Origin: an uncultured Nitrosospira sp. | Lineage (GTDB): Bacteria > Nitrospirota > Nitrospiria > Nitrospirales > Nitrospiraceae | NCBI GenBank assembly: GCA_900696515.1 | Contig: CAADGK010000056.1 | Location: forward strand, 1 to 64,000 | Reading direction: 5' to 3' | DNA length: 64,000 nt | Shown here: positions 1 through 64,000 of the stretch, piece by piece | Layout of the letters: every line of letters begins with the position of its first letter | Position numbering within the stretch: position 1 is the first letter of the stretch | Notes under the pieces: model-generated | Databases searched by the model: none | Told to the model about the DNA's origin: nothing | Seen by the model: only the letters and a program-made list of their open reading frames with translations | Program-made: the position numbers and the translations under genes

Positions 1-962
1 ATGTCTTTCATGCCCATGAGTAAGGACTCGCCTTCGACGTACGCGAAGGAAATGTTGAGATTGCCAGGCAGCCGGTTCGTCGGATGGCCGTTGAGATAGC
101 TTTCCTCCAGGGCCGCCATGATCTCGGTCTGCAGACGGTCACGCATCTTGGTCAGCCGAGCCGTTTCCGCCGTCATCTCTTGTTCACAGAGTTCACAGGC
201 CTTCCCGAATCCGACGATCAGCGGTACCGGTAAAGTGCCGGATCGCATGCCGCGTTCATGTCCGCCGCCGTCTATCTGTGGCGCGATACGCACACGCGGG
301 TTGCGTTTCCTGACATAGAGGGCCCCGACCCCCTTCGGGCCATAAATTTTATGGGCCGAGAAGGACATGAGGTCGATTCCCATGGCCTGAACATCGACCG
401 GAATCTTCCCGACACCCTGGGTGGCATCGCAATGGAACAAGATGCCTTTTGCTTTGGCGATCTTTCCGATCTCCGTGATCGGGTTAATCGTGCCGATTTC
501 GTTGTTCGCCAGCATGACTGAGATCAGGATGGTCTTGTCCGTGATGGCATTCTGCACGTCTTGCGGGTTCACCATGCCGTATTTATCGACCGGCAAGTAC
601 GTCACGGTCGCCAGCCCTTTCGCTTCAAGCGACTTGGCGGTATCGAGTACGGCCCGATGTTCCGTGGACGACGTGATGATGTGGGTGCCTTTTTCCTTGT
701 ACATTTCCAGGACGCCCTTCAGGGCGAGGTTGTCCGATTCGGTGGCACCGCTGGTAAAGACAATTTCCTTGGCATCGGCCTTGATCAGTTTCGCGATCCG
801 TTTCCGAGCTTCTTCGACAGCTTCTTCAGCCGCCCAACCGAAGGCATGGTTACGGCTGGCCGCATTGCCGAACTTTTCGACGAAGTAAGGCAGCATGGCC
901 TCCAGTACTCGTGGATCCATGGGAGTAGTGGAATGGTTATCCAGAAAAATAGGAAGCTTCAT
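1..962 (-). CDS. iscS: Cysteine desulfurase IscS (3' end outside window)
   Basis: PLP-dependent enzyme that takes sulfur from cysteine for Fe-S cluster assembly in the cytoplasm. The reverse strand opens with [18 protein letters not shown], the typical IscS/NifS start, and stays open for about 320 codons to the window edge; IscS is usually about 400 residues. The expected landmarks are visible: [12 protein letters not shown] near residue 75, the substrate-proximal [10 protein letters not shown], and [15 protein letters not shown] carrying the PLP lysine. The active-site cysteine loop near the C-terminus is beyond the window. The ATG overlaps the iscR stop in an ATGA junction, so the two are co-transcribed and translationally coupled. 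Confidence 0.95.
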
Positions 963-1435
963 CGTTCGACTCCTTGTACCGAGGGAGACTGAATAGTAAT
1001 CAAGGGCGTGCCCCCCATCATCATGTCTCCCAACGTCATATTGTTCAGTAACTGGTAGATGCTGTCTTGAATTTTCAAGAGCGGCGTGCGGATGTTGCAG
1101 TGTTCACGCTGCATACAGTAGTCGCCCTCTTTCTCGTGTGAGCAGTCGGTGATGGCCAGCGGACCCTCGATGCTTTCAAGGATCTGTGCAATGGTGATCT
1201 GCCTAGCGCTCCGTGCCAAGAGATAGCCACCCTTGGGGCCGTTATGGCTCTCGATCAGGCCGTTTTTTGAGAGAACCTGGAGGACCTTCGCAAGCAGTTC
1301 CAGCGGAATGTTATATTCCTCGGCAATCTCTTTGGTATTCACCACGCGGCCGGGCGTGACATCGCCGAACTGGACAGAGGCGATATGCTGGAGAGCCATC
1401 AGTGCGTAGTCAGCTTTTTTCGAAATTTTCAACAT
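959..1435 (-). CDS. iscR: Rrf2-family Fe-S regulator IscR
   Basis: Winged-helix repressor of the Rrf2 family that senses cellular Fe-S status and controls the isc genes. The chosen start, [15 protein letters not shown], is the family N-terminus; an upstream in-frame ATG at 1483 would place coding sequence over the operator-like palindrome and is rejected. At 158 residues it has the normal family length. Three cysteines at about 98, 107 and 113 (C-x8-C-x5-C) match the [2Fe-2S]-ligating cluster of IscR, with slightly wider first spacing than in E. coli. It is first in an operon with iscS and divergent from the ferredoxin gene, so it probably controls both. Confidence 0.92.
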
Positions 1436-1440
1436 GGCTA

Positions 1441-1470
1441 TTGCCGATCGGTCAGATCGGAGACTATAAT
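1441..1470 (+). promoter_or_regulatory. Candidate promoter of ferredoxin gene
   Basis: TTGCCG at 1441-1446 and a consensus TATAAT at 1465-1470 are 18 bases apart and point to fdx. The -10 box sits inside the operator-like palindrome, so a protein bound there would block initiation. Only four of six -35 bases fit the consensus. Confidence 0.4.
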
Positions 1471-1481
1471 GATCTCCGATC
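1455..1481. promoter_or_regulatory. Operator-like inverted repeat between iscR and ferredoxin
   Basis: A perfect 9-bp inverted repeat, GATCGGAGA (1455-1463) and TCTCCGATC (1473-1481), is separated by 9 bases that contain TATAAT. It lies between divergent iscR and fdx, upstream of both starts. Position and symmetry suggest the site where IscR regulates itself and the ferredoxin gene. It does not obviously match the E. coli IscR type 1 motif, so the assignment rests on context. Confidence 0.5.
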
Positions 1482-1568
1482 AATATGGTCGCACTAAAGC
1501 TACCATGCAGATTTGAATTGTGTCAATACGTGATCAGAATCTAATCTGTCTCAGAAAGGAACAGGCAC

Positions 1569-1985
1569 ATGGGTGGGACGAACCCCTATATTGAGAAAGC
1601 CGATTACAAACTTCCTAAGGTTTCCTATTCCGTCACATTTATCCAGCCAAGCGGGACCTCGACCACGGTTGCCGTCGATCCAGAAAAGATTCCGTACGGG
1701 GTCACAGGGCTGCCCGGAAGCATTTTGGATATTGCCATGGGCCATGGAGTAGACTTGGAACATGTCTGTGGCGGGGTCTGCGCTTGTTCGACCTGTCACG
1801 TCATTGTGAAGCAGGGCTTGGAAACCTGTAATGAGGGCACGGATGACGAGTTCGACCAGCTGGATGAAGCTCCTATGACGACACTCCAGTCTCGTCTGGG
1901 GTGTCAATGTGTCCCCAATGGGACGGCGGATATCGTCGTGGAAATTCCCGCAGTGAATAAAAATCTCGTCCGGGAGGGACATTGA
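1569..1985 (+). CDS. fdx: ISC-type [2Fe-2S] ferredoxin
   Basis: Small electron carrier of the adrenodoxin/Fdx class, probably supplying electrons for Fe-S cluster assembly. The cysteine pattern is C67-x5-C73-x2-C76 then C112, the spacing of E. coli Fdx; C71 and C114 are extra cysteines. The protein is 138 residues, somewhat longer than E. coli Fdx (111), with an N-terminal extension of about 18 residues before the beta-grasp fold. An AAAGGA ribosome site precedes the ATG at 1569. It is divergent from iscR-iscS, which supports the ISC role. No hscA, hscB or iscU is seen in this window. Confidence 0.9.
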   Translation: MGGTNPYIEKADYKLPKVSYSVTFIQPSGTSTTVAVDPEKIPYGVTGLPGSILDIAMGHGVDLEHVCGGVCACSTCHVIVKQGLETCNEGTDDEFDQLDEAPMTTLQSRLGCQCVPNGTADIVVEIPAVNKNLVREGH

Positions 1986-2085
1986 GCGGTACGGCATTCG
2001 TTATTCGACAATAGTCATTCGCTTGGAATCCCGCCGTTGAGCCAGAATTCCGAAAGACCCATCACGTGTGACGGTGAACGGTCTT

Positions 2086-2790
2086 TTAGTCATATGTCTC
2101 TATCTTGACCTCCTTTCGATCGTATCCTTGATCCATAAAATAGGCCCGGAGAGGACGAACGAAGGCTTTGGTTCCACAGAGCATCGGAATGACTTTCGGT
2201 TGACCCGTGAGCAGCGGCCCCAGCATCGCCATGGTTTTCTCTACGGCTTGGGATTCGCTCTGTTCAGCCACAATCGGAAGGTAACGGAAGGATGGCTGCT
2301 GTACGGCCATCGTGAGCCATTCCTGATGGAAGAGAACCTCCTCTTCACTGGGTGCTACAGCGATCAACAGGACCGGAGTATGAACTTTTTTATAAAATAT
2401 CTGTTTCAGCAGGCATCGTATCGGAACCAGGCCTGTGTAGCGTCCGATCAGGATGAGTTCCCGATCGAGCGTTTCGGGAAGAACAAATCGCCCATAGGGT
2501 CCGGACAAGGTGAGTTCATCGCCGGACTTCAGCTGATAGAGATAAGGCGAACCAAGTCCATCGGGAACGAGATCAAACACCAAGGTCAACTCTCCATAGG
2601 GCGAGGAGGGATCGGCCATGGAGTAGGCTCGATTGAGCGGCGGCTTGGGTCCTACAGGGAGGTGAAGAGACACCCATTGTCCGGGTTGGAACGCGACCCT
2701 GGTAGTCTTCGGTTTGATCACCAGTTGGCGGACATGCGTTGTGAGATCCGTAGCTGACAGTACTGTGGCAGGTTGCCTCTGTTCTGCCAT
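2086..2790 (-). CDS. FAD/NAD(P)-binding ferredoxin reductase-type oxidoreductase
   Basis: FNR-superfamily flavoprotein of 234 residues. It has an N-terminal FAD-binding barrel with the flavin motif RAYSMADPSS (about residues 54-63) and a C-terminal nucleotide-binding half ending in CGTKAF and KIETYD. The glycine motif is altered: GRYTGLVPIR stands where GxGTGxxPxR is expected. The ATG at 2790 follows a strong GGAGGAGGGAGG ribosome site; an upstream ATG is in frame but lacks this. It lies tail-to-tail with the ferredoxin gene, so ferredoxin could be its partner, but this is only contextual. The electron donor and acceptor cannot be deduced. Confidence 0.78.
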   Translation of the reverse strand: MAEQRQPATVLSATDLTTHVRQLVIKPKTTRVAFQPGQWVSLHLPVGPKPPLNRAYSMADPSSPYGELTLVFDLVPDGLGSPYLYQLKSGDELTLSGPYGRFVLPETLDRELILIGRYTGLVPIRCLLKQIFYKKVHTPVLLIAVAPSEEEVLFHQEWLTMAVQQPSFRYLPIVAEQSESQAVEKTMAMLGPLLTGQPKVIPMLCGTKAFVRPLRAYFMDQGYDRKEVKIETYD

Positions 2791-2918
2791 CCTCCCTCCT
2801 CCGGCATCCTCATAGCAGAAGCCGTAAAGAGATGGAAGTGCTTCGGCGGTGTACAAGGATTTTCCCAGCGTGGTATAGATGGGCGATTTCGTCTATGTGA
2901 AGAAGGGACAACGCTGTC

Positions 2919-4334
2919 ATGAGTGGAGTTCGTGTCCGGTTCGCTCCAAGCCCGACGGGTTTTCTGCATATCGGTGGAGTGCGTACGGCCCTGTTTAATT
3001 GGCTGTTTGCGCGCCAACAGCAGGGGACATTCATTCTTCGGATCGAGGATACCGATCAAAGTCGGTCGACCGATGAATCGATTCAGGCCATCATAGAGGG
3101 CATGCAATGGGTCGGGCTCGACTGGGATGAAGGGCCGTTCCGCCAAACGGAACGGATGGATCTGTATCGTAGCCATGCCATGAAGTTGTTGGAGGCAGGG
3201 CATGCGTACTGGTGTGTGTGTAAGGCGGAGGAACTGGAAGCTCGGCGAAAGGCGGCTGAGGCCAAAGGCCTCTCGCCGCGCTATGATGGCCGCTGCCGAA
3301 ATGCGCGGCTCACCACTCCTTCTGCCGACGCCGCGCTTCGCTTCAAAGCGCCGCAGGAGGGTCACATCATCGTCGATGATCTCATCAAAGGCGCGATCAC
3401 CTTCGATAACAGTGCGGCCGACGACCTGATTATTCTCCGGTCCAACGGCTATCCGACCTACAACTTTTCGGTCGTCGTCGACGATGCCTTGATGCGCATC
3501 ACACATGTGGTGCGGGGGGACGACCATCTGACCAACACACCCCGGCAGATTCCGATTTTTGAAGCGCTGGGGTTTGCCGTTCCGCGCTTCGGCCATCTCC
3601 CGATGATTCTGGGCTCAGACAAGACGCGGCTTTCAAAACGCCATGGGGCGACGTCGATCATGGCCTACAAAGACATGGGGTACTTGCCAGACGCCATGGT
3701 TAACTATCTCGTGCGTCTGGGCTGGTCTCACGGCGATCAAGAGCTCTTTACTCGGCAGGAACTTATCGAAAAGTTCTCCTGGGACCACGTCCAGAAGTCA
3801 GCGGCGGTATTCAATCCGGACAAGTTAATGTGGATCAATGCCGAGTACATCAAAACAAGTTCGCCGAGCTCCGTGGCCCAGGCGCTCGTGCCGTTGTTGG
3901 ACCAAGCAGGGTTGAAGCATGAGGTCGATGCGGTATCGGAGGAATGGCTCGCACAGCTGGTGGTGTTGGTCAAGGAACGGGCGAAGACGTTGGTCGACAT
4001 GGTGGAATGGGTGAAGCCCTATTTCGGGCAAGTCGCTCCGTTCGAGGAAGAGGCGGCCAAGAAATTTCTCACGCCGGCGGTGGCTCCGTTGCTCCAGAAG
4101 CTGGTGACACGCTTTGAGGCGTTCCCCGGCTTTTCCAAACAAATCTGGGAAGAAAGCTTCAAGAAGCTAGTCGAAGAAGAGGGTGTCAAAATGGGCGCCT
4201 TGGCCCAGCCTGTTCGTGTGGCGCTCACCGGGCGAACGGCAAGCCCGGGCCTCTTCGAAGTAATGGAAGTCTTGGGACGGGAGCGGACGCTGGTTCGTCT
4301 GAGAAAAGGGATCGAGCGTGCCCTGATGGCCTGA
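2919..4334 (+). CDS. gltX: Glutamyl-tRNA synthetase
   Basis: Class I synthetase that charges tRNA-Glu with glutamate. The start is typical (VRFAPSPTGFLHIGG, with the HIGH-type signature at residues 17-20) and the second catalytic motif is KTRLSKRHG near residue 240. At 471 residues it is complete. Since glnS is also present at 6688-8391 on the other strand, this enzyme need not misacylate tRNA-Gln, and an amidotransferase route for Gln-tRNA may be unnecessary. Two tRNA-Gln genes follow it directly on the same strand. Confidence 0.95.
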   Translation: MSGVRVRFAPSPTGFLHIGGVRTALFNWLFARQQQGTFILRIEDTDQSRSTDESIQAIIEGMQWVGLDWDEGPFRQTERMDLYRSHAMKLLEAGHAYWCVCKAEELEARRKAAEAKGLSPRYDGRCRNARLTTPSADAALRFKAPQEGHIIVDDLIKGAITFDNSAADDLIILRSNGYPTYNFSVVVDDALMRITHVVRGDDHLTNTPRQIPIFEALGFAVPRFGHLPMILGSDKTRLSKRHGATSIMAYKDMGYLPDAMVNYLVRLGWSHGDQELFTRQELIEKFSWDHVQKSAAVFNPDKLMWINAEYIKTSSPSSVAQALVPLLDQAGLKHEVDAVSEEWLAQLVVLVKERAKTLVDMVEWVKPYFGQVAPFEEEAAKKFLTPAVAPLLQKLVTRFEAFPGFSKQIWEESFKKLVEEEGVKMGALAQPVRVALTGRTASPGLFEVMEVLGRERTLVRLRKGIERALMA

Positions 4335-4404
4335 AGGATTTCCTCTGCCAAACCTGCGTCGATCTTGACGGAATTGCGATCGATATATTACTGTGAACGT
4401 CGGT

Positions 4405-4478
4405 TGGGGGATCGTCTAGCGGTAGGACGTCAGTCTCTGGATCTGACTACCTAGGTTCGATTCCTAGTCCCCCAGCCA
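4405..4478 (+). tRNA. tRNA-Gln, anticodon CUG
   Basis: A 74-nt cloverleaf with acceptor stem TGGGGGA/TCCCCCA, D-stem GTC/GAC, T-arm loop GGTTCGATTCC, discriminator G and encoded CCA. The anticodon loop CTCTGGA (4435-4441) gives CUG. The pair closing the anticodon loop (positions 31 and 39) is T opposite T, which is unusual. Outside the anticodon arm it is identical to the next tRNA. Confidence 0.93.
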
Positions 4479-4526
4479 AAAAATTCTTTCTCGTCCCATT
4501 CCCACGCATGATGTTCGGTACCGCGC

Positions 4527-4600
4527 TGGGGGATCGTCTAGCGGTAGGACGCCGGCCTTTGGAGCCGGCTACCTAGGTTCGATTCCTAGTCCCCCAGCCA
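4527..4600 (+). tRNA. tRNA-Gln, anticodon UUG
   Basis: A 74-nt cloverleaf with encoded CCA. Anticodon stem CCGGC/GCCGG encloses loop CTTTGGA (4557-4563), giving UUG. Acceptor, D and T arms are base-for-base the same as those of the CUG gene 48 bases upstream, so one arose by duplication and anticodon-arm change. Together the pair reads both glutamine codons. Confidence 0.95.
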
Positions 4601-4608
4601 CTTTCCGT

Positions 4609-4732
4609 CAGGACGTTGAAAAGAGTTCGCCAGCTTCGTTCTCACTCGCTCAGAGATTCGACCTACGGCGCAACATACGCCTCGCCTCTTTACTCGCCGT
4701 GGCCTTGATGGACGGATCTCTTGAACGTCCTG
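4609..4732. repeat. Inverted-repeat element after the tRNA-Gln genes
   Basis: The arms CAGGACGTT (4609-4617) and AACGTCCTG (4724-4732) are perfect reverse complements, with partial pairing continuing inward (GAAAAGAG against CTCTTGA). The 124-bp segment has no credible coding frame. Similar GGACGTTGAA or GGATGTTGAAAA blocks recur near 16324 and 17234, which suggests a dispersed intergenic repeat family, possibly REP-like. Confidence 0.45.
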
Positions 4733-4753
4733 TGAGTTGATAAGAACCAATGG

Positions 4754-5797
4754 TCAACGTAGCGACGCCATGTCGATCACGAATCGAAACTTCACATCGC
4801 CCCGGAGGATCCGCTCGTAGGCTTCATTCACCTGTTGGATGGGAATGACTTCCACATCGGACTCGACATGGTGTTGGGCACAGAAGTCGAGCATGCGCTG
4901 TGTTTCTTTGATGCCGCCGATCAGAGAGCCGACCAGGCGCCGTCGTTTGAAAATGAGCGAAAAGGCCTCGACAGGGGTCGGGGTTTCCGGTGCCCCGACG
5001 AGGATCATGGTCCCGTCGGTTTTAAGCAGGTTCAGGTAGGCGTTGTAATCATGTGGGGCCGAAACCGTATCGAGGACGTAGTGGAAATACCCCTGGAGTT
5101 TCGTAAACGTCTGAGGGTCTGACGTCACCGCAAAGTGTGCTGCCCCTAGCCGCTTCGCATCCTGCCGTTTATTCTCCGACGTACTTAAGACCGTCACTTC
5201 CGTTCCCATGGCTTTGGCGATTTTCACCGCCATGTGGCCAAGCCCGCCAAGGCCGACGACGGCCAGTTTGTGATAGCGGCCGATTCCCCAGTGCCGGAGG
5301 GGAGAGTAGGTGGTGATGCCCGCACAGAGCAAGGGAGCTGCTCCGGCCAAGGAAAGCGCCGCTGGAATCCGGAGGACGTACCGCTCGTCCACGACAATTT
5401 GGTTCGAATAGCCGCCCTGCGTGATCTGACCCGCCTTGTCCTGCGCACTGTAGGTCCAGAGGGTACCGCCGTCACAGTATTGTTCTAGGCCCTCGCGGCA
5501 GGGTCCACATGTACGGCAGGAGTCCACGAAACACCCGACACCGGCTCGATCGCCGGATTTGAAGTTTTTCACTGACGCCCCGACTTGCGCGACGGTTCCG
5601 ACGATCTCGTGGCCGGGTACCATCGGGAACAGCGAGATGCCCCATTCGTTACGGGCTTGATGGATATCAGAATGACAGATGCCGCAATGCGAGATCGTGA
5701 TCAAGACGTCGTGTGGACCGACATCGCGCCGATCAAACGAATACGGTTGGAGCAGTTCTTTCGCGGCCATTGCGGCATAGCCGTTAGTCGGGAGCAT
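4754..5797 (-). CDS. Zinc-dependent NAD(P) alcohol dehydrogenase (YahK/AdhA type)
   Basis: Medium-chain dehydrogenase/reductase of 347 residues that interconverts alcohols and aldehydes; the physiological substrate is not evident. Catalytic zinc ligands are seen as C38 in CGICHSD and GHE at 62-64. The structural zinc site is C94, C97, C100 and C108. The cofactor fold has GLGGLGHMAVKIAKAMG. The ATG at 5797 has an ideal AAAGGAGG seven bases upstream; an ORF extension to 5950 has no ribosome site. The gene stands alone, with no recognisable gene in the 160 bases up to yacG. Confidence 0.85.
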   Translation of the reverse strand: MLPTNGYAAMAAKELLQPYSFDRRDVGPHDVLITISHCGICHSDIHQARNEWGISLFPMVPGHEIVGTVAQVGASVKNFKSGDRAGVGCFVDSCRTCGPCREGLEQYCDGGTLWTYSAQDKAGQITQGGYSNQIVVDERYVLRIPAALSLAGAAPLLCAGITTYSPLRHWGIGRYHKLAVVGLGGLGHMAVKIAKAMGTEVTVLSTSENKRQDAKRLGAAHFAVTSDPQTFTKLQGYFHYVLDTVSAPHDYNAYLNLLKTDGTMILVGAPETPTPVEAFSLIFKRRRLVGSLIGGIKETQRMLDFCAQHHVESDVEVIPIQQVNEAYERILRGDVKFRFVIDMASLR

Positions 5798-5958
5798 GAC
5801 GGGCCTCCTTTGCACGGAGCAACGTACGTCAGACCTTACCAAGTTCACCGTGACTCTGCCAACCGCAAAAGGTAGGGATTTCTCCAGGGTTAAGTGGTGC
5901 AGTTGTCGGATTCCGCCAAGCGAAAACGATCTTGACGGTCTGAGGCACAAGCGCTCGG

Positions 5959-6153
5959 CTAGCCGCTGTCCATCTCGGCTTCACTGTCGGACGATTCCAG
6001 AGGGGGTCGTTCCGTGGTTAAGGATGGTCCGGAAACGCGGTATTGTTCCATTGCCCACATGCCCAGGTCAGTGATCTGACAACGTTCCGAGCAGAAGGGA
6101 CGCCAAGGATTTCCTTTCCACGTTGTGGATTGGCGACACAGGGGACAGATCAT
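5959..6153 (-). CDS. yacG: YacG-family zinc-binding protein (DNA gyrase inhibitor)
   Basis: A 64-residue protein with the YacG zinc site, CPLC near the start and FCSERCQ later, followed by the DLG and W residues typical of the family. In E. coli YacG binds GyrB and inhibits gyrase. The start ICPLCRQ at 6153 fits the normal length of about 60-65 residues; the upstream extension to 6240 would overlap the PilZ gene. No clear ribosome site precedes it, so translation may couple to the PilZ gene, which ends 53 bases upstream. The C-terminus is acidic and low-complexity. Confidence 0.8.
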   Translation of the reverse strand: MICPLCRQSTTWKGNPWRPFCSERCQITDLGMWAMEQYRVSGPSLTTERPPLESSDSEAEMDSG

Positions 6154-6205
6154 GAGGTGGAGTGTAGCGACGATGGCGGACAAAGGAAAGTTCTTGCCGA
6201 ATATC

Positions 6206-6541
6206 TCAGTGGTGCGATGGGGGTCGGCGGGTAGCGACATGGAGCAGACGCTGCAATCGGCTGCGATCCAGATCGGTCAGGCGCAGGAACTCGACGCCGA
6301 ACTCGCCATGGGTTGCCCATCGAACTGCGGCAGAGTGGACGGTGATTGGGACAGCCAATTCCGTGGCCTGGATCAACAGCTTGACGCCGGTTCCGGGTGC
6401 CATCGATATCCCACTGATCACGGCACAGCCTCCGGTTGAAATGTCGAAGAGGGTTCCTTGGCGGATATCCGTCTGGTCGGTCATGGAAAAAAGGATTTGG
6501 AGATCAATGGGGATGCGAGGATATTCGCGACATTCGATCAT
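6206..6541 (-). CDS. PilZ-domain protein, probable cyclic-di-GMP binder
   Basis: A single-domain PilZ protein of 111 residues. It carries both c-di-GMP-binding signatures: the arginine motif CREYPR near residue 5 (RxxxR) and DISTGG at about residue 33 (DxSxxG), followed by the beta-barrel ending FGVEFLRL. No catalytic or membrane part is present, so it probably acts as a soluble c-di-GMP effector. It lies upstream of yacG and downstream of glnS on the same strand, but its target cannot be inferred. Confidence 0.85.
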   Translation of the reverse strand: MIECREYPRIPIDLQILFSMTDQTDIRQGTLFDISTGGCAVISGISMAPGTGVKLLIQATELAVPITVHSAAVRWATHGEFGVEFLRLTDLDRSRLQRLLHVATRRPPSHH

Positions 6542-6687
6542 GGCGACTCTCAGGGAACCTCAAGCCGGTCACCAGAGGCTCATCAACCGGTTCTTCAAGA
6601 GAGTATAGAACGCCCCGTTTGCGGTGGCACGCGTTGTGGCAAAATCCGCAAGGGCACTCGGCGGTCGTCAATAATCCTGAAGGACGG

Positions 6688-8391
6688 TCACGTGGAGGCG
6701 TGCTGGGTTTTCGCAACCTTGGCCCATGCATCTTTGAGCGGCACGGTTCGGTTGAAGAGGAGTGTGTCGGGTGATGAGTCGGAATCGACACAAAAGTAGC
6801 CCTGCCGCTCGAACTGGAATCGGGAACTTGGTTTGGCGGAGCGAAGGCTTGGTTCGACCCGGCAATCCGTCAGCCGTTCAAGAGATTGTGGGTTCAGCGA
6901 CTGCGTCCAGTCCTGGTCGGCCATAGGTTTGGTCTGGTCGGTGAGTAACAACGGCTGGTAGAGACGGACGGTCGCCTGGACGGCATGCATTGCCGATACC
7001 CAGTGGATGGTGGCCTTCACTTTCCGCTGCTCCTGGGCCGATCCGCTTCTGGTCTCAGGATCGTAGGTGCAATGGAGTTCAGTGATCGCACCGGTTTGCG
7101 GGTCCTTTGTCATGCCGACGCATTTGATAATGTACCCATAGCGCAACCTGACTTCTCGGCCTGGGGCAAGGCGATAGAACTGCTTTGGCGGGTCCTCTTT
7201 GAAATCCTCCTGCTCGATGTACAGGACTTTTGAGAAGGGCACTTTTCTCGTTCCCGCCGATGCGTCTTCCGGATTATTCACGGCCTCGAGTTCTTCAACG
7301 ACAGCGTCCGGATAGTTATCGAGTACGACTTTCAAGGGGCGGAGCACCGCCATCACGCGCAGAGATCGCTTGTTGAGATCTTCCCGGATAAAGTGTTCAA
7401 GGAGCTGCATCTCAACGATCGCGTCACGCTTGGCGACGCCGATGTGCTCGCAAAAGGTCCGAATCGCTTCCGGAGTCACGCCTCGCCGTCGGAGGCCTTT
7501 CAAGGTGGGAAGACGTGGGTCATCCCATCCGGCGACCAGTTTCTTCTCGACCAGTTCAAGCAGCTTGCGTTTGCTCATGACGGTCGAGGTGAGGTTCAAT
7601 CTGGCGAATTCGATCTGTTGCGGGCGATGGAGTGCATCGGCTTCCGCGACCACCCAATCGTACAGCGGGCGGTGATCCTCAAACTCCAGAGTGCAGATGG
7701 AGTGCGTGATCCCTTCGATCGCATCGGACAACGGGTGAGCGAAATCATATGCGGGATAAATGCACCAGGTAGAGCCGGTTCGATAGTGGATCGCATGGCG
7801 GATCCGGTAGAGGATGGGATCGCGGAGGTTGATATTGGGCGACCCCATATCGATCTTGGCGCGTAAGACCTGGGCCCCGTCCGAAAACTCTCCCGCTCGC
7901 ATGCGCGCAAACAAACTCAGATTCTCGTCGACGGATCGGGTGCGGTAGGGACTATCACGGCCCGGTTCGGTGAGTGTCCCGCGGTATTCTCGAATTTGAT
8001 CGGGCGTCAGGCTATCGACGTAGGCTTTCCCCTTCCGTATCAAGACCACCGCGAAAGCGTAGAGTTGCTCGAAATAGTCCGAGGCATAAAACATCTTGCC
8101 ATGCCAATCGAATCCCAACCAGCGGACATCATCCTGGATCGCGTGCACATACTCGGGATCCTCGGTCGTGGGGTTCGTATCGTCGAATCGGAGATGGCAG
8201 GTCCCACCGGGCATCTCGTTCGCCAACCCGAAATTCAGGGCCATGGACTTGGCGTGACCGATATGGAGATAGCCGTTCGGCTCGGGAGGAAATCTGGTGA
8301 CGACCCGGCCTCCGTATTTGCCGGCGGCACGGTCGGCGGCGACGAGATCACGAATGAAATTGGAGGAGGATGAAGCCTCTGGTGTGGTCAT
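6688..8391 (-). CDS. glnS: Glutaminyl-tRNA synthetase
   Basis: Class I synthetase that charges tRNA-Gln directly with glutamine. The HIGH signature occurs in [10 protein letters not shown] (residues 43-46) and the KMSKS-type motif as VMSKRK near residue 270; the C-terminal half has the beta-barrel anticodon domain. The start at 8391 (MTTPEASS) gives 567 residues, close to E. coli GlnRS (554). An in-frame ATG at 8457 would add 22 residues, and neither start has a strong ribosome site. GlnRS is patchily distributed in bacteria outside Proteobacteria; here it is only about 2 kb from both tRNA-Gln genes. Confidence 0.94.
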
Positions 8392-8488
8392 GGCGTTTAG
8401 ATGAATCCTGTCGGCATCGGTCGCGTGGAAGCCGCTTGCAGGGATGAGTTCTATCATAGACGGGGCGCAGAGAGAAATGGGGGAACGG

Positions 8489-8914
8489 CTAAGCGGCAGG
8501 TTCAGTCGCAGCGGGACCCGGTGCCGACATCACGGTAAAATCTTTTTGAGCAATCAGCCGGCCGTCCATCAGGAGGCGGAATTCATAGCGGCCGGGTGCC
8601 GGAAGGATGAGAAGCGGGATATTGATGCCGAAATCGGAGATTTGGAGACGGTCGCCGATTTCGATGTTGGGAAGAGTGGCTCGACAGACCAGTTGCTCCG
8701 AGTTGAGATAGATCAAGTCGATATCAAAGTGATAGAGGCCTTCGGCGTCGGTGAGGCAGAAGTAGAGTCCCATATGCTGATGATGGAACGGGAAGGAAGA
8801 CGTCTGAAGATGCGTGAAGATTCCGATCAGGCTTTTCTTCTTGGTGAGGCTATCCTCAATGACTTGGTCGCAGACGAGAAACGCTTGCACGGACGGCTTG
8901 GGAATATCGGTCAT
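8489..8914 (-). CDS. Conserved hypothetical protein (DUF6941-like)
   Basis: A 141-residue soluble protein of unknown function. The motif [18 protein letters not shown], then GIFTHL and [11 protein letters not shown], resembles from memory the DUF6941 family, predicted to be beta-rich. The start [12 protein letters not shown] at 8914 is preferred over a longer ORF that would run into the next gene. It lacks a signal peptide or membrane segment. It is 68 bases downstream of another unknown gene on the same strand and upstream of glnS; the pair may form a small operon. Confidence 0.65.
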
Positions 8915-8982
8915 CGTTCTATTCCAGAGAAAAGAGAGGGAGAGGGCAAAACGGCTTTTGATCGTCTGCTCGGTCGATCCTG

Positions 8983-9501
8983 TCAGCCGAGGATGGCGGG
9001 GCCGCCCCGCATGTCCAGGATCTCTCCAAAGAGCGTCGTGTGGGAGCCGATTCGACAATAGTGCGGCGTGATTTCCACCGGCATTCCCTTGTGCGAGAAC
9101 AGTTTCCCGCAGACAAGGTCCACTCTGTGCACGGACATCATATGGACCTCAAGTGCCGGATCCCCGGACTGCAGATCTGACAACTGCAGAGCCGGCAAGG
9201 TTTGACCGCGAGATGTCTTCACGGCAAATCGCCCGCGTTCATCCACGGTAAGCACGTTCCGGCGTAGGTGTGCAATGCGACCACCCTGCTCGTTGTAGAG
9301 ATCGAGGGTAATGAGAAGTTGTCCGAGCTCCGGCTTGAGTTCGACGACGAGTTGCTCTTTCCCGTCAATCGTGACGACGCCGTTGGTGTTGCGGAAAATA
9401 TTGGAGCCGATTCGAAGTTCGAGCCGCGGCTTAGGCAGCACTCCCGTCGAGGGTGAACGGGAGAAGGGATCGGTCCCGTGAAACGGCACCGACTCACCCA
9501 T
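8983..9501 (-). CDS. Hypothetical protein
   Basis: A 172-residue protein that I do not recognise. It is predicted soluble and beta-rich, with a central stretch resembling a jelly-roll or phage-like structural fold (LELRIGSNIF, QLVVELKPELG, VDERGRFAVKT), but no catalytic motif. No signal peptide is seen. It is the upstream partner of the DUF6941-like gene on the same strand. The strand choice is supported by steady coding character and by the lack of a better frame on the other strand. Confidence 0.55.
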   Translation of the reverse strand: MGESVPFHGTDPFSRSPSTGVLPKPRLELRIGSNIFRNTNGVVTIDGKEQLVVELKPELGQLLITLDLYNEQGGRIAHLRRNVLTVDERGRFAVKTSRGQTLPALQLSDLQSGDPALEVHMMSVHRVDLVCGKLFSHKGMPVEITPHYCRIGSHTTLFGEILDMRGGPAILG

Positions 9502-9758
9502 TTAGCAACCTCGAACCGCGACGATCTGGGGTCGTGTGAAGCAGGTATAGCGCATAGTAAATATCGTGAAAACACTCGGAAGGCTAGGCTTTCTGCGCCG
9601 TTCTGTCAAGGTCGTCGGTCATGAGAATGTCAGGTATTATGGCCCCATGCAAAAGGCCCACAGGGAAGATCCAAACGGTCTCGCTTCCGATGGAGCGGGG
9701 ATTCGTTGCAAAGGGAAAACCGCTTGTGCTACGGTCCACACGTCAGACTGGTTCGGCT

Positions 9759-9836
9759 GGTCCCATCGTCTAGCCTGGCCTAGGACGGAGCCCTCTCAAG
9801 GCTTAAACACGGGTTCGAATCCCGTTGGGACCACCA
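9759..9836 (+). tRNA. tRNA-Glu, anticodon CUC
   Basis: A 78-nt cloverleaf with acceptor GGTCCCA/TGGGACC, D-stem GTCT/AGGAC, T-arm GGGTTCGAATCCC, discriminator A and encoded CCA. The anticodon loop CTCTCAA (9793-9799) gives CUC, reading GAG. The 257 bases upstream, back to 9502, contain no gene I can support. Confidence 0.94.
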
Positions 9837-10009
9837 CACTGCACTTCGTGCGTACCGGCGACTGTTTTCAGCCTTATCGTAATGAGCGCCGACGGATAAC
9901 CCCCTCCAGTGTTTCTGATTATCATGCCCCTACTTTCTGTGCCCGCAGCGCATCCGTGAAGCGGCGTGTCGTTGACGGCAGCGAAGAGGCCTCTCATGAC
10001 GGTAGCCTT

Positions 10010-10039
10010 CTGACGGGACAGTTGCAAATCGACTATAAT
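10010..10039 (+). promoter_or_regulatory. Candidate promoter for exported protein gene
   Basis: CTGACG at 10010-10015 and a consensus TATAAT at 10034-10039 are 18 bases apart, giving a start of transcription about 30 bases before the ATG at 10076. Confidence 0.45.
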
Positions 10040-10075
10040 CCGCTCAGTCCTCGCTGCGATCTTGAGGGAAAGAAT

Positions 10076-10765
10076 ATGACGACAAAACGGCGAGTGGAGT
10101 GGGGTGTTGTTGGCTGTGTTCTGCTGCTGACCGGCCTGCCGGCTGTGTGGGCGGGCTCGAAGGAGAGCGCCGAGGCAGAGGGGCCGTCGATGGAAGAAAC
10201 GCTGGCGTTTATCAAAGATACGTGGGACGCCTGCGCCACCATGCGCAGCGGGTTGCAACGGATGGTTCCAAAGGACGGAGCGCCCTGGCAGATGGATCGC
10301 ACGGCGAAGGTCGACGTGGTGATTCGGCCTCCCTCCGGTCTGCAACTCACCACACGGCTCAATGAGCGGATGCGATTGAGCGGCGCACTTGATCTCCAAG
10401 CGCCGGTTGAAAAAGTGCAGGAATTTGACTTGCGCGCCATGTCTCCCGACGTCAGCTCCGAACGAGAGGGAGAGGGGACGAATCTCTATGGAATTCGGCT
10501 CCGCTGCACCCGCGCCGCTTGTGTGACCGAATGGGTGGCGACGCTGTCGATACCGGGGAAACCGATGCACGAACTCAAAACCGGCCGGTTGGTAGTCACA
10601 AATCTGGAGGAGCTGGTGTACGAGGATCGCGCGCCGAAGGACAAGGCGGGAGAAAAGAAAGGGGAGGTCTCCGTGCCGGTCTGCGATGCAGCGGCTGCAG
10701 AGAGCCTGTCGAAAGCGCTGAGTCACGCGATCATCAAGGCAGGCGGGAAGAAACCGTTATTTTAG
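10076..10765 (+). CDS. Hypothetical exported protein
   Basis: A 229-residue protein of unknown function. The N-terminus MTTKRRVEWG is followed by a hydrophobic stretch (VVGCVLLLTGLPAVWA) with an AVWA-type signal peptidase site, so the mature protein is probably periplasmic. Four cysteines (CATM, CTRAAC and CDAA) could form disulfides. The ATG at 10076 follows GAGGGAAAGA; longer frames would run through the tRNA-Glu gene and are rejected. It has its own TATAAT-type promoter and stands alone between tRNA-Glu and the polyamine genes. Confidence 0.7.
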   Translation: MTTKRRVEWGVVGCVLLLTGLPAVWAGSKESAEAEGPSMEETLAFIKDTWDACATMRSGLQRMVPKDGAPWQMDRTAKVDVVIRPPSGLQLTTRLNERMRLSGALDLQAPVEKVQEFDLRAMSPDVSSEREGEGTNLYGIRLRCTRAACVTEWVATLSIPGKPMHELKTGRLVVTNLEELVYEDRAPKDKAGEKKGEVSVPVCDAAAAESLSKALSHAIIKAGGKKPLF

Positions 10766-10893
10766 ACGGCGACTGGACCGCAGGCGTCAGGTGAAGGTGA
10801 TGCACAGATTTATATCTAGGTGAAAATAACTTTCCCTCGTCCGGACCATGTCCTCCGGCCGGCCGAGCCAAGCGAGCGCTTGCGCAACCTTCA

Positions 10894-10923
10894 TTGACGC
10901 CTCTATTCAGGGTTGTGTATAAC
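10894..10923 (+). promoter_or_regulatory. Candidate promoter of the DHS-like gene
   Basis: TTGACG at 10894-10899 and TATAAC at 10918-10923 are separated by 18 bases. Transcription would begin near 10930, leaving a leader of about 40 nt that ends in GAGGGT before the ATG at 10971. Confidence 0.55.
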
Positions 10924-10970
10924 CGAATCCACTTCAAGGCAAGGTCTGGAGAGATGTAGAGGGTCATCTT

Positions 10971-12077
10971 ATGTATGCACGTGAGTTTCGTGATGGAGCC
11001 AAGGACGGATTAGAGGCCCTGGAGCCGCTTGATCCCGACAAGATTACCTCGTTCAGCGAGCTGCTCGAAGCGATGGGCAAGACGGCCTTCGGCGGTCGGC
11101 ATGTCGGCAAAGCGTTCGATGTGCTCTGGGCGATGATTTCGGATCCCGACTGCAAGGTCGTGATGACGTTGTCTGGCGCCATGACCATCGCCAAGATGGG
11201 CAAGATCATCACGCGCATGATCGATGAAGGGATGGTGCATTGCATCATTTCCACCGGGGCGCTCATGGCGCACGGCCTCAGTGAATCGGTCGGGAAGACG
11301 CATTATCGGCACGATCCCTCGATGAGCGATGAAGAGTTGTTCAAGAAGGGGTATAACCGGGTCTATGACACGCTCGAGATGGAAGCGAATTTAAACTATG
11401 TTGAGCATGTCGTGGCGCAGACGCTGAAGCGCCTGGATCAGGATCGGCCGCTGTCGTCGCACGTGATCACGAGAGAACTTGGAAAGACGTTGGCGGAAGA
11501 ACTGCATGGTGACGGCATTCTGAAAAGTGCCTACCTGAAAAACGTACCGGTGTACATTCCAGCCTTTACGGATTCAGAGGTGGGACTGGATATAGGAACC
11601 TTGGCGATGGCGCGGGAAGTCGAGCAAGCTCGTTCTCGGGGCGACCAGAATGGTGATCTGGGGATCTTGCAGACGATTCTGCAATGCCACCCGTCATTTA
11701 ATCCGTACCTCGACCTGAATAGCTATGCCGACCACATGCTCTCCGCGAAGCGACGCGGAATTTTTACGATCGGTGGCGGCGTGCCACGCAACTGGGCGCA
11801 ACAGGTCGGCCCCTATGTTGAAGTGGGCAACCTTCGGTTAGGGTTGAACGTAACACCGCCTCGATTTCACTACGGCGTGAGGATTTGTCCCGAACCGGAC
11901 TATTGGGGGGGCCTCAGCGGCTGTACGTATCAGGAAGGGCTCTCCTGGGGGAAATTTGTGGCGCCAAAAGACGGTGGACGGTTTGCGGAAGTCTTGAGCG
12001 ATGCCACCGTGGTGTGGCCGTTGCTGATGATGGGACTGCTGGAAAGAAAAAAAGCCGGCATGGTGCGCGGTTCATGA
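10971..12077 (+). CDS. Deoxyhypusine synthase-like protein (probable polyamine aminobutyltransferase)
   Basis: NAD-dependent enzyme of the deoxyhypusine synthase family, 368 residues, with SGAMTIAKMG and ISTGALMAHGL in the nucleotide-binding part and EGLSWGKF near residue 335, matching the catalytic lysine region of eukaryotic DHS. Bacteria lack eIF5A, so bacterial homologues are thought to act in polyamine metabolism, for example making homospermidine from putrescine. The neighbouring arginine decarboxylase and agmatinase genes, which would supply putrescine, support this. GAGGGT precedes the start. The stop overlaps the next ATG (ATGA). The exact product is inferred only. Confidence 0.85.
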   Translation: MYAREFRDGAKDGLEALEPLDPDKITSFSELLEAMGKTAFGGRHVGKAFDVLWAMISDPDCKVVMTLSGAMTIAKMGKIITRMIDEGMVHCIISTGALMAHGLSESVGKTHYRHDPSMSDEELFKKGYNRVYDTLEMEANLNYVEHVVAQTLKRLDQDRPLSSHVITRELGKTLAEELHGDGILKSAYLKNVPVYIPAFTDSEVGLDIGTLAMAREVEQARSRGDQNGDLGILQTILQCHPSFNPYLDLNSYADHMLSAKRRGIFTIGGGVPRNWAQQVGPYVEVGNLRLGLNVTPPRFHYGVRICPEPDYWGGLSGCTYQEGLSWGKFVAPKDGGRFAEVLSDATVVWPLLMMGLLERKKAGMVRGS

Positions 12078-12715
12078 AATGGTCAAGGGGGCAACGGGTC
12101 TGGTTGGCCGTCATGGGGAGCCTGCTCGTGTGGTCTGCTCCGGTCTCCGCGGGGAATTCAGGCGAGACCGATATGCGGATGAGGGGGCAAGCCAATGCTC
12201 CGGTCACGTTGATCGAATATTCCGACTTTACCTGCGGGTTTTGTTTGAAATTCTTCAAGCAGACGTGGCCGCGCATCCAAGCGCGGTACGTGGATACCGG
12301 CAAAGTGCGATTTGTCTATCGAGATTTTCCGCGTGGCGACCAAGGGGCGGGATTCGATGCGGCGACGGCGGCACGATGTGCCGGTGAGCAGGGCCAGTAT
12401 TGGGCGATGCATGACCGGTTGTTTTCCGAAGGAGGGCAGCTGGATAAGCAGGTATATCGGCGACATGCGTCGACGTTGAGTCTGGATCAGGCGGCGTTTG
12501 AGCGGTGCATGGGCGACGGGCGGTATACGAAGGCGATTTTCGAAGACCGCCAGGAAGCCAATCAATGGGGGTTCCACGGAACCCCCGGGTTCATTCTGGT
12601 GCGGACCGCGACGGAGCCGACGGACAAGGACCCGGCCGTGGCCATTCCGGGCGCCTTTCCGTTCGAGATGTTTTCTGAAGAGATCGATCGATTGTTGGCG
12701 AGCGGTAAAAAGTAG
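12074..12715 (+). CDS. DsbA-family thiol-disulfide oxidoreductase, exported
   Basis: A 213-residue thioredoxin-fold protein with an N-terminal signal sequence (VWLAVMGSLLVWSAPVSA) and active site C54-G-F-C57 in the context SDFTCGFC, resembling DsbA/DsbG-like and BdbD proteins. The later HGTPGFIL contains the conserved cis-proline. It would act on protein disulfides in the periplasm. The ATG overlaps the DHS-like stop codon, so the two are translationally coupled even though no functional link is obvious. No membrane partner such as DsbB is nearby. Confidence 0.82.
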   Translation: MKWSRGQRVWLAVMGSLLVWSAPVSAGNSGETDMRMRGQANAPVTLIEYSDFTCGFCLKFFKQTWPRIQARYVDTGKVRFVYRDFPRGDQGAGFDAATAARCAGEQGQYWAMHDRLFSEGGQLDKQVYRRHASTLSLDQAAFERCMGDGRYTKAIFEDRQEANQWGFHGTPGFILVRTATEPTDKDPAVAIPGAFPFEMFSEEIDRLLASGKK

Positions 12716-12768
12716 CACGGTGTGGGGCTGAAGAGCGTGGAACGAAGGGTGAGTCGGTGCGCCTAGGG

Positions 12769-12797
12769 TTGACATCGGTACTCAGGTGCGATAGTCC
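12769..12797 (+). promoter_or_regulatory. Candidate promoter for zinc-ribbon gene
   Basis: A perfect TTGACA at 12769-12774 is followed at 17 bases by TAGTCC (12792-12797), a weak -10. It lies 30 bases before the ATG at 12827. Confidence 0.4.
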
Positions 12798-12826
12798 TCT
12801 GTATCATTCAACGTAGAGGTATTCAT

Positions 12827-13099
12827 ATGGCTTCGACGCAATCGTTCTGGCCGGTCTCTCATCGCGATGACGACTTCTGGGTATGCATGGCATGCCTCAC
12901 GGAAGTCTTTTATCGGAAAGTTCCGATGCCGGATTGTCCGTCCTGTCACGGCGTCTCGACCTACGAGGGATTTACCTTGGAGGCGATTCGCGATTGGGGG
13001 ACGGACGACCTGATCGCCAAGGCCATTGCCGCGCAGGATGCAGCCGTGGTCGCCCGACCGGCAGCCGAAGCTGCCGCGCCGGTGGAAGCAGCGGACTAA
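12827..13099 (+). CDS. Small zinc-ribbon protein
   Basis: A 90-residue protein with two CxxC pairs (CMAC and CPSC) about 18 residues apart, forming a treble-clef or rubredoxin-like zinc ribbon, and an alanine/proline-rich C-terminal tail. GAGGT stands seven bases before the ATG. Function is unknown; possible roles are a regulator or a zinc-binding subunit. It lies between the DsbA-like gene and the aldehyde dehydrogenase, with 36 bases to the latter. Confidence 0.65.
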   Translation: MASTQSFWPVSHRDDDFWVCMACLTEVFYRKVPMPDCPSCHGVSTYEGFTLEAIRDWGTDDLIAKAIAAQDAAVVARPAAEAAAPVEAAD

Positions 13100-13135
13100 T
13101 ACCAACCTCATCAAGAGACTCCAGCGAATCTTCCC

Positions 13136-14590
13136 GTGCAGGACTCCCGCCCATTTCTCGTTCATGGTCAATGGAAACAGGGCGCGGTCGCGGCCCCGGT
13201 CGTTGATCCCTTCACCGGGAAATCCGTGGCTCAGGTTGCTCAAGCCGGCGACTCCGATGTCGAAGAGGCCGTCGTTTCAACATCCGGCTCGGCGGCGGTC
13301 ATGGCGCAGTTGCCGGGACATGCCCGGTACAACATTCTCCAGCAGATCGCCGCATTGCTCTACCGACGACGTGATGAGTGTGCGCAGACCATCACGGCCG
13401 AGGCGGGGAAGCCCATCGCTGACGCCAAACGGGAAGTCAGCCGAGCCATCCAAACCTTCACCGTCGCGGCCGAAGAGTCGCGGCGGATCGCGGGTGAGGT
13501 GGTGCCGCTCGATTGGACACCGGGCTTTGACACGCATCTCGGCGTCCTTCGCCGGTTCCCCATCGGTCCGATTCTCGGCATCACCCCGTTCAACTTTCCA
13601 CTGAATCTGGTGGCGCACAAGGTGGCGCCGGCGCTGGCGGCGGGGAATCCCATTCTGATCAAGCCGGCCCCGCAAACGCCGTTGACGGCGTTGCTGCTCG
13701 GCGAGATTGCCCTCGAAGCGGGCGTGCCTCCGGGCGGACTGAATGTCGTGCCCTGCGACAACGTCCTTGCCGAGCGGATGGTGATCGATCCCCGGTTCAA
13801 ACTGCTGAGTTTCACCGGCAGCGTGTCGGTGGGATGGATGTTGAAGGCCAAGTGCGGGAAGAAAAAAGTCACGCTTGAACTCGGCGGCAACGCGGGCGTG
13901 GTGATCGAACCGGATGCGGATCTTGACCTGGCGGCGCAGCGCTGCGCCGCAGGCGGGTTCGGGTATGCCGGTCAGACCTGCATTTCGGTACAGCGGGTCT
14001 TCGTGCATCAGGCGGTGGTCGACGCATTTACGACAAAACTCCTCATGCACGTGGCCAGGCTCAAGCTGGGCGATCCGGCCGAGGAGACGACGACCATCGG
14101 GCCGCTGATCGATCAAGCAGCCGCGCAACGAGTGGAGGAGTGGATCGGCGAAGCGGTGGCGGACGGGGCACGCGTGCTCTTGGGTGGGAGACGGACCGGC
14201 TCACTGGTGGAAGCCACGGTGCTGGGGAACGTGAAGCCCGAGATGAAAGTCTCCTGCCGAGAGGTGTTCGGCCCGGTCGTGACGGTGACGCCCTATCGCC
14301 AGCTCAGCGAGGCCGTGGCGCTGCTCAATCAATCGGATTTTGGATTGCAGGCCGGTATTTTCACCCAGGACATCAACAAGATCTTTTATGCCTTTCGTCA
14401 CCTGGAAGTCGGAGCCGTCTTGGCGAACGAAATTCCGACCTTCCGGGCGGACCATATGCCGTACGGCGGCGTGAAGGATTCGGGGTTGGGGCGCGAAGGC
14501 GTCCGCGCCGCGATCGAGGATATGACCGAACCTCGCATGCTCATCATGAACCTCAAGGAACCGGCCAATCCATCCGAAAAAAGTGTCTAG
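13136..14590 (+). CDS. NAD(P)-dependent aldehyde dehydrogenase
   Basis: ALDH-superfamily enzyme that oxidises an aldehyde to an acid, 484 residues with a GTG start at 13136. The catalytic residues are visible: glutamate E248 in TLELGGN and cysteine C282 in GQTCIS. The stretch ITPFNFPLNLVAHK is the cofactor-binding segment. It most resembles the lactaldehyde/glyceraldehyde-3-phosphate-type branch. Since the region contains putrescine-forming genes, an aminobutyraldehyde substrate is possible but not shown. No strong ribosome site precedes the GTG. Confidence 0.87.
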   Translation: MQDSRPFLVHGQWKQGAVAAPVVDPFTGKSVAQVAQAGDSDVEEAVVSTSGSAAVMAQLPGHARYNILQQIAALLYRRRDECAQTITAEAGKPIADAKREVSRAIQTFTVAAEESRRIAGEVVPLDWTPGFDTHLGVLRRFPIGPILGITPFNFPLNLVAHKVAPALAAGNPILIKPAPQTPLTALLLGEIALEAGVPPGGLNVVPCDNVLAERMVIDPRFKLLSFTGSVSVGWMLKAKCGKKKVTLELGGNAGVVIEPDADLDLAAQRCAAGGFGYAGQTCISVQRVFVHQAVVDAFTTKLLMHVARLKLGDPAEETTTIGPLIDQAAAQRVEEWIGEAVADGARVLLGGRRTGSLVEATVLGNVKPEMKVSCREVFGPVVTVTPYRQLSEAVALLNQSDFGLQAGIFTQDINKIFYAFRHLEVGAVLANEIPTFRADHMPYGGVKDSGLGREGVRAAIEDMTEPRMLIMNLKEPANPSEKSV

Positions 14591-14755
14591 AATATATTGC
14601 GAAGCCGGTTCAATCTTGCTACAACAAACGCCCGATACCGCCGTTGATCCAGTCTATTTCGTTTGTCCGGCCTATCTCGTCGTAGGGGAGAACCACACAA
14701 ACCGGAACAACCAAATAAACCGGTCAACCAGGTTAACCTGACGAAAGGGAAGATG

Positions 14756-15325
14756 ATGGTACCTACGCATATGTTTCTCACGAGAGGGGTGGGAGTCCAC
14801 AAGGAAAAGCTGGCCTCCTTTGAAGAGGCGTTGCGCAGCGCCGGTGTGGCCTATTGCAACCTGGTCAGCGTGTCCTCCATCCTTCCGCCGCACTGCAAGA
14901 TCATCCCTCGGAAGCGCGGTGAGCAACTGCTGAAGCCAGGCGAGATCACGTTTTGCGTCATGGCCCGTTCCGAAACCAATGAACGGAACCAGCTTGTGTC
15001 GGCATCCGTGGGGCTCGCCAAGCCGACCGATCGCGGGACCTACGGATATCTCTCCGAACACCATGCGCATGGCGAGACCGATGAAGAGACGGGAGAATAT
15101 ACCGAAGACTTGGCGGCGCAGATGTTGGCGACGACGTTAGGCGTCGAGTTTGATCCCAATGTGGCCTGGAAAGAGCGTGAACAGGTATTCAAAATGGGCG
15201 GAAAGATCGTGCAGACGCTGAATATCACCCAGTCGGCCGTCGGGAAGAAGGGCAAGTGGACGACCGTCATCGCGCTGGCCGTGTTTATCCCACCGGAAAA
15301 CGTACCCTCTCGTCCTCGCCGATAG
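14756..15325 (+). CDS. pdaD: Pyruvoyl-dependent arginine decarboxylase
   Basis: Converts arginine to agmatine using a covalently bound pyruvoyl group made by self-cleavage. The motif [12 protein letters not shown] near residue 40 contains the Ser-Ser cleavage pair typical of PvlArgDC. At 189 residues the length suits this family, best known in archaea. Two ATGs, at 14753 and 14756, follow AAAGGGA; 14756 gives the better spacing. It is 65 bases upstream of agmatinase, and with it makes putrescine from arginine. Confidence 0.9.
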
Positions 15326-15390
15326 GGGCTCATCATGCCGATTGAGGGGAGTGGGTCTCAATCGTCCTGGTAGCGAAGGGAAGGATTAGC

Positions 15391-16323
15391 ATGACGCTTC
15401 CTGTCGGCTGGGAAGGACCGGATCGCAACTTTCTGGGAATCGACGAACCCTGGTGCCACCCGGACCAGGCTGGTGTCTACGTGTTGCCGGCCCCCTATGA
15501 ACACACCTCCAGTTACATCCGTGGTTCAGACCGCGGCCCTTCGGCCATTCTTGAAGCCTCCGGGCAGGTAGAATTCTACGACGAACAGCTGCGATGCGAG
15601 CCCTATCGAGAATGGGGCGGTGTGGCCACGGCATCTCCGTTGGAGCTGAACGGCAAGGTTGATCGCGCCGCCGTCGATGCGATTGAGGCCTTTGTGTCAC
15701 CGCACGTCGGATCCGGGCGGTTTCTGCTCACATTGACGGGAGAACACACCGGTGCGTTGGGTGCGATTCGCGCCCATGCCAAGCGCTATCCGCAGATGAC
15801 GGTCGTGCAAATCGACGCCCATGGAGATTTGCGGGAGGCTTATCAAGGCAATCCGTTCAGCCATGCCAGTGTGATGGCGCGGGTGGTGGAGGATGGTTTA
15901 TCGCTCGTGCAGGTGGGGATCCGATCGATCAGTTCCGAAGAAGTCGCTCGTCTCGACGGGACGGACCGCATCAAGACCTTCTTTGCGGCCACCATCCTCG
16001 ACCCATCCGGTCCGTATGAGGGGAAAGCGGCGAAGTGGATTCCTGACGTCGTCGCGGCCTGCCGGACGCCGGTGTATCTGACGTTCGATTGCGACGGGCT
16101 GGATGCGTCGATCATTCCGGCCTTGGGCACGCCGGAGCCCGGGGGGCTTGGGTGGTACGACACCCTCAATCTCATCACGGCCCTTGCCGACGGACCAGGG
16201 ATTGTGGGGATGGATATCAGCGAGATCGCTCCCATTGAGGGATTTGTCGCGCCGCAATTTTCCATGGCACGGCTCATCTATCGTATACTGGGTCGAATCA
16301 AAGCTGGCCGTCGTGTCCACTGA
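15391..16323 (+). CDS. speB: Agmatinase
   Basis: Manganese ureohydrolase of 310 residues that splits agmatine to putrescine and urea. Metal-binding motifs are present: GEHTG, DAHGDL and the DCDGLD block followed by PALGTPEPGG. The family usually has GGDHS-type and SxDxDxxDP motifs; here GEHT and DCDGLDAS are slight variants with the acidic and histidine ligands kept. It lies directly after the arginine decarboxylase and likely shares its transcript. Confidence 0.88.
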   Translation: MTLPVGWEGPDRNFLGIDEPWCHPDQAGVYVLPAPYEHTSSYIRGSDRGPSAILEASGQVEFYDEQLRCEPYREWGGVATASPLELNGKVDRAAVDAIEAFVSPHVGSGRFLLTLTGEHTGALGAIRAHAKRYPQMTVVQIDAHGDLREAYQGNPFSHASVMARVVEDGLSLVQVGIRSISSEEVARLDGTDRIKTFFAATILDPSGPYEGKAAKWIPDVVAACRTPVYLTFDCDGLDASIIPALGTPEPGGLGWYDTLNLITALADGPGIVGMDISEIAPIEGFVAPQFSMARLIYRILGRIKAGRRVH

Positions 16324-16355
16324 CAGGATGTTGAAAACGTCCCTCCGGATTCATG

Positions 16356-16425
16356 CAGGCCAAGGTTAAGGAGTATGGTTACGCGACGTGACGCTCCGTT
16401 CAGCCGTAACCTCGACCGAGGCCTG
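16356..16425. repeat. Nested inverted repeats before the pseudouridine synthase gene
   Basis: The outer arms are CAGGCC (16356-16361) and GGCCTG (16420-16425), and the inner arms GGTTACG (16377-16383) and CGTAACC (16405-16411). A CAGGATGTTGAAAA block at 16324-16337 just upstream resembles the repeat near 4609. The 132-base gap could be a dispersed repeat or a folded leader of the next gene. Confidence 0.4.
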
Positions 16426-16455
16426 TTTAGCTTCGTTTGCTGCGGCTGAACTCCC

Positions 16456-17169
16456 GTGGCGCACACGATCCGCATCAACAAGTTCTTCACGGAACAGGGG
16501 ATCTGTTCCCGGCGTGAAGCCGACCGATTGGTCGAGTCAGGGCTGATCACGATCAACGGGCGCGTGGCCAAGCTCGGCGATCAGGTCGAGCCATCGGACG
16601 TCATCGCCCGCGAGGGCCAGATCCTGCCCTGGGGAAGCGCGCCCCTCTATATCAAGTACCATAAGCCGGTCGGTGTCACGACGACGAGTGAATCGCATGT
16701 TCCCCGGAATATCATTGCCGAGATCAGGCATCCTGAACGCATTTTCCCGATCGGTCGGCTGGACAAGGATTCCTCCGGGCTCATCTTACTGACCAACGAC
16801 GGCGACATTGTGAATGAGATCCTCCGTACTGAGTTCGGACACGAGCGTGAGTATCTCGTGCAGGTAAATCGTCCGTTCGATCAGGCCTTTCTGGATCAGA
16901 TGGCGGAGGGCGTGGTGATTCTCGGCAGCCGGACGAAACCCTGCCGAATGAGTCGCGTCGGGCGTGATCGGTTCCGGATTGTCTTGACCGAAGGGCGGAA
17001 TCGGCAGATCAGACGGATGTGCCAAGCGCTCGGCTATCGGGTGATCACCCTGCATCGAACCAGGATCATGCACATCGCGGTCGATGGCCTCGGCGCCGGC
17101 GAGTGGAAGGAGCTCACGAGTCAGGAACGAGCGCTACTACTGAAAGCCGTCGGGCGTCTTCAGGCGTGA
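16456..17169 (+). CDS. S4-domain 23S rRNA pseudouridine synthase (RluF/RsuA type)
   Basis: RsuA-family pseudouridine synthase of 237 residues. An N-terminal S4 RNA-binding domain (about residues 5-60, FTEQGICSRREADRLV) is followed by the catalytic domain with GRLDKDSSGLILLTND, where the aspartate is catalytic, and GRNRQIRRMC. It resembles E. coli RluF, which modifies 23S U2604, but the exact target cannot be told from RluB- or RsuA-type proteins by eye. The start is GTG, with a possible structured leader upstream. Confidence 0.82.
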   Translation: MAHTIRINKFFTEQGICSRREADRLVESGLITINGRVAKLGDQVEPSDVIAREGQILPWGSAPLYIKYHKPVGVTTTSESHVPRNIIAEIRHPERIFPIGRLDKDSSGLILLTNDGDIVNEILRTEFGHEREYLVQVNRPFDQAFLDQMAEGVVILGSRTKPCRMSRVGRDRFRIVLTEGRNRQIRRMCQALGYRVITLHRTRIMHIAVDGLGAGEWKELTSQERALLLKAVGRLQA

Positions 17170-17233
17170 TGGATTTTCTGATAGGCGCAAAGCGCGTAGC
17201 CGGGAGGTTTTTGAAAAGCCTGTATCCCACAGA

Positions 17234-17321
17234 GTGTTCAAAACGTCTTCCAGCAAGGTCGCAGCGATCGAAACTGAACAGGAGCCTTGATCTCCAGGAA
17301 TCTGGAAGACGTGTTCAACAC
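17234..17321. repeat. Inverted repeat in convergent gap
   Basis: The arms at 17234-17253 and 17302-17321 are 20 bases each and complementary at 18 positions (GTGTTCAAAACGTCTTCCAG on the left). They lie between the convergent pseudouridine synthase and nhaR genes, so the hairpin could end both transcripts; there is no U-run. The GACGTTTTGAA-like core also recalls the repeats near 4609 and 16324. Confidence 0.5.
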
Positions 17322-17325
17322 CCGG

Positions 17326-18225
17326 TCAGCTGAGCAACTCGCGCCGGGCCGTGCGGACCAGCGCAAGGACGGCCGGATGCTTCAGCCGCCGTTCGACGGT
17401 GATCGCGTAGAAATGCTGGATGAGTCCGTCCAGCTGTCCCACCACCTGTACCCGATATTGGCGACAGATCTCCTTTTCGATCACCGTGGCGCCCGGGAAG
17501 ATCCCATGGCCGTCCTGGCCGAAGGCTTTGAGCGTCGCACTGTCGTCGAACTCGCCGACCACGGTGGGATGCAGGCCATGGTTCACCATCCACTGGTCCA
17601 TCAAGCGACGAAGCACGGCGTTCGAAGTGGGGAGGAGGAGCGGCGCGTTGCGGAGTGACTGGGGAAAGTCCCGGCGATACTGGGCGGCCATCTTTGCCGT
17701 GGCGAACAGAGTGACGCCCGATTCACCCAGCGGATGGTTATACGCATGCTCCTTCACGCCGGGCGGAGCCGGGGTATCGGCGATCACCAAATCCGACCGA
17801 TGGGCGGCCAGATCGGTCAGAAGCTGACGCAGTTTATCCTCCTGGCAGATCAAGCGTGTCGGCTTATAGAGCTTGAGAGCGGACTTGAGCAGTTGGGTGG
17901 CGAGCGGTTTAGGCACGGCGTCGGCAATGCCCACGACGAGACGCGACGGCTGTCCGTTTCCCTGCCCCCTCACGGTATTCATCAGCTCTTGTCCCGTGGC
18001 GAAGATGTCTTCCGCGTACTTGAACACGAGCTGGCCCATCTCCGTCAGCACCAGGCGCCGGCCTGTGCGAATGAACAACTTTTCGCCCAAGGTGTTTTCC
18101 AACAGATGGATCTGCCCGCTGACGGTGGGTTGAGCGAGGCGGAGTTCTTCGCAGGCTTTGGTCACCGTCCCGTGTTTGGCGACGGACCAGAAATAGAGGA
18201 GGTGATGATAGTTCAGCCAATCCAT
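17326..18225 (-). CDS. nhaR: LysR-family regulator, NhaR type
   Basis: LysR-type regulator of 299 residues. The start DWLNYHHLLYFWSVAKHG followed by LAQPTVSGQ in the helix-turn-helix matches NhaR, which in E. coli responds to sodium and alkaline pH. The C-terminal ligand domain is complete. The ATG at 18225 is the family start; the longer frame to 18450 is rejected. It is divergent from the triple TolC genes with only 145 bases between starts, so it is the obvious candidate regulator of that locus. No Na+/H+ antiporter gene is nearby. Confidence 0.85.
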   Translation of the reverse strand: MDWLNYHHLLYFWSVAKHGTVTKACEELRLAQPTVSGQIHLLENTLGEKLFIRTGRRLVLTEMGQLVFKYAEDIFATGQELMNTVRGQGNGQPSRLVVGIADAVPKPLATQLLKSALKLYKPTRLICQEDKLRQLLTDLAAHRSDLVIADTPAPPGVKEHAYNHPLGESGVTLFATAKMAAQYRRDFPQSLRNAPLLLPTSNAVLRRLMDQWMVNHGLHPTVVGEFDDSATLKAFGQDGHGIFPGATVIEKEICRQYRVQVVGQLDGLIQHFYAITVERRLKHPAVLALVRTARRELLS

Positions 18226-18255
18226 ATCGCCCCGATCGCCTGTGAAAGAGGCGGT

Positions 18256-18261
18256 ACTATA
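18256..18261 (-). promoter_or_regulatory. Candidate -10 of nhaR in the divergent region
   Basis: On the reverse strand this reads TATAGT, about 30 bases before the nhaR ATG, with only a poor -35. It lies in GGTACTATACC, whose ends GGTA and TACC are symmetric; LysR proteins often bind such sites in the shared divergent region. No convincing forward promoter was identified for the TolC genes. Confidence 0.3.
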
Positions 18262-18370
18262 CCATCGGATTAATCGATACCACAAATCTGTTTTATCTAT
18301 TTTGAAAAAAGAAGGGGAGGTTGTTACTGTTGGCGCCGTCCGCCGAATGTATACGAGAGGAGCATCCCAC

Positions 18371-19927
18371 ATGGTCGCACTGGTGTTGGCCCTGGTAATC
18401 ATTCTGCCAATGACCGCTCTGGCGGAGCCGGTGATCGACTCGAGTTCCATGAAGGCTCAGTCGGCACGTACCGAACCTCTGAGTATCGGCGAAGTGCTCG
18501 CACGCATCGAGCTCACTCATCCGCTGCTTCGGGCGACGGGGGCCGAGCGCACGAAGGCCCGGGCGAAGCTGTTGAAGGCGCTCGCGGCGTGGGAACCCAC
18601 GTTTCAGAACATTACCGAGGCTGAACGTTACAACACGTGGAATCTCACGACGACGGCTCAGTTCCTTCCCCACATCAATAACGGCGGCTACAACGATACC
18701 AAGCTCGAGGTCGCGCATCCCTGGGGCTTTCGGTTCCAGGGTGGTGTCCGCAGCGGTATGGGAGATCGCGTGAACCAGAACTTCACGGCGATTATCCCTG
18801 ATCTGCTACTATTCTATCCGCAGCAGCAGCTGATCCTCTCCGGATCGTTTGAGCTGATACGAGGGTTCCTGATCAACGAAGAGTACGCCGAGTTTCAACA
18901 GGCGGAACTGGCAGGCCCGCAGGCGGAGATCAAGGTGGCCCAGAAGCGCCAGGATCTCTATCTCGCCGGCGCCGTGCAGTATTGGGATTGGCAGGTTGCC
19001 GTCCGGCAGGCCGAGATGGTGAAGCGCGCCTTGGCGGTGGCCGAGGAACGGGTGGCTCAGGTCGAAGGGCTGGCCAAAGGCGGGAAGGTCGCGCCGCTCG
19101 ATGTCGTCGAGGCGACTCAAGAGGTGCAGCGACGGCGGGAGGCGGCGATCGCGGCCCAGCGGAACGTCGAGTATGAGCAATACAAACTGTCCCTCTATCT
19201 CTGGGAGAATAATGAGCCGGTGACGCCGCGACCGGAATGGGCGCCGGAATTTCAGGGTGAAACGCCGCTGCCGACCGAAGACGAGGTGGCCGCCTATAAA
19301 GTGGAGGCAAAAGAAGATCGGCCGGAAGTGCGGGACCTCTACATCGAAGCCAAGAAGAACAATATCGATCTCAAGCTCGCCAAGAACAAGCTGCTCCCGA
19401 AGATGACGGCCGAATCGGGGCCGACCGAGGGGGCCACGGACTGGATTGTCGGTATCGGCTACCGGGTTGGACTGCACTTTGAGATGCCGCTGTTTCAGCG
19501 GGAAGCCCGTGGGAAGATCATGTCCGCGGAAGTGGGGCAGCAGCAATTGATGTTGAAGCAGCAATATACCGAACAGCAAGTGAGCTTTGACGTGGATAAC
19601 TGGCTCTCGGCGCAAGTGCGGGCCCGAGATCGGGTGGTGGCGGCGACAGAGGCCCTGCGATTGGCCAAGACACTGGAAGAGGGTGAACGGACCCGGTTCA
19701 ACATGGGGGCCACCACCGTGCTCTTTGTGAATCTCCGTGAGCGTAATGTTGTGGAGTCAGCCTACAAGCTCTATCGGGCGCAGGCTGACTATGCCGTGGC
19801 GCGCGGAGGCATGCTGTGGGCGAGGGGTCTCTTGTCGAAGCCCTGGCCGACGGAGTCGCTGGCGCAGTACGGCGATCCGAAGACGGCGGCTGGTCTGAAC
19901 GGCTTTAAGCAACCGGGCCGAGATTAA
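18371..19927 (+). CDS. TolC-like outer-membrane efflux protein, paralogue 1 of 3
   Basis: Outer-membrane channel of the OEP/TolC family, 518 residues with a signal peptide ending in ALA-EP. It has the alpha-helical coiled-coil repeats typical of the family (for example AQKRQDLYLAGAVQYWDWQV and AATEALRLAKTLEEGERTRF). GAGAGGAG nine bases before the ATG at 18371 decides this start over upstream ATGs. It is the first of three closely similar genes with conserved N-terminal (SIGEVLARIELTHPLLRA) and C-terminal (GFKQPGRD) ends. It probably forms a channel spanning the outer membrane and periplasm, working with the ABC and HlyD proteins downstream. Confidence 0.85.
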   Translation: MVALVLALVIILPMTALAEPVIDSSSMKAQSARTEPLSIGEVLARIELTHPLLRATGAERTKARAKLLKALAAWEPTFQNITEAERYNTWNLTTTAQFLPHINNGGYNDTKLEVAHPWGFRFQGGVRSGMGDRVNQNFTAIIPDLLLFYPQQQLILSGSFELIRGFLINEEYAEFQQAELAGPQAEIKVAQKRQDLYLAGAVQYWDWQVAVRQAEMVKRALAVAEERVAQVEGLAKGGKVAPLDVVEATQEVQRRREAAIAAQRNVEYEQYKLSLYLWENNEPVTPRPEWAPEFQGETPLPTEDEVAAYKVEAKEDRPEVRDLYIEAKKNNIDLKLAKNKLLPKMTAESGPTEGATDWIVGIGYRVGLHFEMPLFQREARGKIMSAEVGQQQLMLKQQYTEQQVSFDVDNWLSAQVRARDRVVAATEALRLAKTLEEGERTRFNMGATTVLFVNLRERNVVESAYKLYRAQADYAVARGGMLWARGLLSKPWPTESLAQYGDPKTAAGLNGFKQPGRD

Positions 19928-19950
19928 TTCGACAGAAGGAGCATTCTGTG

Positions 19951-21537
19951 ATGGCCGCTCTCTTACTCATCATACTGATCTTGCTTCCGGTAAGGGCACT
20001 GGCGGAACCGGTGCACGATTCGAGCGCGCTGAAGGCGCAGTCCGTCCGCACCGAACCCCTGACCATCAGCGAAGTGCTCGCCAGGATCGAGTTGACCCAT
20101 CCGCTGCTCAGGGCTCAGGGCGTCGAACGCATGCAGGCCCGTGCGAAGATTCTCAAGGCGCTCGGGGCCTGGGAACCGACGTTCAAGAACACGGTCAATG
20201 CCAATCGTATTCAAGTCTATAACTTCCTGTATCCACAAGAAGTGATCACCGGAGGCTTTAACGACACCAAGCTCGAGCTCGGGCACCCCTGGGGTTTCAC
20301 GGTCCGTGGCGGGATCCGTAACGGATTCGGAGATCGGGGTATTACCGACCCTATTCCTGATGGGACCGGATCGGGCGGCCTCGAAGCAGGGACGGTTGGA
20401 TTTATCCCTGACCCGCTGGGTTTCTATAACCAACAGCAAATGATCTTCGGTGGGGAGTTCCATCTGCTGCGCGGCTTCATGATGAACGAAGAGTATGCCG
20501 AGTTTCAAAAGGCCGAACTGGCCGGGCCGCAGGCAGAGATCCATGTTGCTCAAAAGCGGCAGGATCTCTATCTCGCGGGGGCCGTCCAATATTGGGATTG
20601 GCAGGTGGCGGTGAGGCAGGCCGAGATGGTCAAGCGGGTCTTAGCGGTTGCCGAAGAACGCTTGGTTCAGGTTCAGGGGATGGCCAAGGGCGGAAAGGTG
20701 GCGCCGCTCGATGTCATTGAGGTCAACCAGGAAGTTCAGGCCAGACGGGAGGCGGCGATCGCCGCGCAACGTAACGTCGAATATGAGCAGTACAAGCTGT
20801 CCCTTTTTCTCTGGGAGGGCGGCGAGCCGGTGGTCCCCAGGCCGGAGTGGGCGCCGGAGTTTCAGGGGGAGACGCCCTTGCCCACTGCGGAAGAAATCGC
20901 CGCGAATAAAGTGGCGGCGAAAGAGGATCGCCCGGAAGTGCGGGATATCTACATTGAAGCCAAGCTGAACAATATCGATCTCAAGCTCGCGAAGAACTAT
21001 CTGCTTCCGACATTTGATTTTAGCGGTGGCCGTATGGAGGCTCCGGCGGACTGGAGCGTGGGTGTCGGGTATCGGATGGGGTCGCAATTTAAGATGCCGC
21101 TGTTCCAGCGGGAAGGACGCGGGAAGGTCCTGTACGCGGAGGCGGAGCAGCAGCAATTGGTCCTCAAGCAGCTGTACACCGAGCAACAGGTCAGCATTGA
21201 CGTGGACAACTGGCTCTCCGCCCAAGTGCGGGCCAGAGATCGGGTGAAAGCGGCGACGGAAGCTCTGCGGTTGGCCAAGACGTTGGAGGAAGGCGAACGG
21301 ACCAGATTCAATATGGGCGCAAGCACGGTCCTCTTCGTGAATCTCCGGGAACGCAACGTCGTGGAACAGGCGTACAAGCTCTATCGGGCGCAAGCCGACT
21401 ACGCCGTGTCGCGTGGCGGTATGTTGTATGCGACGGGAGCCCTGTCGAAGCCATGGGCCGAAAGCGAGTTGGCCAAGTACGGCAATCCGCTGACGGCAGC
21501 CGGTGCATACGGCTTTAAACAACCGGGCCGCGATTGA
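19951..21537 (+). CDS. TolC-like outer-membrane efflux protein, paralogue 2 of 3
   Basis: A 528-residue paralogue of the preceding gene with a signal peptide (LLIILILLPVRALA). The helical hairpins are nearly identical to paralogue 1, while about residues 75-165, which should include a beta-barrel strand and exposed loop, differ and carry a glycine-rich insert (GTGSGGLEAGTVGF). The start at 19951 follows AGAAGGAGCATTCTG, the same leader found before paralogue 3. The gap to the previous gene is 23 bases, the same as to the next gene, which suggests tandem duplication including the ribosome site. Confidence 0.85.
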   Translation: MAALLLIILILLPVRALAEPVHDSSALKAQSVRTEPLTISEVLARIELTHPLLRAQGVERMQARAKILKALGAWEPTFKNTVNANRIQVYNFLYPQEVITGGFNDTKLELGHPWGFTVRGGIRNGFGDRGITDPIPDGTGSGGLEAGTVGFIPDPLGFYNQQQMIFGGEFHLLRGFMMNEEYAEFQKAELAGPQAEIHVAQKRQDLYLAGAVQYWDWQVAVRQAEMVKRVLAVAEERLVQVQGMAKGGKVAPLDVIEVNQEVQARREAAIAAQRNVEYEQYKLSLFLWEGGEPVVPRPEWAPEFQGETPLPTAEEIAANKVAAKEDRPEVRDIYIEAKLNNIDLKLAKNYLLPTFDFSGGRMEAPADWSVGVGYRMGSQFKMPLFQREGRGKVLYAEAEQQQLVLKQLYTEQQVSIDVDNWLSAQVRARDRVKAATEALRLAKTLEEGERTRFNMGASTVLFVNLRERNVVEQAYKLYRAQADYAVSRGGMLYATGALSKPWAESELAKYGNPLTAAGAYGFKQPGRD

Positions 21538-21560
21538 TCCGGCACAAGGAGCATTCTGCG

Positions 21561-23153
21561 ATGGCCGTTCTATTACTCGCGATTCTGATCCTGCTTCCCG
21601 TGACGAGCGTGGCGCAACCGGTACACGATTCGAGCCTGTTGAAAGCCCAATCTGTCCGTACCGCGCCCCTGACGATTGAAGAAGTGCTGGCCAGGATTGA
21701 GTTGACGCACCCCTTGCTTCGGGCAACCGGACTGGAGCGGACGCACGCCCGGGCGAAAATGCTGAAGTCGTTGGGCGCGTGGGAGCCGAAGCTGCGGAAT
21801 GAGGTCGAAGTCGACCGATTTCAAACCTATAACCTGACGAACGTGTCCGGCGTGCCGAACACCCTGACGGGTGGCTATAGCGATACGATGCTCAAGATCG
21901 GCCACCCCTATGGGCTTGAGGCGTTCACCGGAATCCGTCACGGCTTCGGGGATTGTAGTGCAATTAGCGGCGAGGGTCCCTCCTTCACCGGGTGCGCGGC
22001 TACCGGCCCTGTGGCGTTCCCGACGGATAACGAACTGTTCTACACCCAGCAAAATATCATCTTCGGCGGGTCAATGAATCTCTTGCGAGGGTTCATGATC
22101 AACGACGAGTATGCGACCTATCAACAGGCGGAACTCGCGGGACCCCAGGCCGAGGTCAAGGTGGCCCAGAAACGACAGGATCTCTATCTTGCCGGGGCCG
22201 TGCAATACTGGGATTGGCAGGTCGCGGTCAAGCAAGCCGATGTGGTGAAGCGGACGTTGGCGGTTGCGGAAGACCGGTATCGCATGGTCGAGGGAAAGTC
22301 CAAAGCCGGGGCCGTTGCTCCGATCGACGTGGTCGAAGCCAGGGAAGAGGTTCAGCGGCGTCGAGAGGCTGCCATTGCCGCCCAGCGAAAAGTTGAATAT
22401 GAGCAATACAAGCTCGCGCTCTTCCTCTGGGAGAACGGTGATCCTGTGACGCCGCGTCCCGAATGGGCCCCGGAGTTTCAGGGAGAAACCCCCTTGCCGA
22501 GCGAAGAGGATGTCGCGGCGTTCAAGGTGGAAGCCACGGAGGATCGTCCGGAAGTACGCGACCTCTACATTGAAGCCAAGATGAACAACATCGAATTGAA
22601 GCTGGCGAAGAATAACCTGCTGCCCAAACTCAGTGTTGAGGGGGGACCGGCGGTGGGCGGTATCTATTGGATCGGAGGGTTCGGGTACCATTTCGGCGCG
22701 CACTTCAGCATGCCGCTGTTCAATCGGGCTGCTCGAGGAAAAGTTTTGTACGCAGAAGCGCAGCAACAACGGTTGGCCTATAAGCAGATCTACACCGAGA
22801 AACAGGTGGCGATCGACGTGGACAACTGGCTCTCCGCCATCGTGCGGGCCAGAGACCGCGTGAAGGCCGCCACCGAAGCGTTGCGTCTGGCCAAGACTTT
22901 GGAAGAAGGTGAACGAGCGCGCTTTCACATGGGCGCTACGAGCGTGCTCTTCGTGAACTTAAGAGAGCGCGCGGTCGTCGAAGCGGCCTACGAACTCTAT
23001 CGCGCCCAAGCCGACTATGCCGTATCCCGCGGAGGGATGCTCTGGGCGAGAGGCGCTTTATCGAAACCGCTGGCCGACAATGTCTTGGCGAAATATGGTG
23101 ATCCCATCCTGTCCGCTGGTTCATCAGGACGAAAAGTTCCGGGACGCGATTAA
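21561..23153 (+). CDS. TolC-like outer-membrane efflux protein, paralogue 3 of 3
   Basis: The third paralogue, 530 residues, with signal peptide LLLAILILLPVTSVA. Helical regions match the other two. The variable region contains two cysteines, C132 and C145, absent from the equivalent stretches of paralogues 1 and 2; they flank a short loop (SAISGEGPSFTG) and could form a disulfide in an exposed loop. It ends KVPGRD, like the GFKQPGRD tails of the others. ATG 21561 follows AAGGAGCATTCTG. There are then 139 bases to the ABC gene. Confidence 0.85.
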   Translation: MAVLLLAILILLPVTSVAQPVHDSSLLKAQSVRTAPLTIEEVLARIELTHPLLRATGLERTHARAKMLKSLGAWEPKLRNEVEVDRFQTYNLTNVSGVPNTLTGGYSDTMLKIGHPYGLEAFTGIRHGFGDCSAISGEGPSFTGCAATGPVAFPTDNELFYTQQNIIFGGSMNLLRGFMINDEYATYQQAELAGPQAEVKVAQKRQDLYLAGAVQYWDWQVAVKQADVVKRTLAVAEDRYRMVEGKSKAGAVAPIDVVEAREEVQRRREAAIAAQRKVEYEQYKLALFLWENGDPVTPRPEWAPEFQGETPLPSEEDVAAFKVEATEDRPEVRDLYIEAKMNNIELKLAKNNLLPKLSVEGGPAVGGIYWIGGFGYHFGAHFSMPLFNRAARGKVLYAEAQQQRLAYKQIYTEKQVAIDVDNWLSAIVRARDRVKAATEALRLAKTLEEGERARFHMGATSVLFVNLRERAVVEAAYELYRAQADYAVSRGGMLWARGALSKPLADNVLAKYGDPILSAGSSGRKVPGRD

Positions 23154-23231
23154 TGACGGGTGATGAACCAAGTTAAACTACATAGTACATTCGGTGGGCT
23201 TGGATATTGAGACACGAATAGCTTAAGTTCC

Positions 23232-23250
23232 GTTGTATACAACGTTGTAA
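23232..23250. promoter_or_regulatory. Palindromic site upstream of ABC gene
   Basis: A perfect 12-bp palindrome GTTGTATACAAC (23232-23243) overlaps a second one, ACAACGTTGT, about 45 bases before the ABC start. It could be an operator between the TolC genes and the ABC-HlyD genes. No regulator can be assigned. Confidence 0.4.
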
Positions 23251-23292
23251 GGGGCCGATGATTCACATTCTGACATATTACTGGGGGTGCTC

Positions 23293-24969
23293 ATGAACGA
23301 ACCTCAGGGCGTAGGTAACCAGGGATTGTTCCAAGCATTGATGAGGCAGTTGTCAGTGGCCATGCGGGCGGAGAAGAAGATCATGAGCTTGCTCATTTCT
23401 TACGCCCTGGCCGTCGGGTTTTTCTCGCTTATTATTCCATTGACCGTGCAGGAATTGGTCAGCACCTTTTCCTATGCGATTCAACCGGTCATGATCTGGA
23501 CCTTGACGGGCATCATGTTTTCGGTCCTGCTGTTCGTCGGTCTGTTCAAGACCTTCCATTTCTACGCGGTGGACGTCGTCCAGCGCCGGGTGTTTGCGCG
23601 GGTCGCGGTGGCGATGGTCGAGGCGCTCCCTCGGAATCGATTCAAAGGGGCTCGGCCGGAAATCGCGAACTACTTTATCGAAACGGTCTTCATGCAGCGG
23701 GCGCTTTCAACGTTGCTCGTTGATCTGCTGAACGTGGTGGTGGGTGGATCAGTCGGGATGATCATGCTGGTCGTCTATCACCCCTACTTTCTCATGTACA
23801 ACCTTGTGCTCATGGCGGGGTTCGCGATCACGTTCTTTGTGCTCTCCCGCGGAGCGTTGAAAGCGACCTTGGCGATGTCTCACGCCAAGTACGACGTGTT
23901 CAATTTCATCCAAGAGGTTTCCCGGAATGCCTTGCAATTGAAGGCAACCGACAGCAAGCCGTTTCTGATCCAGAAAACCGATGCGCTGGTCAGCCGCTAT
24001 GTTGAAACGCGGAAGGCACGGTTCGCCGTGCTGGTGAGACAGTACATCGGGTCCGTGGCAGGGCAAGCCGTCGCACAGGCCGGCGCCCTTTCCATCTCCG
24101 GATCCCTGTTGGCGTCAGGACAGTTGACCCTAGGGCAGTTGGTGGCGGTCCAGGCCGTGGTCAGCGCCCTGGTCATCAATTTTGATTCTCTGATCAAGAA
24201 TATGGGATTTGTGTACTACTTCTTTGCCTCTTTGACCCATCTTGATGAGGTGTTTAGTCAAGAGCAGGATTTGGTCTCCACGGACTCTACCGTGGCTCTG
24301 CCGAAGCACCTGGGGCAAGGTGTTCGGGTTACCTGCAAAGGGGTGAGTTTGGTTCACAGTGGTGTCGCGGTGTTCGATGGCTTCAACCTGGATGTGGCAC
24401 CGGGAGAGAAGCTTGGAATTTACGCCAAAACAACGGCTGCGAAGACGGCATTGGCACGAGTGCTCGGTGGGCTTGAAGTGCCGACCGGTGGCGTTGTGCA
24501 GTACAACGGAGTCGATCTTCGTTATATCGATCCCAGTGCGATCAATCAGTGCCGCAGCGTGATGATTGACTCGCAGTTGTCCCTGGTCAAGGGCACGATC
24601 GAAGAGAATATTGTGATGGGACGCTCCTATGTCACCTATGACGACTTGAATTGGGCGCTCCGCTTCACCGAGCTGGAAGAGGATATCGAGGGTCTTCCTC
24701 GGGGGGTCAAGTCCGATATCTCCTCGCTCGGGGAGTCCGTTTCGCCGACGCACGTGGTGCAGATTCTCTTGGCCCGTGCGATTCTCGGCCGTCCGCAGGT
24801 GCTTGTGTTTGACGGGTTGATTCATTCCCTAGAGCCGTCGTTGCGTGAACGGGTCCTGCGACGACTGTGCTCCAAGGACGAGGCTTGGTCGGTGATCTTT
24901 GTGTCCACCGATCCGAACCTGACGGATCATGCCGATCGTCGTATTATGTTGCATCATACTCATGCGTAA
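23293..24969 (+). CDS. Type I secretion-like ABC half-transporter with degenerate ATPase domain
   Basis: A 558-residue protein: N-terminal membrane domain of about six helices (residues 30-320) fused to a C-terminal nucleotide-binding domain, laid out like type I secretion ABC proteins without a peptidase domain. The ATPase motifs are eroded. Walker A is AKTTAAKT (378-385), keeping K384 and T385 but none of the three glycines. The signature LSGGQ is VSPTH (483-487). After the Walker B aspartate D507 the catalytic glutamate is G508. The H-loop histidine is lost (VSTDP) and the Q-loop glutamine is changed. The frame is intact, so it is probably an inactive or regulatory ABC subunit. It is preceded by three TolC genes and followed by HlyD. 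Confidence 0.82.
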   Translation: MNEPQGVGNQGLFQALMRQLSVAMRAEKKIMSLLISYALAVGFFSLIIPLTVQELVSTFSYAIQPVMIWTLTGIMFSVLLFVGLFKTFHFYAVDVVQRRVFARVAVAMVEALPRNRFKGARPEIANYFIETVFMQRALSTLLVDLLNVVVGGSVGMIMLVVYHPYFLMYNLVLMAGFAITFFVLSRGALKATLAMSHAKYDVFNFIQEVSRNALQLKATDSKPFLIQKTDALVSRYVETRKARFAVLVRQYIGSVAGQAVAQAGALSISGSLLASGQLTLGQLVAVQAVVSALVINFDSLIKNMGFVYYFFASLTHLDEVFSQEQDLVSTDSTVALPKHLGQGVRVTCKGVSLVHSGVAVFDGFNLDVAPGEKLGIYAKTTAAKTALARVLGGLEVPTGGVVQYNGVDLRYIDPSAINQCRSVMIDSQLSLVKGTIEENIVMGRSYVTYDDLNWALRFTELEEDIEGLPRGVKSDISSLGESVSPTHVVQILLARAILGRPQVLVFDGLIHSLEPSLRERVLRRLCSKDEAWSVIFVSTDPNLTDHADRRIMLHHTHA

Positions 24970-25017
24970 GTCGTTGAAACGGCCCATTCATAGCAGTACT
25001 TTTATTATGGAGGCTCC

Positions 25018-26463
25018 ATGGCTAGCCTAGGTCGCGGTCATGATAGTGGTGGTGAGCGTGCGCTGGTTCAACGAGGGGTCGGCTTGGAAGCGATCACGAT
25101 TGAACAAGGTCCGGCATTGGCAAAGTTGCCCTGCTGGCAGGCAGTACAAATACCAAGAGGGATGTTCACGGCTTCTCGCGCCATTCTGACGCTTCTCCTC
25201 TTGTTTCTGATTGTGCTGGAGTTTGTTCCTTGGACGCAGACGATCAGCGCCACAGGCAAAGTCTCTGCGTATACTCCGTATGACCGGCCGCAGCAGATCG
25301 AATCCCGGATCACAGGCCGGGTGAAGGCCTGGCACATCTACGAAGGTGTGAAGGTCAAGAAGGGTGAACTCGTCGGCGAGCTGGAGGATTACGATCCGAC
25401 CTTTATGGCGCCGGAAATCCTTCCTCTCTTCGAACAGAGAAAAGTCGCGCTGGAACAGACGCGCCAGGCCGCGTTAGCCAGGGCGGACCAGTTGAACAGG
25501 CGGATCGGCGAGATGAGGAAGCTTGTCCAGGCCGCGGTGCCTTCCGCCGAAGCGAGAGTGGTTGAAGCCGACAACAAGGTGCGGGAAGCACAGCAGAAGG
25601 TCGAACAGTACAAAATTGACGTCCATACAGCCCAACTCAATGTCGATCGTCATCGGCAACTGGTTCGTGAAGGGTTGGTTTCACAGCGTGAACTTGAGTT
25701 GACCATCCAAACCGAAATCGGGACCAAGGCCGGCTTACAGGCGGCACAGGCCAGTCTTCTGGCTGCGGAGCAGGCCCGGTCATCGTTGAGCTTCGGTCGT
25801 GACCAAGTCTCGGCGGATGTGAACCAGAAGCTGATGGATGCCATTGCCTCGCGTGATTCCGCCGTTGCCGAAGCCGCGAAGGCGACCGAATCGTTGGCGG
25901 ATATTTCCTACCGGCAACAGGGGGTCCAGCAACGTATTGAAGCTGCAAAACTCTTTGCTCCTATGGACGGTACGGTCGTCAAGATGGCGAAAGTCGGTAT
26001 CAATGAGACGGTGAAGCAGGGTGAGAATTTGGTGACCATTTCTCCCCTTGCCGCTGATCCGGCCATTGAGATGACTGCTGAGGGGTTGGACTCCCCGCTC
26101 CTGAAGCCAGGGCGCAAGGTTCGGATCCTGTTCTTCGGTGTGCCGGCTATTCCCTTGCCGGCATGGCCGAGTTTGATGGCCGGAACCCGAGGGGGTGTCA
26201 TCAAGGTGGTTGACCAGATTGACGATGGGAAAGGCAACTACCGGTTCTGGGTCGTTCCTGATCCAGAGGATCCTCAGCCGTGGCCTGAGCAAGCTCAGGT
26301 GCGACAGGGAACGAAGGTGATGGGTTGGGTCATCATGAATCGGGTTCCGCTCTGGTATGAGCTGTGGCGGCGGTTCAACTTCTTCCCGCCGGACTATATG
26401 CAGCGTGAACCGAGTCTGTTTGAGATGTTTGCGCCCAAGGTGGCGACACCAGGCGCGAAGTAA
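25018..26463 (+). CDS. HlyD-family periplasmic adaptor protein
   Basis: A 481-residue membrane-fusion protein. One transmembrane helix near residues 52-70 (AILTLLLLFLIVLEFVPW) is followed by a beta-barrel/lipoyl half (GRVKAWHIYEGVKVKKGELVG), a long coiled-coil hairpin (about residues 135-305) and the second lipoyl half (LFAPMDGTVVKMAKVG). It would bridge the ABC protein in the inner membrane and a TolC-like channel. GGAGG lies six bases before the ATG. It is the last gene of the cluster and is followed by a strong terminator. The conserved tail PLWYELWRRFNFFPPDY is not a motif I can explain. Confidence 0.87.
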   Translation: MASLGRGHDSGGERALVQRGVGLEAITIEQGPALAKLPCWQAVQIPRGMFTASRAILTLLLLFLIVLEFVPWTQTISATGKVSAYTPYDRPQQIESRITGRVKAWHIYEGVKVKKGELVGELEDYDPTFMAPEILPLFEQRKVALEQTRQAALARADQLNRRIGEMRKLVQAAVPSAEARVVEADNKVREAQQKVEQYKIDVHTAQLNVDRHRQLVREGLVSQRELELTIQTEIGTKAGLQAAQASLLAAEQARSSLSFGRDQVSADVNQKLMDAIASRDSAVAEAAKATESLADISYRQQGVQQRIEAAKLFAPMDGTVVKMAKVGINETVKQGENLVTISPLAADPAIEMTAEGLDSPLLKPGRKVRILFFGVPAIPLPAWPSLMAGTRGGVIKVVDQIDDGKGNYRFWVVPDPEDPQPWPEQAQVRQGTKVMGWVIMNRVPLWYELWRRFNFFPPDYMQREPSLFEMFAPKVATPGAK

Positions 26464-26469
26464 GAGCGT

Positions 26470-26494
26470 GGCGCCGCAGGACTTCTGCGGCGCC
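26470..26494 (+). terminator. GC-rich hairpin after HlyD gene
   Basis: A perfect 10-bp stem GGCGCCGCAG (26470-26479) with CTGCGGCGCC (26485-26494) and a five-base loop lies just downstream of the HlyD stop. Without a U-run it probably protects the 3' end, with the true terminator next to it. Confidence 0.5.
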
Positions 26495-26505
26495 GGCATC
26501 TCTTG

Positions 26506-26543
26506 AAAAGAGCCCGGGGAGGAATCCCCGGGCTCTTTTATTT
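26506..26543 (+). terminator. Rho-independent terminator of the TolC/ABC/HlyD locus
   Basis: A perfect 15-bp stem, arms 26506-26520 and 26525-26539, with loop GGAA and a TTTTATTT tail. This is the strongest terminator in the window and marks the end of the cluster. Apart from it and the purE promoter, the rest of the 26464-26770 gap shows no gene. Confidence 0.93.
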
Positions 26544-26685
26544 CACGCACCCCCCTTGCACACTTGAATCAAACTGGACAATTGAGCGTACATCCAGCGG
26601 CGATCCGTTTCTGCCTCACCATCGGGAGATCCACAGGCGTTCTCTTGAGTGAAGGGGCCGTCATGGTCGGCTCGGGGTGACTGTC

Positions 26686-26714
26686 TTGACCAAGCCCCAT
26701 GGACTCGCTATGGT
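26686..26714 (+). promoter_or_regulatory. Candidate purE promoter
   Basis: TTGACC (26686-26691) and TATGGT (26709-26714) are 17 bases apart and about 57 bases before the purE ATG. No purine riboswitch was recognised in the short leader. Confidence 0.5.
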
Positions 26715-26770
26715 GCGCATACCTTGCTGGAAATCGCGTCGGTCATATCACATCGAGGGAGGCGGAAAGT

Positions 26771-27352
26771 ATGGGCACGCGCAAGTTCCCGGTTCGACGG
26801 TCTCGGGGCGGCACATCAGCTACCAAGCTGAGTGGCCGGCCGATCGTTGGAGTATTGGGAGGAAGTAAGTCCGACTTCCCCATCCTTGAAAAAGCCGGGG
26901 CGATCTTGGCTGAATTGGGTATTCCGTATGAACTTCTTGTCGTGTCGGCGCATCGTACTCCGGACCGGCTCTTTGAATATGCCGCCACGGCTTCGGCACG
27001 AGGTATTCAAGTTCTTATCGGTGGGGCAGGGGGTGCCGCTCACCTTCCGGGCATGCTTGCTGCGAAGACGCATCTTCCCGTGATCGGGGTTCCCATTCCG
27101 ACCGAAAACCTTCGAGGTCTGGATTCTTTGCTCTCCATCGTTCAGATGCCAAGAGGCATTCCCGTGGCAACAGTGGCGATCGGTGGTGCCGAAAATGCCG
27201 GTCTCCTTGCCGCTCAGATCCTTTCCGCAAGCCGTCCGGAAATAGCGGAGCGTATAATTGCCTACCGACGTACTCAGACAGAGACGGTTCTCCGCTCGCC
27301 GGAGGCGAAGGGAATCGTGACCAAGCTGTCTTCGGCTCAACGGCGATCGTGA
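26771..27352 (+). CDS. purE: N5-carboxyaminoimidazole ribonucleotide mutase PurE
   Basis: Step of purine synthesis that moves the carboxyl group of N5-CAIR to give CAIR. Class I PurE motifs are present: [27 protein letters not shown] and [14 protein letters not shown]. The ATG at 26771 follows a GGAGGCGGA site and gives 193 residues; about 20 residues precede the conserved core, so a later start is possible but not obvious. Its stop codon overlaps purK (TGATG), so they form one operon and act in succession. Confidence 0.93.
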
Positions 27353-28533
27353 TGGAGTCCATACTCGAGCCAGGGTCTATGGTGGGGGTTCTTGGCGGTG
27401 GGCAACTTGGAGCGATGTTCACCGGAGCGGCTCGCCGCATGGGCTATCGGGTCGCCGTGTGGGATCCTGATCCCGATGCGCCGGCTCATCGGATTGCGGA
27501 CCACTCATTCTCTACCTCCTTTGCGGATCCGGCTACCCGGGAGCGGTTCGTCGATTCGGTTCAAGCCATGACGCTGGAATGGGAAAATATCCCGGTCGAA
27601 CTCTGTCAATGGCTTGAGCAACGCCGACCGTTGCGTCCATCGAGTGCCGTCCTGCGAATCCTTCAAGACCGTCTTACGCAGAAGCAGTTCTTGTCGTCCT
27701 GTTCGATTCCCGTTCCGGACTTTGCTGAGGTGCACTCGGTCCATCAGCTTCATCATGTGATCGAACGTCTCGGCCTTCCGCTGATCTGTAAAACGGCGAG
27801 AAGCGGGTACGACGGAAAAGGTCAATGGCTGCTCAGGCAGCCTTCCGATATCGCGCAATTCGAGCAGATCCTCAGCACACCGTCTTCCGGGGGCCGGTGG
27901 ATCGCCGAACAGGTCGTCGCCTTTGTGCGAGAGCTCTCGGTCCTGGTGGTCAGAAGTGAGAGTGGTGACACTCGGGTCTATCCCGTCGTTGAAAATCGGC
28001 ACGAGCAAGGGATTTTGCGGGAGAGCGTCGTTCCTGCTTCCATCTCACCCCGTGACGCCGAGGCTGCGTGCCAGCTGAGCGTCCGGGCGGTGGCCGAGCT
28101 GCAAGGAGTGGGAATTTTCTGTGTCGAGCTCTTTCAAGCCCAAGACGGTCGTCTGCTCATCAATGAAATTGCGCCGCGTCCGCATAATTCCGGGCACTAC
28201 ACCTTGGATGCCTGTACCGTCTCTCAATTTGAGCAGCAGGTTCGCGTGACATGCGGTCTTCCATTGGGTGACGTGAGACTGCTGTCCCCTGCCGTCATGG
28301 TGAACCTCCTTGGTGACGAGGTGACCGTGGCGATGTCCGGCGAGGGAAGCCGGGACACCTTTTCCACTCCAGGCGCCTCGGTGCATCTGTACGGCAAGCG
28401 GGTGATTCGTCCGGGAAGGAAGATGGGTCATGTGACCTTTACGGCTCCGGAGCGGGAAACCGTGGTCGCATCGGCTCGGCAATTCCTGTCGCGAGTCCGG
28501 AAACCTCCATCCGCTGTTCCATCCCCTCCATAG
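27352..28533 (+). CDS. purK: N5-carboxyaminoimidazole ribonucleotide synthase PurK
   Basis: ATP-grasp enzyme of 393 residues making N5-CAIR from AIR, bicarbonate and ATP. The N-terminal GVLGGGQLGAMF is the PurK start, with ATP-grasp blocks KTARSGYDGKGQ and EIAPRPHNSGHYT. The start ATG at 27352 shares its A with the purE TGA stop; an in-frame GTG one codon upstream is less likely. A purE-purK order in one operon is common. Confidence 0.93.
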   Translation: MESILEPGSMVGVLGGGQLGAMFTGAARRMGYRVAVWDPDPDAPAHRIADHSFSTSFADPATRERFVDSVQAMTLEWENIPVELCQWLEQRRPLRPSSAVLRILQDRLTQKQFLSSCSIPVPDFAEVHSVHQLHHVIERLGLPLICKTARSGYDGKGQWLLRQPSDIAQFEQILSTPSSGGRWIAEQVVAFVRELSVLVVRSESGDTRVYPVVENRHEQGILRESVVPASISPRDAEAACQLSVRAVAELQGVGIFCVELFQAQDGRLLINEIAPRPHNSGHYTLDACTVSQFEQQVRVTCGLPLGDVRLLSPAVMVNLLGDEVTVAMSGEGSRDTFSTPGASVHLYGKRVIRPGRKMGHVTFTAPERETVVASARQFLSRVRKPPSAVPSPP

Positions 28534-28726
28534 GCCGACGGCGAGACCTGCTTCCTCCCAACAGTTCGTTCCTGACCGGCCCTGTCCGTTCGATTTTGTC
28601 CCCTGATGGTTCGGAAGCGGTCCGATCTCCTTCGGCACAGGCAGAAAACCGAAGGATTCGCCATGGGCCGGAGGGCACACAATTTGCTGTTTTCCGGCTG
28701 TTTCCACCTCTGGAGGTAGCCATAGC

Positions 28727-30574
28727 ATGGGAAATCGCCCCGCCCAATCTCGACCCCATCCAGCCCCGGACCGACTGTATCGGATGCTGACGGATTCAGG
28801 ATCGCGCTACCTTGTTCTTCAGGGGTTGGTCACCATTATCTTGTCCTATGAGCTTCTGTTCGGTGCGGACCCCGTCCTGAGTCGAGTGACTACCAATAGT
28901 CTGGTGTTGGGACTCTGGCTTGGGGTTGTTGCACTGGCCCTGTTGCCTCGAACCGTATTTGAAGCAGCCTGGTTCGGGTCCATGCTGGTGGCGCTCGATA
29001 CGATTCTGGTGACCGCCGCCATTTATCTTTCAGGGAATGCCCGATCCGATCTCTATATCACCTATTTTGTGCTCATGTTGCTGGCGGCTTCCGTCCGGCG
29101 GCTCAGTCATCTCTTCGGCCTCTCGTTGCTCTTGAGCGCCGGATACTCCGTGGTGCTCTATGAAGGTATTCTGAACACGGGGGCACCGGTGACGGGGCAG
29201 TTGCTGGGCATCCCGGTGCTGGTCGTGATGGCGGTCTTCTACGGAGTGGCGCTGGAAAATACGGCGGTCGTCCAGAAGGAGAACGACTCCCTGCAGAAAG
29301 ATGTCGAAGGGTTGAAGAAGACCGAAGAAGAATTGGTCGTCGCAAAGGCCGAACTGGAGGCCAGGATTGCCGCATTAAAATCGGATCTGAGCAAGGCGAA
29401 AACGGATTTGCGAGAAGGGCAACTCACCCGCCAGGGGCTCGAACGGCAGCTGCAGGAGGCGCAGAAACTGGAGGCGGTCGGCCGAGTCGCGGCGAGGATT
29501 GCGGGAGAATTCGGATCTCTGTTTTCCGCCGTCGGGAAACAGACCGGGATCATGCTGACGCACCTTCAACAGCATGATCCGCTTCGAGGTACGGTCGACG
29601 AATTGTTCAAGGTCGGAGAGCAAGCCGCCACGCTCACGGCACAACTCATCGCACTCAATCTGGAGAGAGAGTCGGATCGAAACAGGGTGTCGGTCCATGC
29701 CGTATTGAGTGACGTGCGCGGCATGATCGCCGATCTACTGCCCGAGCACATTGAGTTGCGGGTTCAATTGGATCCCCAGGCGGCCCATGTGGAAGTTGAT
29801 CGAGAGGGGTTGGAAACCATCCTCTTTCAGTTGGTGGTCAATGCGCGGGACGCCATGCCGAATGGAGGTCGGCTCACGATCGACGTCAAGACGATCGAAG
29901 CGCCGGTAAAATCCGCCCGGACGACTCAGGCCGGTGCGGCGGCGTCCCAGGTTGAGATCACCGTCAGTGATACCGGAACCGGTATGAACCTAGATACCCA
30001 AGCCCACATGTTTGAGCCGTTGTTTTCGACCAAGGAAATGAATATCGGGCTCGGACTGACCGCTGTCTTTCGGATTGTGAAACAACATGGAGGTCGGCTG
30101 GGTGTGGAGAGCCGGCCGGGGCAGGGGACCGTCGTCCGCCTGTCCTTTCCCGCTGCGTCCGTCCAGGACGGACAGGAGGAATCGGTTGCCAAGGCGCTGT
30201 TGGCGAAGGGGGGAGAGACCATCCTACTGGTGGAGGAAGATGAAATCGAACGGAAGCTGGCAAAGTCGGCCTTACAGCGGCATCGCTACCATGTGCTGGA
30301 GGCTTCCTCGCCGGTAGAGGCGCTGATGCTGACGCAACAGTATCAGGGGATCGTGCATCTGACGGTGAGTCCATTGGTCATGCCGGAAATCGGTGGGCGT
30401 GAATTGGCTCGTCGGCTCCTGGATCTGCAGCCCACGATGAAAGCGTTGTTTCTGTCCAGTTATGATGATGAAACCATTCGACAGCATCGAATCAATCAAC
30501 GGTTTGTTTTGCAGCAGCCGTATCGCCAAACCGGGTTGATCGGGAAAGTCAGAGAAATGTTGGATGCCGTCTGA
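28727..30574 (+). CDS. Hybrid histidine kinase-like protein lacking phospho-acceptor residues
   Basis: A 615-residue protein: N-terminal membrane domain of five or six helices (residues 28-175), a coiled coil (180-245), a HisKA-like region, an HATPase domain and a receiver domain. ATP-binding boxes are good (NARDAMPNGG, DTGTGM, GLGL). However, the phosphorylated histidine of the H-box (usually HDFNN after LEAVGRxA) is replaced by G260-E-F-G-S264. In the receiver, the acceptor aspartate is P549 (VSPLVMP) and the conserved lysine is Q. It is therefore probably a pseudokinase acting by ATP binding or protein contacts. TGGAGGT precedes the ATG. It stands alone after purK. Confidence 0.8.
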   Translation: MGNRPAQSRPHPAPDRLYRMLTDSGSRYLVLQGLVTIILSYELLFGADPVLSRVTTNSLVLGLWLGVVALALLPRTVFEAAWFGSMLVALDTILVTAAIYLSGNARSDLYITYFVLMLLAASVRRLSHLFGLSLLLSAGYSVVLYEGILNTGAPVTGQLLGIPVLVVMAVFYGVALENTAVVQKENDSLQKDVEGLKKTEEELVVAKAELEARIAALKSDLSKAKTDLREGQLTRQGLERQLQEAQKLEAVGRVAARIAGEFGSLFSAVGKQTGIMLTHLQQHDPLRGTVDELFKVGEQAATLTAQLIALNLERESDRNRVSVHAVLSDVRGMIADLLPEHIELRVQLDPQAAHVEVDREGLETILFQLVVNARDAMPNGGRLTIDVKTIEAPVKSARTTQAGAAASQVEITVSDTGTGMNLDTQAHMFEPLFSTKEMNIGLGLTAVFRIVKQHGGRLGVESRPGQGTVVRLSFPAASVQDGQEESVAKALLAKGGETILLVEEDEIERKLAKSALQRHRYHVLEASSPVEALMLTQQYQGIVHLTVSPLVMPEIGGRELARRLLDLQPTMKALFLSSYDDETIRQHRINQRFVLQQPYRQTGLIGKVREMLDAV

Positions 30575-30603
30575 CGTGCGCTGGCCTTGTCCGGATTGCT
30601 TCG

Positions 30604-31308
30604 CTATCGATCCCAGGTCGACCGTCCCGGAGCAAAGAACCGCACGTCCTTCCGCTTGAACAGGCCGATTAACGCCATCCCCGCCAGAAAACCGCCGATG
30701 TGGGCGAAGAAGGCGACTCCACCGCCCGTGGATCCTACGCTCATGCCTCCGCTGACGAGTTGAGTCACGAACCACATTCCGAGGACGATGCCGGCCGGCA
30801 CCCGGGTCATTCCTATTGCCGGGAGCATCACCAGCACGCGCGCGCGCGGATAGAGCAACAGGTAGGCGCCCAGTACCGCTGAAATGGCTCCGCTGGCGCC
30901 GACCATCGGAATGTCGGAGGAGGGGTCGGTGAGCGCGTGACTGAGTGCCGCGAGGATTCCGGACAGGACATAAAAGACGACGAATTTGGCATGGCCCATG
31001 GCGTCTTCGACGTTGTTTCCGAAAATCCACAGGTAAAGCATATTTCCCAGCAGATGCATCCAGCCTCCGTGCAGGAACATGCTCGTCACCAATGTGAATA
31101 CGGCGGGAAACCCGACGGCCGCTTCCTCCGGGAGGGCGGCATGGCCGAAGATGACGGATGGAACGGCTCCGTACTGAACGGCGAAGAGCTGAGCCGCTGC
31201 ATCCAGCAGATTGACCTGATGGAGAAACACGACGAAACACATGGCGATGAACGCCATCGTCACAAGAGGGGTCAGTCTGGTCGGATTATCGTCATGGAGC
31301 GGGATCAC
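30604..31308 (-). CDS. Rhomboid-family intramembrane serine protease
   Basis: A 234-residue membrane protein of six or seven helices. The rhomboid catalytic dyad is present as S139 in GASGAIS and H203 in AHIGGF; HGGWMHLLGNM is the usual helix 2 motif. It would cleave transmembrane proteins; its substrate is unknown. It is convergent with the kinase-like gene (29 bases) and 12 bases downstream of the DHH gene, with which it may be co-transcribed. Confidence 0.9.
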   Translation of the reverse strand: MIPLHDDNPTRLTPLVTMAFIAMCFVVFLHQVNLLDAAAQLFAVQYGAVPSVIFGHAALPEEAAVGFPAVFTLVTSMFLHGGWMHLLGNMLYLWIFGNNVEDAMGHAKFVVFYVLSGILAALSHALTDPSSDIPMVGASGAISAVLGAYLLLYPRARVLVMLPAIGMTRVPAGIVLGMWFVTQLVSGGMSVGSTGGGVAFFAHIGGFLAGMALIGLFKRKDVRFFAPGRSTWDR

Positions 31309-31320
31309 GACTCGTAGATC

Positions 31321-32190
31321 TCATAGGGGTTTGCGTTGACCGGTGACCAAGCGAGGCAATTGCGGGTCGCTTGGGGGGGATCCATCGTGGCCCAACGGAA
31401 CCGAAAACCCGGCGGCATGAGTATGGCCTCCACCGCCGAATGAGGCGGCGATCGCACCTACATCCGTCCCGTCGGCTCGAGAACGCATGCTGAAATAACG
31501 ACGGCCATCCCGATCATGCCAAATCAGACAAAAGGGATGGTCCGGAGAGAGCCGCTCGCCGATCTGGCTGGTCAGGATGGCACTCTGGACGGACGGAACG
31601 ACTTCTCCCTGGAAGGCGACCATGACCGCCTGTGCCGCGAGTTTCCCAACCAATTCTTGCTCGTAGCGGAGGATCGCCCGGCCTTCCTGCTCAAGTGCCG
31701 GTTGGGAGAATCCATCCCATAGGGCGAAGTCGAATGGGTAGGAGGCCAGTGCCGCGCTGATTTCACGACTGCCGGGCAACGCCCACGTCCACAAATCCTT
31801 GTCTTGGACGTACTGAAGCAGCCAAGGCGCTGTCGTCCGATGAGCCCATTCCCAGCTCAGGACGGCGCCGGATTTGGTCTGGTCAAAGTAGGCATGGGAA
31901 AACCCGGCCAGGGTCCGTTCGGCGGTGATATGGTGGTCCAAGACCAGGAGTTCTTTGGTCTCGTCGGCCATCGTCTCCAGAATCGGTCGCGCGTAGCTGA
32001 AGTCAACGATCAGAACCCGGCAATCGTTGAGATCGGGAGGAGGAGGCTGGCCGTGTTTCACTGGTAAGAATCTGGCGTTTGGAAACTTCTTCCAGACCGC
32101 CCAGGCTGCTCCAAACCCGTCGAAGCAGTCCGCATGGTAGAGGACGATGTCCGGGGGACCATGGAATGGCGGCGCGGTCGATACGGCCAT
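31321..32190 (-). CDS. DHH-family phosphoesterase
   Basis: A 289-residue protein with HADCFDGFGAAW, LDHH (the DHH metal motif) and the DHHA1 end GGGGHTHAAGF. The family includes oligoribonuclease NrnA, cyclic-dinucleotide phosphodiesterases and RecJ-like enzymes; this short protein without extra domains is closer to the first two groups, but its substrate cannot be set. The ATG at 32190 is chosen; a TTG at 32235 would add 15 residues. Rhomboid follows 12 bases downstream. Confidence 0.78.
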   Translation of the reverse strand: MAVSTAPPFHGPPDIVLYHADCFDGFGAAWAVWKKFPNARFLPVKHGQPPPPDLNDCRVLIVDFSYARPILETMADETKELLVLDHHITAERTLAGFSHAYFDQTKSGAVLSWEWAHRTTAPWLLQYVQDKDLWTWALPGSREISAALASYPFDFALWDGFSQPALEQEGRAILRYEQELVGKLAAQAVMVAFQGEVVPSVQSAILTSQIGERLSPDHPFCLIWHDRDGRRYFSMRSRADGTDVGAIAASFGGGGHTHAAGFSVPLGHDGSPPSDPQLPRLVTGQRKPL

Positions 32191-32257
32191 AGATTTGGGA
32201 GAGGACCTATAATCTGGCGTAGAAGGACCGGCCAACTCTACATGGAATCGGAGTGTC

Positions 32258-33313
32258 TTACAAGTCGTTAAGGTGGTGGATCAGTTGGCGGAGCCGCCCC
32301 GCGCTGCGCCGATTGAAGCTGAAGATGAGCCGTGAGAGGGCTTGGATGGCCGGTTCATCGAGTTCTTCTTGCAGTGGGCCGCCTTGCTCAAACGTGCCGT
32401 CGTGCAGTAAATCGGAAAAGCGCTCGCGGATCTGTTCGAGTTGTTCCGCGGAGACGGGCTGTTTGAGGCGGATTGCCAGCTGCCTGCCCACGAACCGCAT
32501 GGAATGATAGCGCCGGTAGAAGCGGAGAATGTGGCTGACGGCCGCCTCGGCGGAGGTCACGATGGTAAAGAGAGACAAGTCTTCGTCGTTGATCAGTTTT
32601 CTGCGCAAGAGTTGCCTGGTGATGAACGCCGACCAGTCGTCCCAATAGTCACAACCGGGGGCCTGCAGGCAGACGATCGGCTGCGGATCGCTTTTTCCGG
32701 TCTGAGCGAGGGTCAGGATTTCAAATCCCTCGTCATGCGTGCCGAATCCTCCGGGGAACAGCGCGATCGCATTGGCTTCCTTTTGGAACATCAACTTGCG
32801 GGTGAAAAAATACTTAAAGGTGATCAGCTTCGGGTCGTCGGCGATGGTGGAGTTCGGCCCTTGTTCGAACGGCAACATGATGTTGACGCCGAAGCTGTGC
32901 TCACGTCCCGCACCTTCTTGCGCCGCGCGCATGATGCCGTCGGCGCCACCCGTAATGACCATGAATCCCTCACGCACGATGGCCTGAGAGAATCGGTGGG
33001 CCAGCTGATAGTTGGGATCGTCCGAAGGGGTCCGTGCCGAGCCGAAAATGCTGACTTTTTTACGATCGCGATACCCATGGAACACACCGAAGGCATGACG
33101 GAGTTCCTTGACCGCGCGGTTGACGATCTTGACATCCAACAGATCCAACTGTGCCTCGTGCAGCTTCAACAGTCCCGCCAAGAGCTCGCGCATCAGTGCT
33201 GCATGGAGGTCGTCGTCAGGGCTGTCGAGCAGTAGGCTGATCTGGTGGAGCATGTCTTCCCGCGATAAGGCTGGGCGGGATCGAAGCGCTGCGGATTTGC
33301 CGGTCATCGTCAT
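32258..33313 (-). CDS. LOG-family protein (possible cytokinin-riboside or nucleotide phosphoribohydrolase)
   Basis: A 351-residue protein with the LOG (lonely guy) Rossmann core: VSIFGSART, TGGADGIMRAA, and FPGGFGTHDEGFEIL, which holds the PGGxGTxxE motif. About 90 residues of helical N-terminal extension and about 90 C-terminal residues flank it. LOG enzymes hydrolyse nucleoside monophosphates such as AMP or cytokinin nucleotides; long members like this, the PpnN-type group, hydrolyse other nucleotides. The start at 33313 follows AAGGA; it is on the strand of the DHH gene, 67 bases upstream of it. Confidence 0.8.
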   Translation of the reverse strand: MTMTGKSAALRSRPALSREDMLHQISLLLDSPDDDLHAALMRELLAGLLKLHEAQLDLLDVKIVNRAVKELRHAFGVFHGYRDRKKVSIFGSARTPSDDPNYQLAHRFSQAIVREGFMVITGGADGIMRAAQEGAGREHSFGVNIMLPFEQGPNSTIADDPKLITFKYFFTRKLMFQKEANAIALFPGGFGTHDEGFEILTLAQTGKSDPQPIVCLQAPGCDYWDDWSAFITRQLLRRKLINDEDLSLFTIVTSAEAAVSHILRFYRRYHSMRFVGRQLAIRLKQPVSAEQLEQIRERFSDLLHDGTFEQGGPLQEELDEPAIQALSRLIFSFNRRSAGRLRQLIHHLNDL

Positions 33314-33400
33314 GGTAGTCCTTGTAGGGTGAATGACAAGTAAGCTTATCAACGGATCGGGTTCTGGTCAAAGGCTGGAGGAAATTGGGAGCAGTCTTAT

Positions 33401-34177
33401 TTATGCTGAACCGAACGAAGGAGGCAAGCGGCCGAGCACCCAGGCTTTGATTCGAGATTGATCTGCCGGTGAAAGTTCGACAAACTGGACTTCGACGGCG
33501 GGGGACGCGGACACGCCGGGCCTGGTCACACCTGACACGGCCTCAAGGCCGGCGTTATTCAACACCGTCCCCTTGATGGTGAAGGGACTCATCGTTTCGG
33601 AGAGGGAGAAGCCCACGATCACTCTGGTCCCAGGCAGCAATAGCGCACGAGAGACCAGCGACGCACTGACATGACTCAGTTGGGTGATCGTGATCTGATG
33701 GGCGGCTCCCGCACCCTCGCCTTCGATCACGCTGACGGTTGCCGAGATATTGGCCGCACAGCGCTTGGGTGAAAGCACGAGGTCTCGCGCGGTCAACACA
33801 CCGACCGGCTGATTTTCCTTGGTGACGATCAGGATCGGGGTTCCCGAGGACATCATGAGCGTGGACGCCTCGTCGATTGCTCGATCGTATTCAATGAATT
33901 GAACCGGACGGGTCATGATCGTCCGTACTTCGACCTCGTCCGGTTCGAGTCCTTGAGCCACGACCTTCTTGACGATGTCCGTCGGAGTCATGAGTCCGAA
34001 ACGCCACTCGGTATCTTTGACCAGAAGGCAGGGCATCCGCTCGCGTTCCAGCAGTGAGGCCGCTTCAGTGACCGATACATCTCCGGGAATCTGGACTACA
34101 CCGGGTGTCATCATATGTCCAACCAGGATAGTCTGCGGATCCTCCCCCCGGAGTTGTTGAATATCCTTTTCCAGCAT
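33401..34177 (-). CDS. CBS-domain pair with PilZ-like C-terminus
   Basis: A 258-residue soluble protein. Residues 15-145 form a CBS pair (MMTPGVVQIPGD and IMTRPVQFIEYD repeats), which usually binds adenine nucleotides. Residues 150-255 resemble a PilZ-type beta-barrel (GTVLNNAGLEAVSG and VEVQFVELSPADQSRIKAWV), but the arginine motif is not clear. It might link energy status to c-di-GMP signalling. No partner enzyme is adjacent. A TATACT-type -10 lies upstream on its strand near 34235. Confidence 0.7.
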   Translation of the reverse strand: MLEKDIQQLRGEDPQTILVGHMMTPGVVQIPGDVSVTEAASLLERERMPCLLVKDTEWRFGLMTPTDIVKKVVAQGLEPDEVEVRTIMTRPVQFIEYDRAIDEASTLMMSSGTPILIVTKENQPVGVLTARDLVLSPKRCAANISATVSVIEGEGAGAAHQITITQLSHVSASLVSRALLLPGTRVIVGFSLSETMSPFTIKGTVLNNAGLEAVSGVTRPGVSASPAVEVQFVELSPADQSRIKAWVLGRLPPSFGSA

Positions 34178-34280
34178 CGCTCAGCCAGGTCCTCTCTTCC
34201 GACGAATCCGCTCGTCTGGCCGCCGCAATGTATGCCAAGTATAGCAGAAGGTTTTCCGAGCCCATGAAGGGCAGAACGCC

Positions 34281-34310
34281 TTGTCATTCAATGGTTTCCC
34301 GGCATACACT
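34281..34310 (+). promoter_or_regulatory. Candidate promoter of the DUF692-like gene
   Basis: TTGTCA (34281-34286) and TACACT (34305-34310) with 18-base spacing, 36 bases before the ATG at 34346. Confidence 0.4.
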
Positions 34311-34345
34311 AGGCGCGGATTGCGGCGCCGTCGGAAGGACCGAAG

Positions 34346-35833
34346 ATGGATTGCGGAGAGTCTGCTCATCGAGAATTCTTGCGTCGGGTTGAGGCGATTC
34401 CGTTGCATGGATTGGGGTTATCCGTCGATATCTATTCCCCGAATTTGCCTAGCTTGCGGCGAAGTCTACTCGAACGTCAAGTGCCACCGGCGTACTTCGA
34501 AATATTTCGGAATACGACGCGGGCCTTGGCGTCGACCAGGCGCGACATCGGCGATGCACGACTGACGTATCATGGCGAGGGCCTATGGATGACGCAACCT
34601 GGCGTCACGGAGTCCGAACTCTTTCGACAAGCCGTGGATGAAGCGGGTGAACATCTCCACGTTCTGCAGAGTGCGTGGCTTAATCACGAGTGTGCGGCGA
34701 AGTTCTTCGCGGGCCATTGTTACGGAACCTATTTGCCGCCGCTGTATACGCGAGGGAGTGCGGAGGTGGTGGCTGAAAATGCCATCGCCGTCCAACACCA
34801 GCTCGATCAACAAGGTTGCTTGTCGAATGGGAGCAGGCCATTGGTCCTGCTCGAAATGCCGCCGCTCACGTACTTTGTCGCGGGAACATTGCCCATCCCG
34901 GGGTTTTTTCATGTGATTTGTAACCGGGCGCCCTGCGGGCTTGTTCTTGATATCGGGCACCTCTGGACGGTGTATCGCTATACCGGAGCGCACCGGACAA
35001 TGTCGCTCCATCGATTCGTCGAGACATTTCTTGATACGTTCCCATTGGATCGGGTCGTCGAAATCCATGTGGCAGGGCTTGATATCCACGAATCAATCCG
35101 AGCGCATCGGTCTCAACGGGCAGCGGGAGCCGAAGATTCTGCATTGCCGGCTTGGACGGATGCCCATGAAGCTCCGATCCCGCCGGTTTTGTTCGAGATG
35201 CTTGATCAGGTGCTGTGTCACCCGCAGCTTGTCAACCTCAAGGGGTTGGCATTGGAAGTGGACACGAAACCGGCAGACATGATCGTGGACGAATTTGCCG
35301 CGTTCTCCCGACGCTATGCGCCGGTATTCCCGGAGGGAGGTGCCGGCAAGATGGCCGTCCCTATTCGTGAAACTCAACCGGCGCCGGAGCCTCTGCATTC
35401 AGCATCGACCAGGGAGACGATGGAAGAAGCCTATGAGCGCTATGTTCACGTCCTGTTGGGCAAGGCCGAGCCAAGCGGACCGGAATGGAGTCAGGATCCT
35501 GGGTGCACCCATGAGTTGGACCTCTATCGTTCCCTGTATCTTCCGTATGAAATCCTGCACTGGAGCGGTGAGGTTGAGGACATGTTTGTGGATTCGTGCC
35601 GCCTGCTTCGTGAACGGGGGATTGCATTGGAGGGATTTGTGACATTCTGGTTCCGCGACCCTCAGCCGCCGGCTGATCTCTATGATTTCTTTTTGTTAAA
35701 GGTGGATCGATTTGTCGCATTTATCCGTGAGGTGGCTCCCGACGTTGGGGAGCTGGCCGTAGCAGAAGCTGAAGGATTGCGTCAGGCCTATCGGCTTGCG
35801 AACGAGCCGCAGGAGACGTTGCAACTGAGCTGA
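34346..35833 (+). CDS. DUF692/MNIO-like protein
   Basis: A 495-residue protein resembling the multinuclear non-heme iron oxidase family (DUF692), TIM-barrel enzymes such as MbnB that modify ribosomal peptides. Motifs in the expected order: GLGLSVDIYSP near residue 23, LLEMPPLTYF near 165, LVLDIGHLWTVYRYTG near 200 (cf. the LLDxNN metal site) and EIHVAGLDIHE near 235. It is longer than typical members, with about 200 extra C-terminal residues, and divergent in metal-site detail. No precursor peptide, partner protein or transporter is seen nearby; dus starts 2 bases after its stop. The function is inferred from the fold only. Confidence 0.6.
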   Translation: MDCGESAHREFLRRVEAIPLHGLGLSVDIYSPNLPSLRRSLLERQVPPAYFEIFRNTTRALASTRRDIGDARLTYHGEGLWMTQPGVTESELFRQAVDEAGEHLHVLQSAWLNHECAAKFFAGHCYGTYLPPLYTRGSAEVVAENAIAVQHQLDQQGCLSNGSRPLVLLEMPPLTYFVAGTLPIPGFFHVICNRAPCGLVLDIGHLWTVYRYTGAHRTMSLHRFVETFLDTFPLDRVVEIHVAGLDIHESIRAHRSQRAAGAEDSALPAWTDAHEAPIPPVLFEMLDQVLCHPQLVNLKGLALEVDTKPADMIVDEFAAFSRRYAPVFPEGGAGKMAVPIRETQPAPEPLHSASTRETMEEAYERYVHVLLGKAEPSGPEWSQDPGCTHELDLYRSLYLPYEILHWSGEVEDMFVDSCRLLRERGIALEGFVTFWFRDPQPPADLYDFFLLKVDRFVAFIREVAPDVGELAVAEAEGLRQAYRLANEPQETLQLS

Positions 35834-35834
35834 T

Positions 35835-37010
35835 ATGAATTTCTGGGCACATCTTCCTCGACCGATTCTTGGCCTGTCTCCGATGGATGGGGTGACCGAC
35901 GCCTGCTTCCGGTCCGTCGTCGCTCGTCACGGAAGACCGGATGTGACGTTTACGGAGTTTACGCATGTCCATGACGTATGCCGCGGTCCGGAGATCCATT
36001 TGGAAACGCTTCGATACAGCGAGATTGAACGTCCGATCGTCGCACAGCTCTACGGGAACGATCCGGAGCTTTTCTATATGGCGGCACAAGCCGTCTGCGA
36101 ATTGGGATTCGACGGGTTGGATATCAATATGGGGTGTCCCTCGAAGAGTGTCGCGGCGTCGGGATCAGGTGCCGGCCTCATCCGTACACCCGAGTTGGCG
36201 CGCTCACTGATCCAGGCGGCCAAGCGTGGCATCGACGATTGGGCAGGTGGACAGACGCTTGAACAAGGCGGCTTCAAGTCTGCCCGCGTCGAGATCTTTG
36301 AACGAATGAATCGACGGCGTGGAGCGCAGCCGGTAAGCAGCCGAGAGCCTTTGCCGGTTTCCGTCAAAACCAGACTGGGGTACGAATCAGTGACGGTGGA
36401 GGCCTGGATGGAACAGCTCCTGATGGAGCAGCCCACGGTCATTTCCCTCCATGGGCGGACGCTGAAGCAGATGTATCGGGGGGCGGCAGATTGGTCGGCG
36501 ATCGCACGAGCCGTTTCGTTGGTACAGGGAACCGGAACCTTGCTCTTAGGGAACGGCGATATTCAGAGTCTCGATGACGTCCCGCGACGGGTCCGTGAAA
36601 CCGGCGTTGATGGGGTGCTCGTGGGACGGGGAGTCCTTGGCGCTCCCTGGTTCTTTCGCCCCAAGGAGTTGGTCCGGGGACAAACTTGTGACGTGATGGA
36701 GCCTGGAGCAGGCGTGCATCCCGAGGATGTTCCGCGGGATAGTCGTTTTGCCGTTCTGCTGGAACATGCCCGACAGTTTGTGGAGATCTTCGGGGACAGG
36801 CAGTTCTATCGCATGCGCAAGCATTTAGGATGGTATTGCAAAGGCTTTCCCCATGCCGCCTCCCTTCGCGCCCAGATGGTGAGAGTGTCTTCCGTTGAAG
36901 AGCTGCAGTCCGTACTCAACATGTTTCGCAACCAACCACAGACCATGGCGGAGCTGCCTCACGATGAATCAATTGATGAGACAGGTATGCTCGCATCACG
37001 ATGCAGCTAG
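35835..37010 (+). CDS. dus: tRNA-dihydrouridine synthase
   Basis: FMN enzyme of 391 residues reducing uridine to dihydrouridine in tRNA. It has the Dus start (LSPMDGVTDACFR), NMGCPSKSV with the catalytic cysteine, VSVKTRLGY, SLHGRTLKQMYRG and FMN-phosphate-binding NGDIQSLDD and GVLVGRGVLGAPW. About 40 residues (roughly 135-175) are inserted before the core lysine motif compared with usual DusB. It starts 2 bases after the DUF692-like gene and overlaps maf by 10 bases, so these three form one operon. Confidence 0.9.
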   Translation: MNFWAHLPRPILGLSPMDGVTDACFRSVVARHGRPDVTFTEFTHVHDVCRGPEIHLETLRYSEIERPIVAQLYGNDPELFYMAAQAVCELGFDGLDINMGCPSKSVAASGSGAGLIRTPELARSLIQAAKRGIDDWAGGQTLEQGGFKSARVEIFERMNRRRGAQPVSSREPLPVSVKTRLGYESVTVEAWMEQLLMEQPTVISLHGRTLKQMYRGAADWSAIARAVSLVQGTGTLLLGNGDIQSLDDVPRRVRETGVDGVLVGRGVLGAPWFFRPKELVRGQTCDVMEPGAGVHPEDVPRDSRFAVLLEHARQFVEIFGDRQFYRMRKHLGWYCKGFPHAASLRAQMVRVSSVEELQSVLNMFRNQPQTMAELPHDESIDETGMLASRCS

Positions 37011-37633
37011 TACTGGCCTCCGGCTCCCCTCGGCGCAAAGAGCTTCTTGCCCTGCTCGGTCTTTCGTTTGATATCTGCACATCCGAGTTCCCTGAGCATC
37101 CGGTCATGGGATGGTCGCCTCTTGAACAGGCCAAACACTTTGCTCGTGAAAAAGCGCGCGCCGTTGCCCGGGTGCGTCCGGGAGACCTCATTCTCGGCAG
37201 TGATACGGTTATCGAACTTGACGGACAGCTGTTGGGAAAACCCCTCGATCTTGCGGACGCCCGAACCATGCTGGGTCGGCTTGCCGGTCGGGGTCATCAG
37301 GTCCATACGGGAGTCGCAGTCTGCTGTCATGAGCTGGGAATCGACAGGGTGGAGGCGGCCACAACGCATGTGACCATGAAAACGGATATCGACGATGCCT
37401 ATGACCTGTATGTCGCCTCGCGGGAGCCGTTGGGAAAAGCCGGGGCTTATGCGATCCAAGGACTCGGCGGAGAGTTCGTGGAACGGATCGAGGGCGACTA
37501 CACCACCGTCGTAGGCCTGCCGCTAAAACTTGTCGCCGATCTCCTACGGTCAGTCGGGTATCCCATTCCGGTTGACATTGAGGAGCTGTATCGCCGCAAG
37601 CCTTATCCGAATTGGAGTGGCTTCGCGGTGTGA
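37001..37633 (+). CDS. maf: Maf-family nucleotide pyrophosphatase
   Basis: Maf/YhdE-type house-cleaning enzyme that hydrolyses non-canonical nucleoside triphosphates. Motifs ASGSPRRKELL at the start, SDTVIELDGQLLGKP near residue 67 and GKAGAYAIQG near 146 are characteristic. At 210 residues it has the normal length. The ATG overlaps the last codons of dus, indicating translational coupling. Confidence 0.92.
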   Translation: MQLVLASGSPRRKELLALLGLSFDICTSEFPEHPVMGWSPLEQAKHFAREKARAVARVRPGDLILGSDTVIELDGQLLGKPLDLADARTMLGRLAGRGHQVHTGVAVCCHELGIDRVEAATTHVTMKTDIDDAYDLYVASREPLGKAGAYAIQGLGGEFVERIEGDYTTVVGLPLKLVADLLRSVGYPIPVDIEELYRRKPYPNWSGFAV

Positions 37634-37723
37634 TTGCAAAGGCAGGGCGGTTCCCCTACAATGCGCTCCAGTCATCAGATTGAGGCTGTTCAGCCAGGTT
37701 CGTCGGGACTAGAGAGAGGGCCG

Positions 37724-38371
37724 ATGCCGTTTCGCTTCCGGGTCAGACTGGTACTTGGATTGATCGCAACTCTGGCAACAGGGGGCCATTGCGCATGGGC
37801 CATCGATGTGAATGTGTCTTCAGAAGAGGCCCACAAGGCGCTTGAAACCGGGCGGATCCCGATGGAAAAAGCCAATTCCCAGGACGAGGTGAAGAAGGTC
37901 CTTCAGCAGGCGTCGCTTGCCACACGCGTCGGCGCCGATCCAGAGACGGACTCCTGCGGGGCAAGCGCCGTCCTCCGGACGAAGCGGTATCGGCTTGAAG
38001 CCTTCGGCCGTCAGGAAGCAGCGGAGTCGAAGAAACGCAAAACGGACATCCGTATGCCGGAAGAGTTCATCAAGAAAGTGATGGACATGCCCAACATGGA
38101 GATTGAGGTGCAACTCTGCGGCGATGACGAGTACTTTGCCGAGGGCGCGCTGATCGAGCTCCAGCAAGGAGCGAAGCGGATCAAGGCCATCGACATCGGC
38201 AAGGCCGAGCGCGGGAGGAAAAATGAAACGAATGGTCCCGCGTTCCGGTCCCGCTTTACCGCACTTTTCGCCTATGAGCAATTCGATCCGAACGCCGCGT
38301 CCGTGTTCGTCGTGAACCTCCAAGACGGAAAAGAAATCAGAATCCCTGCCGAGTTTTCCAAAGTAAAATAA
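37724..38371 (+). CDS. Hypothetical exported protein
   Basis: A 215-residue protein with a signal peptide (RLVLGLIATLATGGHCAWA, cleavage before IDVN). Beta-rich parts near the C-terminus (FTALFAYEQFDPNAASVFVV) follow an alpha-helical and lysine-rich middle. No family recognised; only two cysteines remain in the mature part (CGAS and QLCGD). The start at 37724, after AGAGAGGG, is chosen over a longer frame beginning next to the maf stop. It lies after maf, with its role unknown. Confidence 0.65.
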   Translation: MPFRFRVRLVLGLIATLATGGHCAWAIDVNVSSEEAHKALETGRIPMEKANSQDEVKKVLQQASLATRVGADPETDSCGASAVLRTKRYRLEAFGRQEAAESKKRKTDIRMPEEFIKKVMDMPNMEIEVQLCGDDEYFAEGALIELQQGAKRIKAIDIGKAERGRKNETNGPAFRSRFTALFAYEQFDPNAASVFVVNLQDGKEIRIPAEFSKVK

Positions 38372-38411
38372 GTTCAATCTATCTCCTCCGCCTCTCTGTC
38401 ACCGTTCAACC

Positions 38412-38445
38412 CGACAGAGTCCCTGTCGCCTTAGGGGATCCTTTT
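38412..38445 (+). terminator. Weak terminator-like hairpin
   Basis: CGACAG (38412-38417) and CTGTCG (38423-38428) form a small stem, with a TTTTT run beginning near 38442. The distance to the run is long, so the terminator is doubtful. Confidence 0.3.
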
Positions 38446-38518
38446 TCTCGCACCATGGCTGGACTTGTCTTCCGAGTCTGCGGGTCTTTATGGTAGACGC
38501 CTGAACCGGGAGGCCCAC

Positions 38519-39526
38519 ATGAAAGTACTTGGCTATACACAGGCCCATGCGCTGGATGCATTTAGTCTTCGGCTGATGGAGTTGCCGGATCCGATTCCGA
38601 CCGGTTGCGAGGTCCTGGTTGAGGTCAAAGCGATCGGGTTAAATCCCATTGATTACAAGATTCGCTCACGCCGATCCGGGACGGACGGTCAACCGGTGAT
38701 TCTTGGTTGGGATGCCGCGGGGGTTGTGCGGGCTTGTGGCAATGGCGTGACGCATTTCAAGGTTGGGGACGAAGTGTTCTACAGCGGAGATCTCAATCGG
38801 GCGGGGTGCTATGCAAGCAGACAACTGGTGGATGAACGGCTTGTGGCCCTGAAGCCGGAGAATCTGTCGTTTGCCGAGGCTGCCGCTCTTCCATTAACAA
38901 GCCTCACCGCCTACGAGATGCTCTTTGAAAAGATGCGCCTCATCGGGCCTGATCGGCAGACGGTGCTCATCATAGGCGGCGCCGGAGGCGTCGGGTCACA
39001 GGCGATTCAATTGCTCAAGGTGAAAACTTCAATGACCGTCATTGCCACGGCCTCTCGACCGGATAGTAAACAGTGGGTGGCCAGGCTCGGCGCCGACCAT
39101 GTGGTGTCGCATCAGAATTTCGTCCAGGAGATTCGAGCCCTCGGCATGCAGTTTGTCGATTTCATTTTTAGTACGACCCACTCCGGCCAGCATTGGACCA
39201 ACATGGCCGAGATCATTGCCCCGTTCGGGGAAATCGGGCTCATTGACGATGCCGATGGGCTTGACATATCCCTCTTGAAACGAAAAGCCGTAAGTATCCA
39301 TTGGGAACTGATGTTCACCAAGTCGATGTTCGGCTATCTCATGGAGTCGCAGGGAAAGATTTTGTATGAGGTGAAGGATTTGATCGAGTCCGGCAGGATG
39401 CGCACGACGGCGAATCGGATATTGAACGGCCTGACCGCCGAGAATCTTCGAGCCGGCCACACCATGCTGGAACAGCATACCAACGTCGGCAAGGTGATCG
39501 TGGAGCTGTCACCAAACGGACAATGA
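38519..39526 (+). CDS. Zinc-type MDR oxidoreductase / quinone oxidoreductase
   Basis: A 335-residue medium-chain reductase without the zinc-binding cysteines of true alcohol dehydrogenases. The GroES-like N-terminal part (GLNPIDYKIRSRRSG) and the cofactor-binding part with GGAGGVGSQAIQL are typical of NADPH:quinone reductase-like enzymes (TIGR02817-type). GGGAGG precedes the ATG at 38519. Monocistronic; substrate unknown. Confidence 0.82.
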   Translation: MKVLGYTQAHALDAFSLRLMELPDPIPTGCEVLVEVKAIGLNPIDYKIRSRRSGTDGQPVILGWDAAGVVRACGNGVTHFKVGDEVFYSGDLNRAGCYASRQLVDERLVALKPENLSFAEAAALPLTSLTAYEMLFEKMRLIGPDRQTVLIIGGAGGVGSQAIQLLKVKTSMTVIATASRPDSKQWVARLGADHVVSHQNFVQEIRALGMQFVDFIFSTTHSGQHWTNMAEIIAPFGEIGLIDDADGLDISLLKRKAVSIHWELMFTKSMFGYLMESQGKILYEVKDLIESGRMRTTANRILNGLTAENLRAGHTMLEQHTNVGKVIVELSPNGQ

Positions 39527-39533
39527 TCGAGGA

Positions 39534-39554
39534 GGCCATGCCCGCCGCATGGCC
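39534..39554. terminator. Hairpin between convergent genes
   Basis: A perfect 8-bp stem GGCCATGC/GCATGGCC with loop CCGCC lies between the convergent oxidoreductase and CBS genes, only 7 bases after the former's stop. There is no U-run; it may protect transcript ends. Confidence 0.4.
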
Positions 39555-39577
39555 GATGAGGCGAGTCGGGTAGGGGC

Positions 39578-39961
39578 TTAGAACTCGTCGATGGACACCG
39601 GTCGAAGAAAGTCTCGAACCGACACCAGACCGATGAGTGCACCCCCTTTGGTCACTCCAAGGTGGAGGGTGCGGTGTTTATCCATGAGGTCGGCTGCTTC
39701 TGTTAATGGCCGCCGCTCTTCGATGCCGGGAACCGGACTGCTCATGATGGCATCAACCGGCACAAAGTACGATGCCTTCTCGGCTCCCACGAATTTCTTG
39801 ACGATGTCCGATTCGGTGACGATGCCGATGACTTTCGCTTTGTGCGTCACCAATACGCTTTCTACGTTGCAGGCTCTCATGAGTTTCGCCGCCTCGATGA
39901 CCGAGGTGCCAGCTTCCACTGTCACCGGTTCTGTCTGCATCAAGTTGCCGACTGTTACCAT
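39578..39961 (-). CDS. CBS-domain pair protein
   Basis: A 127-residue protein that is just two CBS repeats: residues 1-60 (MQTEPVTVEAGTSVIEAA and IGIVTESDIVKKFV) and 65-127 (IMSSPVPGIEERRPLTEA, then IGLVSVRDFL). Such stand-alone pairs bind adenosine-type nucleotides and regulate partners. No partner is adjacent; it is a second CBS protein in the window after the CBS-PilZ gene. Confidence 0.83.
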   Translation of the reverse strand: MVTVGNLMQTEPVTVEAGTSVIEAAKLMRACNVESVLVTHKAKVIGIVTESDIVKKFVGAEKASYFVPVDAIMSSPVPGIEERRPLTEAADLMDKHRTLHLGVTKGGALIGLVSVRDFLRPVSIDEF

Positions 39962-40102
39962 CTGCCCCTCCTTTTTATTGTTTGGTCGTGGACTGATGCT
40001 ATCAGCGCACGATTGCGTCGAGGTTAGGGGGACGTTACAGGGAGGTAAAGTTTCAATCGCGGAAGAGAGAGTTGTTTCGTGTGATCGTTGGAAGAGGGCG
40101 AC

Positions 40103-40732
40103 TCAATCGAACTCTTCCCATCCGCTCAGCCGGCTGCCTAAGACGAGCGTGCGCCTGGTAGTGGAAACCACAATGAGCCCATTGTCGTTGTCCACTCCCA
40201 GAATCTGTTCATGCACATCCAACGGCTTCGAAGCGAAGCCGCCGAGGAGTGGGGTGAATCCGACCGCGCGCTCATTGGTGATGAAGACTGCTCCATAATC
40301 GTTGCAGTACGATTGACGCACTTTTTCCCGTACGCCCAGGGATTCTTTAAGCCACAGGCCGTTGACGCCACGAAATCCGTACAGATCGTGGTCCGTTCTG
40401 ATTAGGGTGAAGGTGGGCAGGATCTTCCGTTCGAGGACTTTCTCGTTCACGCCCAATTCTATCTTGGTCCATGTCAGAGCACGGCTGGAAAACCCTAGGA
40501 GGCGACGAGACGTCACCACGATGCCGTTGAGTCCGCTTGCACCCGAGCTGAGCACCACTTCATGTGTACCCAACGGCATTTCCCTCCGGCCACTGAACTG
40601 GCTGTTCGCGACAGCGAAGCCTGATTCAACCCACACGGTCACCTCGGTGCCCATCTCCGTGGCCTGTGCCATGGCCGTCCAAGGTGAACAAGCCAGCAGG
40701 AGGAAGATCCCATAGCGGTGAAAGCTGGACAT
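40103..40732 (-). CDS. Exported protein with internal beta repeats
   Basis: A 209-residue protein with a signal peptide (FLLLACSPWTAMA). The mature part has four or five degenerate repeats of 30-40 residues, with a shared pattern: hydrophobic strand, TxxR, hydrophobic, GF, then a W/F, and LxVxExV at the end (VTSRRLLGFSS, ITNERAVGFTP). This looks like a beta-propeller or beta-solenoid. No catalytic motif recognised. It is downstream of the MsbA-like gene on the same strand, with a 114-base gap. Confidence 0.6.
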   Translation of the reverse strand: MSSFHRYGIFLLLACSPWTAMAQATEMGTEVTVWVESGFAVANSQFSGRREMPLGTHEVVLSSGASGLNGIVVTSRRLLGFSSRALTWTKIELGVNEKVLERKILPTFTLIRTDHDLYGFRGVNGLWLKESLGVREKVRQSYCNDYGAVFITNERAVGFTPLLGGFASKPLDVHEQILGVDNDNGLIVVSTTRRTLVLGSRLSGWEEFD

Positions 40733-40846
40733 GGCACGGTGATTATACCGTGCGTCGAAGTTGTGTTGGGGGAGGGTCAGCCGTTCAAGTTGAGTGTGTC
40801 ACAAGTGCCACAAGGCTGTCGTCCGGGAGAAGGCTGGGGCGATTCT

Positions 40847-42577
40847 TCAGGCGGTCGGCTCGTTGAGCCGGATGGTGTAGAGGTAGTGGTACAGTCCCTT
40901 GCGTTCCATCAATTGCGCATGCGTGCCTTCTTCCACCAACTGTCCCTTATCCAAGACCAGAATTCGGTCGGCGCGTTGGATGGTCGACAAACGGTGGGCG
41001 ACGACGAAGGTCGTGCGGCCCTCCATGAGGCGTTGGAGGGCTTCCTGTACCAGCCGTTCCGATTCAGTATCGAGCGATGACGTGGCCTCATCGAGCAAGA
41101 GAATGCGAGGATTCTTCAGAATGGCCCGAGCGATCGCGATTCGCTGGCGTTGACCACCCGACAGGTTGACTCCTTTCTCGCCCACCACGGTTTGGTACCC
41201 GTCCGGCAAGCCGGTGATGAAAGCATGTGCGTGGGCCGCTTGGCTTGCCTCTATCACAGTGGCTTCGTTGGCTTCTCTATTTCCATAGCGAATGTTGTCG
41301 AGGATGGTACCTCCGAACAAGATAGTTTCTTGCGGGACCAGTGCGATCTGTCGGTACCAACTGTCCAGCGTCACGTCCCGCAGATCACGGCCGTCGATGG
41401 TCAGATATCCTTCTATGGGATCATAGAACCGATGCAGCAGATTGATCACGGTGGTCTTTCCGGCCCCGGTCGGTCCGACGAAAGCCACCAATTCGCCTGG
41501 CTTGGCTTCGAATGACAGGCGAGTCAGCACGGGGTGGCGGCTGTCATAGCTGAAGGTGACGTTTTCCATCCGGATATGGCCTGCGATTGTTCCGAGCGCT
41601 TGCGCGGTTGGTCGATTGTCAATATCGGGCTTGGCGTCCAGGATCTCGAAGACCCGCTGGGTTGCCCCCTGCGCTTCCTTGATCTGGGTAAAGATCTTGG
41701 CCGCCGAGCTGAAGGGACCGATCAGGATGCCGGCAAACAACACGAAGGCGAAGAGATCACCCGGCGTGACCACGCCGTCGATGACCTGGCGGCCTCCGTA
41801 CCACAGGACGGCGGTGGCCGATGAGAAGGTCAGGAGACTGATGACGGGAATGAAGACAGCCATGATGCCGGCCCGACGGAGCGTCAAACGCAGCGTCTGC
41901 TCGACCTGATCTGCAAAACGGGTCTGTTCCCGCCGTGTCTGGACGAAGGATTTGACGATGCGAATGCCGGAAATAACTTCTTCGGTCAGGGTGCTGAGCG
42001 CGGCGGTGTGGTCTTGAATCGAAGTTGACAGGGATTTCAGCCGTCGGCCGAATATTTTTGAAACGATCACCAGCAGCGGGAGCAGGATGAGAATCAGCAG
42101 GCAAAGCCGCCAGTTCATCAGGAGAAGGAACGTAATGCCGCCGATGAAAGTCACGAGTTGCTTGATTCCGTCGATGGGGGTCTCCGTGACGAGGGATTGA
42201 ATGACGGTGACATCGGACATCAACCGGGAAAGTAACTCTCCCGTGCGTCGTCGAGCGAAAAAGCTGACGCTGAGCATTTGCATGTGACTGAAGAGATGTT
42301 TGCGAAAATCAGCCACGACGGTCTGGGAGACACAGGCAGTAAGATAACTGTGGCCCATCGAGCAGAGTCCCTGGAGAATCACCAGACCGAGGAACAGCCC
42401 GATGGAGCGCGTCATCCTGTCGGCATCATGCTGAACGGTGATGATATCCCAGAGCGTACCGGCCAGCCTCACCAAGGTGAGGTTGATCAGTGCAACTCCG
42501 GCCACTAAGAGCCCGGCCAGCAACAGGCGTGGTAAGTGGGGCCGAACGAAGGGCAGAAATCGCTTGAAGATCACCAT
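40847..42577 (-). CDS. ABC exporter, MsbA/lipid-flippase type
   Basis: A 576-residue half-transporter with six membrane helices and a full ATPase: Walker A GPTGAGKTT, Q-loop VPQET, signature LSGGQRQR, Walker B LLLDEATSSLD and H-loop VVAHRLST. It resembles MsbA-type lipid or multidrug exporters; whether it is the lipid A flippase cannot be told from sequence alone. It is a useful contrast with the eroded ABC domain at 23293. It is the first gene on the strand before the repeat protein. Confidence 0.85.
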   Translation of the reverse strand: MVIFKRFLPFVRPHLPRLLLAGLLVAGVALINLTLVRLAGTLWDIITVQHDADRMTRSIGLFLGLVILQGLCSMGHSYLTACVSQTVVADFRKHLFSHMQMLSVSFFARRRTGELLSRLMSDVTVIQSLVTETPIDGIKQLVTFIGGITFLLLMNWRLCLLILILLPLLVIVSKIFGRRLKSLSTSIQDHTAALSTLTEEVISGIRIVKSFVQTRREQTRFADQVEQTLRLTLRRAGIMAVFIPVISLLTFSSATAVLWYGGRQVIDGVVTPGDLFAFVLFAGILIGPFSSAAKIFTQIKEAQGATQRVFEILDAKPDIDNRPTAQALGTIAGHIRMENVTFSYDSRHPVLTRLSFEAKPGELVAFVGPTGAGKTTVINLLHRFYDPIEGYLTIDGRDLRDVTLDSWYRQIALVPQETILFGGTILDNIRYGNREANEATVIEASQAAHAHAFITGLPDGYQTVVGEKGVNLSGGQRQRIAIARAILKNPRILLLDEATSSLDTESERLVQEALQRLMEGRTTFVVAHRLSTIQRADRILVLDKGQLVEEGTHAQLMERKGLYHYLYTIRLNEPTA

Positions 42578-42675
42578 GGTGAGTCAGATAGTTCGGTCGA
42601 TGGTGACAGGAGGCGGTTGGTCCACGCCTCTCTCACGCGATATTAGGGCGACGGGAGACGGGTGGATGGACGAGG

Positions 42676-42900
42676 TTAGATCTGAACGATGGACTCGATC
42701 AGGTTCTTGTTGACCGCGACGTAATCCGCCTGGTCCTTCTCGTTGATGACCACGTCGGTGAGGCTAATGAACAGCCGTGCTTCTTCGTTGATCGCGTCGG
42801 ACACACGATGCCGCATCGGGGGTACCAGGAAGTCTCCCACGTAGGTACAACTGATTGTCCGTACGCGGATGCGAACTTTCTTGCCCTTGCCCTCGGACAC
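42676..42900 (-). CDS. Small conserved protein of unknown function
   Basis: A 74-residue protein starting MSEGKGKKVRIRVRTISC and continuing as a small beta-barrel-like sequence (SLTDVVINEKDQADY). No signal peptide or metal motif is seen. It resembles a small RNA-binding or LSm-like fold only in pattern; no family is assigned. It is 30 bases downstream of the 31-residue basic protein on the same strand and upstream of the ABC exporter. Confidence 0.55.
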   Translation of the reverse strand: MSEGKGKKVRIRVRTISCTYVGDFLVPPMRHRVSDAINEEARLFISLTDVVINEKDQADYVAVNKNLIESIVQI

Positions 42901-42930
42901 GGCCTTCTCCTCCCGCTGCGCAGGCTGAGC

Positions 42931-43026
42931 CTAGCTTTTCCGGCGAAGGAACTTTTGACGTTGGCGCAGCTTCTTGTATTTGTGCTTGCGCATTTTCTTT
43001 CGGCGTTTCTTCAAGACGCTTGACAT
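42931..43026 (-). CDS. AURKAIP1/COX24-type basic mini-protein
   Basis: A 31-residue very basic protein, MSSVLKKRRKKMRKHKYKKL at the start, then KFLRRKS at its end. The KKRRKKMRKHKYKK core is the AURKAIP1/COX24 domain (mitochondrial mS38 relative), and bacterial members such as bS22 bind the small ribosomal subunit. GGAG stands about nine bases upstream of the ATG at 43026, and the stop is TAG at 42931-42933. It is too short for most gene finders. It is the first in line of a small-gene cluster with the 74-residue protein. Confidence 0.8.
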   Translation of the reverse strand: MSSVLKKRRKKMRKHKYKKLRQRQKFLRRKS

Positions 43027-43105
43027 GCTTCGTATCTCCAAAGAAGGGGGAGTCTAAAAGCTTTTCAGGGAAAATGCAAGCTCACAGCACGCTTTTCCCC
43101 TGTGG

Positions 43106-43111
43106 TATACT
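43106..43111 (+). promoter_or_regulatory. -10 box of the lipoprotein-nadB unit
   Basis: TATACT lies only 8 bases before the ATG at 43120, so transcription would begin at or next to the start codon, making a leaderless or near-leaderless mRNA. No SD-like sequence precedes the ATG, which fits this. Confidence 0.4.
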
Positions 43112-43119
43112 GCCATCCT

Positions 43120-43626
43120 ATGTTTGCACGGCGAGCCTGTCTTTCACCGACCCTGTGCACGGCGTGGCTTCTCTTGCTGGCGTTTCTTGTCGCAGGCTGT
43201 CCATCGAAAACCATTCAGTACCCCGCCGAGCATGAGCGGTTGCTTCGCCTTGACCAGGCCTTGGAATCTCTCCGAAGCGCGTATGAGCGAAAGGATCGGG
43301 CGGGATTTCGGTCGATGCTGTCCCCGCCTGATCAGATGGAAGAGCTGCAACGTTACGCGGAGATAGATTTTGACGCCTTCCATGCGATTACACTCGAATT
43401 CAGGATCGAACGGGTCATGTTGGCAAAGGATGACCTTGATGTGCTGGTCAATTGGCAGGGGATCTGGAAAAAAGACGCCAATGATACGGGCACACGTCAG
43501 CGCGGCCATGCCCGATTGCAATGGGTCGGGACACGCCCGATGCTCCTGCGCAGCGCGCAGGGCGATCTGCCCTTCGGCATGAAAAGCAAACTGATGCTGG
43601 CAGAGCCTTCCTCTTCACCACGATAA
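43120..43626 (+). CDS. Putative lipoprotein
   Basis: A 168-residue protein with a lipoprotein signal: hydrophobic stretch TLCTAWLLLLAFLVAGC, where LVAGC is the lipobox. The mature part contains a helical region (SLRSAYERKDRAGFRSML) and a beta-rich C-terminal half resembling a small nuclear-transport-factor-like fold, a guess only. It is 3 bases before nadB and probably shares its transcript. The start at 43120 is preferred over GTG at 43102 since the TATACT box would otherwise lie inside it. Confidence 0.72.
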   Translation: MFARRACLSPTLCTAWLLLLAFLVAGCPSKTIQYPAEHERLLRLDQALESLRSAYERKDRAGFRSMLSPPDQMEELQRYAEIDFDAFHAITLEFRIERVMLAKDDLDVLVNWQGIWKKDANDTGTRQRGHARLQWVGTRPMLLRSAQGDLPFGMKSKLMLAEPSSSPR

Positions 43627-43629
43627 ACC

Positions 43630-45264
43630 ATGCCGCGATCCGTGCCGGAAGCAGATTTCCTCGTCATCGGGAGCGGAGTGGCCGGGCTTCGTGCCGCGTT
43701 GGAGCTTTGTCGGGTCGGGCGAGTGATCATGCTCACCAAAGGGCATCCTCTCCAAAGCAATTCAATTTTTGCACAAGGCGGTGTTGCGGTCGCGCTGAGC
43801 GAAGAAGATGACGTCTCCATCCACTTGACGGATACGGTGAAGGCGGGCCATGGGCTGTGTCGCCGAGAAGCGGTGCGCGTTCTTGTGGAAGAAGGACCGG
43901 ATCGCATTCAGGAGCTCATCCAATGGGGGGCACAGTTCGACAAGACCGGGGGGAAATTCGCGTTTGCACGGGAAGCCGCGCATAGCCGTAGCCGCATTCT
44001 TCGCGCACGAGGTGACGCGACGGGAAATGAGATGGTGCGAGCGCTCATGGCGCGGGCGGTTCGACAACAGCGAATCGCCTGCTTGGACTATCACTTTACG
44101 GTCGATCTGGTCGTCGAGGGGGGGCGCTGTTGCGGAGCGGTGGTCCTCGACGAAAACTCCGGCGAACAATTCGCCATTCCCGCACAAGCGGTCGTGCTGT
44201 CGACCGGTGGCGCCGGCCAAATTTTTGCCCGGACGACGAATCCGCCCAACGCGACGGGCGATGGAATGGCCATGGCCTTTCGTGCGGGGGCGGAACTTCA
44301 AGACATGGAGTTCGTCCAGTTTCATCCGACGTCGCTGTATTTGCCGTCCAGTCCGCCATTCTTGTTGTCGGAGGCCATGCGCGGGGAAGGGGGGCAGCTC
44401 CGCAATAACAAGGGTGAGTCATTTATGACGCGCTACCACCCTCTCGGCGTGCTGGCACCGAGAGATATCGTGGCACGGGCTATCTGGGCCGAAATGGCGG
44501 CGACGCGCGCCCGGCATGTCTATCTCGATGTCACGCATCTGGGGTCGGATTTCGTGAAACGTCGTTTCCCGACGATCTATGCGACGTGCCTGCGCCACGA
44601 TATCGATATTACGGAAGAGTGGATTCCGGTCTCGCCAAGCGCCCATTACATGATGGGAGGCGTCACGACCGACCTCACCGGGGCCACCACGTTGCCGGGC
44701 TTGTTTGCGGCCGGAGAGGTCGCGTGCAGTGGTGTGCATGGAGCCAACCGGCTCGCGAGCAACTCACTATTGGAAGGATTGGTATTCGGAAGGCGGGCCG
44801 GCGTGGCGGCCATCGCGTCGGCCGCCGGCGGCCCCAGGCCGAGCGGGAATGCGTTCCATATGCGGGTGCCACGCGGCCATGGCGATCGATTGGAAGATGT
44901 AGAGAAGGTGCGAAATTCCCTGCGTCGAATCATGTGGGGACAGGTTGGGTTGATCCGATCCCGCGAGTCATTAGTTCGGGCCACGGCCCAACTGGCCCGA
45001 TGGGAACGGATGGTCTCCCGACCCTTTGCCAGCAGAGCAGACCTTGAGGTGAAGAACATGGTGCAAGTGGCGCGCTGTGTGGCGGAAGCGGCTTTGTGGA
45101 GAGAGAACAGCGTCGGTGCCCACTATCGATCTGATTTTCCGGAGACGCGACGTTCGGGATGGAAGGCGCATAGCCGACTGAGCCTCACTGATCGGACTAC
45201 GGGGCGGGTGGGGGCGCGGCCTCGGGGGAAGCCGGTGACATTGCGTACTCGGAAGACGGGATAA
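43630..45264 (+). CDS. nadB: L-aspartate oxidase
   Basis: FAD enzyme that oxidises aspartate to iminoaspartate, the first step of NAD synthesis, working with quinolinate synthase (not in the window). The dinucleotide-binding start LVIGSGVAGLRAALE, FAQGGVAVAL, HPTSLYLPS, SEAMRGEGG and GVHGANRLASNSLLEG are the NadB/succinate-dehydrogenase signatures. At 544 residues it has the usual length, with a basic C-terminus. Its last 68 bases overlap the lytic transglycosylase gene on the other strand. Confidence 0.93.
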   Translation: MPRSVPEADFLVIGSGVAGLRAALELCRVGRVIMLTKGHPLQSNSIFAQGGVAVALSEEDDVSIHLTDTVKAGHGLCRREAVRVLVEEGPDRIQELIQWGAQFDKTGGKFAFAREAAHSRSRILRARGDATGNEMVRALMARAVRQQRIACLDYHFTVDLVVEGGRCCGAVVLDENSGEQFAIPAQAVVLSTGGAGQIFARTTNPPNATGDGMAMAFRAGAELQDMEFVQFHPTSLYLPSSPPFLLSEAMRGEGGQLRNNKGESFMTRYHPLGVLAPRDIVARAIWAEMAATRARHVYLDVTHLGSDFVKRRFPTIYATCLRHDIDITEEWIPVSPSAHYMMGGVTTDLTGATTLPGLFAAGEVACSGVHGANRLASNSLLEGLVFGRRAGVAAIASAAGGPRPSGNAFHMRVPRGHGDRLEDVEKVRNSLRRIMWGQVGLIRSRESLVRATAQLARWERMVSRPFASRADLEVKNMVQVARCVAEAALWRENSVGAHYRSDFPETRRSGWKAHSRLSLTDRTTGRVGARPRGKPVTLRTRKTG

Positions 45265-45901
45265 CATGACCGGTCGAAGCCAGGTCGCGAGCGAGAAACG
45301 TTCGGTAGTACCGGAGAACTTTTCTGACATATTGTCGTGTTTCGTCGATCGGCGGAAGGGTGCGATACCGGTCGACCACGTGTTCGCCGGCATTGTAGGC
45401 CGCAAGCGCGAGAGGGAGATTTCCTCGGAATCGATCCAGCAGGTGCCGGAGGTATTTGGTCCCCCCACCGATATTGTCTTCCGGATCGTAGAGATCTCGC
45501 ACATCCAACTGCAGCGCGGTCTGCGGCATGAGCTGCATCAACCCGACCGCACCGGATCGTGAAACGGCACGAGGATCGAAATTCGACTCGGCCTTGATCA
45601 CGGCGCGGATGAGGGCCGGGTGGAGTTGATGCTGCCTTGAGAACCGCTTGATCATGGGTTCCAATTCCTGCTCCGAGATGGCCGGATGCAGCCGATTCGG
45701 ACGGATGTCGACTCGACGGTATCGGACATCAGAAGGGACATTGGTCAGAGAAATAGTCCCCTTGGAGTCGATATACTGGTAGATCTCGGCGTGTAGGGAC
45801 GGAACCGGGCTCAGTAGACATCCACCAAGCAAGAGTGCAGCCGCCAGGCCGGAGCCTGTGCATGAGGAGGCGGACGGGAGTCTGTGATTCAGCATCGTCA
45901 C
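45197..45901 (-). CDS. Lytic transglycosylase, SLT domain
   Basis: A 234-residue protein, with a signal or lipoprotein-like N-terminus (GSGLAAALLLGGC), a DUF4124-like short segment (IYQYIDSKGTISLTNVPSD) and a C-terminal SLT domain: AVIKAESNFDPRAVSRSGAV with the catalytic glutamate, GLMQLMP, and ALAAYNAG. It cleaves peptidoglycan in the periplasm. The start is GTG at 45901 or ATG at 45895; ribosome-site evidence is weak. It overlaps the 3' end of nadB tail-to-tail. Confidence 0.85.
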   Translation of the reverse strand: MTMLNHRLPSASSCTGSGLAAALLLGGCLLSPVPSLHAEIYQYIDSKGTISLTNVPSDVRYRRVDIRPNRLHPAISEQELEPMIKRFSRQHQLHPALIRAVIKAESNFDPRAVSRSGAVGLMQLMPQTALQLDVRDLYDPEDNIGGGTKYLRHLLDRFRGNLPLALAAYNAGEHVVDRYRTLPPIDETRQYVRKVLRYYRTFLARDLASTGHVIPSSEYAMSPASPEAAPPPAP

Positions 45902-45981
45902 ACGATAGCAGTCTCCCGCGGACTGTCAAGAAATTGCGGATCTTTTGTGGAGACCTGGTGAAACACCGTGGAATCGGAGGC

Positions 45982-46869
45982 TTAGCCTGCTGCGGGCTGT
46001 GCTGAGAGTCGGTTTCGAGACTCGACGAACCGTGCGTGTAGCCTGCGGGTCAGTGGGCCCGGTGCTCCATTCCCGATTCGCGTGTGGTCGACCACGACTA
46101 CCGGCATGATTTCCATGCTGGTGTTGGTCAAAAAGCACTCATCGGCCTGATAGAGTTGGTCAACGGTAAAATGTCCTTCCTCGATGGGCAGGTGGAGCTC
46201 TTTGGCCAATTGAATCACGATTTGTCTGGTGATGCCGTTGAGGAGGCCGCAGTCCAAGGCAGGCGTCTGCAGCCGGCTCTTCCGGACGAAGAAGAGATTG
46301 CTGATCGTGCCTTCGGTCAGGTGTCCTTCCCAATTGAGCAGCAGGCTGTCGAACGTATTTCCTGCGATGGCCTCCCGCTTGGCCAAGATGTTGTTGAGGA
46401 AATTGGTGGTCTTGATTCGCGGGGGGAGGGCGCTCGGCAAGTTCCGCTTGGTCGACGCGACCATTACGGCGACGCCTTGGTCATAGAGTTGGGCTGCCGG
46501 AGGCACCAGCCGCTTGGTCATCACGACAACGGTCGGCGAGGAGCATAGGGCCGGATCCAGCCCGATGTCTCCGACTCCCCGCGAAACGGTGATTCGCACA
46601 TAGGCGTCTCGTTGATCGGTTCCCACCTCGTTGCGGACCATGGCTTCCCGCAGAATCTCAGGCCACTGCGTGAGCGGAATCGGAACGCTCAACCCGATGG
46701 CGTCGGCGGATTGAAACAACCGAGTGAGGTGGTGGTCTCGCATGAAGAGGCGCGGACCATACGAACGCATCGTTTCAAAGATCCCGTCGCCGTACAGAAA
46801 CCCGTGGTCGAAAACCGAGACCACGGCTTCGCGGTCTTGCACAAATCGATCGTTCAGGTATATCCACAT
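45982..46869 (-). CDS. pabC: Aminodeoxychorismate lyase or related class IV aminotransferase
   Basis: A PLP fold-type IV enzyme of 295 residues; start WIYLNDRFVQDREAVVSVFDHG, the catalytic lysine in RIKTTNFLNN and EGTISNLF are typical of ADC lyase and of branched-chain aminotransferases. Next to a pabB-like gene, the more likely role is ADC lyase, yielding p-aminobenzoate for folate. It starts 4 bases after the upstream pabB stop, so is co-transcribed. Confidence 0.82.
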   Translation of the reverse strand: MWIYLNDRFVQDREAVVSVFDHGFLYGDGIFETMRSYGPRLFMRDHHLTRLFQSADAIGLSVPIPLTQWPEILREAMVRNEVGTDQRDAYVRITVSRGVGDIGLDPALCSSPTVVVMTKRLVPPAAQLYDQGVAVMVASTKRNLPSALPPRIKTTNFLNNILAKREAIAGNTFDSLLLNWEGHLTEGTISNLFFVRKSRLQTPALDCGLLNGITRQIVIQLAKELHLPIEEGHFTVDQLYQADECFLTNTSMEIMPVVVVDHTRIGNGAPGPLTRRLHARFVESRNRLSAQPAAG

Positions 46870-46873
46870 TCTG

Positions 46874-48358
46874 CTATCCGAAGGCGCTGAAAAAAGCCTG
46901 GGCCTTATGAATGGTTTCCTCGTACTCGCGTTCCGGGTCGGAATCGGCCACGATCCCGGCTCCGACTTGGAGATATCCTGTGCCCTGTATCATCGTGAGC
47001 GTGCGGATCAGGATGTTGAAGTCGAGATCACCGCTCCAGCTGAGGTATCCCATGGAGCCGGTATAGAGGCCGCGACGGACCGGTTCCAATTCCTCGATGA
47101 TCTCCATGCAGCGGACTTTTGGGACACCGGTGATCGTGCCTCCGGGAAACATGGCTCTCAAGAGGTCGAATCCGGTTGCCTGGTCCGAGAGCATACCTGT
47201 GATATTCGATACCAGGTGGCTGACATGCGAGTACTGCTCCAACGTCATGACTTCGTCTACCCGGACGCTTCCGAATCGGCAGACACGACCGAGATCGTTA
47301 CGCTCGAGATCGACCAGCATGATGTGTTCCGCCCGCTCCTTCTCATTGGCCCGGAGTTCACCGACGAGTCGTTGATCCTCGAGCGGCGTTTTTCCTCGAG
47401 GCCTGGTTCCTGCGATCGGCCTGGTGTCGGCCCGACGATCATCGAGGCGGACAAGGCGTTCGGGAGATGAGCTGATGAGGCGGACCGTATCGAACCGGAG
47501 AAGTCCGGAAAAGGGCGACGGGTTCAGGTTCCGGAGGCGGCGATAGGCGGAGAGATCGGCCTGGAAGTGTCCTTGACGGAGGGACGAGCAATTGACGGTG
47601 AAGCGGTGAGAGAGGTTTGCTTGATAGATGTCACCGGCTGCGATGTAGTCCTGACAACGGCGGACACTCTCCATGTACGTGGCTTGCTCTTGTTCCGGCG
47701 TAAAGGTCAGGAGGCCCAGGCTGTCCGGATGGGCATCGACCGTACTGGGACGCGTCAATAGGGCTTCGAATGCGGCAAGCCGGTCTCTTCCTTCGTGGAA
47801 CAATCGTTCCCGTGACTCACCTAAAAACCGTGTCAGCGGGGGACAGAACATCAGTATCAGATGGTTGCGCTCATGGTCGACGGCCGCGACAAGATCAAAA
47901 AATGCGAATTCCAAATCAGGCACCAGAGGATGGGATGGGGCGATCGACGGTAATATCTCAAATTGGCGCACGAGATCGTAGCTGAGGTAACCCACGGCCC
48001 CCCCAAAAAACGGGGGAGCTTCGGGAGGGCGAGGGATGTGCTGGTCGGCAAATAGTTGAGCCAATCTCTCGAAGGGGGCCAATCTTGACGTTCCTTGGTT
48101 CCCAGTCGGTCGTTCTGCCAGGCGAGGACCCATTCCCGACAGTCCGTAATAAGGGTTTGCGGAAAAGTACGAATATCGTCCCATTGTTCGCCCGCTACCG
48201 TTTTCCAAGAGAAAGGACGGGTGCTCGGTCGAAGCAATGTTCGCATACAGCTCTACGGGGTTTGTTGATGGGCAGGGCAAAGTGACGATGAGCGGTGAAG
48301 GGGGGCCATGCAAAAAACTCGATGAGGTATCTTGTCGCATGGTTTGGGATATCGTCAT
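46874..48358 (-). CDS. pabB: Aminodeoxychorismate synthase component I
   Basis: Chorismate-binding enzyme with C-terminal catalytic blocks YIAAGDIYQANLSHRF, SSSPERLVRL, RPIAGTRPRG and GTITGVPKVRCMEI. It adds the amino group to chorismate in folate synthesis (with a glutamine amidotransferase not seen here). The PIAGT motif is TrpE-like; classical PabB has PIKGT with a catalytic lysine. The neighbouring pabC supports PabB over anthranilate synthase. Start codons at 48358 and 48340 are both possible; TATAGT at 48384-48389 on the reverse strand favours one of these rather than 48469. Confidence 0.8.
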   Translation of the reverse strand: MTISQTMRQDTSSSFLHGPPSPLIVTLPCPSTNPVELYANIASTEHPSFLLENGSGRTMGRYSYFSANPYYGLSGMGPRLAERPTGNQGTSRLAPFERLAQLFADQHIPRPPEAPPFFGGAVGYLSYDLVRQFEILPSIAPSHPLVPDLEFAFFDLVAAVDHERNHLILMFCPPLTRFLGESRERLFHEGRDRLAAFEALLTRPSTVDAHPDSLGLLTFTPEQEQATYMESVRRCQDYIAAGDIYQANLSHRFTVNCSSLRQGHFQADLSAYRRLRNLNPSPFSGLLRFDTVRLISSSPERLVRLDDRRADTRPIAGTRPRGKTPLEDQRLVGELRANEKERAEHIMLVDLERNDLGRVCRFGSVRVDEVMTLEQYSHVSHLVSNITGMLSDQATGFDLLRAMFPGGTITGVPKVRCMEIIEELEPVRRGLYTGSMGYLSWSGDLDFNILIRTLTMIQGTGYLQVGAGIVADSDPEREYEETIHKAQAFFSAFG

Positions 48359-48501
48359 CAATGTTGCAAAATAAGGTCGGCTCACTATACCGCAGAGATT
48401 TCTGAGGAGATAGATGCCTAACGGCTTGACATTACAAGCAGACCTTTGCTTAAATTGCACGCCCATCAACGGCAGAGTTGTGACTGCGTGCTCCGCCTCC
48501 C

Positions 48502-48738
48502 ATGGGTTTCAGGATGGCCCCTCCACAAGATCCCTTATATGCGGGGCTCGGCCAAGCGATCAGGATCGCAACTGATCTGCTTGCGGCCTTGATCGTGGGA
48601 GGAGCCTTGGGGTGGGTCTGTGATACGTATGTTTTCGACTCGACCCCATGGAGCATGATCATCGGGCTTCTGATGGGAGTCGTGGCAGGGATGAGAAATG
48701 CATACCGGTCGATCCAACGGTGGCCGAAGACACCATAA
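48502..48738 (+). CDS. atpI: AtpZ/AtpI-family ATP synthase assembly protein
   Basis: A 78-residue membrane protein with two hydrophobic helices (ATDLLAALIVGGALGWVCD and SMIIGLLMGVVAGMRNAY), typical of the AtpI/AtpZ family that helps c-ring assembly. It is first in atpI-B-E-F. The ATG at 48502 or the one at 48514 could be used; neither has a clear SD. Confidence 0.8.
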   Translation: MGFRMAPPQDPLYAGLGQAIRIATDLLAALIVGGALGWVCDTYVFDSTPWSMIIGLLMGVVAGMRNAYRSIQRWPKTP

Positions 48739-48771
48739 ACTAGAACCTTAATAAGGACGGACGAGAACATC

Positions 48772-49521
48772 GTGGAAGAAAGCCCCCTTCATCAATTCGA
48801 GCTTCAGAATTGGATCTCCATTTCGCTGGGCGGATTGGATATTTCCATCAATAAGGCCGTTGTCTTCATGTGGATCGTCGTGCTGGTCTCGGCGGTGCTC
48901 ATGGTGATGGCAGGGTCTGCAAGGAAGTTGGTTCCGGGCAAGTTGCAAAGCCTGGCGGAGATGATGGTGGATTTTATTCGCAGCATGATCTTGGACACGA
49001 TGGGGAAGGAGGGGATGCGGTTTTTCCCCTTGATCGCCACCCTCTTCGTGTTCATTCTCTTCAGTAATCTGATTGGCTTGATTCCAGGCAGCTACACGGT
49101 GACGAGCCAGATTATCGTGACGGCCGTCTTCTCGTTCCTGGTCTATGGGTTGAGTCTGATCATGGGGTTCATGCTACACGGCGCAAAGTTCCTCGGCATC
49201 CTGGTTCCCCCCGGGACACCAGGGTGGCTGGTGCCCCTGATGATACCGATTGAGATCATCAGCCAGGTGGCGCGACCAGTTTCACTCGCGGTCCGATTAT
49301 TTGCGAACATGACGGCGGGCCATGTGATGCTCGCGGTCTTGTTCAGTCTCACGATCGGCGGCGGGTTGCTGATCGGATGGTTGCCCTTTGCGTTTACGGT
49401 CGCCATCTATGGGTTGGAATTCGGTATCGCGTTTATTCAAGCCTACATTTTCAGTATCTTGACCTGCGTCTACCTGGGTGACGCGTTTCATTTACATGGC
49501 CATGATGAGCACGCGCATTAG
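48772..49521 (+). CDS. atpB: ATP synthase F0 subunit a
   Basis: A 249-residue membrane protein with several helices. The key stretch RPVSLAVRLFANMTAGH contains the essential arginine of the proton path, and later GLEFGIAFIQAYIF is the last conserved helix. The start is GTG at 48772. It lies 33 bases after atpI and 36 before atpE. It forms the stator channel for protons. Confidence 0.93.
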   Translation: MEESPLHQFELQNWISISLGGLDISINKAVVFMWIVVLVSAVLMVMAGSARKLVPGKLQSLAEMMVDFIRSMILDTMGKEGMRFFPLIATLFVFILFSNLIGLIPGSYTVTSQIIVTAVFSFLVYGLSLIMGFMLHGAKFLGILVPPGTPGWLVPLMIPIEIISQVARPVSLAVRLFANMTAGHVMLAVLFSLTIGGGLLIGWLPFAFTVAIYGLEFGIAFIQAYIFSILTCVYLGDAFHLHGHDEHAH

Positions 49522-49557
49522 CGCATGCCAGTTTAGACAAGAGAGGAGTAAGACATA

Positions 49558-49788
49558 ATGGATTCAGCAGCAGCAGGGTTGATCGGTATGGGATGTGCCG
49601 CGGCAGGGTTTGCCGGAGCGGGTGTCGGCATCGGGTTTATCTTTGGAAAGATGATCGAAGTGGTGGCACGTCAGCCTGAGGCGGAAGCACGCGTGACGAA
49701 ATACATGTGGATCGGTTTCGCATTGGTGGAGGCCATTGCGCTCTACGGCCTGGTCATTGCCTTCATCATCATGGGATTCCGCAAGTAG
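49558..49788 (+). CDS. atpE: ATP synthase F0 subunit c
   Basis: A 76-residue hairpin of two helices with GAGVGIGFIFGKM in the first and GFALVEAIALYGLVIAF in the second, where the glutamate is the proton carrier. The polar loop RQPE is typical. The first helix lacks the glutamine of Na+-binding rings, so a proton ring is likely. AGAGAGGAG precedes the ATG. A folded intergenic region follows. Confidence 0.94.
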   Translation: MDSAAAGLIGMGCAAAGFAGAGVGIGFIFGKMIEVVARQPEAEARVTKYMWIGFALVEAIALYGLVIAFIIMGFRK

Positions 49789-49793
49789 AGGCA

Positions 49794-49852
49794 GGCTCAG
49801 GTTTAGGTCAAGGCCGAGGGGACACCGTGTCGCCTCAGCCTGAACCTCAGCC
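49794..49852 (+). other. Intercistronic hairpin between atpE and atpF
   Basis: GGCTCAGGTTTAGG (49794-49807) pairs with CCTGAACCTCAGCC (49839-49852), with one mismatch and one G-T pair, enclosing a second smaller hairpin. Such structures after atpE can stabilise mRNA segments and raise the yield of the c subunit; here that is inference. Confidence 0.45.
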
Positions 49853-49867
49853 TTCCTGAGGAAAACT

Positions 49868-50374
49868 ATGCCACAGTTTGAATCGCACTTTTTTTCTTCC
49901 CTGATTTTCTGGGAAGTCGTGTCTTTCGGTATTTTGTTGTTCATCCTGTATAAGTATGCATTCCCGGGCGTTCTCAGTGTCCTTGAGGAGCGAGAAAAGA
50001 AAATTAAGGACAGCCTCGATCAGGCGGAGCGTCATCGGTCGGAGGCTGAGGGGCGGCTGAAGGACTATGAGGCAAAGCTCAGTGCAGCCGGGAAGGAAGC
50101 GGAGGCCATCCTTGCAGCGGCTAAAGAACGAGCACAGCGTCTGCTTGATGAAAACGAGCAACGATTGACTGCCGACGCAGAGCGCATCAAGGGTGATGCC
50201 ACAAGGGAAATCGAGCAAGAACGGCGCAAGGCCCTTCAGGACATCCGTACACAGACAACGGAATTGGCACTGATGGTCGCGGAAAAGGTTGTGCAGCGGA
50301 GCTTGACCGAAGCTGATCAACGGAAGTTCGCCGACGAAGCGCTTGAGGCCCTCTCCCGATCTCAACAGCGCTGA
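49868..50374 (+). CDS. atpF: ATP synthase F0 subunit b
   Basis: A 168-residue protein: one N-terminal membrane helix (LIFWEVVSFGILLFILYK) then a long coiled coil rich in E, K, R and A (SLDQAERHRSEAEGRLKDYE), the peripheral stalk. It ends the F0 group; the F1 genes (delta, alpha, gamma, beta, epsilon) do not follow, and the next gene is on the other strand. Confidence 0.92.
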   Translation: MPQFESHFFSSLIFWEVVSFGILLFILYKYAFPGVLSVLEEREKKIKDSLDQAERHRSEAEGRLKDYEAKLSAAGKEAEAILAAAKERAQRLLDENEQRLTADAERIKGDATREIEQERRKALQDIRTQTTELALMVAEKVVQRSLTEADQRKFADEALEALSRSQQR

Positions 50375-50394
50375 TCTATTCCCATCGTGATTGT

Positions 50395-50426
50395 CAGGGG
50401 GAGTCAGCCCAGGCTGACTCCCCCTG
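50395..50426. terminator. Long hairpin between convergent atpF and larE
   Basis: A perfect 14-bp stem, arms 50395-50408 and 50413-50426 with a CCAG loop, overlaps the larE stop codon. It has no U-run on either side, but its strength and location in a convergent gap suggest a two-way transcript end. Confidence 0.6.
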
Positions 50427-51213
50427 GTCGATACCCGTCCAAATCCACCGTCACAAACTGAAACCCGAGTTCTTTGAGTCGCGCGGTGATTCGTGTGCAC
50501 CGGGTTGGTTCAATGAGCCAGGGGAGGTCGTTGGGGGCCACCTCAATTCTGGCAATGTCGCCATGGTTTCTGACTCGAAAATGACGCAGCCCCTCGCGTT
50601 GAAGCACGGCTTCCGCCTGCTCGACCCGGTTCAGCTTTTCAAGCGTAATCGGCATGCCACGTGGGATTCGTGACGACAGACAGGCCGCGGCAGGCTTATC
50701 CCAATTCGAGAGCCCGAGTTCCTTCGCCAGGATGCGGATGTCTGTTTTTGACAGCTCAACCTCAACCAGCGGGCTGCGCACACCCAGTTCCCGGGCGGCC
50801 TTCATCCCGGGACGGTCGTCGCCGAGGTCGTCCAGATTCGTTCCATCCAGGATGTATGCAGCCGTTTTTCTTTGTCTGACTGTCCCAAGCAACTGATACA
50901 GGTCGGTTTTGCAATGGAAACAACGGTCGGCGTCATTTTTGACAAAATCGTCTATGGCCAATTGATCCGTATGTACTGTTTCATGGCGGGCACCGATTTC
51001 TTGAGCAACCTTCTTGGCTGCTTCCAGTTCCAGTAGTGGGAATGTCGGTGAGACGGCCGTGATGCCGACAGCCTTTTCCCCCAATTGGTCATGTGCAACT
51101 TTCAGCACGAAGGTACTGTCGATTCCGCCGGAATAGGCGACAACGACGGAGCCCAACTCCGTAAGCAGGGCTCGGAGTCGATGGAGTTTGTTTTGGAGCG
51201 CCGAGGATTGCAT
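50404..51213 (-). CDS. larE: ATP-dependent sulfur transferase LarE
   Basis: A 269-residue PP-loop protein (SGGIDSTF) of the LarE family, which makes the nickel-pincer nucleotide cofactor of lactate racemase-like enzymes. The conserved CLSSRIPRG block holds the sulfur-supplying cysteine; two more cysteines (RCFHCK) are 60-70 residues before it. Three cysteines could fit the class of LarE that binds an Fe-S cluster, an inference. LarB and LarC are not in the window. It follows the M16 genes on the same strand, with 20 bases between them. Confidence 0.85.
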   Translation of the reverse strand: MQSSALQNKLHRLRALLTELGSVVVAYSGGIDSTFVLKVAHDQLGEKAVGITAVSPTFPLLELEAAKKVAQEIGARHETVHTDQLAIDDFVKNDADRCFHCKTDLYQLLGTVRQRKTAAYILDGTNLDDLGDDRPGMKAARELGVRSPLVEVELSKTDIRILAKELGLSNWDKPAAACLSSRIPRGMPITLEKLNRVEQAEAVLQREGLRHFRVRNHGDIARIEVAPNDLPWLIEPTRCTRITARLKELGFQFVTVDLDGYRPGGVSLG

Positions 51214-51233
51214 AGATGATGTTCACACGCTGG

Positions 51234-52631
51234 CTAATGACGAACTTTTGCCTTGGTAATATTTCCCACCACCACCAACGCGTAGAACTGAGGGTTCAAA
51301 TATTGCTTGGCCACACGCTGCACATCGTCTTTCGTCACCCGGTCAACCCATTTGGGATATTGGCTGAAGTAATCGAATCCGAGTCCGAAAAATTCTACCT
51401 GACCCAAAACCTGTGCCAGCTTGGTCGTTGAATCCAGTCGTAAGGGGAAGCTTCCCATCAAAAACGACTTCGCCTCGGCGAGTTCCTGGTCGCTCACCGG
51501 TGCCTCACGGATTGCTTTCATTTCAGTTAGGACACTGGTGATGGCCTGGTTGGTGGTCTCGGTTCGAGTCTGGAGATTGATCCAAAATGTTCCAGTCATG
51601 GCTTTCGCGTCATAGTGACTGGTAATTCCGTAGGCAAGCCCCTGTTTATCGCGGATGGAGTCCATCAGTCGCGACGAAAATCCACCGGCTCCGAGGACGT
51701 GGTTCATGACGGTGACGGCATAGAAATCAGGGTTGGTTCGGCTGATTCCGGAGTGACCCAATACAATAGTGGACTGGGTTAAATCTTTCTCGATGAATTG
51801 GACCGTCTTTTTCTCGATGCTGGGCGGCTTCCTGAGCGGCCGGAATGGGGTAGGGCCTTTCTTCCAGGGGCCAAAATGAATCTGAACGAGCGATGTCGCT
51901 TGTTCGACCGTCACGTCGCCGACGATGGTCAGGATGACTTGGTTTGGGAGATATTCCTTGGCGTAGAAGCTTTGGATGTCGGCCAAAGTGATCTTGTTGA
52001 GCGTCTCCTCGGTTCCATGGACAGGCCAGCGATAGGGGTGATTCTGATAGACCAACTGGTTGAAGGCTTTCATGGCCACATGCCCGGGATCATCGTTGTC
52101 GCTCGCGATTTCACCAAGAATCTGTGATCGAACCCGTTCGAATTCCTGTTTGGGGAATGCCGGGCGTTGAAGGATATCCGCGAGAAGTGTAAATCCCAGG
52201 TCGATGTCCTTTCTCAGGATGCGGGCGGACGCGGTCGTAAAATCCTCACTGGCCTGGGCCCCCAGGGATCCACCGACGAAGTCGATCTGTTCAGCGAGTT
52301 GCTTGGACGATCGTGATATGGTGCCTTCATCCAGGAGGCTGGCGACAAGATTGGCAACACCGGCCTTTTCCGGAGGGTCCTGAGAGGAACCAGCCTTGAT
52401 GAGCGCATGAAGTTCCACAATGGGAAGAAAGTGCTGTTCCAACACGACGACGGTCATCCCATTGGGCGTCGTGAACTTAACAGGGACAATATCGGCTGCG
52501 GCTGCCCCTATGGGAACATTCAGCGACAAGGCTACACCGAGAGCCCAGCACACTCGCTGGGCAAGCAGACCAACTCGGATGAGTCGGGGACAGGAGTCGG
52601 AGTACTCCGTGGCATGGGGTTCGTGATTCAT
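51234..52631 (-). CDS. M16 peptidase-like subunit without the zinc motif
   Basis: A 465-residue protein with an N-terminal signal-like stretch (CWALGVALSLNVPIGAAAA) and M16 fold. The HxxEH site is missing (GVANLVASLLDEGT where GLxHxxEHMxFxGT is expected). The second half, with GGFSSRLMDSIRDKQGLAY, is typical of M16. It probably pairs with the active subunit from the next upstream gene, as in heterodimeric bacterial M16 peptidases and mitochondrial MPP. Confidence 0.85.
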   Translation of the reverse strand: MNHEPHATEYSDSCPRLIRVGLLAQRVCWALGVALSLNVPIGAAAADIVPVKFTTPNGMTVVVLEQHFLPIVELHALIKAGSSQDPPEKAGVANLVASLLDEGTISRSSKQLAEQIDFVGGSLGAQASEDFTTASARILRKDIDLGFTLLADILQRPAFPKQEFERVRSQILGEIASDNDDPGHVAMKAFNQLVYQNHPYRWPVHGTEETLNKITLADIQSFYAKEYLPNQVILTIVGDVTVEQATSLVQIHFGPWKKGPTPFRPLRKPPSIEKKTVQFIEKDLTQSTIVLGHSGISRTNPDFYAVTVMNHVLGAGGFSSRLMDSIRDKQGLAYGITSHYDAKAMTGTFWINLQTRTETTNQAITSVLTEMKAIREAPVSDQELAEAKSFLMGSFPLRLDSTTKLAQVLGQVEFFGLGFDYFSQYPKWVDRVTKDDVQRVAKQYLNPQFYALVVVGNITKAKVRH

Positions 52632-52637
52632 GGCGTC

Positions 52638-54038
52638 CTAAGGCTTTCCATCGTGCGGCGCTGAGGGAGACGGTTCGGGGAGTTTCGGTGGTACGGGGAT
52701 GAGAATCCCGGTGGTCCGATTGTCCGGGGTTAGGTACAGCTTCGCGACCCGTTGAATGTCGTGGGCGGTGACCGCACGGATCCGCTCAACGAACTGATTG
52801 ACTCGTCGCCATCCTGCGCCGACGGTCTCTGCCTGTCCCATCAGCATGGCATGGCGAAAATTCGAATCTTGCTCGAACACGCGCGACGCTTCAATCTGGT
52901 TTTTAGCCCGTTGCAGTTCCAACTCCGATGGCGGTTCATTCTGAAGGCGCATCACCTCACGCTGGACCGCGTCTTCCACGGCCTCTATCTTTGCTCCGGG
53001 ATTGACCAGTGCGTAAAAATAGAATAGGCCGGGATCGGTTTGCAGCAAGCTGTATTCTGCACCGACAGCCAGGGCCATCTTCTGCTCATAGACCAGACTC
53101 TGGTAGAGACGAGAACTCTTTCCATGCGAGAGGATGGACTCAAGAAGGTCAAGGGCATAGCTGTCTTCGCTTGAATAGTTGGGAATGCGGAAGCCCGTCA
53201 TCACAAACGGAACTTGCGCTTCCCGCTTGAGCAGAAAACGCCGTTCGCCGCGCTGCTCGGGCTCGGGCGGCAGAATCTGCTTCGGCGAGGGACCTCGGGG
53301 AATCGGCTCAAACAATCGTTTGATCATGGGGAGCAGCGAGTCGGCTTTGATGTCGCCCACGACGATCAACGTGGCATTGTTAGGCGAGTAAAAGGTGTCG
53401 TAGTGACGCTGTAAGTCTTCGATCGTCATTGCATCCAGATCTGCGAACCAGCCGATCACCGGCCAATGATAGGGATGGCTCATGAAGACCTGGGCGAACA
53501 AGGCTTCCACTAAGGCGCCTTGTGGATCATCCTCGGACCTCAGGCGGCGTTCCTCCTTCACGACGTCGCGCTCGGTCTGGAACTCACTGTGATCGAGGAG
53601 CAACCCCTGCATCCGGTCGGCTTCCAGTTCCAACGCGAGTCCGACCCGGTCGGCCGCCACGTTTTCGAAATAGGCGGTGAAATCCTGTCCGGTAAAGGCG
53701 TTGTCGATTCCGCCGTTCTTTCTAATGGTGCGGGAAAAAGATCCTTTGGGATACCTGGCCGTACCTTTGAACATCATGTGCTCGAGCATGTGCGAGAGTC
53801 CCGCACGGCCCATGACTTCATTCCGGGAGCCTACCTTGTACCAGACTTGGACCGTGGCCACCGGGGCTTTCGGCACCTCGATCAGCAGTACCTTCATTCC
53901 GTTGGAGAGGATGTATTCGTTGGGGTCGGCTCCCATAGAGAGGGAGCGGTCGCCGAGGATCAGGAGCATCCCCGCCAGGCAGGCAAACCAAGTGCGTGTG
54001 ATTATCGGCCTGATCATAATGGACGTTGAATGAGGCAT
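52638..54038 (-). CDS. M16 zinc peptidase, catalytic subunit
   Basis: A 466-residue protein with signal-like N-terminus and the inverted zinc motif H83-M-L-E86-H87 in LSHMLEHMMFKGT; further glutamate in VVKEERR. It likely degrades peptides in the periplasm together with the inactive partner encoded 6 bases downstream. The ATG at 54038 stands one base after the rlmN stop (TAG-C-ATG), so the three genes rlmN-M16-M16 are coupled. Confidence 0.88.
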   Translation of the reverse strand: MPHSTSIMIRPIITRTWFACLAGMLLILGDRSLSMGADPNEYILSNGMKVLLIEVPKAPVATVQVWYKVGSRNEVMGRAGLSHMLEHMMFKGTARYPKGSFSRTIRKNGGIDNAFTGQDFTAYFENVAADRVGLALELEADRMQGLLLDHSEFQTERDVVKEERRLRSEDDPQGALVEALFAQVFMSHPYHWPVIGWFADLDAMTIEDLQRHYDTFYSPNNATLIVVGDIKADSLLPMIKRLFEPIPRGPSPKQILPPEPEQRGERRFLLKREAQVPFVMTGFRIPNYSSEDSYALDLLESILSHGKSSRLYQSLVYEQKMALAVGAEYSLLQTDPGLFYFYALVNPGAKIEAVEDAVQREVMRLQNEPPSELELQRAKNQIEASRVFEQDSNFRHAMLMGQAETVGAGWRRVNQFVERIRAVTAHDIQRVAKLYLTPDNRTTGILIPVPPKLPEPSPSAPHDGKP

Positions 54039-54039
54039 G

Positions 54040-55140
54040 CTAACAACGAGATTCAATAGCTGTCAAGGTAACGGGAGGTTGGTTGCCGGAGACATCACCG
54101 AGTTGTCCGCAGGCGCCGTATACGTCTCGCCCGCGACTCCTGCGGATATAGGCATCGAGCCCCGCCTTGCGGAGGTCGGATTGAAAACGAAGCACGTCTT
54201 CGTCGGGCGGACGACGGAAGCGACTTCCAGGGAATTCATTGAAAGGGATCAGATTGATTTTGCAGCGCAAGGATTTCAGCAACTGTATCAGGCGCCGCGC
54301 ATCGGCCGGAAGATCGTTCACGCCGGATAACAAGACGTATTCAAACGTCAACCGTTGATGTGGCGCGAGCGGATACCGTCGACACGCGGCCAGGAGCGAC
54401 TTCAGGGATGCGATGTCGCTGGCCGCGGGCATCAGATCCCGGCGCTGTTCTTCCGTCGTGGCATTGAGGGAGACGGCGAGATTTACGCCCATTGCCGCGA
54501 CTTCAGCGAGACGGGAGGCCAGACCGGCCGTCGAGACCGTAATGCGTCTCCGCGACCATCCAAGGCCCCAGGGTTTGTTCTGTAACGCGGCCACGGCGGC
54601 TTTGAGAGTCTCCACATTGGCGAGCGGTTCTCCCATTCCCATGAAGACGAGATTCGTGATGTGTTCGGCGGACGTCAGGAGATCTTGAGCGGTGAGCACC
54701 TGATCGATGATCTCATGGAGCTTGAGGTTGCGCTTCAGCCCCATCTGTCCGGTCAGACAAAACCCACAGTCCAGTATGCATCCCACCTGTGTCGACACAC
54801 AGAGGGTCAGCCTGGTGTCGTCCGGGATCAAGACGGATTCGACCGTCATGCCGTCTTCGAGCGTCAAGAGTACTTTGCGCGTTCCATCCTGGGAGCGGAG
54901 CACGCTCACCCGTTCAGACCGGCCGATGGAGGCCGTTCGAGAGAGGGAGATGCGATCCTGCATCGGGAGATCGGTCATATCCATGACCCGGCGGAGACGC
55001 CGTTGGTATAACCAGCGCAGAATTTGTGTGGCCCGATATTCGGGCCAGCATTGTGTGCGGACGAACCGGGCCATCTGAAGTTCGGTGAGAGCTAAGAGAT
55101 GAACCGTCGTGTTTTGATGCGAGACCGATGGGTCGGCCAT
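54040..55140 (-). CDS. rlmN: Dual-specificity RNA methyltransferase RlmN
   Basis: Radical-SAM enzyme that methylates C2 of A2503 in 23S rRNA and A37 in some tRNAs. The SAM-cluster motif is CILDCGFC (C-x3-C-x2-C), with later MGMGEPLAN and SLNATTEEQR. The catalytic cysteine is in YGACGQL. The start at 55140 (ADPSVSHQ) after GAGGGA gives 366 residues; the in-frame ATG at 55209 is less supported. Confidence 0.93.
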   Translation of the reverse strand: MADPSVSHQNTTVHLLALTELQMARFVRTQCWPEYRATQILRWLYQRRLRRVMDMTDLPMQDRISLSRTASIGRSERVSVLRSQDGTRKVLLTLEDGMTVESVLIPDDTRLTLCVSTQVGCILDCGFCLTGQMGLKRNLKLHEIIDQVLTAQDLLTSAEHITNLVFMGMGEPLANVETLKAAVAALQNKPWGLGWSRRRITVSTAGLASRLAEVAAMGVNLAVSLNATTEEQRRDLMPAASDIASLKSLLAACRRYPLAPHQRLTFEYVLLSGVNDLPADARRLIQLLKSLRCKINLIPFNEFPGSRFRRPPDEDVLRFQSDLRKAGLDAYIRRSRGRDVYGACGQLGDVSGNQPPVTLTAIESRC

Positions 55141-55224
55141 AGGGTTCCCTCGTTGGAGGAGCAGCCTACCATACCGCATGTCACCCCGCATACGATGTGG
55201 GTCCCTCACCGACCCTCAATTCTT

Positions 55225-55253
55225 TTTCCATTGTGGGTGGCTCTGTATATAAT
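55225..55253 (+). promoter_or_regulatory. Candidate promoter of the large transglycosylase gene
   Basis: TTTCCA (55225-55230) and TATAAT (55248-55253), 17 bases apart. The -35 fits at four of six positions. Confidence 0.4.
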
Positions 55254-55281
55254 GGGGTCGAGTGGCAATTGATGGGTGACC

Positions 55282-57564
55282 ATGAGGAACCATAACATGT
55301 CGCGTGCCCTCGGGATCTGTTTGACGGTGCTTGGCCTTGGCCTGCTATTGCATGACGCGCACGCCGCACAAGTTGCCGCGCCGGAACAAATGAACGCCGA
55401 GAGCTGTACGCCCGCCGAAGACTGTTTTGTTGCCGCGGTCTGGCCGAGGGAACGACTCGGGCATGCCTTGACGAAGGACCAAGTCGTCGCGCTGAAACTT
55501 GAGCGTCTCCGTAAGGTGATGGAAGTGTCGCCGACATCGCTTTGGGCTAAGCGGGCCGGCTTGCTCTCCGGCGTGATTTTGATGGATCGAAACCCTGCGG
55601 CGGCATTGCCGTATCTCCGAGCTGCGCAACAAGACTTTCCGGTCCTCGACGACTACATCCGATTCTGGATCGGGGAGGTCCATCTGCGACTGGGAGAGGT
55701 CAAGGAAGCTGCCGCAATGTTTGAGGGAGTGTCGCAAGCGGTTCCTGACTCCAACCTGCTCAACCTGACCGCATTTCGTGCCGGTGAAGCCTGGTATCGA
55801 GCCGCCAGTTGTCCCGAGGCCATCTCTTGGCTGCTGAAGGCGGTGAATGGAAATGATAAAGACCCTCAGGTCGCGCAGGCCTGGTTACGATTGGCTTCGT
55901 GTTATCTCCGCGAAAATCAGCTGTCCGAGGCCCGAGAGACGTTGAAGCAGCTCTGGGTCAAGTTTCCTCAAACGAAAGAGGCGAAGGAGGCGGAGGCGCT
56001 GCTGGCGAGCGACAGCGGAAGTCCAGCGTGGAGTGCATCTCCTGATCTGCATTATGAGCGTGCCCAGGCGTTTCTGGCGCAGTCTCTCCATGCTGAAGCG
56101 ATCGATGAGCTCAAGAAATTCATGACTCTCGATCCTTCTTCCCCTCAACGTTCGGACGCCAAGCTGAAAATGGGAATTGCGCAGGTTCGGCTCAAGACAT
56201 ACGATCAGGCGCGGGACACATTCGCTGCATTGACTGAGGAACAAGGGGCCCGGGGGGAGGAAGCGACGGTCTGGTTGGCGAGAGTCTATCTTCGTCAGGG
56301 GTTGGGGGAGAAGCTGTTGGATTTGTGTCGTCTGTTGTCCCGGCGCACCTTGACCCCGGAGCAGAAGGGACAGATCAACCTGTTCGCTGGAATCTGGCTG
56401 GAGGATCAATCCCGCTTCGACGAAGCCGCTGAACGATATCGGCATGTTGCCAAGATGGGTGAGCCTGCCTCTCAACGAACTGAGGCGCAGTGGCGGGAAG
56501 GGTGGCTGCTCTATCGAACGGATCGCCAGCGGGAGGCGATTCGAGTGTGGCAGCAGATTGTAGACCAAAAGGACAGCGACGTTGAGCCACAAGCGCTCTA
56601 CTGGATCGCTCGCGCCCAGGGGCAGCTTGGGGATACGAAGGCGAAAAATCTGTATGCCCAACTCTGCCGACGGTTCCCGTACACCTACTATTGCCAGATG
56701 GCACGCGAGCAGGGGGGCATACCGGCTCCCGCGCGACCGGAGCAGGAGACCGCTGCTGCGCCTGTGTCGTCAGTGCAATCCATTTCTGAGGCCACTCACG
56801 AGCCGGCGCAGGACGGCCAGCCTGTGACCCGGACACAGATTGAACAACAGTCGGCCTTCCGGAGGGCGGTTGAACTGAGGCTGCTTGGACGGGAGCAAGA
56901 CGCTGCGAGGGAGTTGAGTGCCTTGACGGATCGGTATAGCCGAGATCCCGAGGTGCTGGCAGCGTTATCCATCATGTTGAATGAAGTCGGCGCGTACCAC
57001 CATGCGTTACGCCTCGTGCGGGCACGATTCCGTGAGAAGTTGGAGCGGACGGGTGGACCGATTGCCGACGGATTGTGGAACGTCGCGTATCCGACCGGGT
57101 TGATTCCAACGATTAAGATGTCGGCGACCAACGGTGTCGACCCATTTCTGGTTGCCGCGATCATCCGAGAGGAAAGCCAGTATGATTGGAAAGCGGTTTC
57201 GCGCGTCGGCGCGATCGGCTTGATGCAGGTGATGCCGACCACAGCCAGTGCCGTTGCTCAGCAGCATCATCTGCCGAGCGTGTCCCGGGAGGATCTGTTC
57301 GATCAAGAAGTCAATATTCGGATCGGCGTGCGGTATGTGGAACAACTCCTGTCGCAGTTTTCCGGCAACATGGCTCAGGCGATCGCAGCGTACAACGCCG
57401 GTCCGGTCGTCGTGGGGACCTGGGCGGCAACCTATCGAGGTCGTAGTGAGGATGAGTTCGTCGAGCTGATTCAGTACCAAGAGACCCGGCAATACGTCAA
57501 GCGTGTGCTCCGCAGTTACAAGGAGTATCTGCGATTGTTCGGTGCTCCCAAAACCGTTTCTTGA
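55282..57564 (+). CDS. Soluble lytic transglycosylase with TPR repeats (Slt70-like)
   Basis: A 760-residue exported protein with a signal peptide (ICLTVLGLGLLLHDAHA), a long alpha-helical superhelix of TPR-type repeats (about residues 60-590), and a C-terminal SLT domain with REESQYDWKAVSRVGAIG, the catalytic glutamate, then GLMQVMPTT and AAYNAGP. It cleaves peptidoglycan to anhydro-muropeptides. ATG 55282 is favoured over the GTG at 55276. It is the second SLT-domain gene in the window and is longer than E. coli Slt70. Confidence 0.88.
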   Translation: MRNHNMSRALGICLTVLGLGLLLHDAHAAQVAAPEQMNAESCTPAEDCFVAAVWPRERLGHALTKDQVVALKLERLRKVMEVSPTSLWAKRAGLLSGVILMDRNPAAALPYLRAAQQDFPVLDDYIRFWIGEVHLRLGEVKEAAAMFEGVSQAVPDSNLLNLTAFRAGEAWYRAASCPEAISWLLKAVNGNDKDPQVAQAWLRLASCYLRENQLSEARETLKQLWVKFPQTKEAKEAEALLASDSGSPAWSASPDLHYERAQAFLAQSLHAEAIDELKKFMTLDPSSPQRSDAKLKMGIAQVRLKTYDQARDTFAALTEEQGARGEEATVWLARVYLRQGLGEKLLDLCRLLSRRTLTPEQKGQINLFAGIWLEDQSRFDEAAERYRHVAKMGEPASQRTEAQWREGWLLYRTDRQREAIRVWQQIVDQKDSDVEPQALYWIARAQGQLGDTKAKNLYAQLCRRFPYTYYCQMAREQGGIPAPARPEQETAAAPVSSVQSISEATHEPAQDGQPVTRTQIEQQSAFRRAVELRLLGREQDAARELSALTDRYSRDPEVLAALSIMLNEVGAYHHALRLVRARFREKLERTGGPIADGLWNVAYPTGLIPTIKMSATNGVDPFLVAAIIREESQYDWKAVSRVGAIGLMQVMPTTASAVAQQHHLPSVSREDLFDQEVNIRIGVRYVEQLLSQFSGNMAQAIAAYNAGPVVVGTWAATYRGRSEDEFVELIQYQETRQYVKRVLRSYKEYLRLFGAPKTVS

Positions 57565-57631
57565 CAGGATCTTGTGAAGTTTTTATAGTGCGCCACAATC
57601 TGTTGTGGCGACTAACCAAGAGGGGATAATT

Positions 57632-57886
57632 ATGTCGTTGGATCGACTGGATGCGCTTGAAACGCGAATTCGTGACCTGGTCAAGCTCGTTCAAGAGCTC
57701 AAACGCAAGAACGGGCTCTTGGAGGAGGAACTCAAGACGGCTCGTCAGCAGTTGGCCCAGCAGGATGATATGAATCGCCGATGGGAAATGGAGCGGGTGG
57801 ATATCAAGACGCGAATCGAAAAAGTCATGAGCGAGATCGAGCTGCTTGAGTGTATCGAAGATCCAAAGGAGGTGGCCATTGACTAA
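57632..57886 (+). CDS. zapB: ZapB-like coiled-coil cell-division protein
   Basis: An 84-residue acidic coiled coil (LDALETRIRDLVKLVQELKR and on) of ZapB type, which in E. coli bridges ZapA to the divisome. ATG 57632 has AGAGGGG upstream and is preferred over the GTG at 57605. It overlaps zapA by 8 bases. The assignment depends on length, composition and the zapA neighbour. Confidence 0.7.
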   Translation: MSLDRLDALETRIRDLVKLVQELKRKNGLLEEELKTARQQLAQQDDMNRRWEMERVDIKTRIEKVMSEIELLECIEDPKEVAID

Positions 57887-58175
57887 GACCATCGATGTGG
57901 AGATTTATGGTCAGCGGTATGCCATCACCGGAGACAGCGATGACGCCTATGTCCGGCGGCTGGCTCATTTTGTCGACGACCATATGAAACACCTCGCGGA
58001 GGGAATGAAGACGACGACGCCCTCGAAACTGGCCGTGCTTACCGCGATCAATCTTGCCCATCAGCTCTTTGAGTCCGAGAAGAAACGGGTCCAAGGGGAG
58101 GCCGATGTTGAACGCCGGATGGTGACCTTAATGGAATCGATCGAGGAGCAGATGCCCTCGTCGCTCTTCCGATAG
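57879..58175 (+). CDS. zapA: Cell division protein ZapA
   Basis: A 98-residue ZapA, which binds and bundles FtsZ. Sequence from VEIYGQRYAITGDSDDAYVR to the coiled-coil C-terminus matches the family. The start is an unusual TTG at 57879, backed by an ideal AAAGGAGGTG six bases upstream and by homology beginning just there (TKTIDVEIYG). It overlaps zapB. Confidence 0.88.
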   Translation: MTKTIDVEIYGQRYAITGDSDDAYVRRLAHFVDDHMKHLAEGMKTTTPSKLAVLTAINLAHQLFESEKKRVQGEADVERRMVTLMESIEEQMPSSLFR

Positions 58176-58268
58176 GCGGGGTGATTCGCCTTGCTTTCAA
58201 AGAGTCCCTTTGTTATCGTGTAGATAAGTAAGTGTCGGTGGATGAGGTAAGGGTACATCGTTGAATCG

Positions 58269-58297
58269 TTGAACGACTTGGAAATACGCGTTATAAA
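58269..58297 (+). promoter_or_regulatory. Strong promoter upstream of the putative RNA gene
   Basis: TTGAAC (58269-58274) and TATAAA (58292-58297) with the ideal 17-base gap. Transcription would start near 58303-58305, right where the folded RNA begins. Confidence 0.65.
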
Positions 58298-58299
58298 AG

Positions 58300-58565
58300 C
58301 CACAGGTAGCCTTGCTCTGAAGGGATACGAAGTGTTTGTTCAAGGGGTGCGCAATTTGCAGATCGTGCGTGGCCGACAATGTCGGCCCGTCTTGAGGCGG
58401 GTAGCGTCTCAAGGCGTACGATCGCGGCAGATTCCGGACGGACAGAGTGGTGATCCAGTGTCCGCAGCTGTGTTGTTCACGCGCCTTGGGTTGATGACTG
58501 AGGAGTGTGAGCAAAACGGCGACACCCGGCAAGTGAGGAAGCCGTATCCTGATGAACGCCTGTGC
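58300..58565 (+). ncRNA. Structured RNA between zapA and rny, candidate 6S RNA
   Basis: Follows a strong promoter and has no credible reading frame. A closing stem is possible: GGT/ACC, GCC/GGC and TTGCTC/GAGCAA, pairing 58305-58317 with 58509-58526. Alternatives close it further out (GGATACG 58323-58329 with CGTATCC 58543-58549; CACAGG with CCTGTG 58559-58564). Inside are GATCGTGCG with CGTACGATC, hairpin GGCCGAC-AAT-GTCGGCC, CCCGTC-TTGA-GGCGGG and CGGACA/TGTCCG. The gene order zapA-RNA-rny suggests 6S RNA, which often lies beside zapA. It lacks hallmarks of RNase P, tmRNA and SRP RNA. The identity is not proven. Confidence 0.5.
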
Positions 58566-58708
58566 TCCCAAGTGAAGCGATTTCCAGTCTCCTAAGACCC
58601 TTCCTTCCTCGTCACCGCACATGTCCTGATCATACAGTTGTCCGTAAGGTGTCATGGTGTGCCTGGCTTGTTCCAACCGGATTTGGCCGGGCGAAAATTA
58701 AGAAGGGG

Positions 58709-60289
58709 GTGACTCCCATTTCTACTGCAACGATCGTGTCCATTATACTGTCTTTGATCATCGGTGCCGTGGTTGGGGCGGGGGTATTTGAGCTGCTGCG
58801 ACGCCGTGTGACGGGTGCCAAGCAGGCCGAGGCGGAAGAACTCGCGAAGCAGGTTGTCCAGAATGCACAGCGAGAAGCCGAAAATGTGCTCAAGGAAGCC
58901 AGGTTTGAGGCCAAAGATCTTGCGTTTAAGGCGAAATCCGAATTCGAGCAAGAACAGAAAGCGAAGTTGGGTGAACTGTCCGGGATGGAAAAACGGCTGA
59001 TCCAACGAGAAGGGGTATTGGATGGAAAGTTGACGGCCGTCGAAAAACGCGAGAACGAGGCCAGGAAACGGGAGCAGGATTTCGCTAAACGTGAGGAAGG
59101 GCTGGCCGTGAAAGAAGCCGCCTGCGCCAAAGCGGAGCGTGAGCACCGTGAGGCCTTGGAGCGTGTGGCGGGCATGACGGCGGAAGAAGCCAAGAAACAA
59201 TTGATCGTCGAGATGGAATCGCAGGCCAGACTGGATGCCGTGGGGATCGCCAAGCGAACCATTGAAGAGGCGCGTGAGAATGCCGAACGGGAGGCGCGGG
59301 AAATCATTACGTCCTCGATCCAGCGCGTGGTTCGCGACTATGTGTCGGAATCGACGATTTCCGTCGTCCCCATTCCGAATGATGCCATGAAGGGACGGAT
59401 CATCGGCCGTGAAGGACGCAATATCCGAGCCTTGGAAGCGGCGACCGGCATCGATCTTATCATTGATGAAACACCTGAGGCCGTGATTATTTCCGGGTTC
59501 GATCCCCTGCGGCGCGAGATTGCGAAGGTATCTTTGGAGCGGCTGATGCACGATGGGCGCATCCATCCCACGCGTATCGAGGAGATCGTTGAAAAGGTCA
59601 AGGTCGACATCGACAAGTTGATGTACGAAGAGGCCGAGAAGATCATTTTTGAATTGGGCCTCTCCGATTTTAACCCAGAGTTGATCAAAGTCTTGGGTCG
59701 CCTGAAATATCGAACGAGTTACGGCCAGAACAATCTCTATCACGCCCGCGAAGCCTCCTATATCTGCGGGATCATGGCGTCGGAGTTGGGCCTCGATGTC
59801 AAGCTGGCTCGGCGGGGAGCCCTTCTTCATGATATCGGCAAAGCCGTCAGCCATGAAGAGGAGGGGCCTCATGCCATGCTGGGTGCTGAGATCGCCAAGA
59901 AGTATGGGGAATCGGCCAAGATCGTCAATGCCATCGCGGCGCATCATGAGCAGGTGGAGCCGATTTGTCCGGAGAGCGTGTTGGTGGCGGCGGCTGAGGC
60001 GTTATCGGCCGCACGTCCCGGCGCGAGGCGCGAGGCCCTCGAGTCCTATGTGAAGCGATTGGAAAAACTGGAATCGCTCGCGACCGGGCACAAAGGCGTC
60101 CAGAAGGCGTACGCCATACAAGCGGGGCGTGAAATTCGGGTCATCGTTCGGCAGGAAGACATCACGGATGCCGAGTCGTTCCAGCTTTCGCGAGAGCTGG
60201 CCAAGAAGATCGAACAGGAGTTGACCTACCCGGGCCAAATCAAGGTGACGGTGATTCGGGAAAGCCGGTACGTGGAATACGCCAAATGA
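58709..60289 (+). CDS. rny: Ribonuclease Y
   Basis: Membrane-anchored endoribonuclease that starts mRNA decay. It has an N-terminal membrane helix (IVSIILSLIIGAVVGAGVF), a long coiled coil to about residue 210, a KH domain (IIGREGRNIRALEAATGIDL) and an HD domain (HDIGKA, then HHEQVE). The GTG at 58709 gives 526 residues, close to the family's 520; its SD (AAGGGGG) is very close to the start, so an unusual initiation codon slightly downstream cannot be excluded. Confidence 0.92.
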   Translation: MTPISTATIVSIILSLIIGAVVGAGVFELLRRRVTGAKQAEAEELAKQVVQNAQREAENVLKEARFEAKDLAFKAKSEFEQEQKAKLGELSGMEKRLIQREGVLDGKLTAVEKRENEARKREQDFAKREEGLAVKEAACAKAEREHREALERVAGMTAEEAKKQLIVEMESQARLDAVGIAKRTIEEARENAEREAREIITSSIQRVVRDYVSESTISVVPIPNDAMKGRIIGREGRNIRALEAATGIDLIIDETPEAVIISGFDPLRREIAKVSLERLMHDGRIHPTRIEEIVEKVKVDIDKLMYEEAEKIIFELGLSDFNPELIKVLGRLKYRTSYGQNNLYHAREASYICGIMASELGLDVKLARRGALLHDIGKAVSHEEEGPHAMLGAEIAKKYGESAKIVNAIAAHHEQVEPICPESVLVAAAEALSAARPGARREALESYVKRLEKLESLATGHKGVQKAYAIQAGREIRVIVRQEDITDAESFQLSRELAKKIEQELTYPGQIKVTVIRESRYVEYAK

Positions 60290-61065
60290 AGGTGTTATGT
60301 ATCGGCGACGTCATGGGAGAGCCGGGCCGTCGAACGCTTGCCCGCATGGTGCCTCGGCTGGTGGCCCAACGCCAGATCGATGCGGTGATCGCCAACGGCG
60401 AAAACGTCGCGGGAGGGTTCGGCATTACCCGGGAGTTGGCGGAGGAACTCTTTGAAACGGGTGTGTCGGTCATTACGACCGGCAACCATGCGTGGGATAA
60501 AAAAGAAGCGGTTGAATATTTTTCTCGTGAACCGCGCCTCTTACGACCGGGAAACTATCCGCCGGGGGTTCCGGGAAACGGCAGTGTGGTCTTCGAGACA
60601 GCGAGCGGAGAACGGCTCGCCGTCCTGCAACTGATGGGACGGGTCTATATGCCGACGCTCGACTGTCCGTTTCAAGTCGCCAAGCGCGAGTTATCGCGGT
60701 TGAAACGAGAGACGTCGGCCATTGTTGTCGACATGCATGCGGAGACCACGTCTGAAAAAATGGCGATGGGACATTTTTTGGATGGAGAGGTAACGGCCGT
60801 CGTCGGAACACATACCCATGTGCAGACGGCGGACGAGCAAATCCTTCCGAAAGGCACCGCCTATATCACGGATATCGGAATGACGGGACCGCTCCATTCG
60901 GTCATCGGGGTCAAAAAGGAACTCGCGATCGAGAAGTTCTTGACCGGCATGCCCAAGCGGTTTGAGGTTGCCTCAGGGCCTTCGGTGTTTTGCGCCGTCT
61001 TGCTCGAGCTGGATGCACGCCTGGGCAAGGCCGTGGCGTTCGAACGGATTCGCCAGATCGACTAA
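60286..61065 (+). CDS. ymdB: YmdB-type metallophosphoesterase (TIGR00282)
   Basis: A 259-residue calcineurin-like phosphoesterase: start MKVLCIGDVMGEPGRRTL, GENVAGGFGI, TGNHAWDKKE and GTHTHVQTAD hold the metal ligands. Relatives such as B. subtilis YmdB cleave 2',3'-cyclic nucleotides and are linked to RNase Y. It overlaps the rny stop (ATGA) and is coupled to it, a conserved arrangement. Confidence 0.92.
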   Translation: MKVLCIGDVMGEPGRRTLARMVPRLVAQRQIDAVIANGENVAGGFGITRELAEELFETGVSVITTGNHAWDKKEAVEYFSREPRLLRPGNYPPGVPGNGSVVFETASGERLAVLQLMGRVYMPTLDCPFQVAKRELSRLKRETSAIVVDMHAETTSEKMAMGHFLDGEVTAVVGTHTHVQTADEQILPKGTAYITDIGMTGPLHSVIGVKKELAIEKFLTGMPKRFEVASGPSVFCAVLLELDARLGKAVAFERIRQID

Positions 61066-61135
61066 ACGAAGCGTCATCCGATGTATCACGTGCCTCTCGC
61101 TGCTTCGTGCCGATGCTGAGTGCCTCACGGGCGTC

Positions 61136-62557
61136 ATGAGAAGAGGACTCACCCATACCACATCGTCTTCATCTCTTTTCCCTCTCGATTCGCCCTCGAG
61201 ACAGGTGCTCACTGTCTCGGAACTGACGGGCAGGGTTCGGGCCTCCCTTGAGACGTCCTTTTCTGAGGTGTGGCTCGAGGGAGAGATCTCCAACTTACGC
61301 GCGCCGGGGTCGGGGCATTTGTACTGCACCCTCAAGGATCCGTCGAGTCAGATTCGCGCGGTGATCTTTCGATCAACTGCTCTGCGATTGCGGTTCGGCC
61401 TGGAGGATGGTCTCCATGTCATCGTGCGTGGGCGAGTTTCGGTCTATGAACCGCGGGGGGAATATCAGCTCATTCTGGACCATGTCGAACCGCGGGGACT
61501 GGGTGCCCTTCAGTTGGCTTTTGAGCAACTGAAGGGCCGCCTGGAAGACGAGGGACTCTTTGAGGCCACTCGCAAACGATCACTTCCGGCCTTTCCACGG
61601 ACAGTCGGCCTCGTCACCTCGGCGACAGGGGCGGCGGTTCGAGACATGGTGGCAGTCCTGCACCGTCGATGCCCCATCGTGCGCATTATTCTCGTGCCAG
61701 TCTTGGTGCAGGGGGATGGGGCGGCGGAGCAGATCGTGGCTGCCATTGACGCGTTGAATCAGCTGGGAGCCGTCGATGTCATAATCGTCGGGCGAGGCGG
61801 CGGGTCATTGGAGGATTTATGGAGCTTCAACGAGGAAATGGTCGTACGGGCAGTCGCTTCCTCAACGGTGCCCGTCGTATCAGCCGTCGGACATGAGACG
61901 GATGTGACGCTGACCGACTTTGCCGCCGATGTCCGAGCTCCGACACCCTCTGCCGCTGCTGAACTGGCAGTTCCGGTCTTAGCGGAGCTGGTCGAACGAC
62001 TCGAGATGCTCGTCGCGCGCGCTCGGCAAGCCATTACCGCACAGTGTTTGGATCAGCATCAGCGACTCGATCTCGTGTTGGCCCAGATGGGTCATGTTCG
62101 GCTACGGATTCTTAAAGAGGCCCAGCGGGTGGATGAGGCTGTGGCGGGCATGCGAGAAGCGACACAGGCCAAGCTGAGGGGTGCGATGGGCGATGCCCGA
62201 GTTTGGACACAAGCCCTGATGTCGCATAATCCGGTCTTCCTCGTGCGTCGGGATCTGGGGATTGTGCCGCAGCTGCAGTCGCGGTTGACCGCAGCGATGG
62301 GTCATGTCCTGACGCAGAAGATGCAACTGACACGCGGTACCCTCTGGCGATTGAACGGGCTGAGCCCGCTTGCGATTCTGGAACGCGGATATGCGATTCT
62401 CGAAGCGGTGCCGGGGCGTCAGATCATTCGAGATGTCGGGCAGGTGGCGGTTGGAGACACGGTGGTTGCCCGTCTGGCCAACGGGCAGGTTCGTTGTACG
62501 GTGAATGACGTGACGGCGAATCCATCGGTTTCAAATCGTGCCGGAGCTTCGCTATAA
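61136..62557 (+). CDS. xseA: Exodeoxyribonuclease VII large subunit
   Basis: A 473-residue XseA with an N-terminal OB-fold (VWLEGEISNLRAPGSGHLYC) and catalytic core (VGLVTSATGAAVRDM, VGRGGGSLEDLWSFN, VSAVGHETDVTLTD), then a coiled-coil domain. It degrades single-stranded DNA with XseB. The start at 61136 is 70 bases after ymdB; a longer frame starting inside ymdB is rejected. Confidence 0.92.
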   Translation: MRRGLTHTTSSSSLFPLDSPSRQVLTVSELTGRVRASLETSFSEVWLEGEISNLRAPGSGHLYCTLKDPSSQIRAVIFRSTALRLRFGLEDGLHVIVRGRVSVYEPRGEYQLILDHVEPRGLGALQLAFEQLKGRLEDEGLFEATRKRSLPAFPRTVGLVTSATGAAVRDMVAVLHRRCPIVRIILVPVLVQGDGAAEQIVAAIDALNQLGAVDVIIVGRGGGSLEDLWSFNEEMVVRAVASSTVPVVSAVGHETDVTLTDFAADVRAPTPSAAAELAVPVLAELVERLEMLVARARQAITAQCLDQHQRLDLVLAQMGHVRLRILKEAQRVDEAVAGMREATQAKLRGAMGDARVWTQALMSHNPVFLVRRDLGIVPQLQSRLTAAMGHVLTQKMQLTRGTLWRLNGLSPLAILERGYAILEAVPGRQIIRDVGQVAVGDTVVARLANGQVRCTVNDVTANPSVSNRAGASL

Positions 62558-62582
62558 TGACCGTTCTTGAAGGGAGAAGGTT

Positions 62583-62840
62583 GTGGCTGGAGTGAAATTC
62601 GAACAGGCGATGGCTCGCTTGGAAGTCATCGTGGGGGAGTTAGAAAAAGGGGATCTGCCTCTCGATGAATCATTGAAGATTTTCGAGGAGGGCATTCGAC
62701 TGTCCAAGAATTGCCTCAAAGTCTTGGAAGAGGCCGAACGCAAGGTCGAAGTGCTCGTTCAGGATAACAATGGGAAGAAGCAGCTTCGAGCGTTCACCTC
62801 GGATGATATTGATGTCGTCGGTACCGCCGAAGATGCCTAG
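62583..62840 (+). CDS. xseB: Exodeoxyribonuclease VII small subunit
   Basis: An 85-residue XseB (KFEQAMARLEVIVGELEKGD and LDESLKIFEEG are diagnostic), the helical partner of XseA. GTG start at 62583 after AGAAGG-type sequence, 25 bases after xseA. Its TAG stop codon lies inside the left inverted repeat of the downstream element. Confidence 0.93.
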   Translation: MAGVKFEQAMARLEVIVGELEKGDLPLDESLKIFEEGIRLSKNCLKVLEEAERKVEVLVQDNNGKKQLRAFTSDDIDVVGTAEDA

Positions 62841-63032
62841 CCCACATTATTCATGAACACTTCTGCTGCAATCGCCGATCCGCTGTTCCGACGAGCCTGC
62901 GGCCAGCGGGCTCGCCCCTCGAACCCTCAACGTACTGCACGAGTACGCTTCGGGTTCTCTGGGCTCCGCGCGCCGGTCTCACGACGCGGCTGAGCGATTT
63001 CGCCACGAACTGTCATGAATAATGCGGGCTAG
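62837..63032. repeat. 196-bp element with 20-bp terminal inverted repeats
   Basis: The left arm starts CTAGCCCACATTATTCATGA (62837-62856); the right arm is its reverse complement (63013-63032) with one difference. The interior folds further: GAACCC (62921-62926) with GGGTTC (62952-62957) around CGTACT/AGTACG. No open frame. It fills the 242-base gap between xseB and tlyA and looks like a MITE-like or REP-type insertion, or a large terminator. A copy elsewhere would settle it. Confidence 0.6.
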
Positions 63033-63082
63033 TCAGTTGTTCCGCTGATCCGCAGTTCTTTTTTCTCCCCTTTCCGACGCGC

Positions 63083-63853
63083 ATGGCGATACGAGTGCGA
63101 CCCGAGAAGCATCGATGTGACCAGGTGTTGACGGCTCAGGGCCTCGTTCAGAGTCGTGATGCCGCCGTACGGATCATTCTGGCGGGAAAGGTCAAGAGCG
63201 ACGGCGTGCTCGTCGACAAACCGTCCAGGCTGATCCCGATCGATGCTTCCATCGAGATTGCCGGAGGGGACCAACCGTTTGTCGGCCGAGGTGGGGAGAA
63301 GCTCGATGCGGCGCTGAACGCAGGCGCGATTGATCCGCGGGGATGGATCTGTCTCGACGTCGGCTGTTCGACGGGCGGGTTCACCGACTGTTTGCTCCAA
63401 CGGGGTGCGACGAAGGTCTACGCCGTTGATGTGGGCTATGGACAATTCGATTGGCGGCTCCGTCATGACCCGCGCGTCGTGCTGCTTGAGCGAACCAATA
63501 TCCGCCACATGGAGCGATCCGCTGTTCCGGACCCGATTCACCTGGTCGTCATCGATGTCTCGTTCATCTCGTTGACGAAAGTCCTTCCGGCCGTCACGCA
63601 GCTTCTCCGGCCGCAGGGTCTGGTCGTGGCCTTGATCAAACCGCAGTTTGAAGTCGGCAAAGGTCAGGTTGGTCGGGGGGGAATCGTACGGGATGAGGGA
63701 CAGCGGGCGGAGGTCGTCCAGCGAGTGGTACGATTTGCCGGGGAACTCGGGTTACAGACTCTGAAAACCGTTCTCTCCGCCGTCAAGGGAAAGAAGGGGA
63801 ATCAGGAGATATTCGCAATCTTTGAGTACAATGCGCCGATTCATGATATGTAG
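63083..63853 (+). CDS. tlyA: TlyA-family rRNA methyltransferase
   Basis: A 256-residue protein with an N-terminal S4 domain (RCDQVLTAQGLVQSRDAAVR) and an FtsJ-like Rossmann methyltransferase domain (LDVGCSTGGFTDCLL, VIDVSFISLTKVLP, LIKPQFEVGKG). TlyA relatives 2'-O-methylate 16S and 23S rRNA; the name hemolysin is historical. It begins 51 bases after the inverted-repeat element. Confidence 0.9.
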   Translation: MAIRVRPEKHRCDQVLTAQGLVQSRDAAVRIILAGKVKSDGVLVDKPSRLIPIDASIEIAGGDQPFVGRGGEKLDAALNAGAIDPRGWICLDVGCSTGGFTDCLLQRGATKVYAVDVGYGQFDWRLRHDPRVVLLERTNIRHMERSAVPDPIHLVVIDVSFISLTKVLPAVTQLLRPQGLVVALIKPQFEVGKGQVGRGGIVRDEGQRAEVVQRVVRFAGELGLQTLKTVLSAVKGKKGNQEIFAIFEYNAPIHDM

Positions 63854-63866
63854 AGAGCATCGATAA

Positions 63867-64000
<134 letters not shown>

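Follow-up and report, generated by a model that had tools for sequence, protein, structure and literature searches.

A conserved TolC-HlyD-ABC cassette of Nitrospira whose ABC subunit lacks the motifs for ATP hydrolysis

Introduction

Tripartite exporters are usually described with an energised inner-membrane transporter. The 64,000-nucleotide stretch of Nitrospiraceae DNA analysed here (the window) holds a cassette that raises the question of what such an assembly might do without one: three tandem TolC-like channel genes are followed by genes for an ABC half-transporter with an eroded nucleotide-binding domain (NBD) and for a HlyD-type adaptor. An earlier note on this DNA had started from one normal type I secretion system (T1SS) with spare channels, a premise that finds no support where the ABC protein is predicted to be ATPase-dead and is preserved by selection. 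As read from the sequence, the eroded ABC protein, which that note undervalued, is the main point of the locus, a conserved and ATPase-dead subunit rather than a case of decay in a single genome.

Organization of the cassette

The genes and the elements around them are collected in Table 1. Reading frames and profiles bear out the three tandem TolC-like genes (518, 528 and 530 residues; Pfam OEP E-values 9e-27 to 8e-33), as well as their equal spacing, both intergenic gaps being 23 bp, and the common leader before TolC_B and TolC_C, AAGGAGCATTCTG. TolC_A has a related leader, GAGGAGCATCCCAC, and a GGAGCAT leader is thus common to all three TolC genes and is kept across species in each of them. 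The ABC half-transporter and HlyD adaptor followed by a strong terminator likewise stand, on reading frames, profiles and fold energy; the promoter/terminator scan overlooked it, as the stem extends into the T tract.

Table 1. Features of the cassette and its flanks, in window positions.
Feature	Position	Strand	Evidence
NhaR-like LysR regulator	17326..18225	-	NCBIfam NhaR model NF008284, 233 bits (cut-off 219)
Putative promoter/operator region, blocks TTTTATCTATTTTGAAAAA and GGCGCCGTCCGC	18226..18370	+	15-species alignment
TolC_A, outer-membrane channel protein, 518 aa	18371..19927	+	Pfam OEP 9.2e-27; orthologous clade of 27
TolC_B, outer-membrane channel protein, 528 aa	19951..21537	+	Pfam OEP 3.3e-28; AF2 and Foldseek
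TolC_C, outer-membrane channel protein, 530 aa	21561..23153	+	Pfam OEP 7.7e-33; deepest of the three clades
TolC_C-ABC intergenic region, conserved blocks ATAGTNCATTCGGTGGG, TTCACATTCTGAC and ACTGGGGGTG	23154..23292	+	Alignment of 17 loci
Pseudo-ABC half-transporter, six-TM exporter domain and eroded NBD, 558 aa	23293..24969	+	ABC_tran 32.9 bits (cut-off 25)
HlyD-type periplasmic adaptor, 481 aa	25018..26463	+	HlyD_3 29.2 bits; RLS motif R211-L215-S222
Strong intrinsic terminator of two hairpins, with a T run at the end of the second	about 26461-26540	+	MFE -60.3 kcal/mol, z -6.5

The NhaR-like gene, for which an internal ATG near 18225 is a likelier start than that of the longest ORF, reaching 18450, is divergent to the cassette and adjoins TolC_A in every listed complete relative locus. 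The region between it and TolC_A probably has a regulatory role, with its blocks as a candidate NhaR-type operator. Several conserved blocks also lie in the 139-bp spacer that separates TolC_C from the ABC gene, and the ABC-HlyD pair may therefore have its own promoter; by its conservation, this spacer is possibly a second promoter, an operator or a leader. A palindrome, TTGTATACAA, occurs within these blocks in part of the species only. A single transcript of all five genes is no more than plausible. As stated in the earlier note, no cargo gene lies next to the cassette, and no candidate for a dedicated substrate was found either within the cassette or in the conserved region around it.

Conservation in Nitrospirota

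The scan of named genomes for the ABC family, which used two short peptide patterns, gave 55 Nitrospirota loci (57 were returned, two being distant canonical ABCs of other phyla). The order NhaR / TolC_A-TolC_B-TolC_C-ABC-HlyD recurs in Nitrospira, where 24 of the 26 complete loci, that is, those spanning NhaR to ABC, have exactly TolC A, B and C; of the two exceptions, L034 carries an additional recombinant repeat, and in L031 there is a deletion and the TolC genes are broken. The same gene order, which the earlier note proposed to look for in other Nitrospirota, is thus that of a conserved cassette, and the paralogues form a co-retained set within it rather than being scattered in relatives. 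A local accident or assembly artefact was rejected, as the same order is found in many independent assemblies; most sequences compared come from metagenome assemblies. In L034 (2367-9867) the cassette is enlarged by the recombinant repeat (A-B-C'/A'-B-C), which shows directly that the paralogues have recombined.

Across the phylum, the two families co-occur, ABC in 111 of 396 genomes and HlyD in 109 of 392, each in 18 of 169 genera, all belonging to one order. At least three matches to TolC_B were found in 52 of the 77 genomes of the genus sample, a count that includes the single TolC genes of paralogous systems. Other genera carry HlyD-TolC-ABC operons, some with two ABC genes, and many of these operons share a chromosomal site adjoining purE/purK and an agmatinase gene. 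The source genome itself contains two further copies of the system (L019:5401-11805 and L020:6937-11751; ABC 57% identical), each with one TolC and with HlyD convergent to ABC, one of which also adjoins an NhaR-like gene.

The genus Nitrospira includes complete ammonia oxidisers, and amoA is present in the source genome (G000:C26:40399-41106), which is therefore probably that of such an organism. Within the genus sample, genomes with a single TolC match all lack amoA, and the triple cassette occurs both with and without it; on the latter ground a specific link to ammonia oxidation was rejected.

Loss of ATPase motifs in the ABC protein

The earlier description of the ABC protein as eroded is confirmed by its motifs: AKTTAAKT stands at Walker A, VSPTH at the place of LSGGQ and DG for DE, and there is no H-switch. 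None of the 82 aligned Nitrospirales homologues has GxxGxGK[ST], LSGGQ, the catalytic Glu (Gly in all) or the H-switch His, and most keep the Walker B Asp. The erosion is graded, copies of the ABC2 type keeping GK[ST] and SQ at the signature place and the window type neither, and wherever two ABC genes occur in tandem both are eroded. It is thus very probable that the ABC subunit does not hydrolyse ATP; the motif loss also predicts, short of proof, that nucleotides are not bound.

Pairwise comparisons between species by a simple counting method gave NBD dN/dS values of 0.009-0.08 in 11 of 12 pairs, usually below that of the transmembrane domain (TMD); the twelfth pair (L058/L059) has too few changes to judge. 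Pseudogene formation or decay was rejected on the basis of these values (about 0.01-0.08) and of ORFs that are intact across an order. From this strong purifying selection we infer that the NBD is kept for a role that does not involve hydrolysis. In the AF2 model six TM helices precede an NBD fold, the layout of type IV-fold ABC exporters (NBD pLDDT about 85, TMD low), and the model's best PDB match is HlyB of the HlyB/D complex (8dck; Foldseek E 4e-18). A search of Pfam and NCBIfam gave no family-specific model, and scores are far below equivalog cut-offs; assignment to the NHLM peptide export ABCs (TIGR03796) was rejected at 118 bits against a cut-off of 853, with no peptidase domain.

Outside Nitrospirota the search covered plasmids, where three different queries returned the HlyD family on the same 20 of 72,556 records, belonging to Sphingomonadales and Bacteroidota. 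The order ABC-HlyD-TolC was found in nine annotated or directly read plasmid loci examined in detail, and all 13 neighbouring ABCs checked lack LSGGQ, an intact Walker B D-E pair and a normal H-switch, to a varying degree: Sphingomonad proteins have lost Walker A and Walker B, including the Walker B Asp, and those of Riemerella and Persicobacter retain a good part of Walker A. A tree drawn from TMD columns only, and therefore independent of the ATPase motifs, split 34 family sequences from six canonical ABC exporters (100/100), with few references and long branches. The TMD residues Q53, N126, G155, Y162-H163-F166, S196, W205, Y236 and Q250 are conserved in all three groups and not in the six canonical references. 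There appears, from these alignments, to be a multi-phylum family of T1SS-like systems unable to hydrolyse ATP. No described dead-ABC/TolC family was found in the literature search, which is weak evidence of absence. A family of at least three phyla that has the TolC-HlyD-ABC architecture and no ATPase makes it possible to test directly whether, in nature, the ABC exporter fold can function and be selected without hydrolysis, and the labels "ABC transporter ATP-binding protein" and type I secretion are probably misleading for these genes.

It could be argued that the motifs, though unusual, still work and that this is ordinary ATP-driven type I secretion, given that Pfam ABC_tran is above its cut-off and that the Walker B Asp is retained in most Nitrospirales sequences. 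However, the replacement of the catalytic Glu by Gly in 82 of 82 sequences, the missing H-switch and LSGGQ, and the further loss of the Walker B Asp in Sphingomonads make this highly improbable, and a full set of working motifs was found in none of the 82 Nitrospirales and 13 other-phylum homologues.

Alternatively, an ATPase from elsewhere might power the system, either as a canonical half-transporter partner or through live and dead ABC dimers around one HlyD ring. The genome does encode further full ABC exporters whose motifs are canonical (L004-L008), and heterodimeric exporters in which one of the sites is degenerate are a familiar class, for example TM287/288 (PMC5216877). TM287/288, TmrAB and PatAB resemble the cassette protein in joining an exporter fold to a non-canonical nucleotide site, but in TM287/288-like exporters one composite site is functional, whereas the ABC subunits of the cassette each lack the motifs for both; a pseudo-ABC without Walker A and signature would leave neither composite site of a heterodimer complete. 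As no canonical ABC is conserved beside the pseudo-ABC in any locus, and tandem partners are eroded alike, we consider an external ATPase unlikely. SecA_DEAD was rejected as a substitute motor, the single such gene in the genome being on another contig.

Proposed working and comparison with known systems

The closest known system is T1SS (HlyB-HlyD-TolC; TIGR01846/TIGR01842, TIGR01843, TIGR01844), with which the cassette shares all three component types: a HlyB-like ABC, a HlyD-type adaptor with a docking hairpin and RLS motif, and a channel of TolC fold, OEP being above cut-off in all three TolCs. It differs in its ABC without ATPase motifs, its three TolC genes and the lack of a neighbouring cargo gene, and its component scores are all far below the curated T1SS cut-offs; for the adaptor, HlyD_3 is above cut-off, but TIGR01843 gives 62.9 against 208.65. 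The RLS motif serves TolC docking (PMC4446572), and none of its positions R211, L215 and S222 varies among the 24 Nitrospirales HlyD homologues compared. SecA_DEAD/HlyD modules (Kamneva et al. 2015, PMC4452313) likewise have HlyD, and sometimes OEP, without an active ABC; however, those loci are without any ABC homologue, whereas the cassette has an eroded one and no SecA_DEAD gene beside HlyD or nearby.

Our explanation as a whole, which we rate as evenly balanced between right and wrong, is a trans-envelope TolC-HlyD-ABC system that is built like T1SS, is incompetent for ATP hydrolysis and works by the following mechanism. The ABC homodimer, or an ABC1/ABC2 heterodimer in other genera, would be a non-hydrolysing inner-membrane conduit or a scaffold holding the HlyD ring, with the NBD remnants as a dimerisation or gating domain; a conduit role for the ABC protein has a little short of an even chance. 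Small cargo, driven by its own gradient or the proton-motive force, would pass HlyD and enter a TolC trimer, and the NhaR-like regulator would adjust expression of the cassette. In Nitrospira the outer part would draw on three paralogous subunits, which either form homotrimers that differ on their outer faces and serve as alternatives, or combine in one mixed trimer.

A precedent for ATP-free transport by ABC membrane domains is provided by MsbA-MD and LmrA-MD, MsbA without its NBD carrying out proton-coupled drug transport (PMC4979069). These are laboratory truncations, whereas the pseudo-ABC is a natural family that has retained its NBD under selection. Counting against the proposal, part of Walker A is kept in Persicobacter, Riemerella and some Nitrospira ABC2 copies. 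No membrane-embedded acid both unique to and conserved throughout the family was found when the three groups were compared with the six canonical references, and proton coupling is therefore without direct support. The broader claim of a naturally ATP-independent tripartite TolC class in Nitrospirota, Bacteroidota and Alphaproteobacteria, with the ABC as non-hydrolysing conduit and with a heterotrimeric TolC in Nitrospira, is doubtful.

The complex might instead serve sensing or regulation and not transport, in the manner of SUR-type or BceAB-type ABC proteins. In other Nitrospiraceae a gene for a 4HB_MCP sensory-type membrane protein comes after the ABC gene, and genes for a PAS-type histidine kinase and for a sigma-54-type response regulator stand directly after related eroded ABC genes that lack HlyD and TolC (L120:7952-12492 and L127:2935-7478). 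The window cassette, however, has neither partner, its HlyD and three TolCs imply passage of the envelope, and the intact RLS docking motif also counts against sensing, which we judge improbable. The source genome has no closer counterpart of the 4HB sensory protein than a remote match (22%) located on a different contig. At L119:10335-11123 and in most other-genus HlyD-TolC-ABC loci, the protein encoded after ABC is a small two-TM 4HB_MCP protein with no signalling domain.

Evolution of the TolC paralogues

A tree of the paralogues, as proposed in the earlier note, was built from 126 TolC sequences (quick method), and in it A, B and C form separate orthologous clades with SH-aLRT of 98 each; the triplication is therefore ancient in the lineage. 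At the basal locus L122, C is present and the A/B pair group together. Third-position identity of A and B within genomes is as high as between orthologues, which suggests possible gene conversion between them. All three proteins share their HlyD-docking tips and near-identical docking regions, the differences lying mainly in the barrel and extracellular loops (49-55% identity between paralogues, against 81-87% for the periplasmic parts). Only 15 clade-specific fixed sites were found, mostly separating A/B from C, and dN/dS is higher in the barrel than in the periplasmic part in most comparisons of close species pairs. Positive selection on the loops was rejected, dN/dS never exceeding 1.

An obligate A-B-C heterotrimer would agree with the three subunits of a TolC trimer, with the conservation of gene order and leaders in 24 of the 26 complete loci and with the three orthologous clades. 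It is nevertheless rather unlikely, since a single TolC suffices in the 93-type and other-genus versions, the clade-specific sites are few and the data suggest A-B gene conversion. Heterotrimeric TolC was not found in the literature searched; MdtBC and TriAB set a precedent, each combining paralogous subunits within a tripartite pump, but the mixed parts there are RND pump and adaptor, not TolC. The other reading, alternative homotrimers served by one inner complex, their surfaces diversified with respect to phage, predators or cargo selectivity, is to our mind as probable as not: divergence concentrated in the barrel and loops, the higher barrel dN/dS and the shared docking tips favour it, but no dN/dS above 1 was seen anywhere and it leaves the co-transcription of all three genes unexplained. 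Mixed trimers are possible, the pattern of docking tips and loops fitting alternative channels equally well, and the three co-retained Nitrospira orthologues offer a natural test of mixed outer-membrane channels.

The AF2 model of TolC_B (mean pLDDT 76.6) matches TolC, ST50 and OprM in Foldseek, including the TolC fold of 1ek9. Classical TolC has four barrel strands per protomer, and the TolC_B model has six (residues 77-91, 94-111, 117-127, 162-171, 354-361 and 374-381), which suggests a predicted barrel wider than that of classical TolC.
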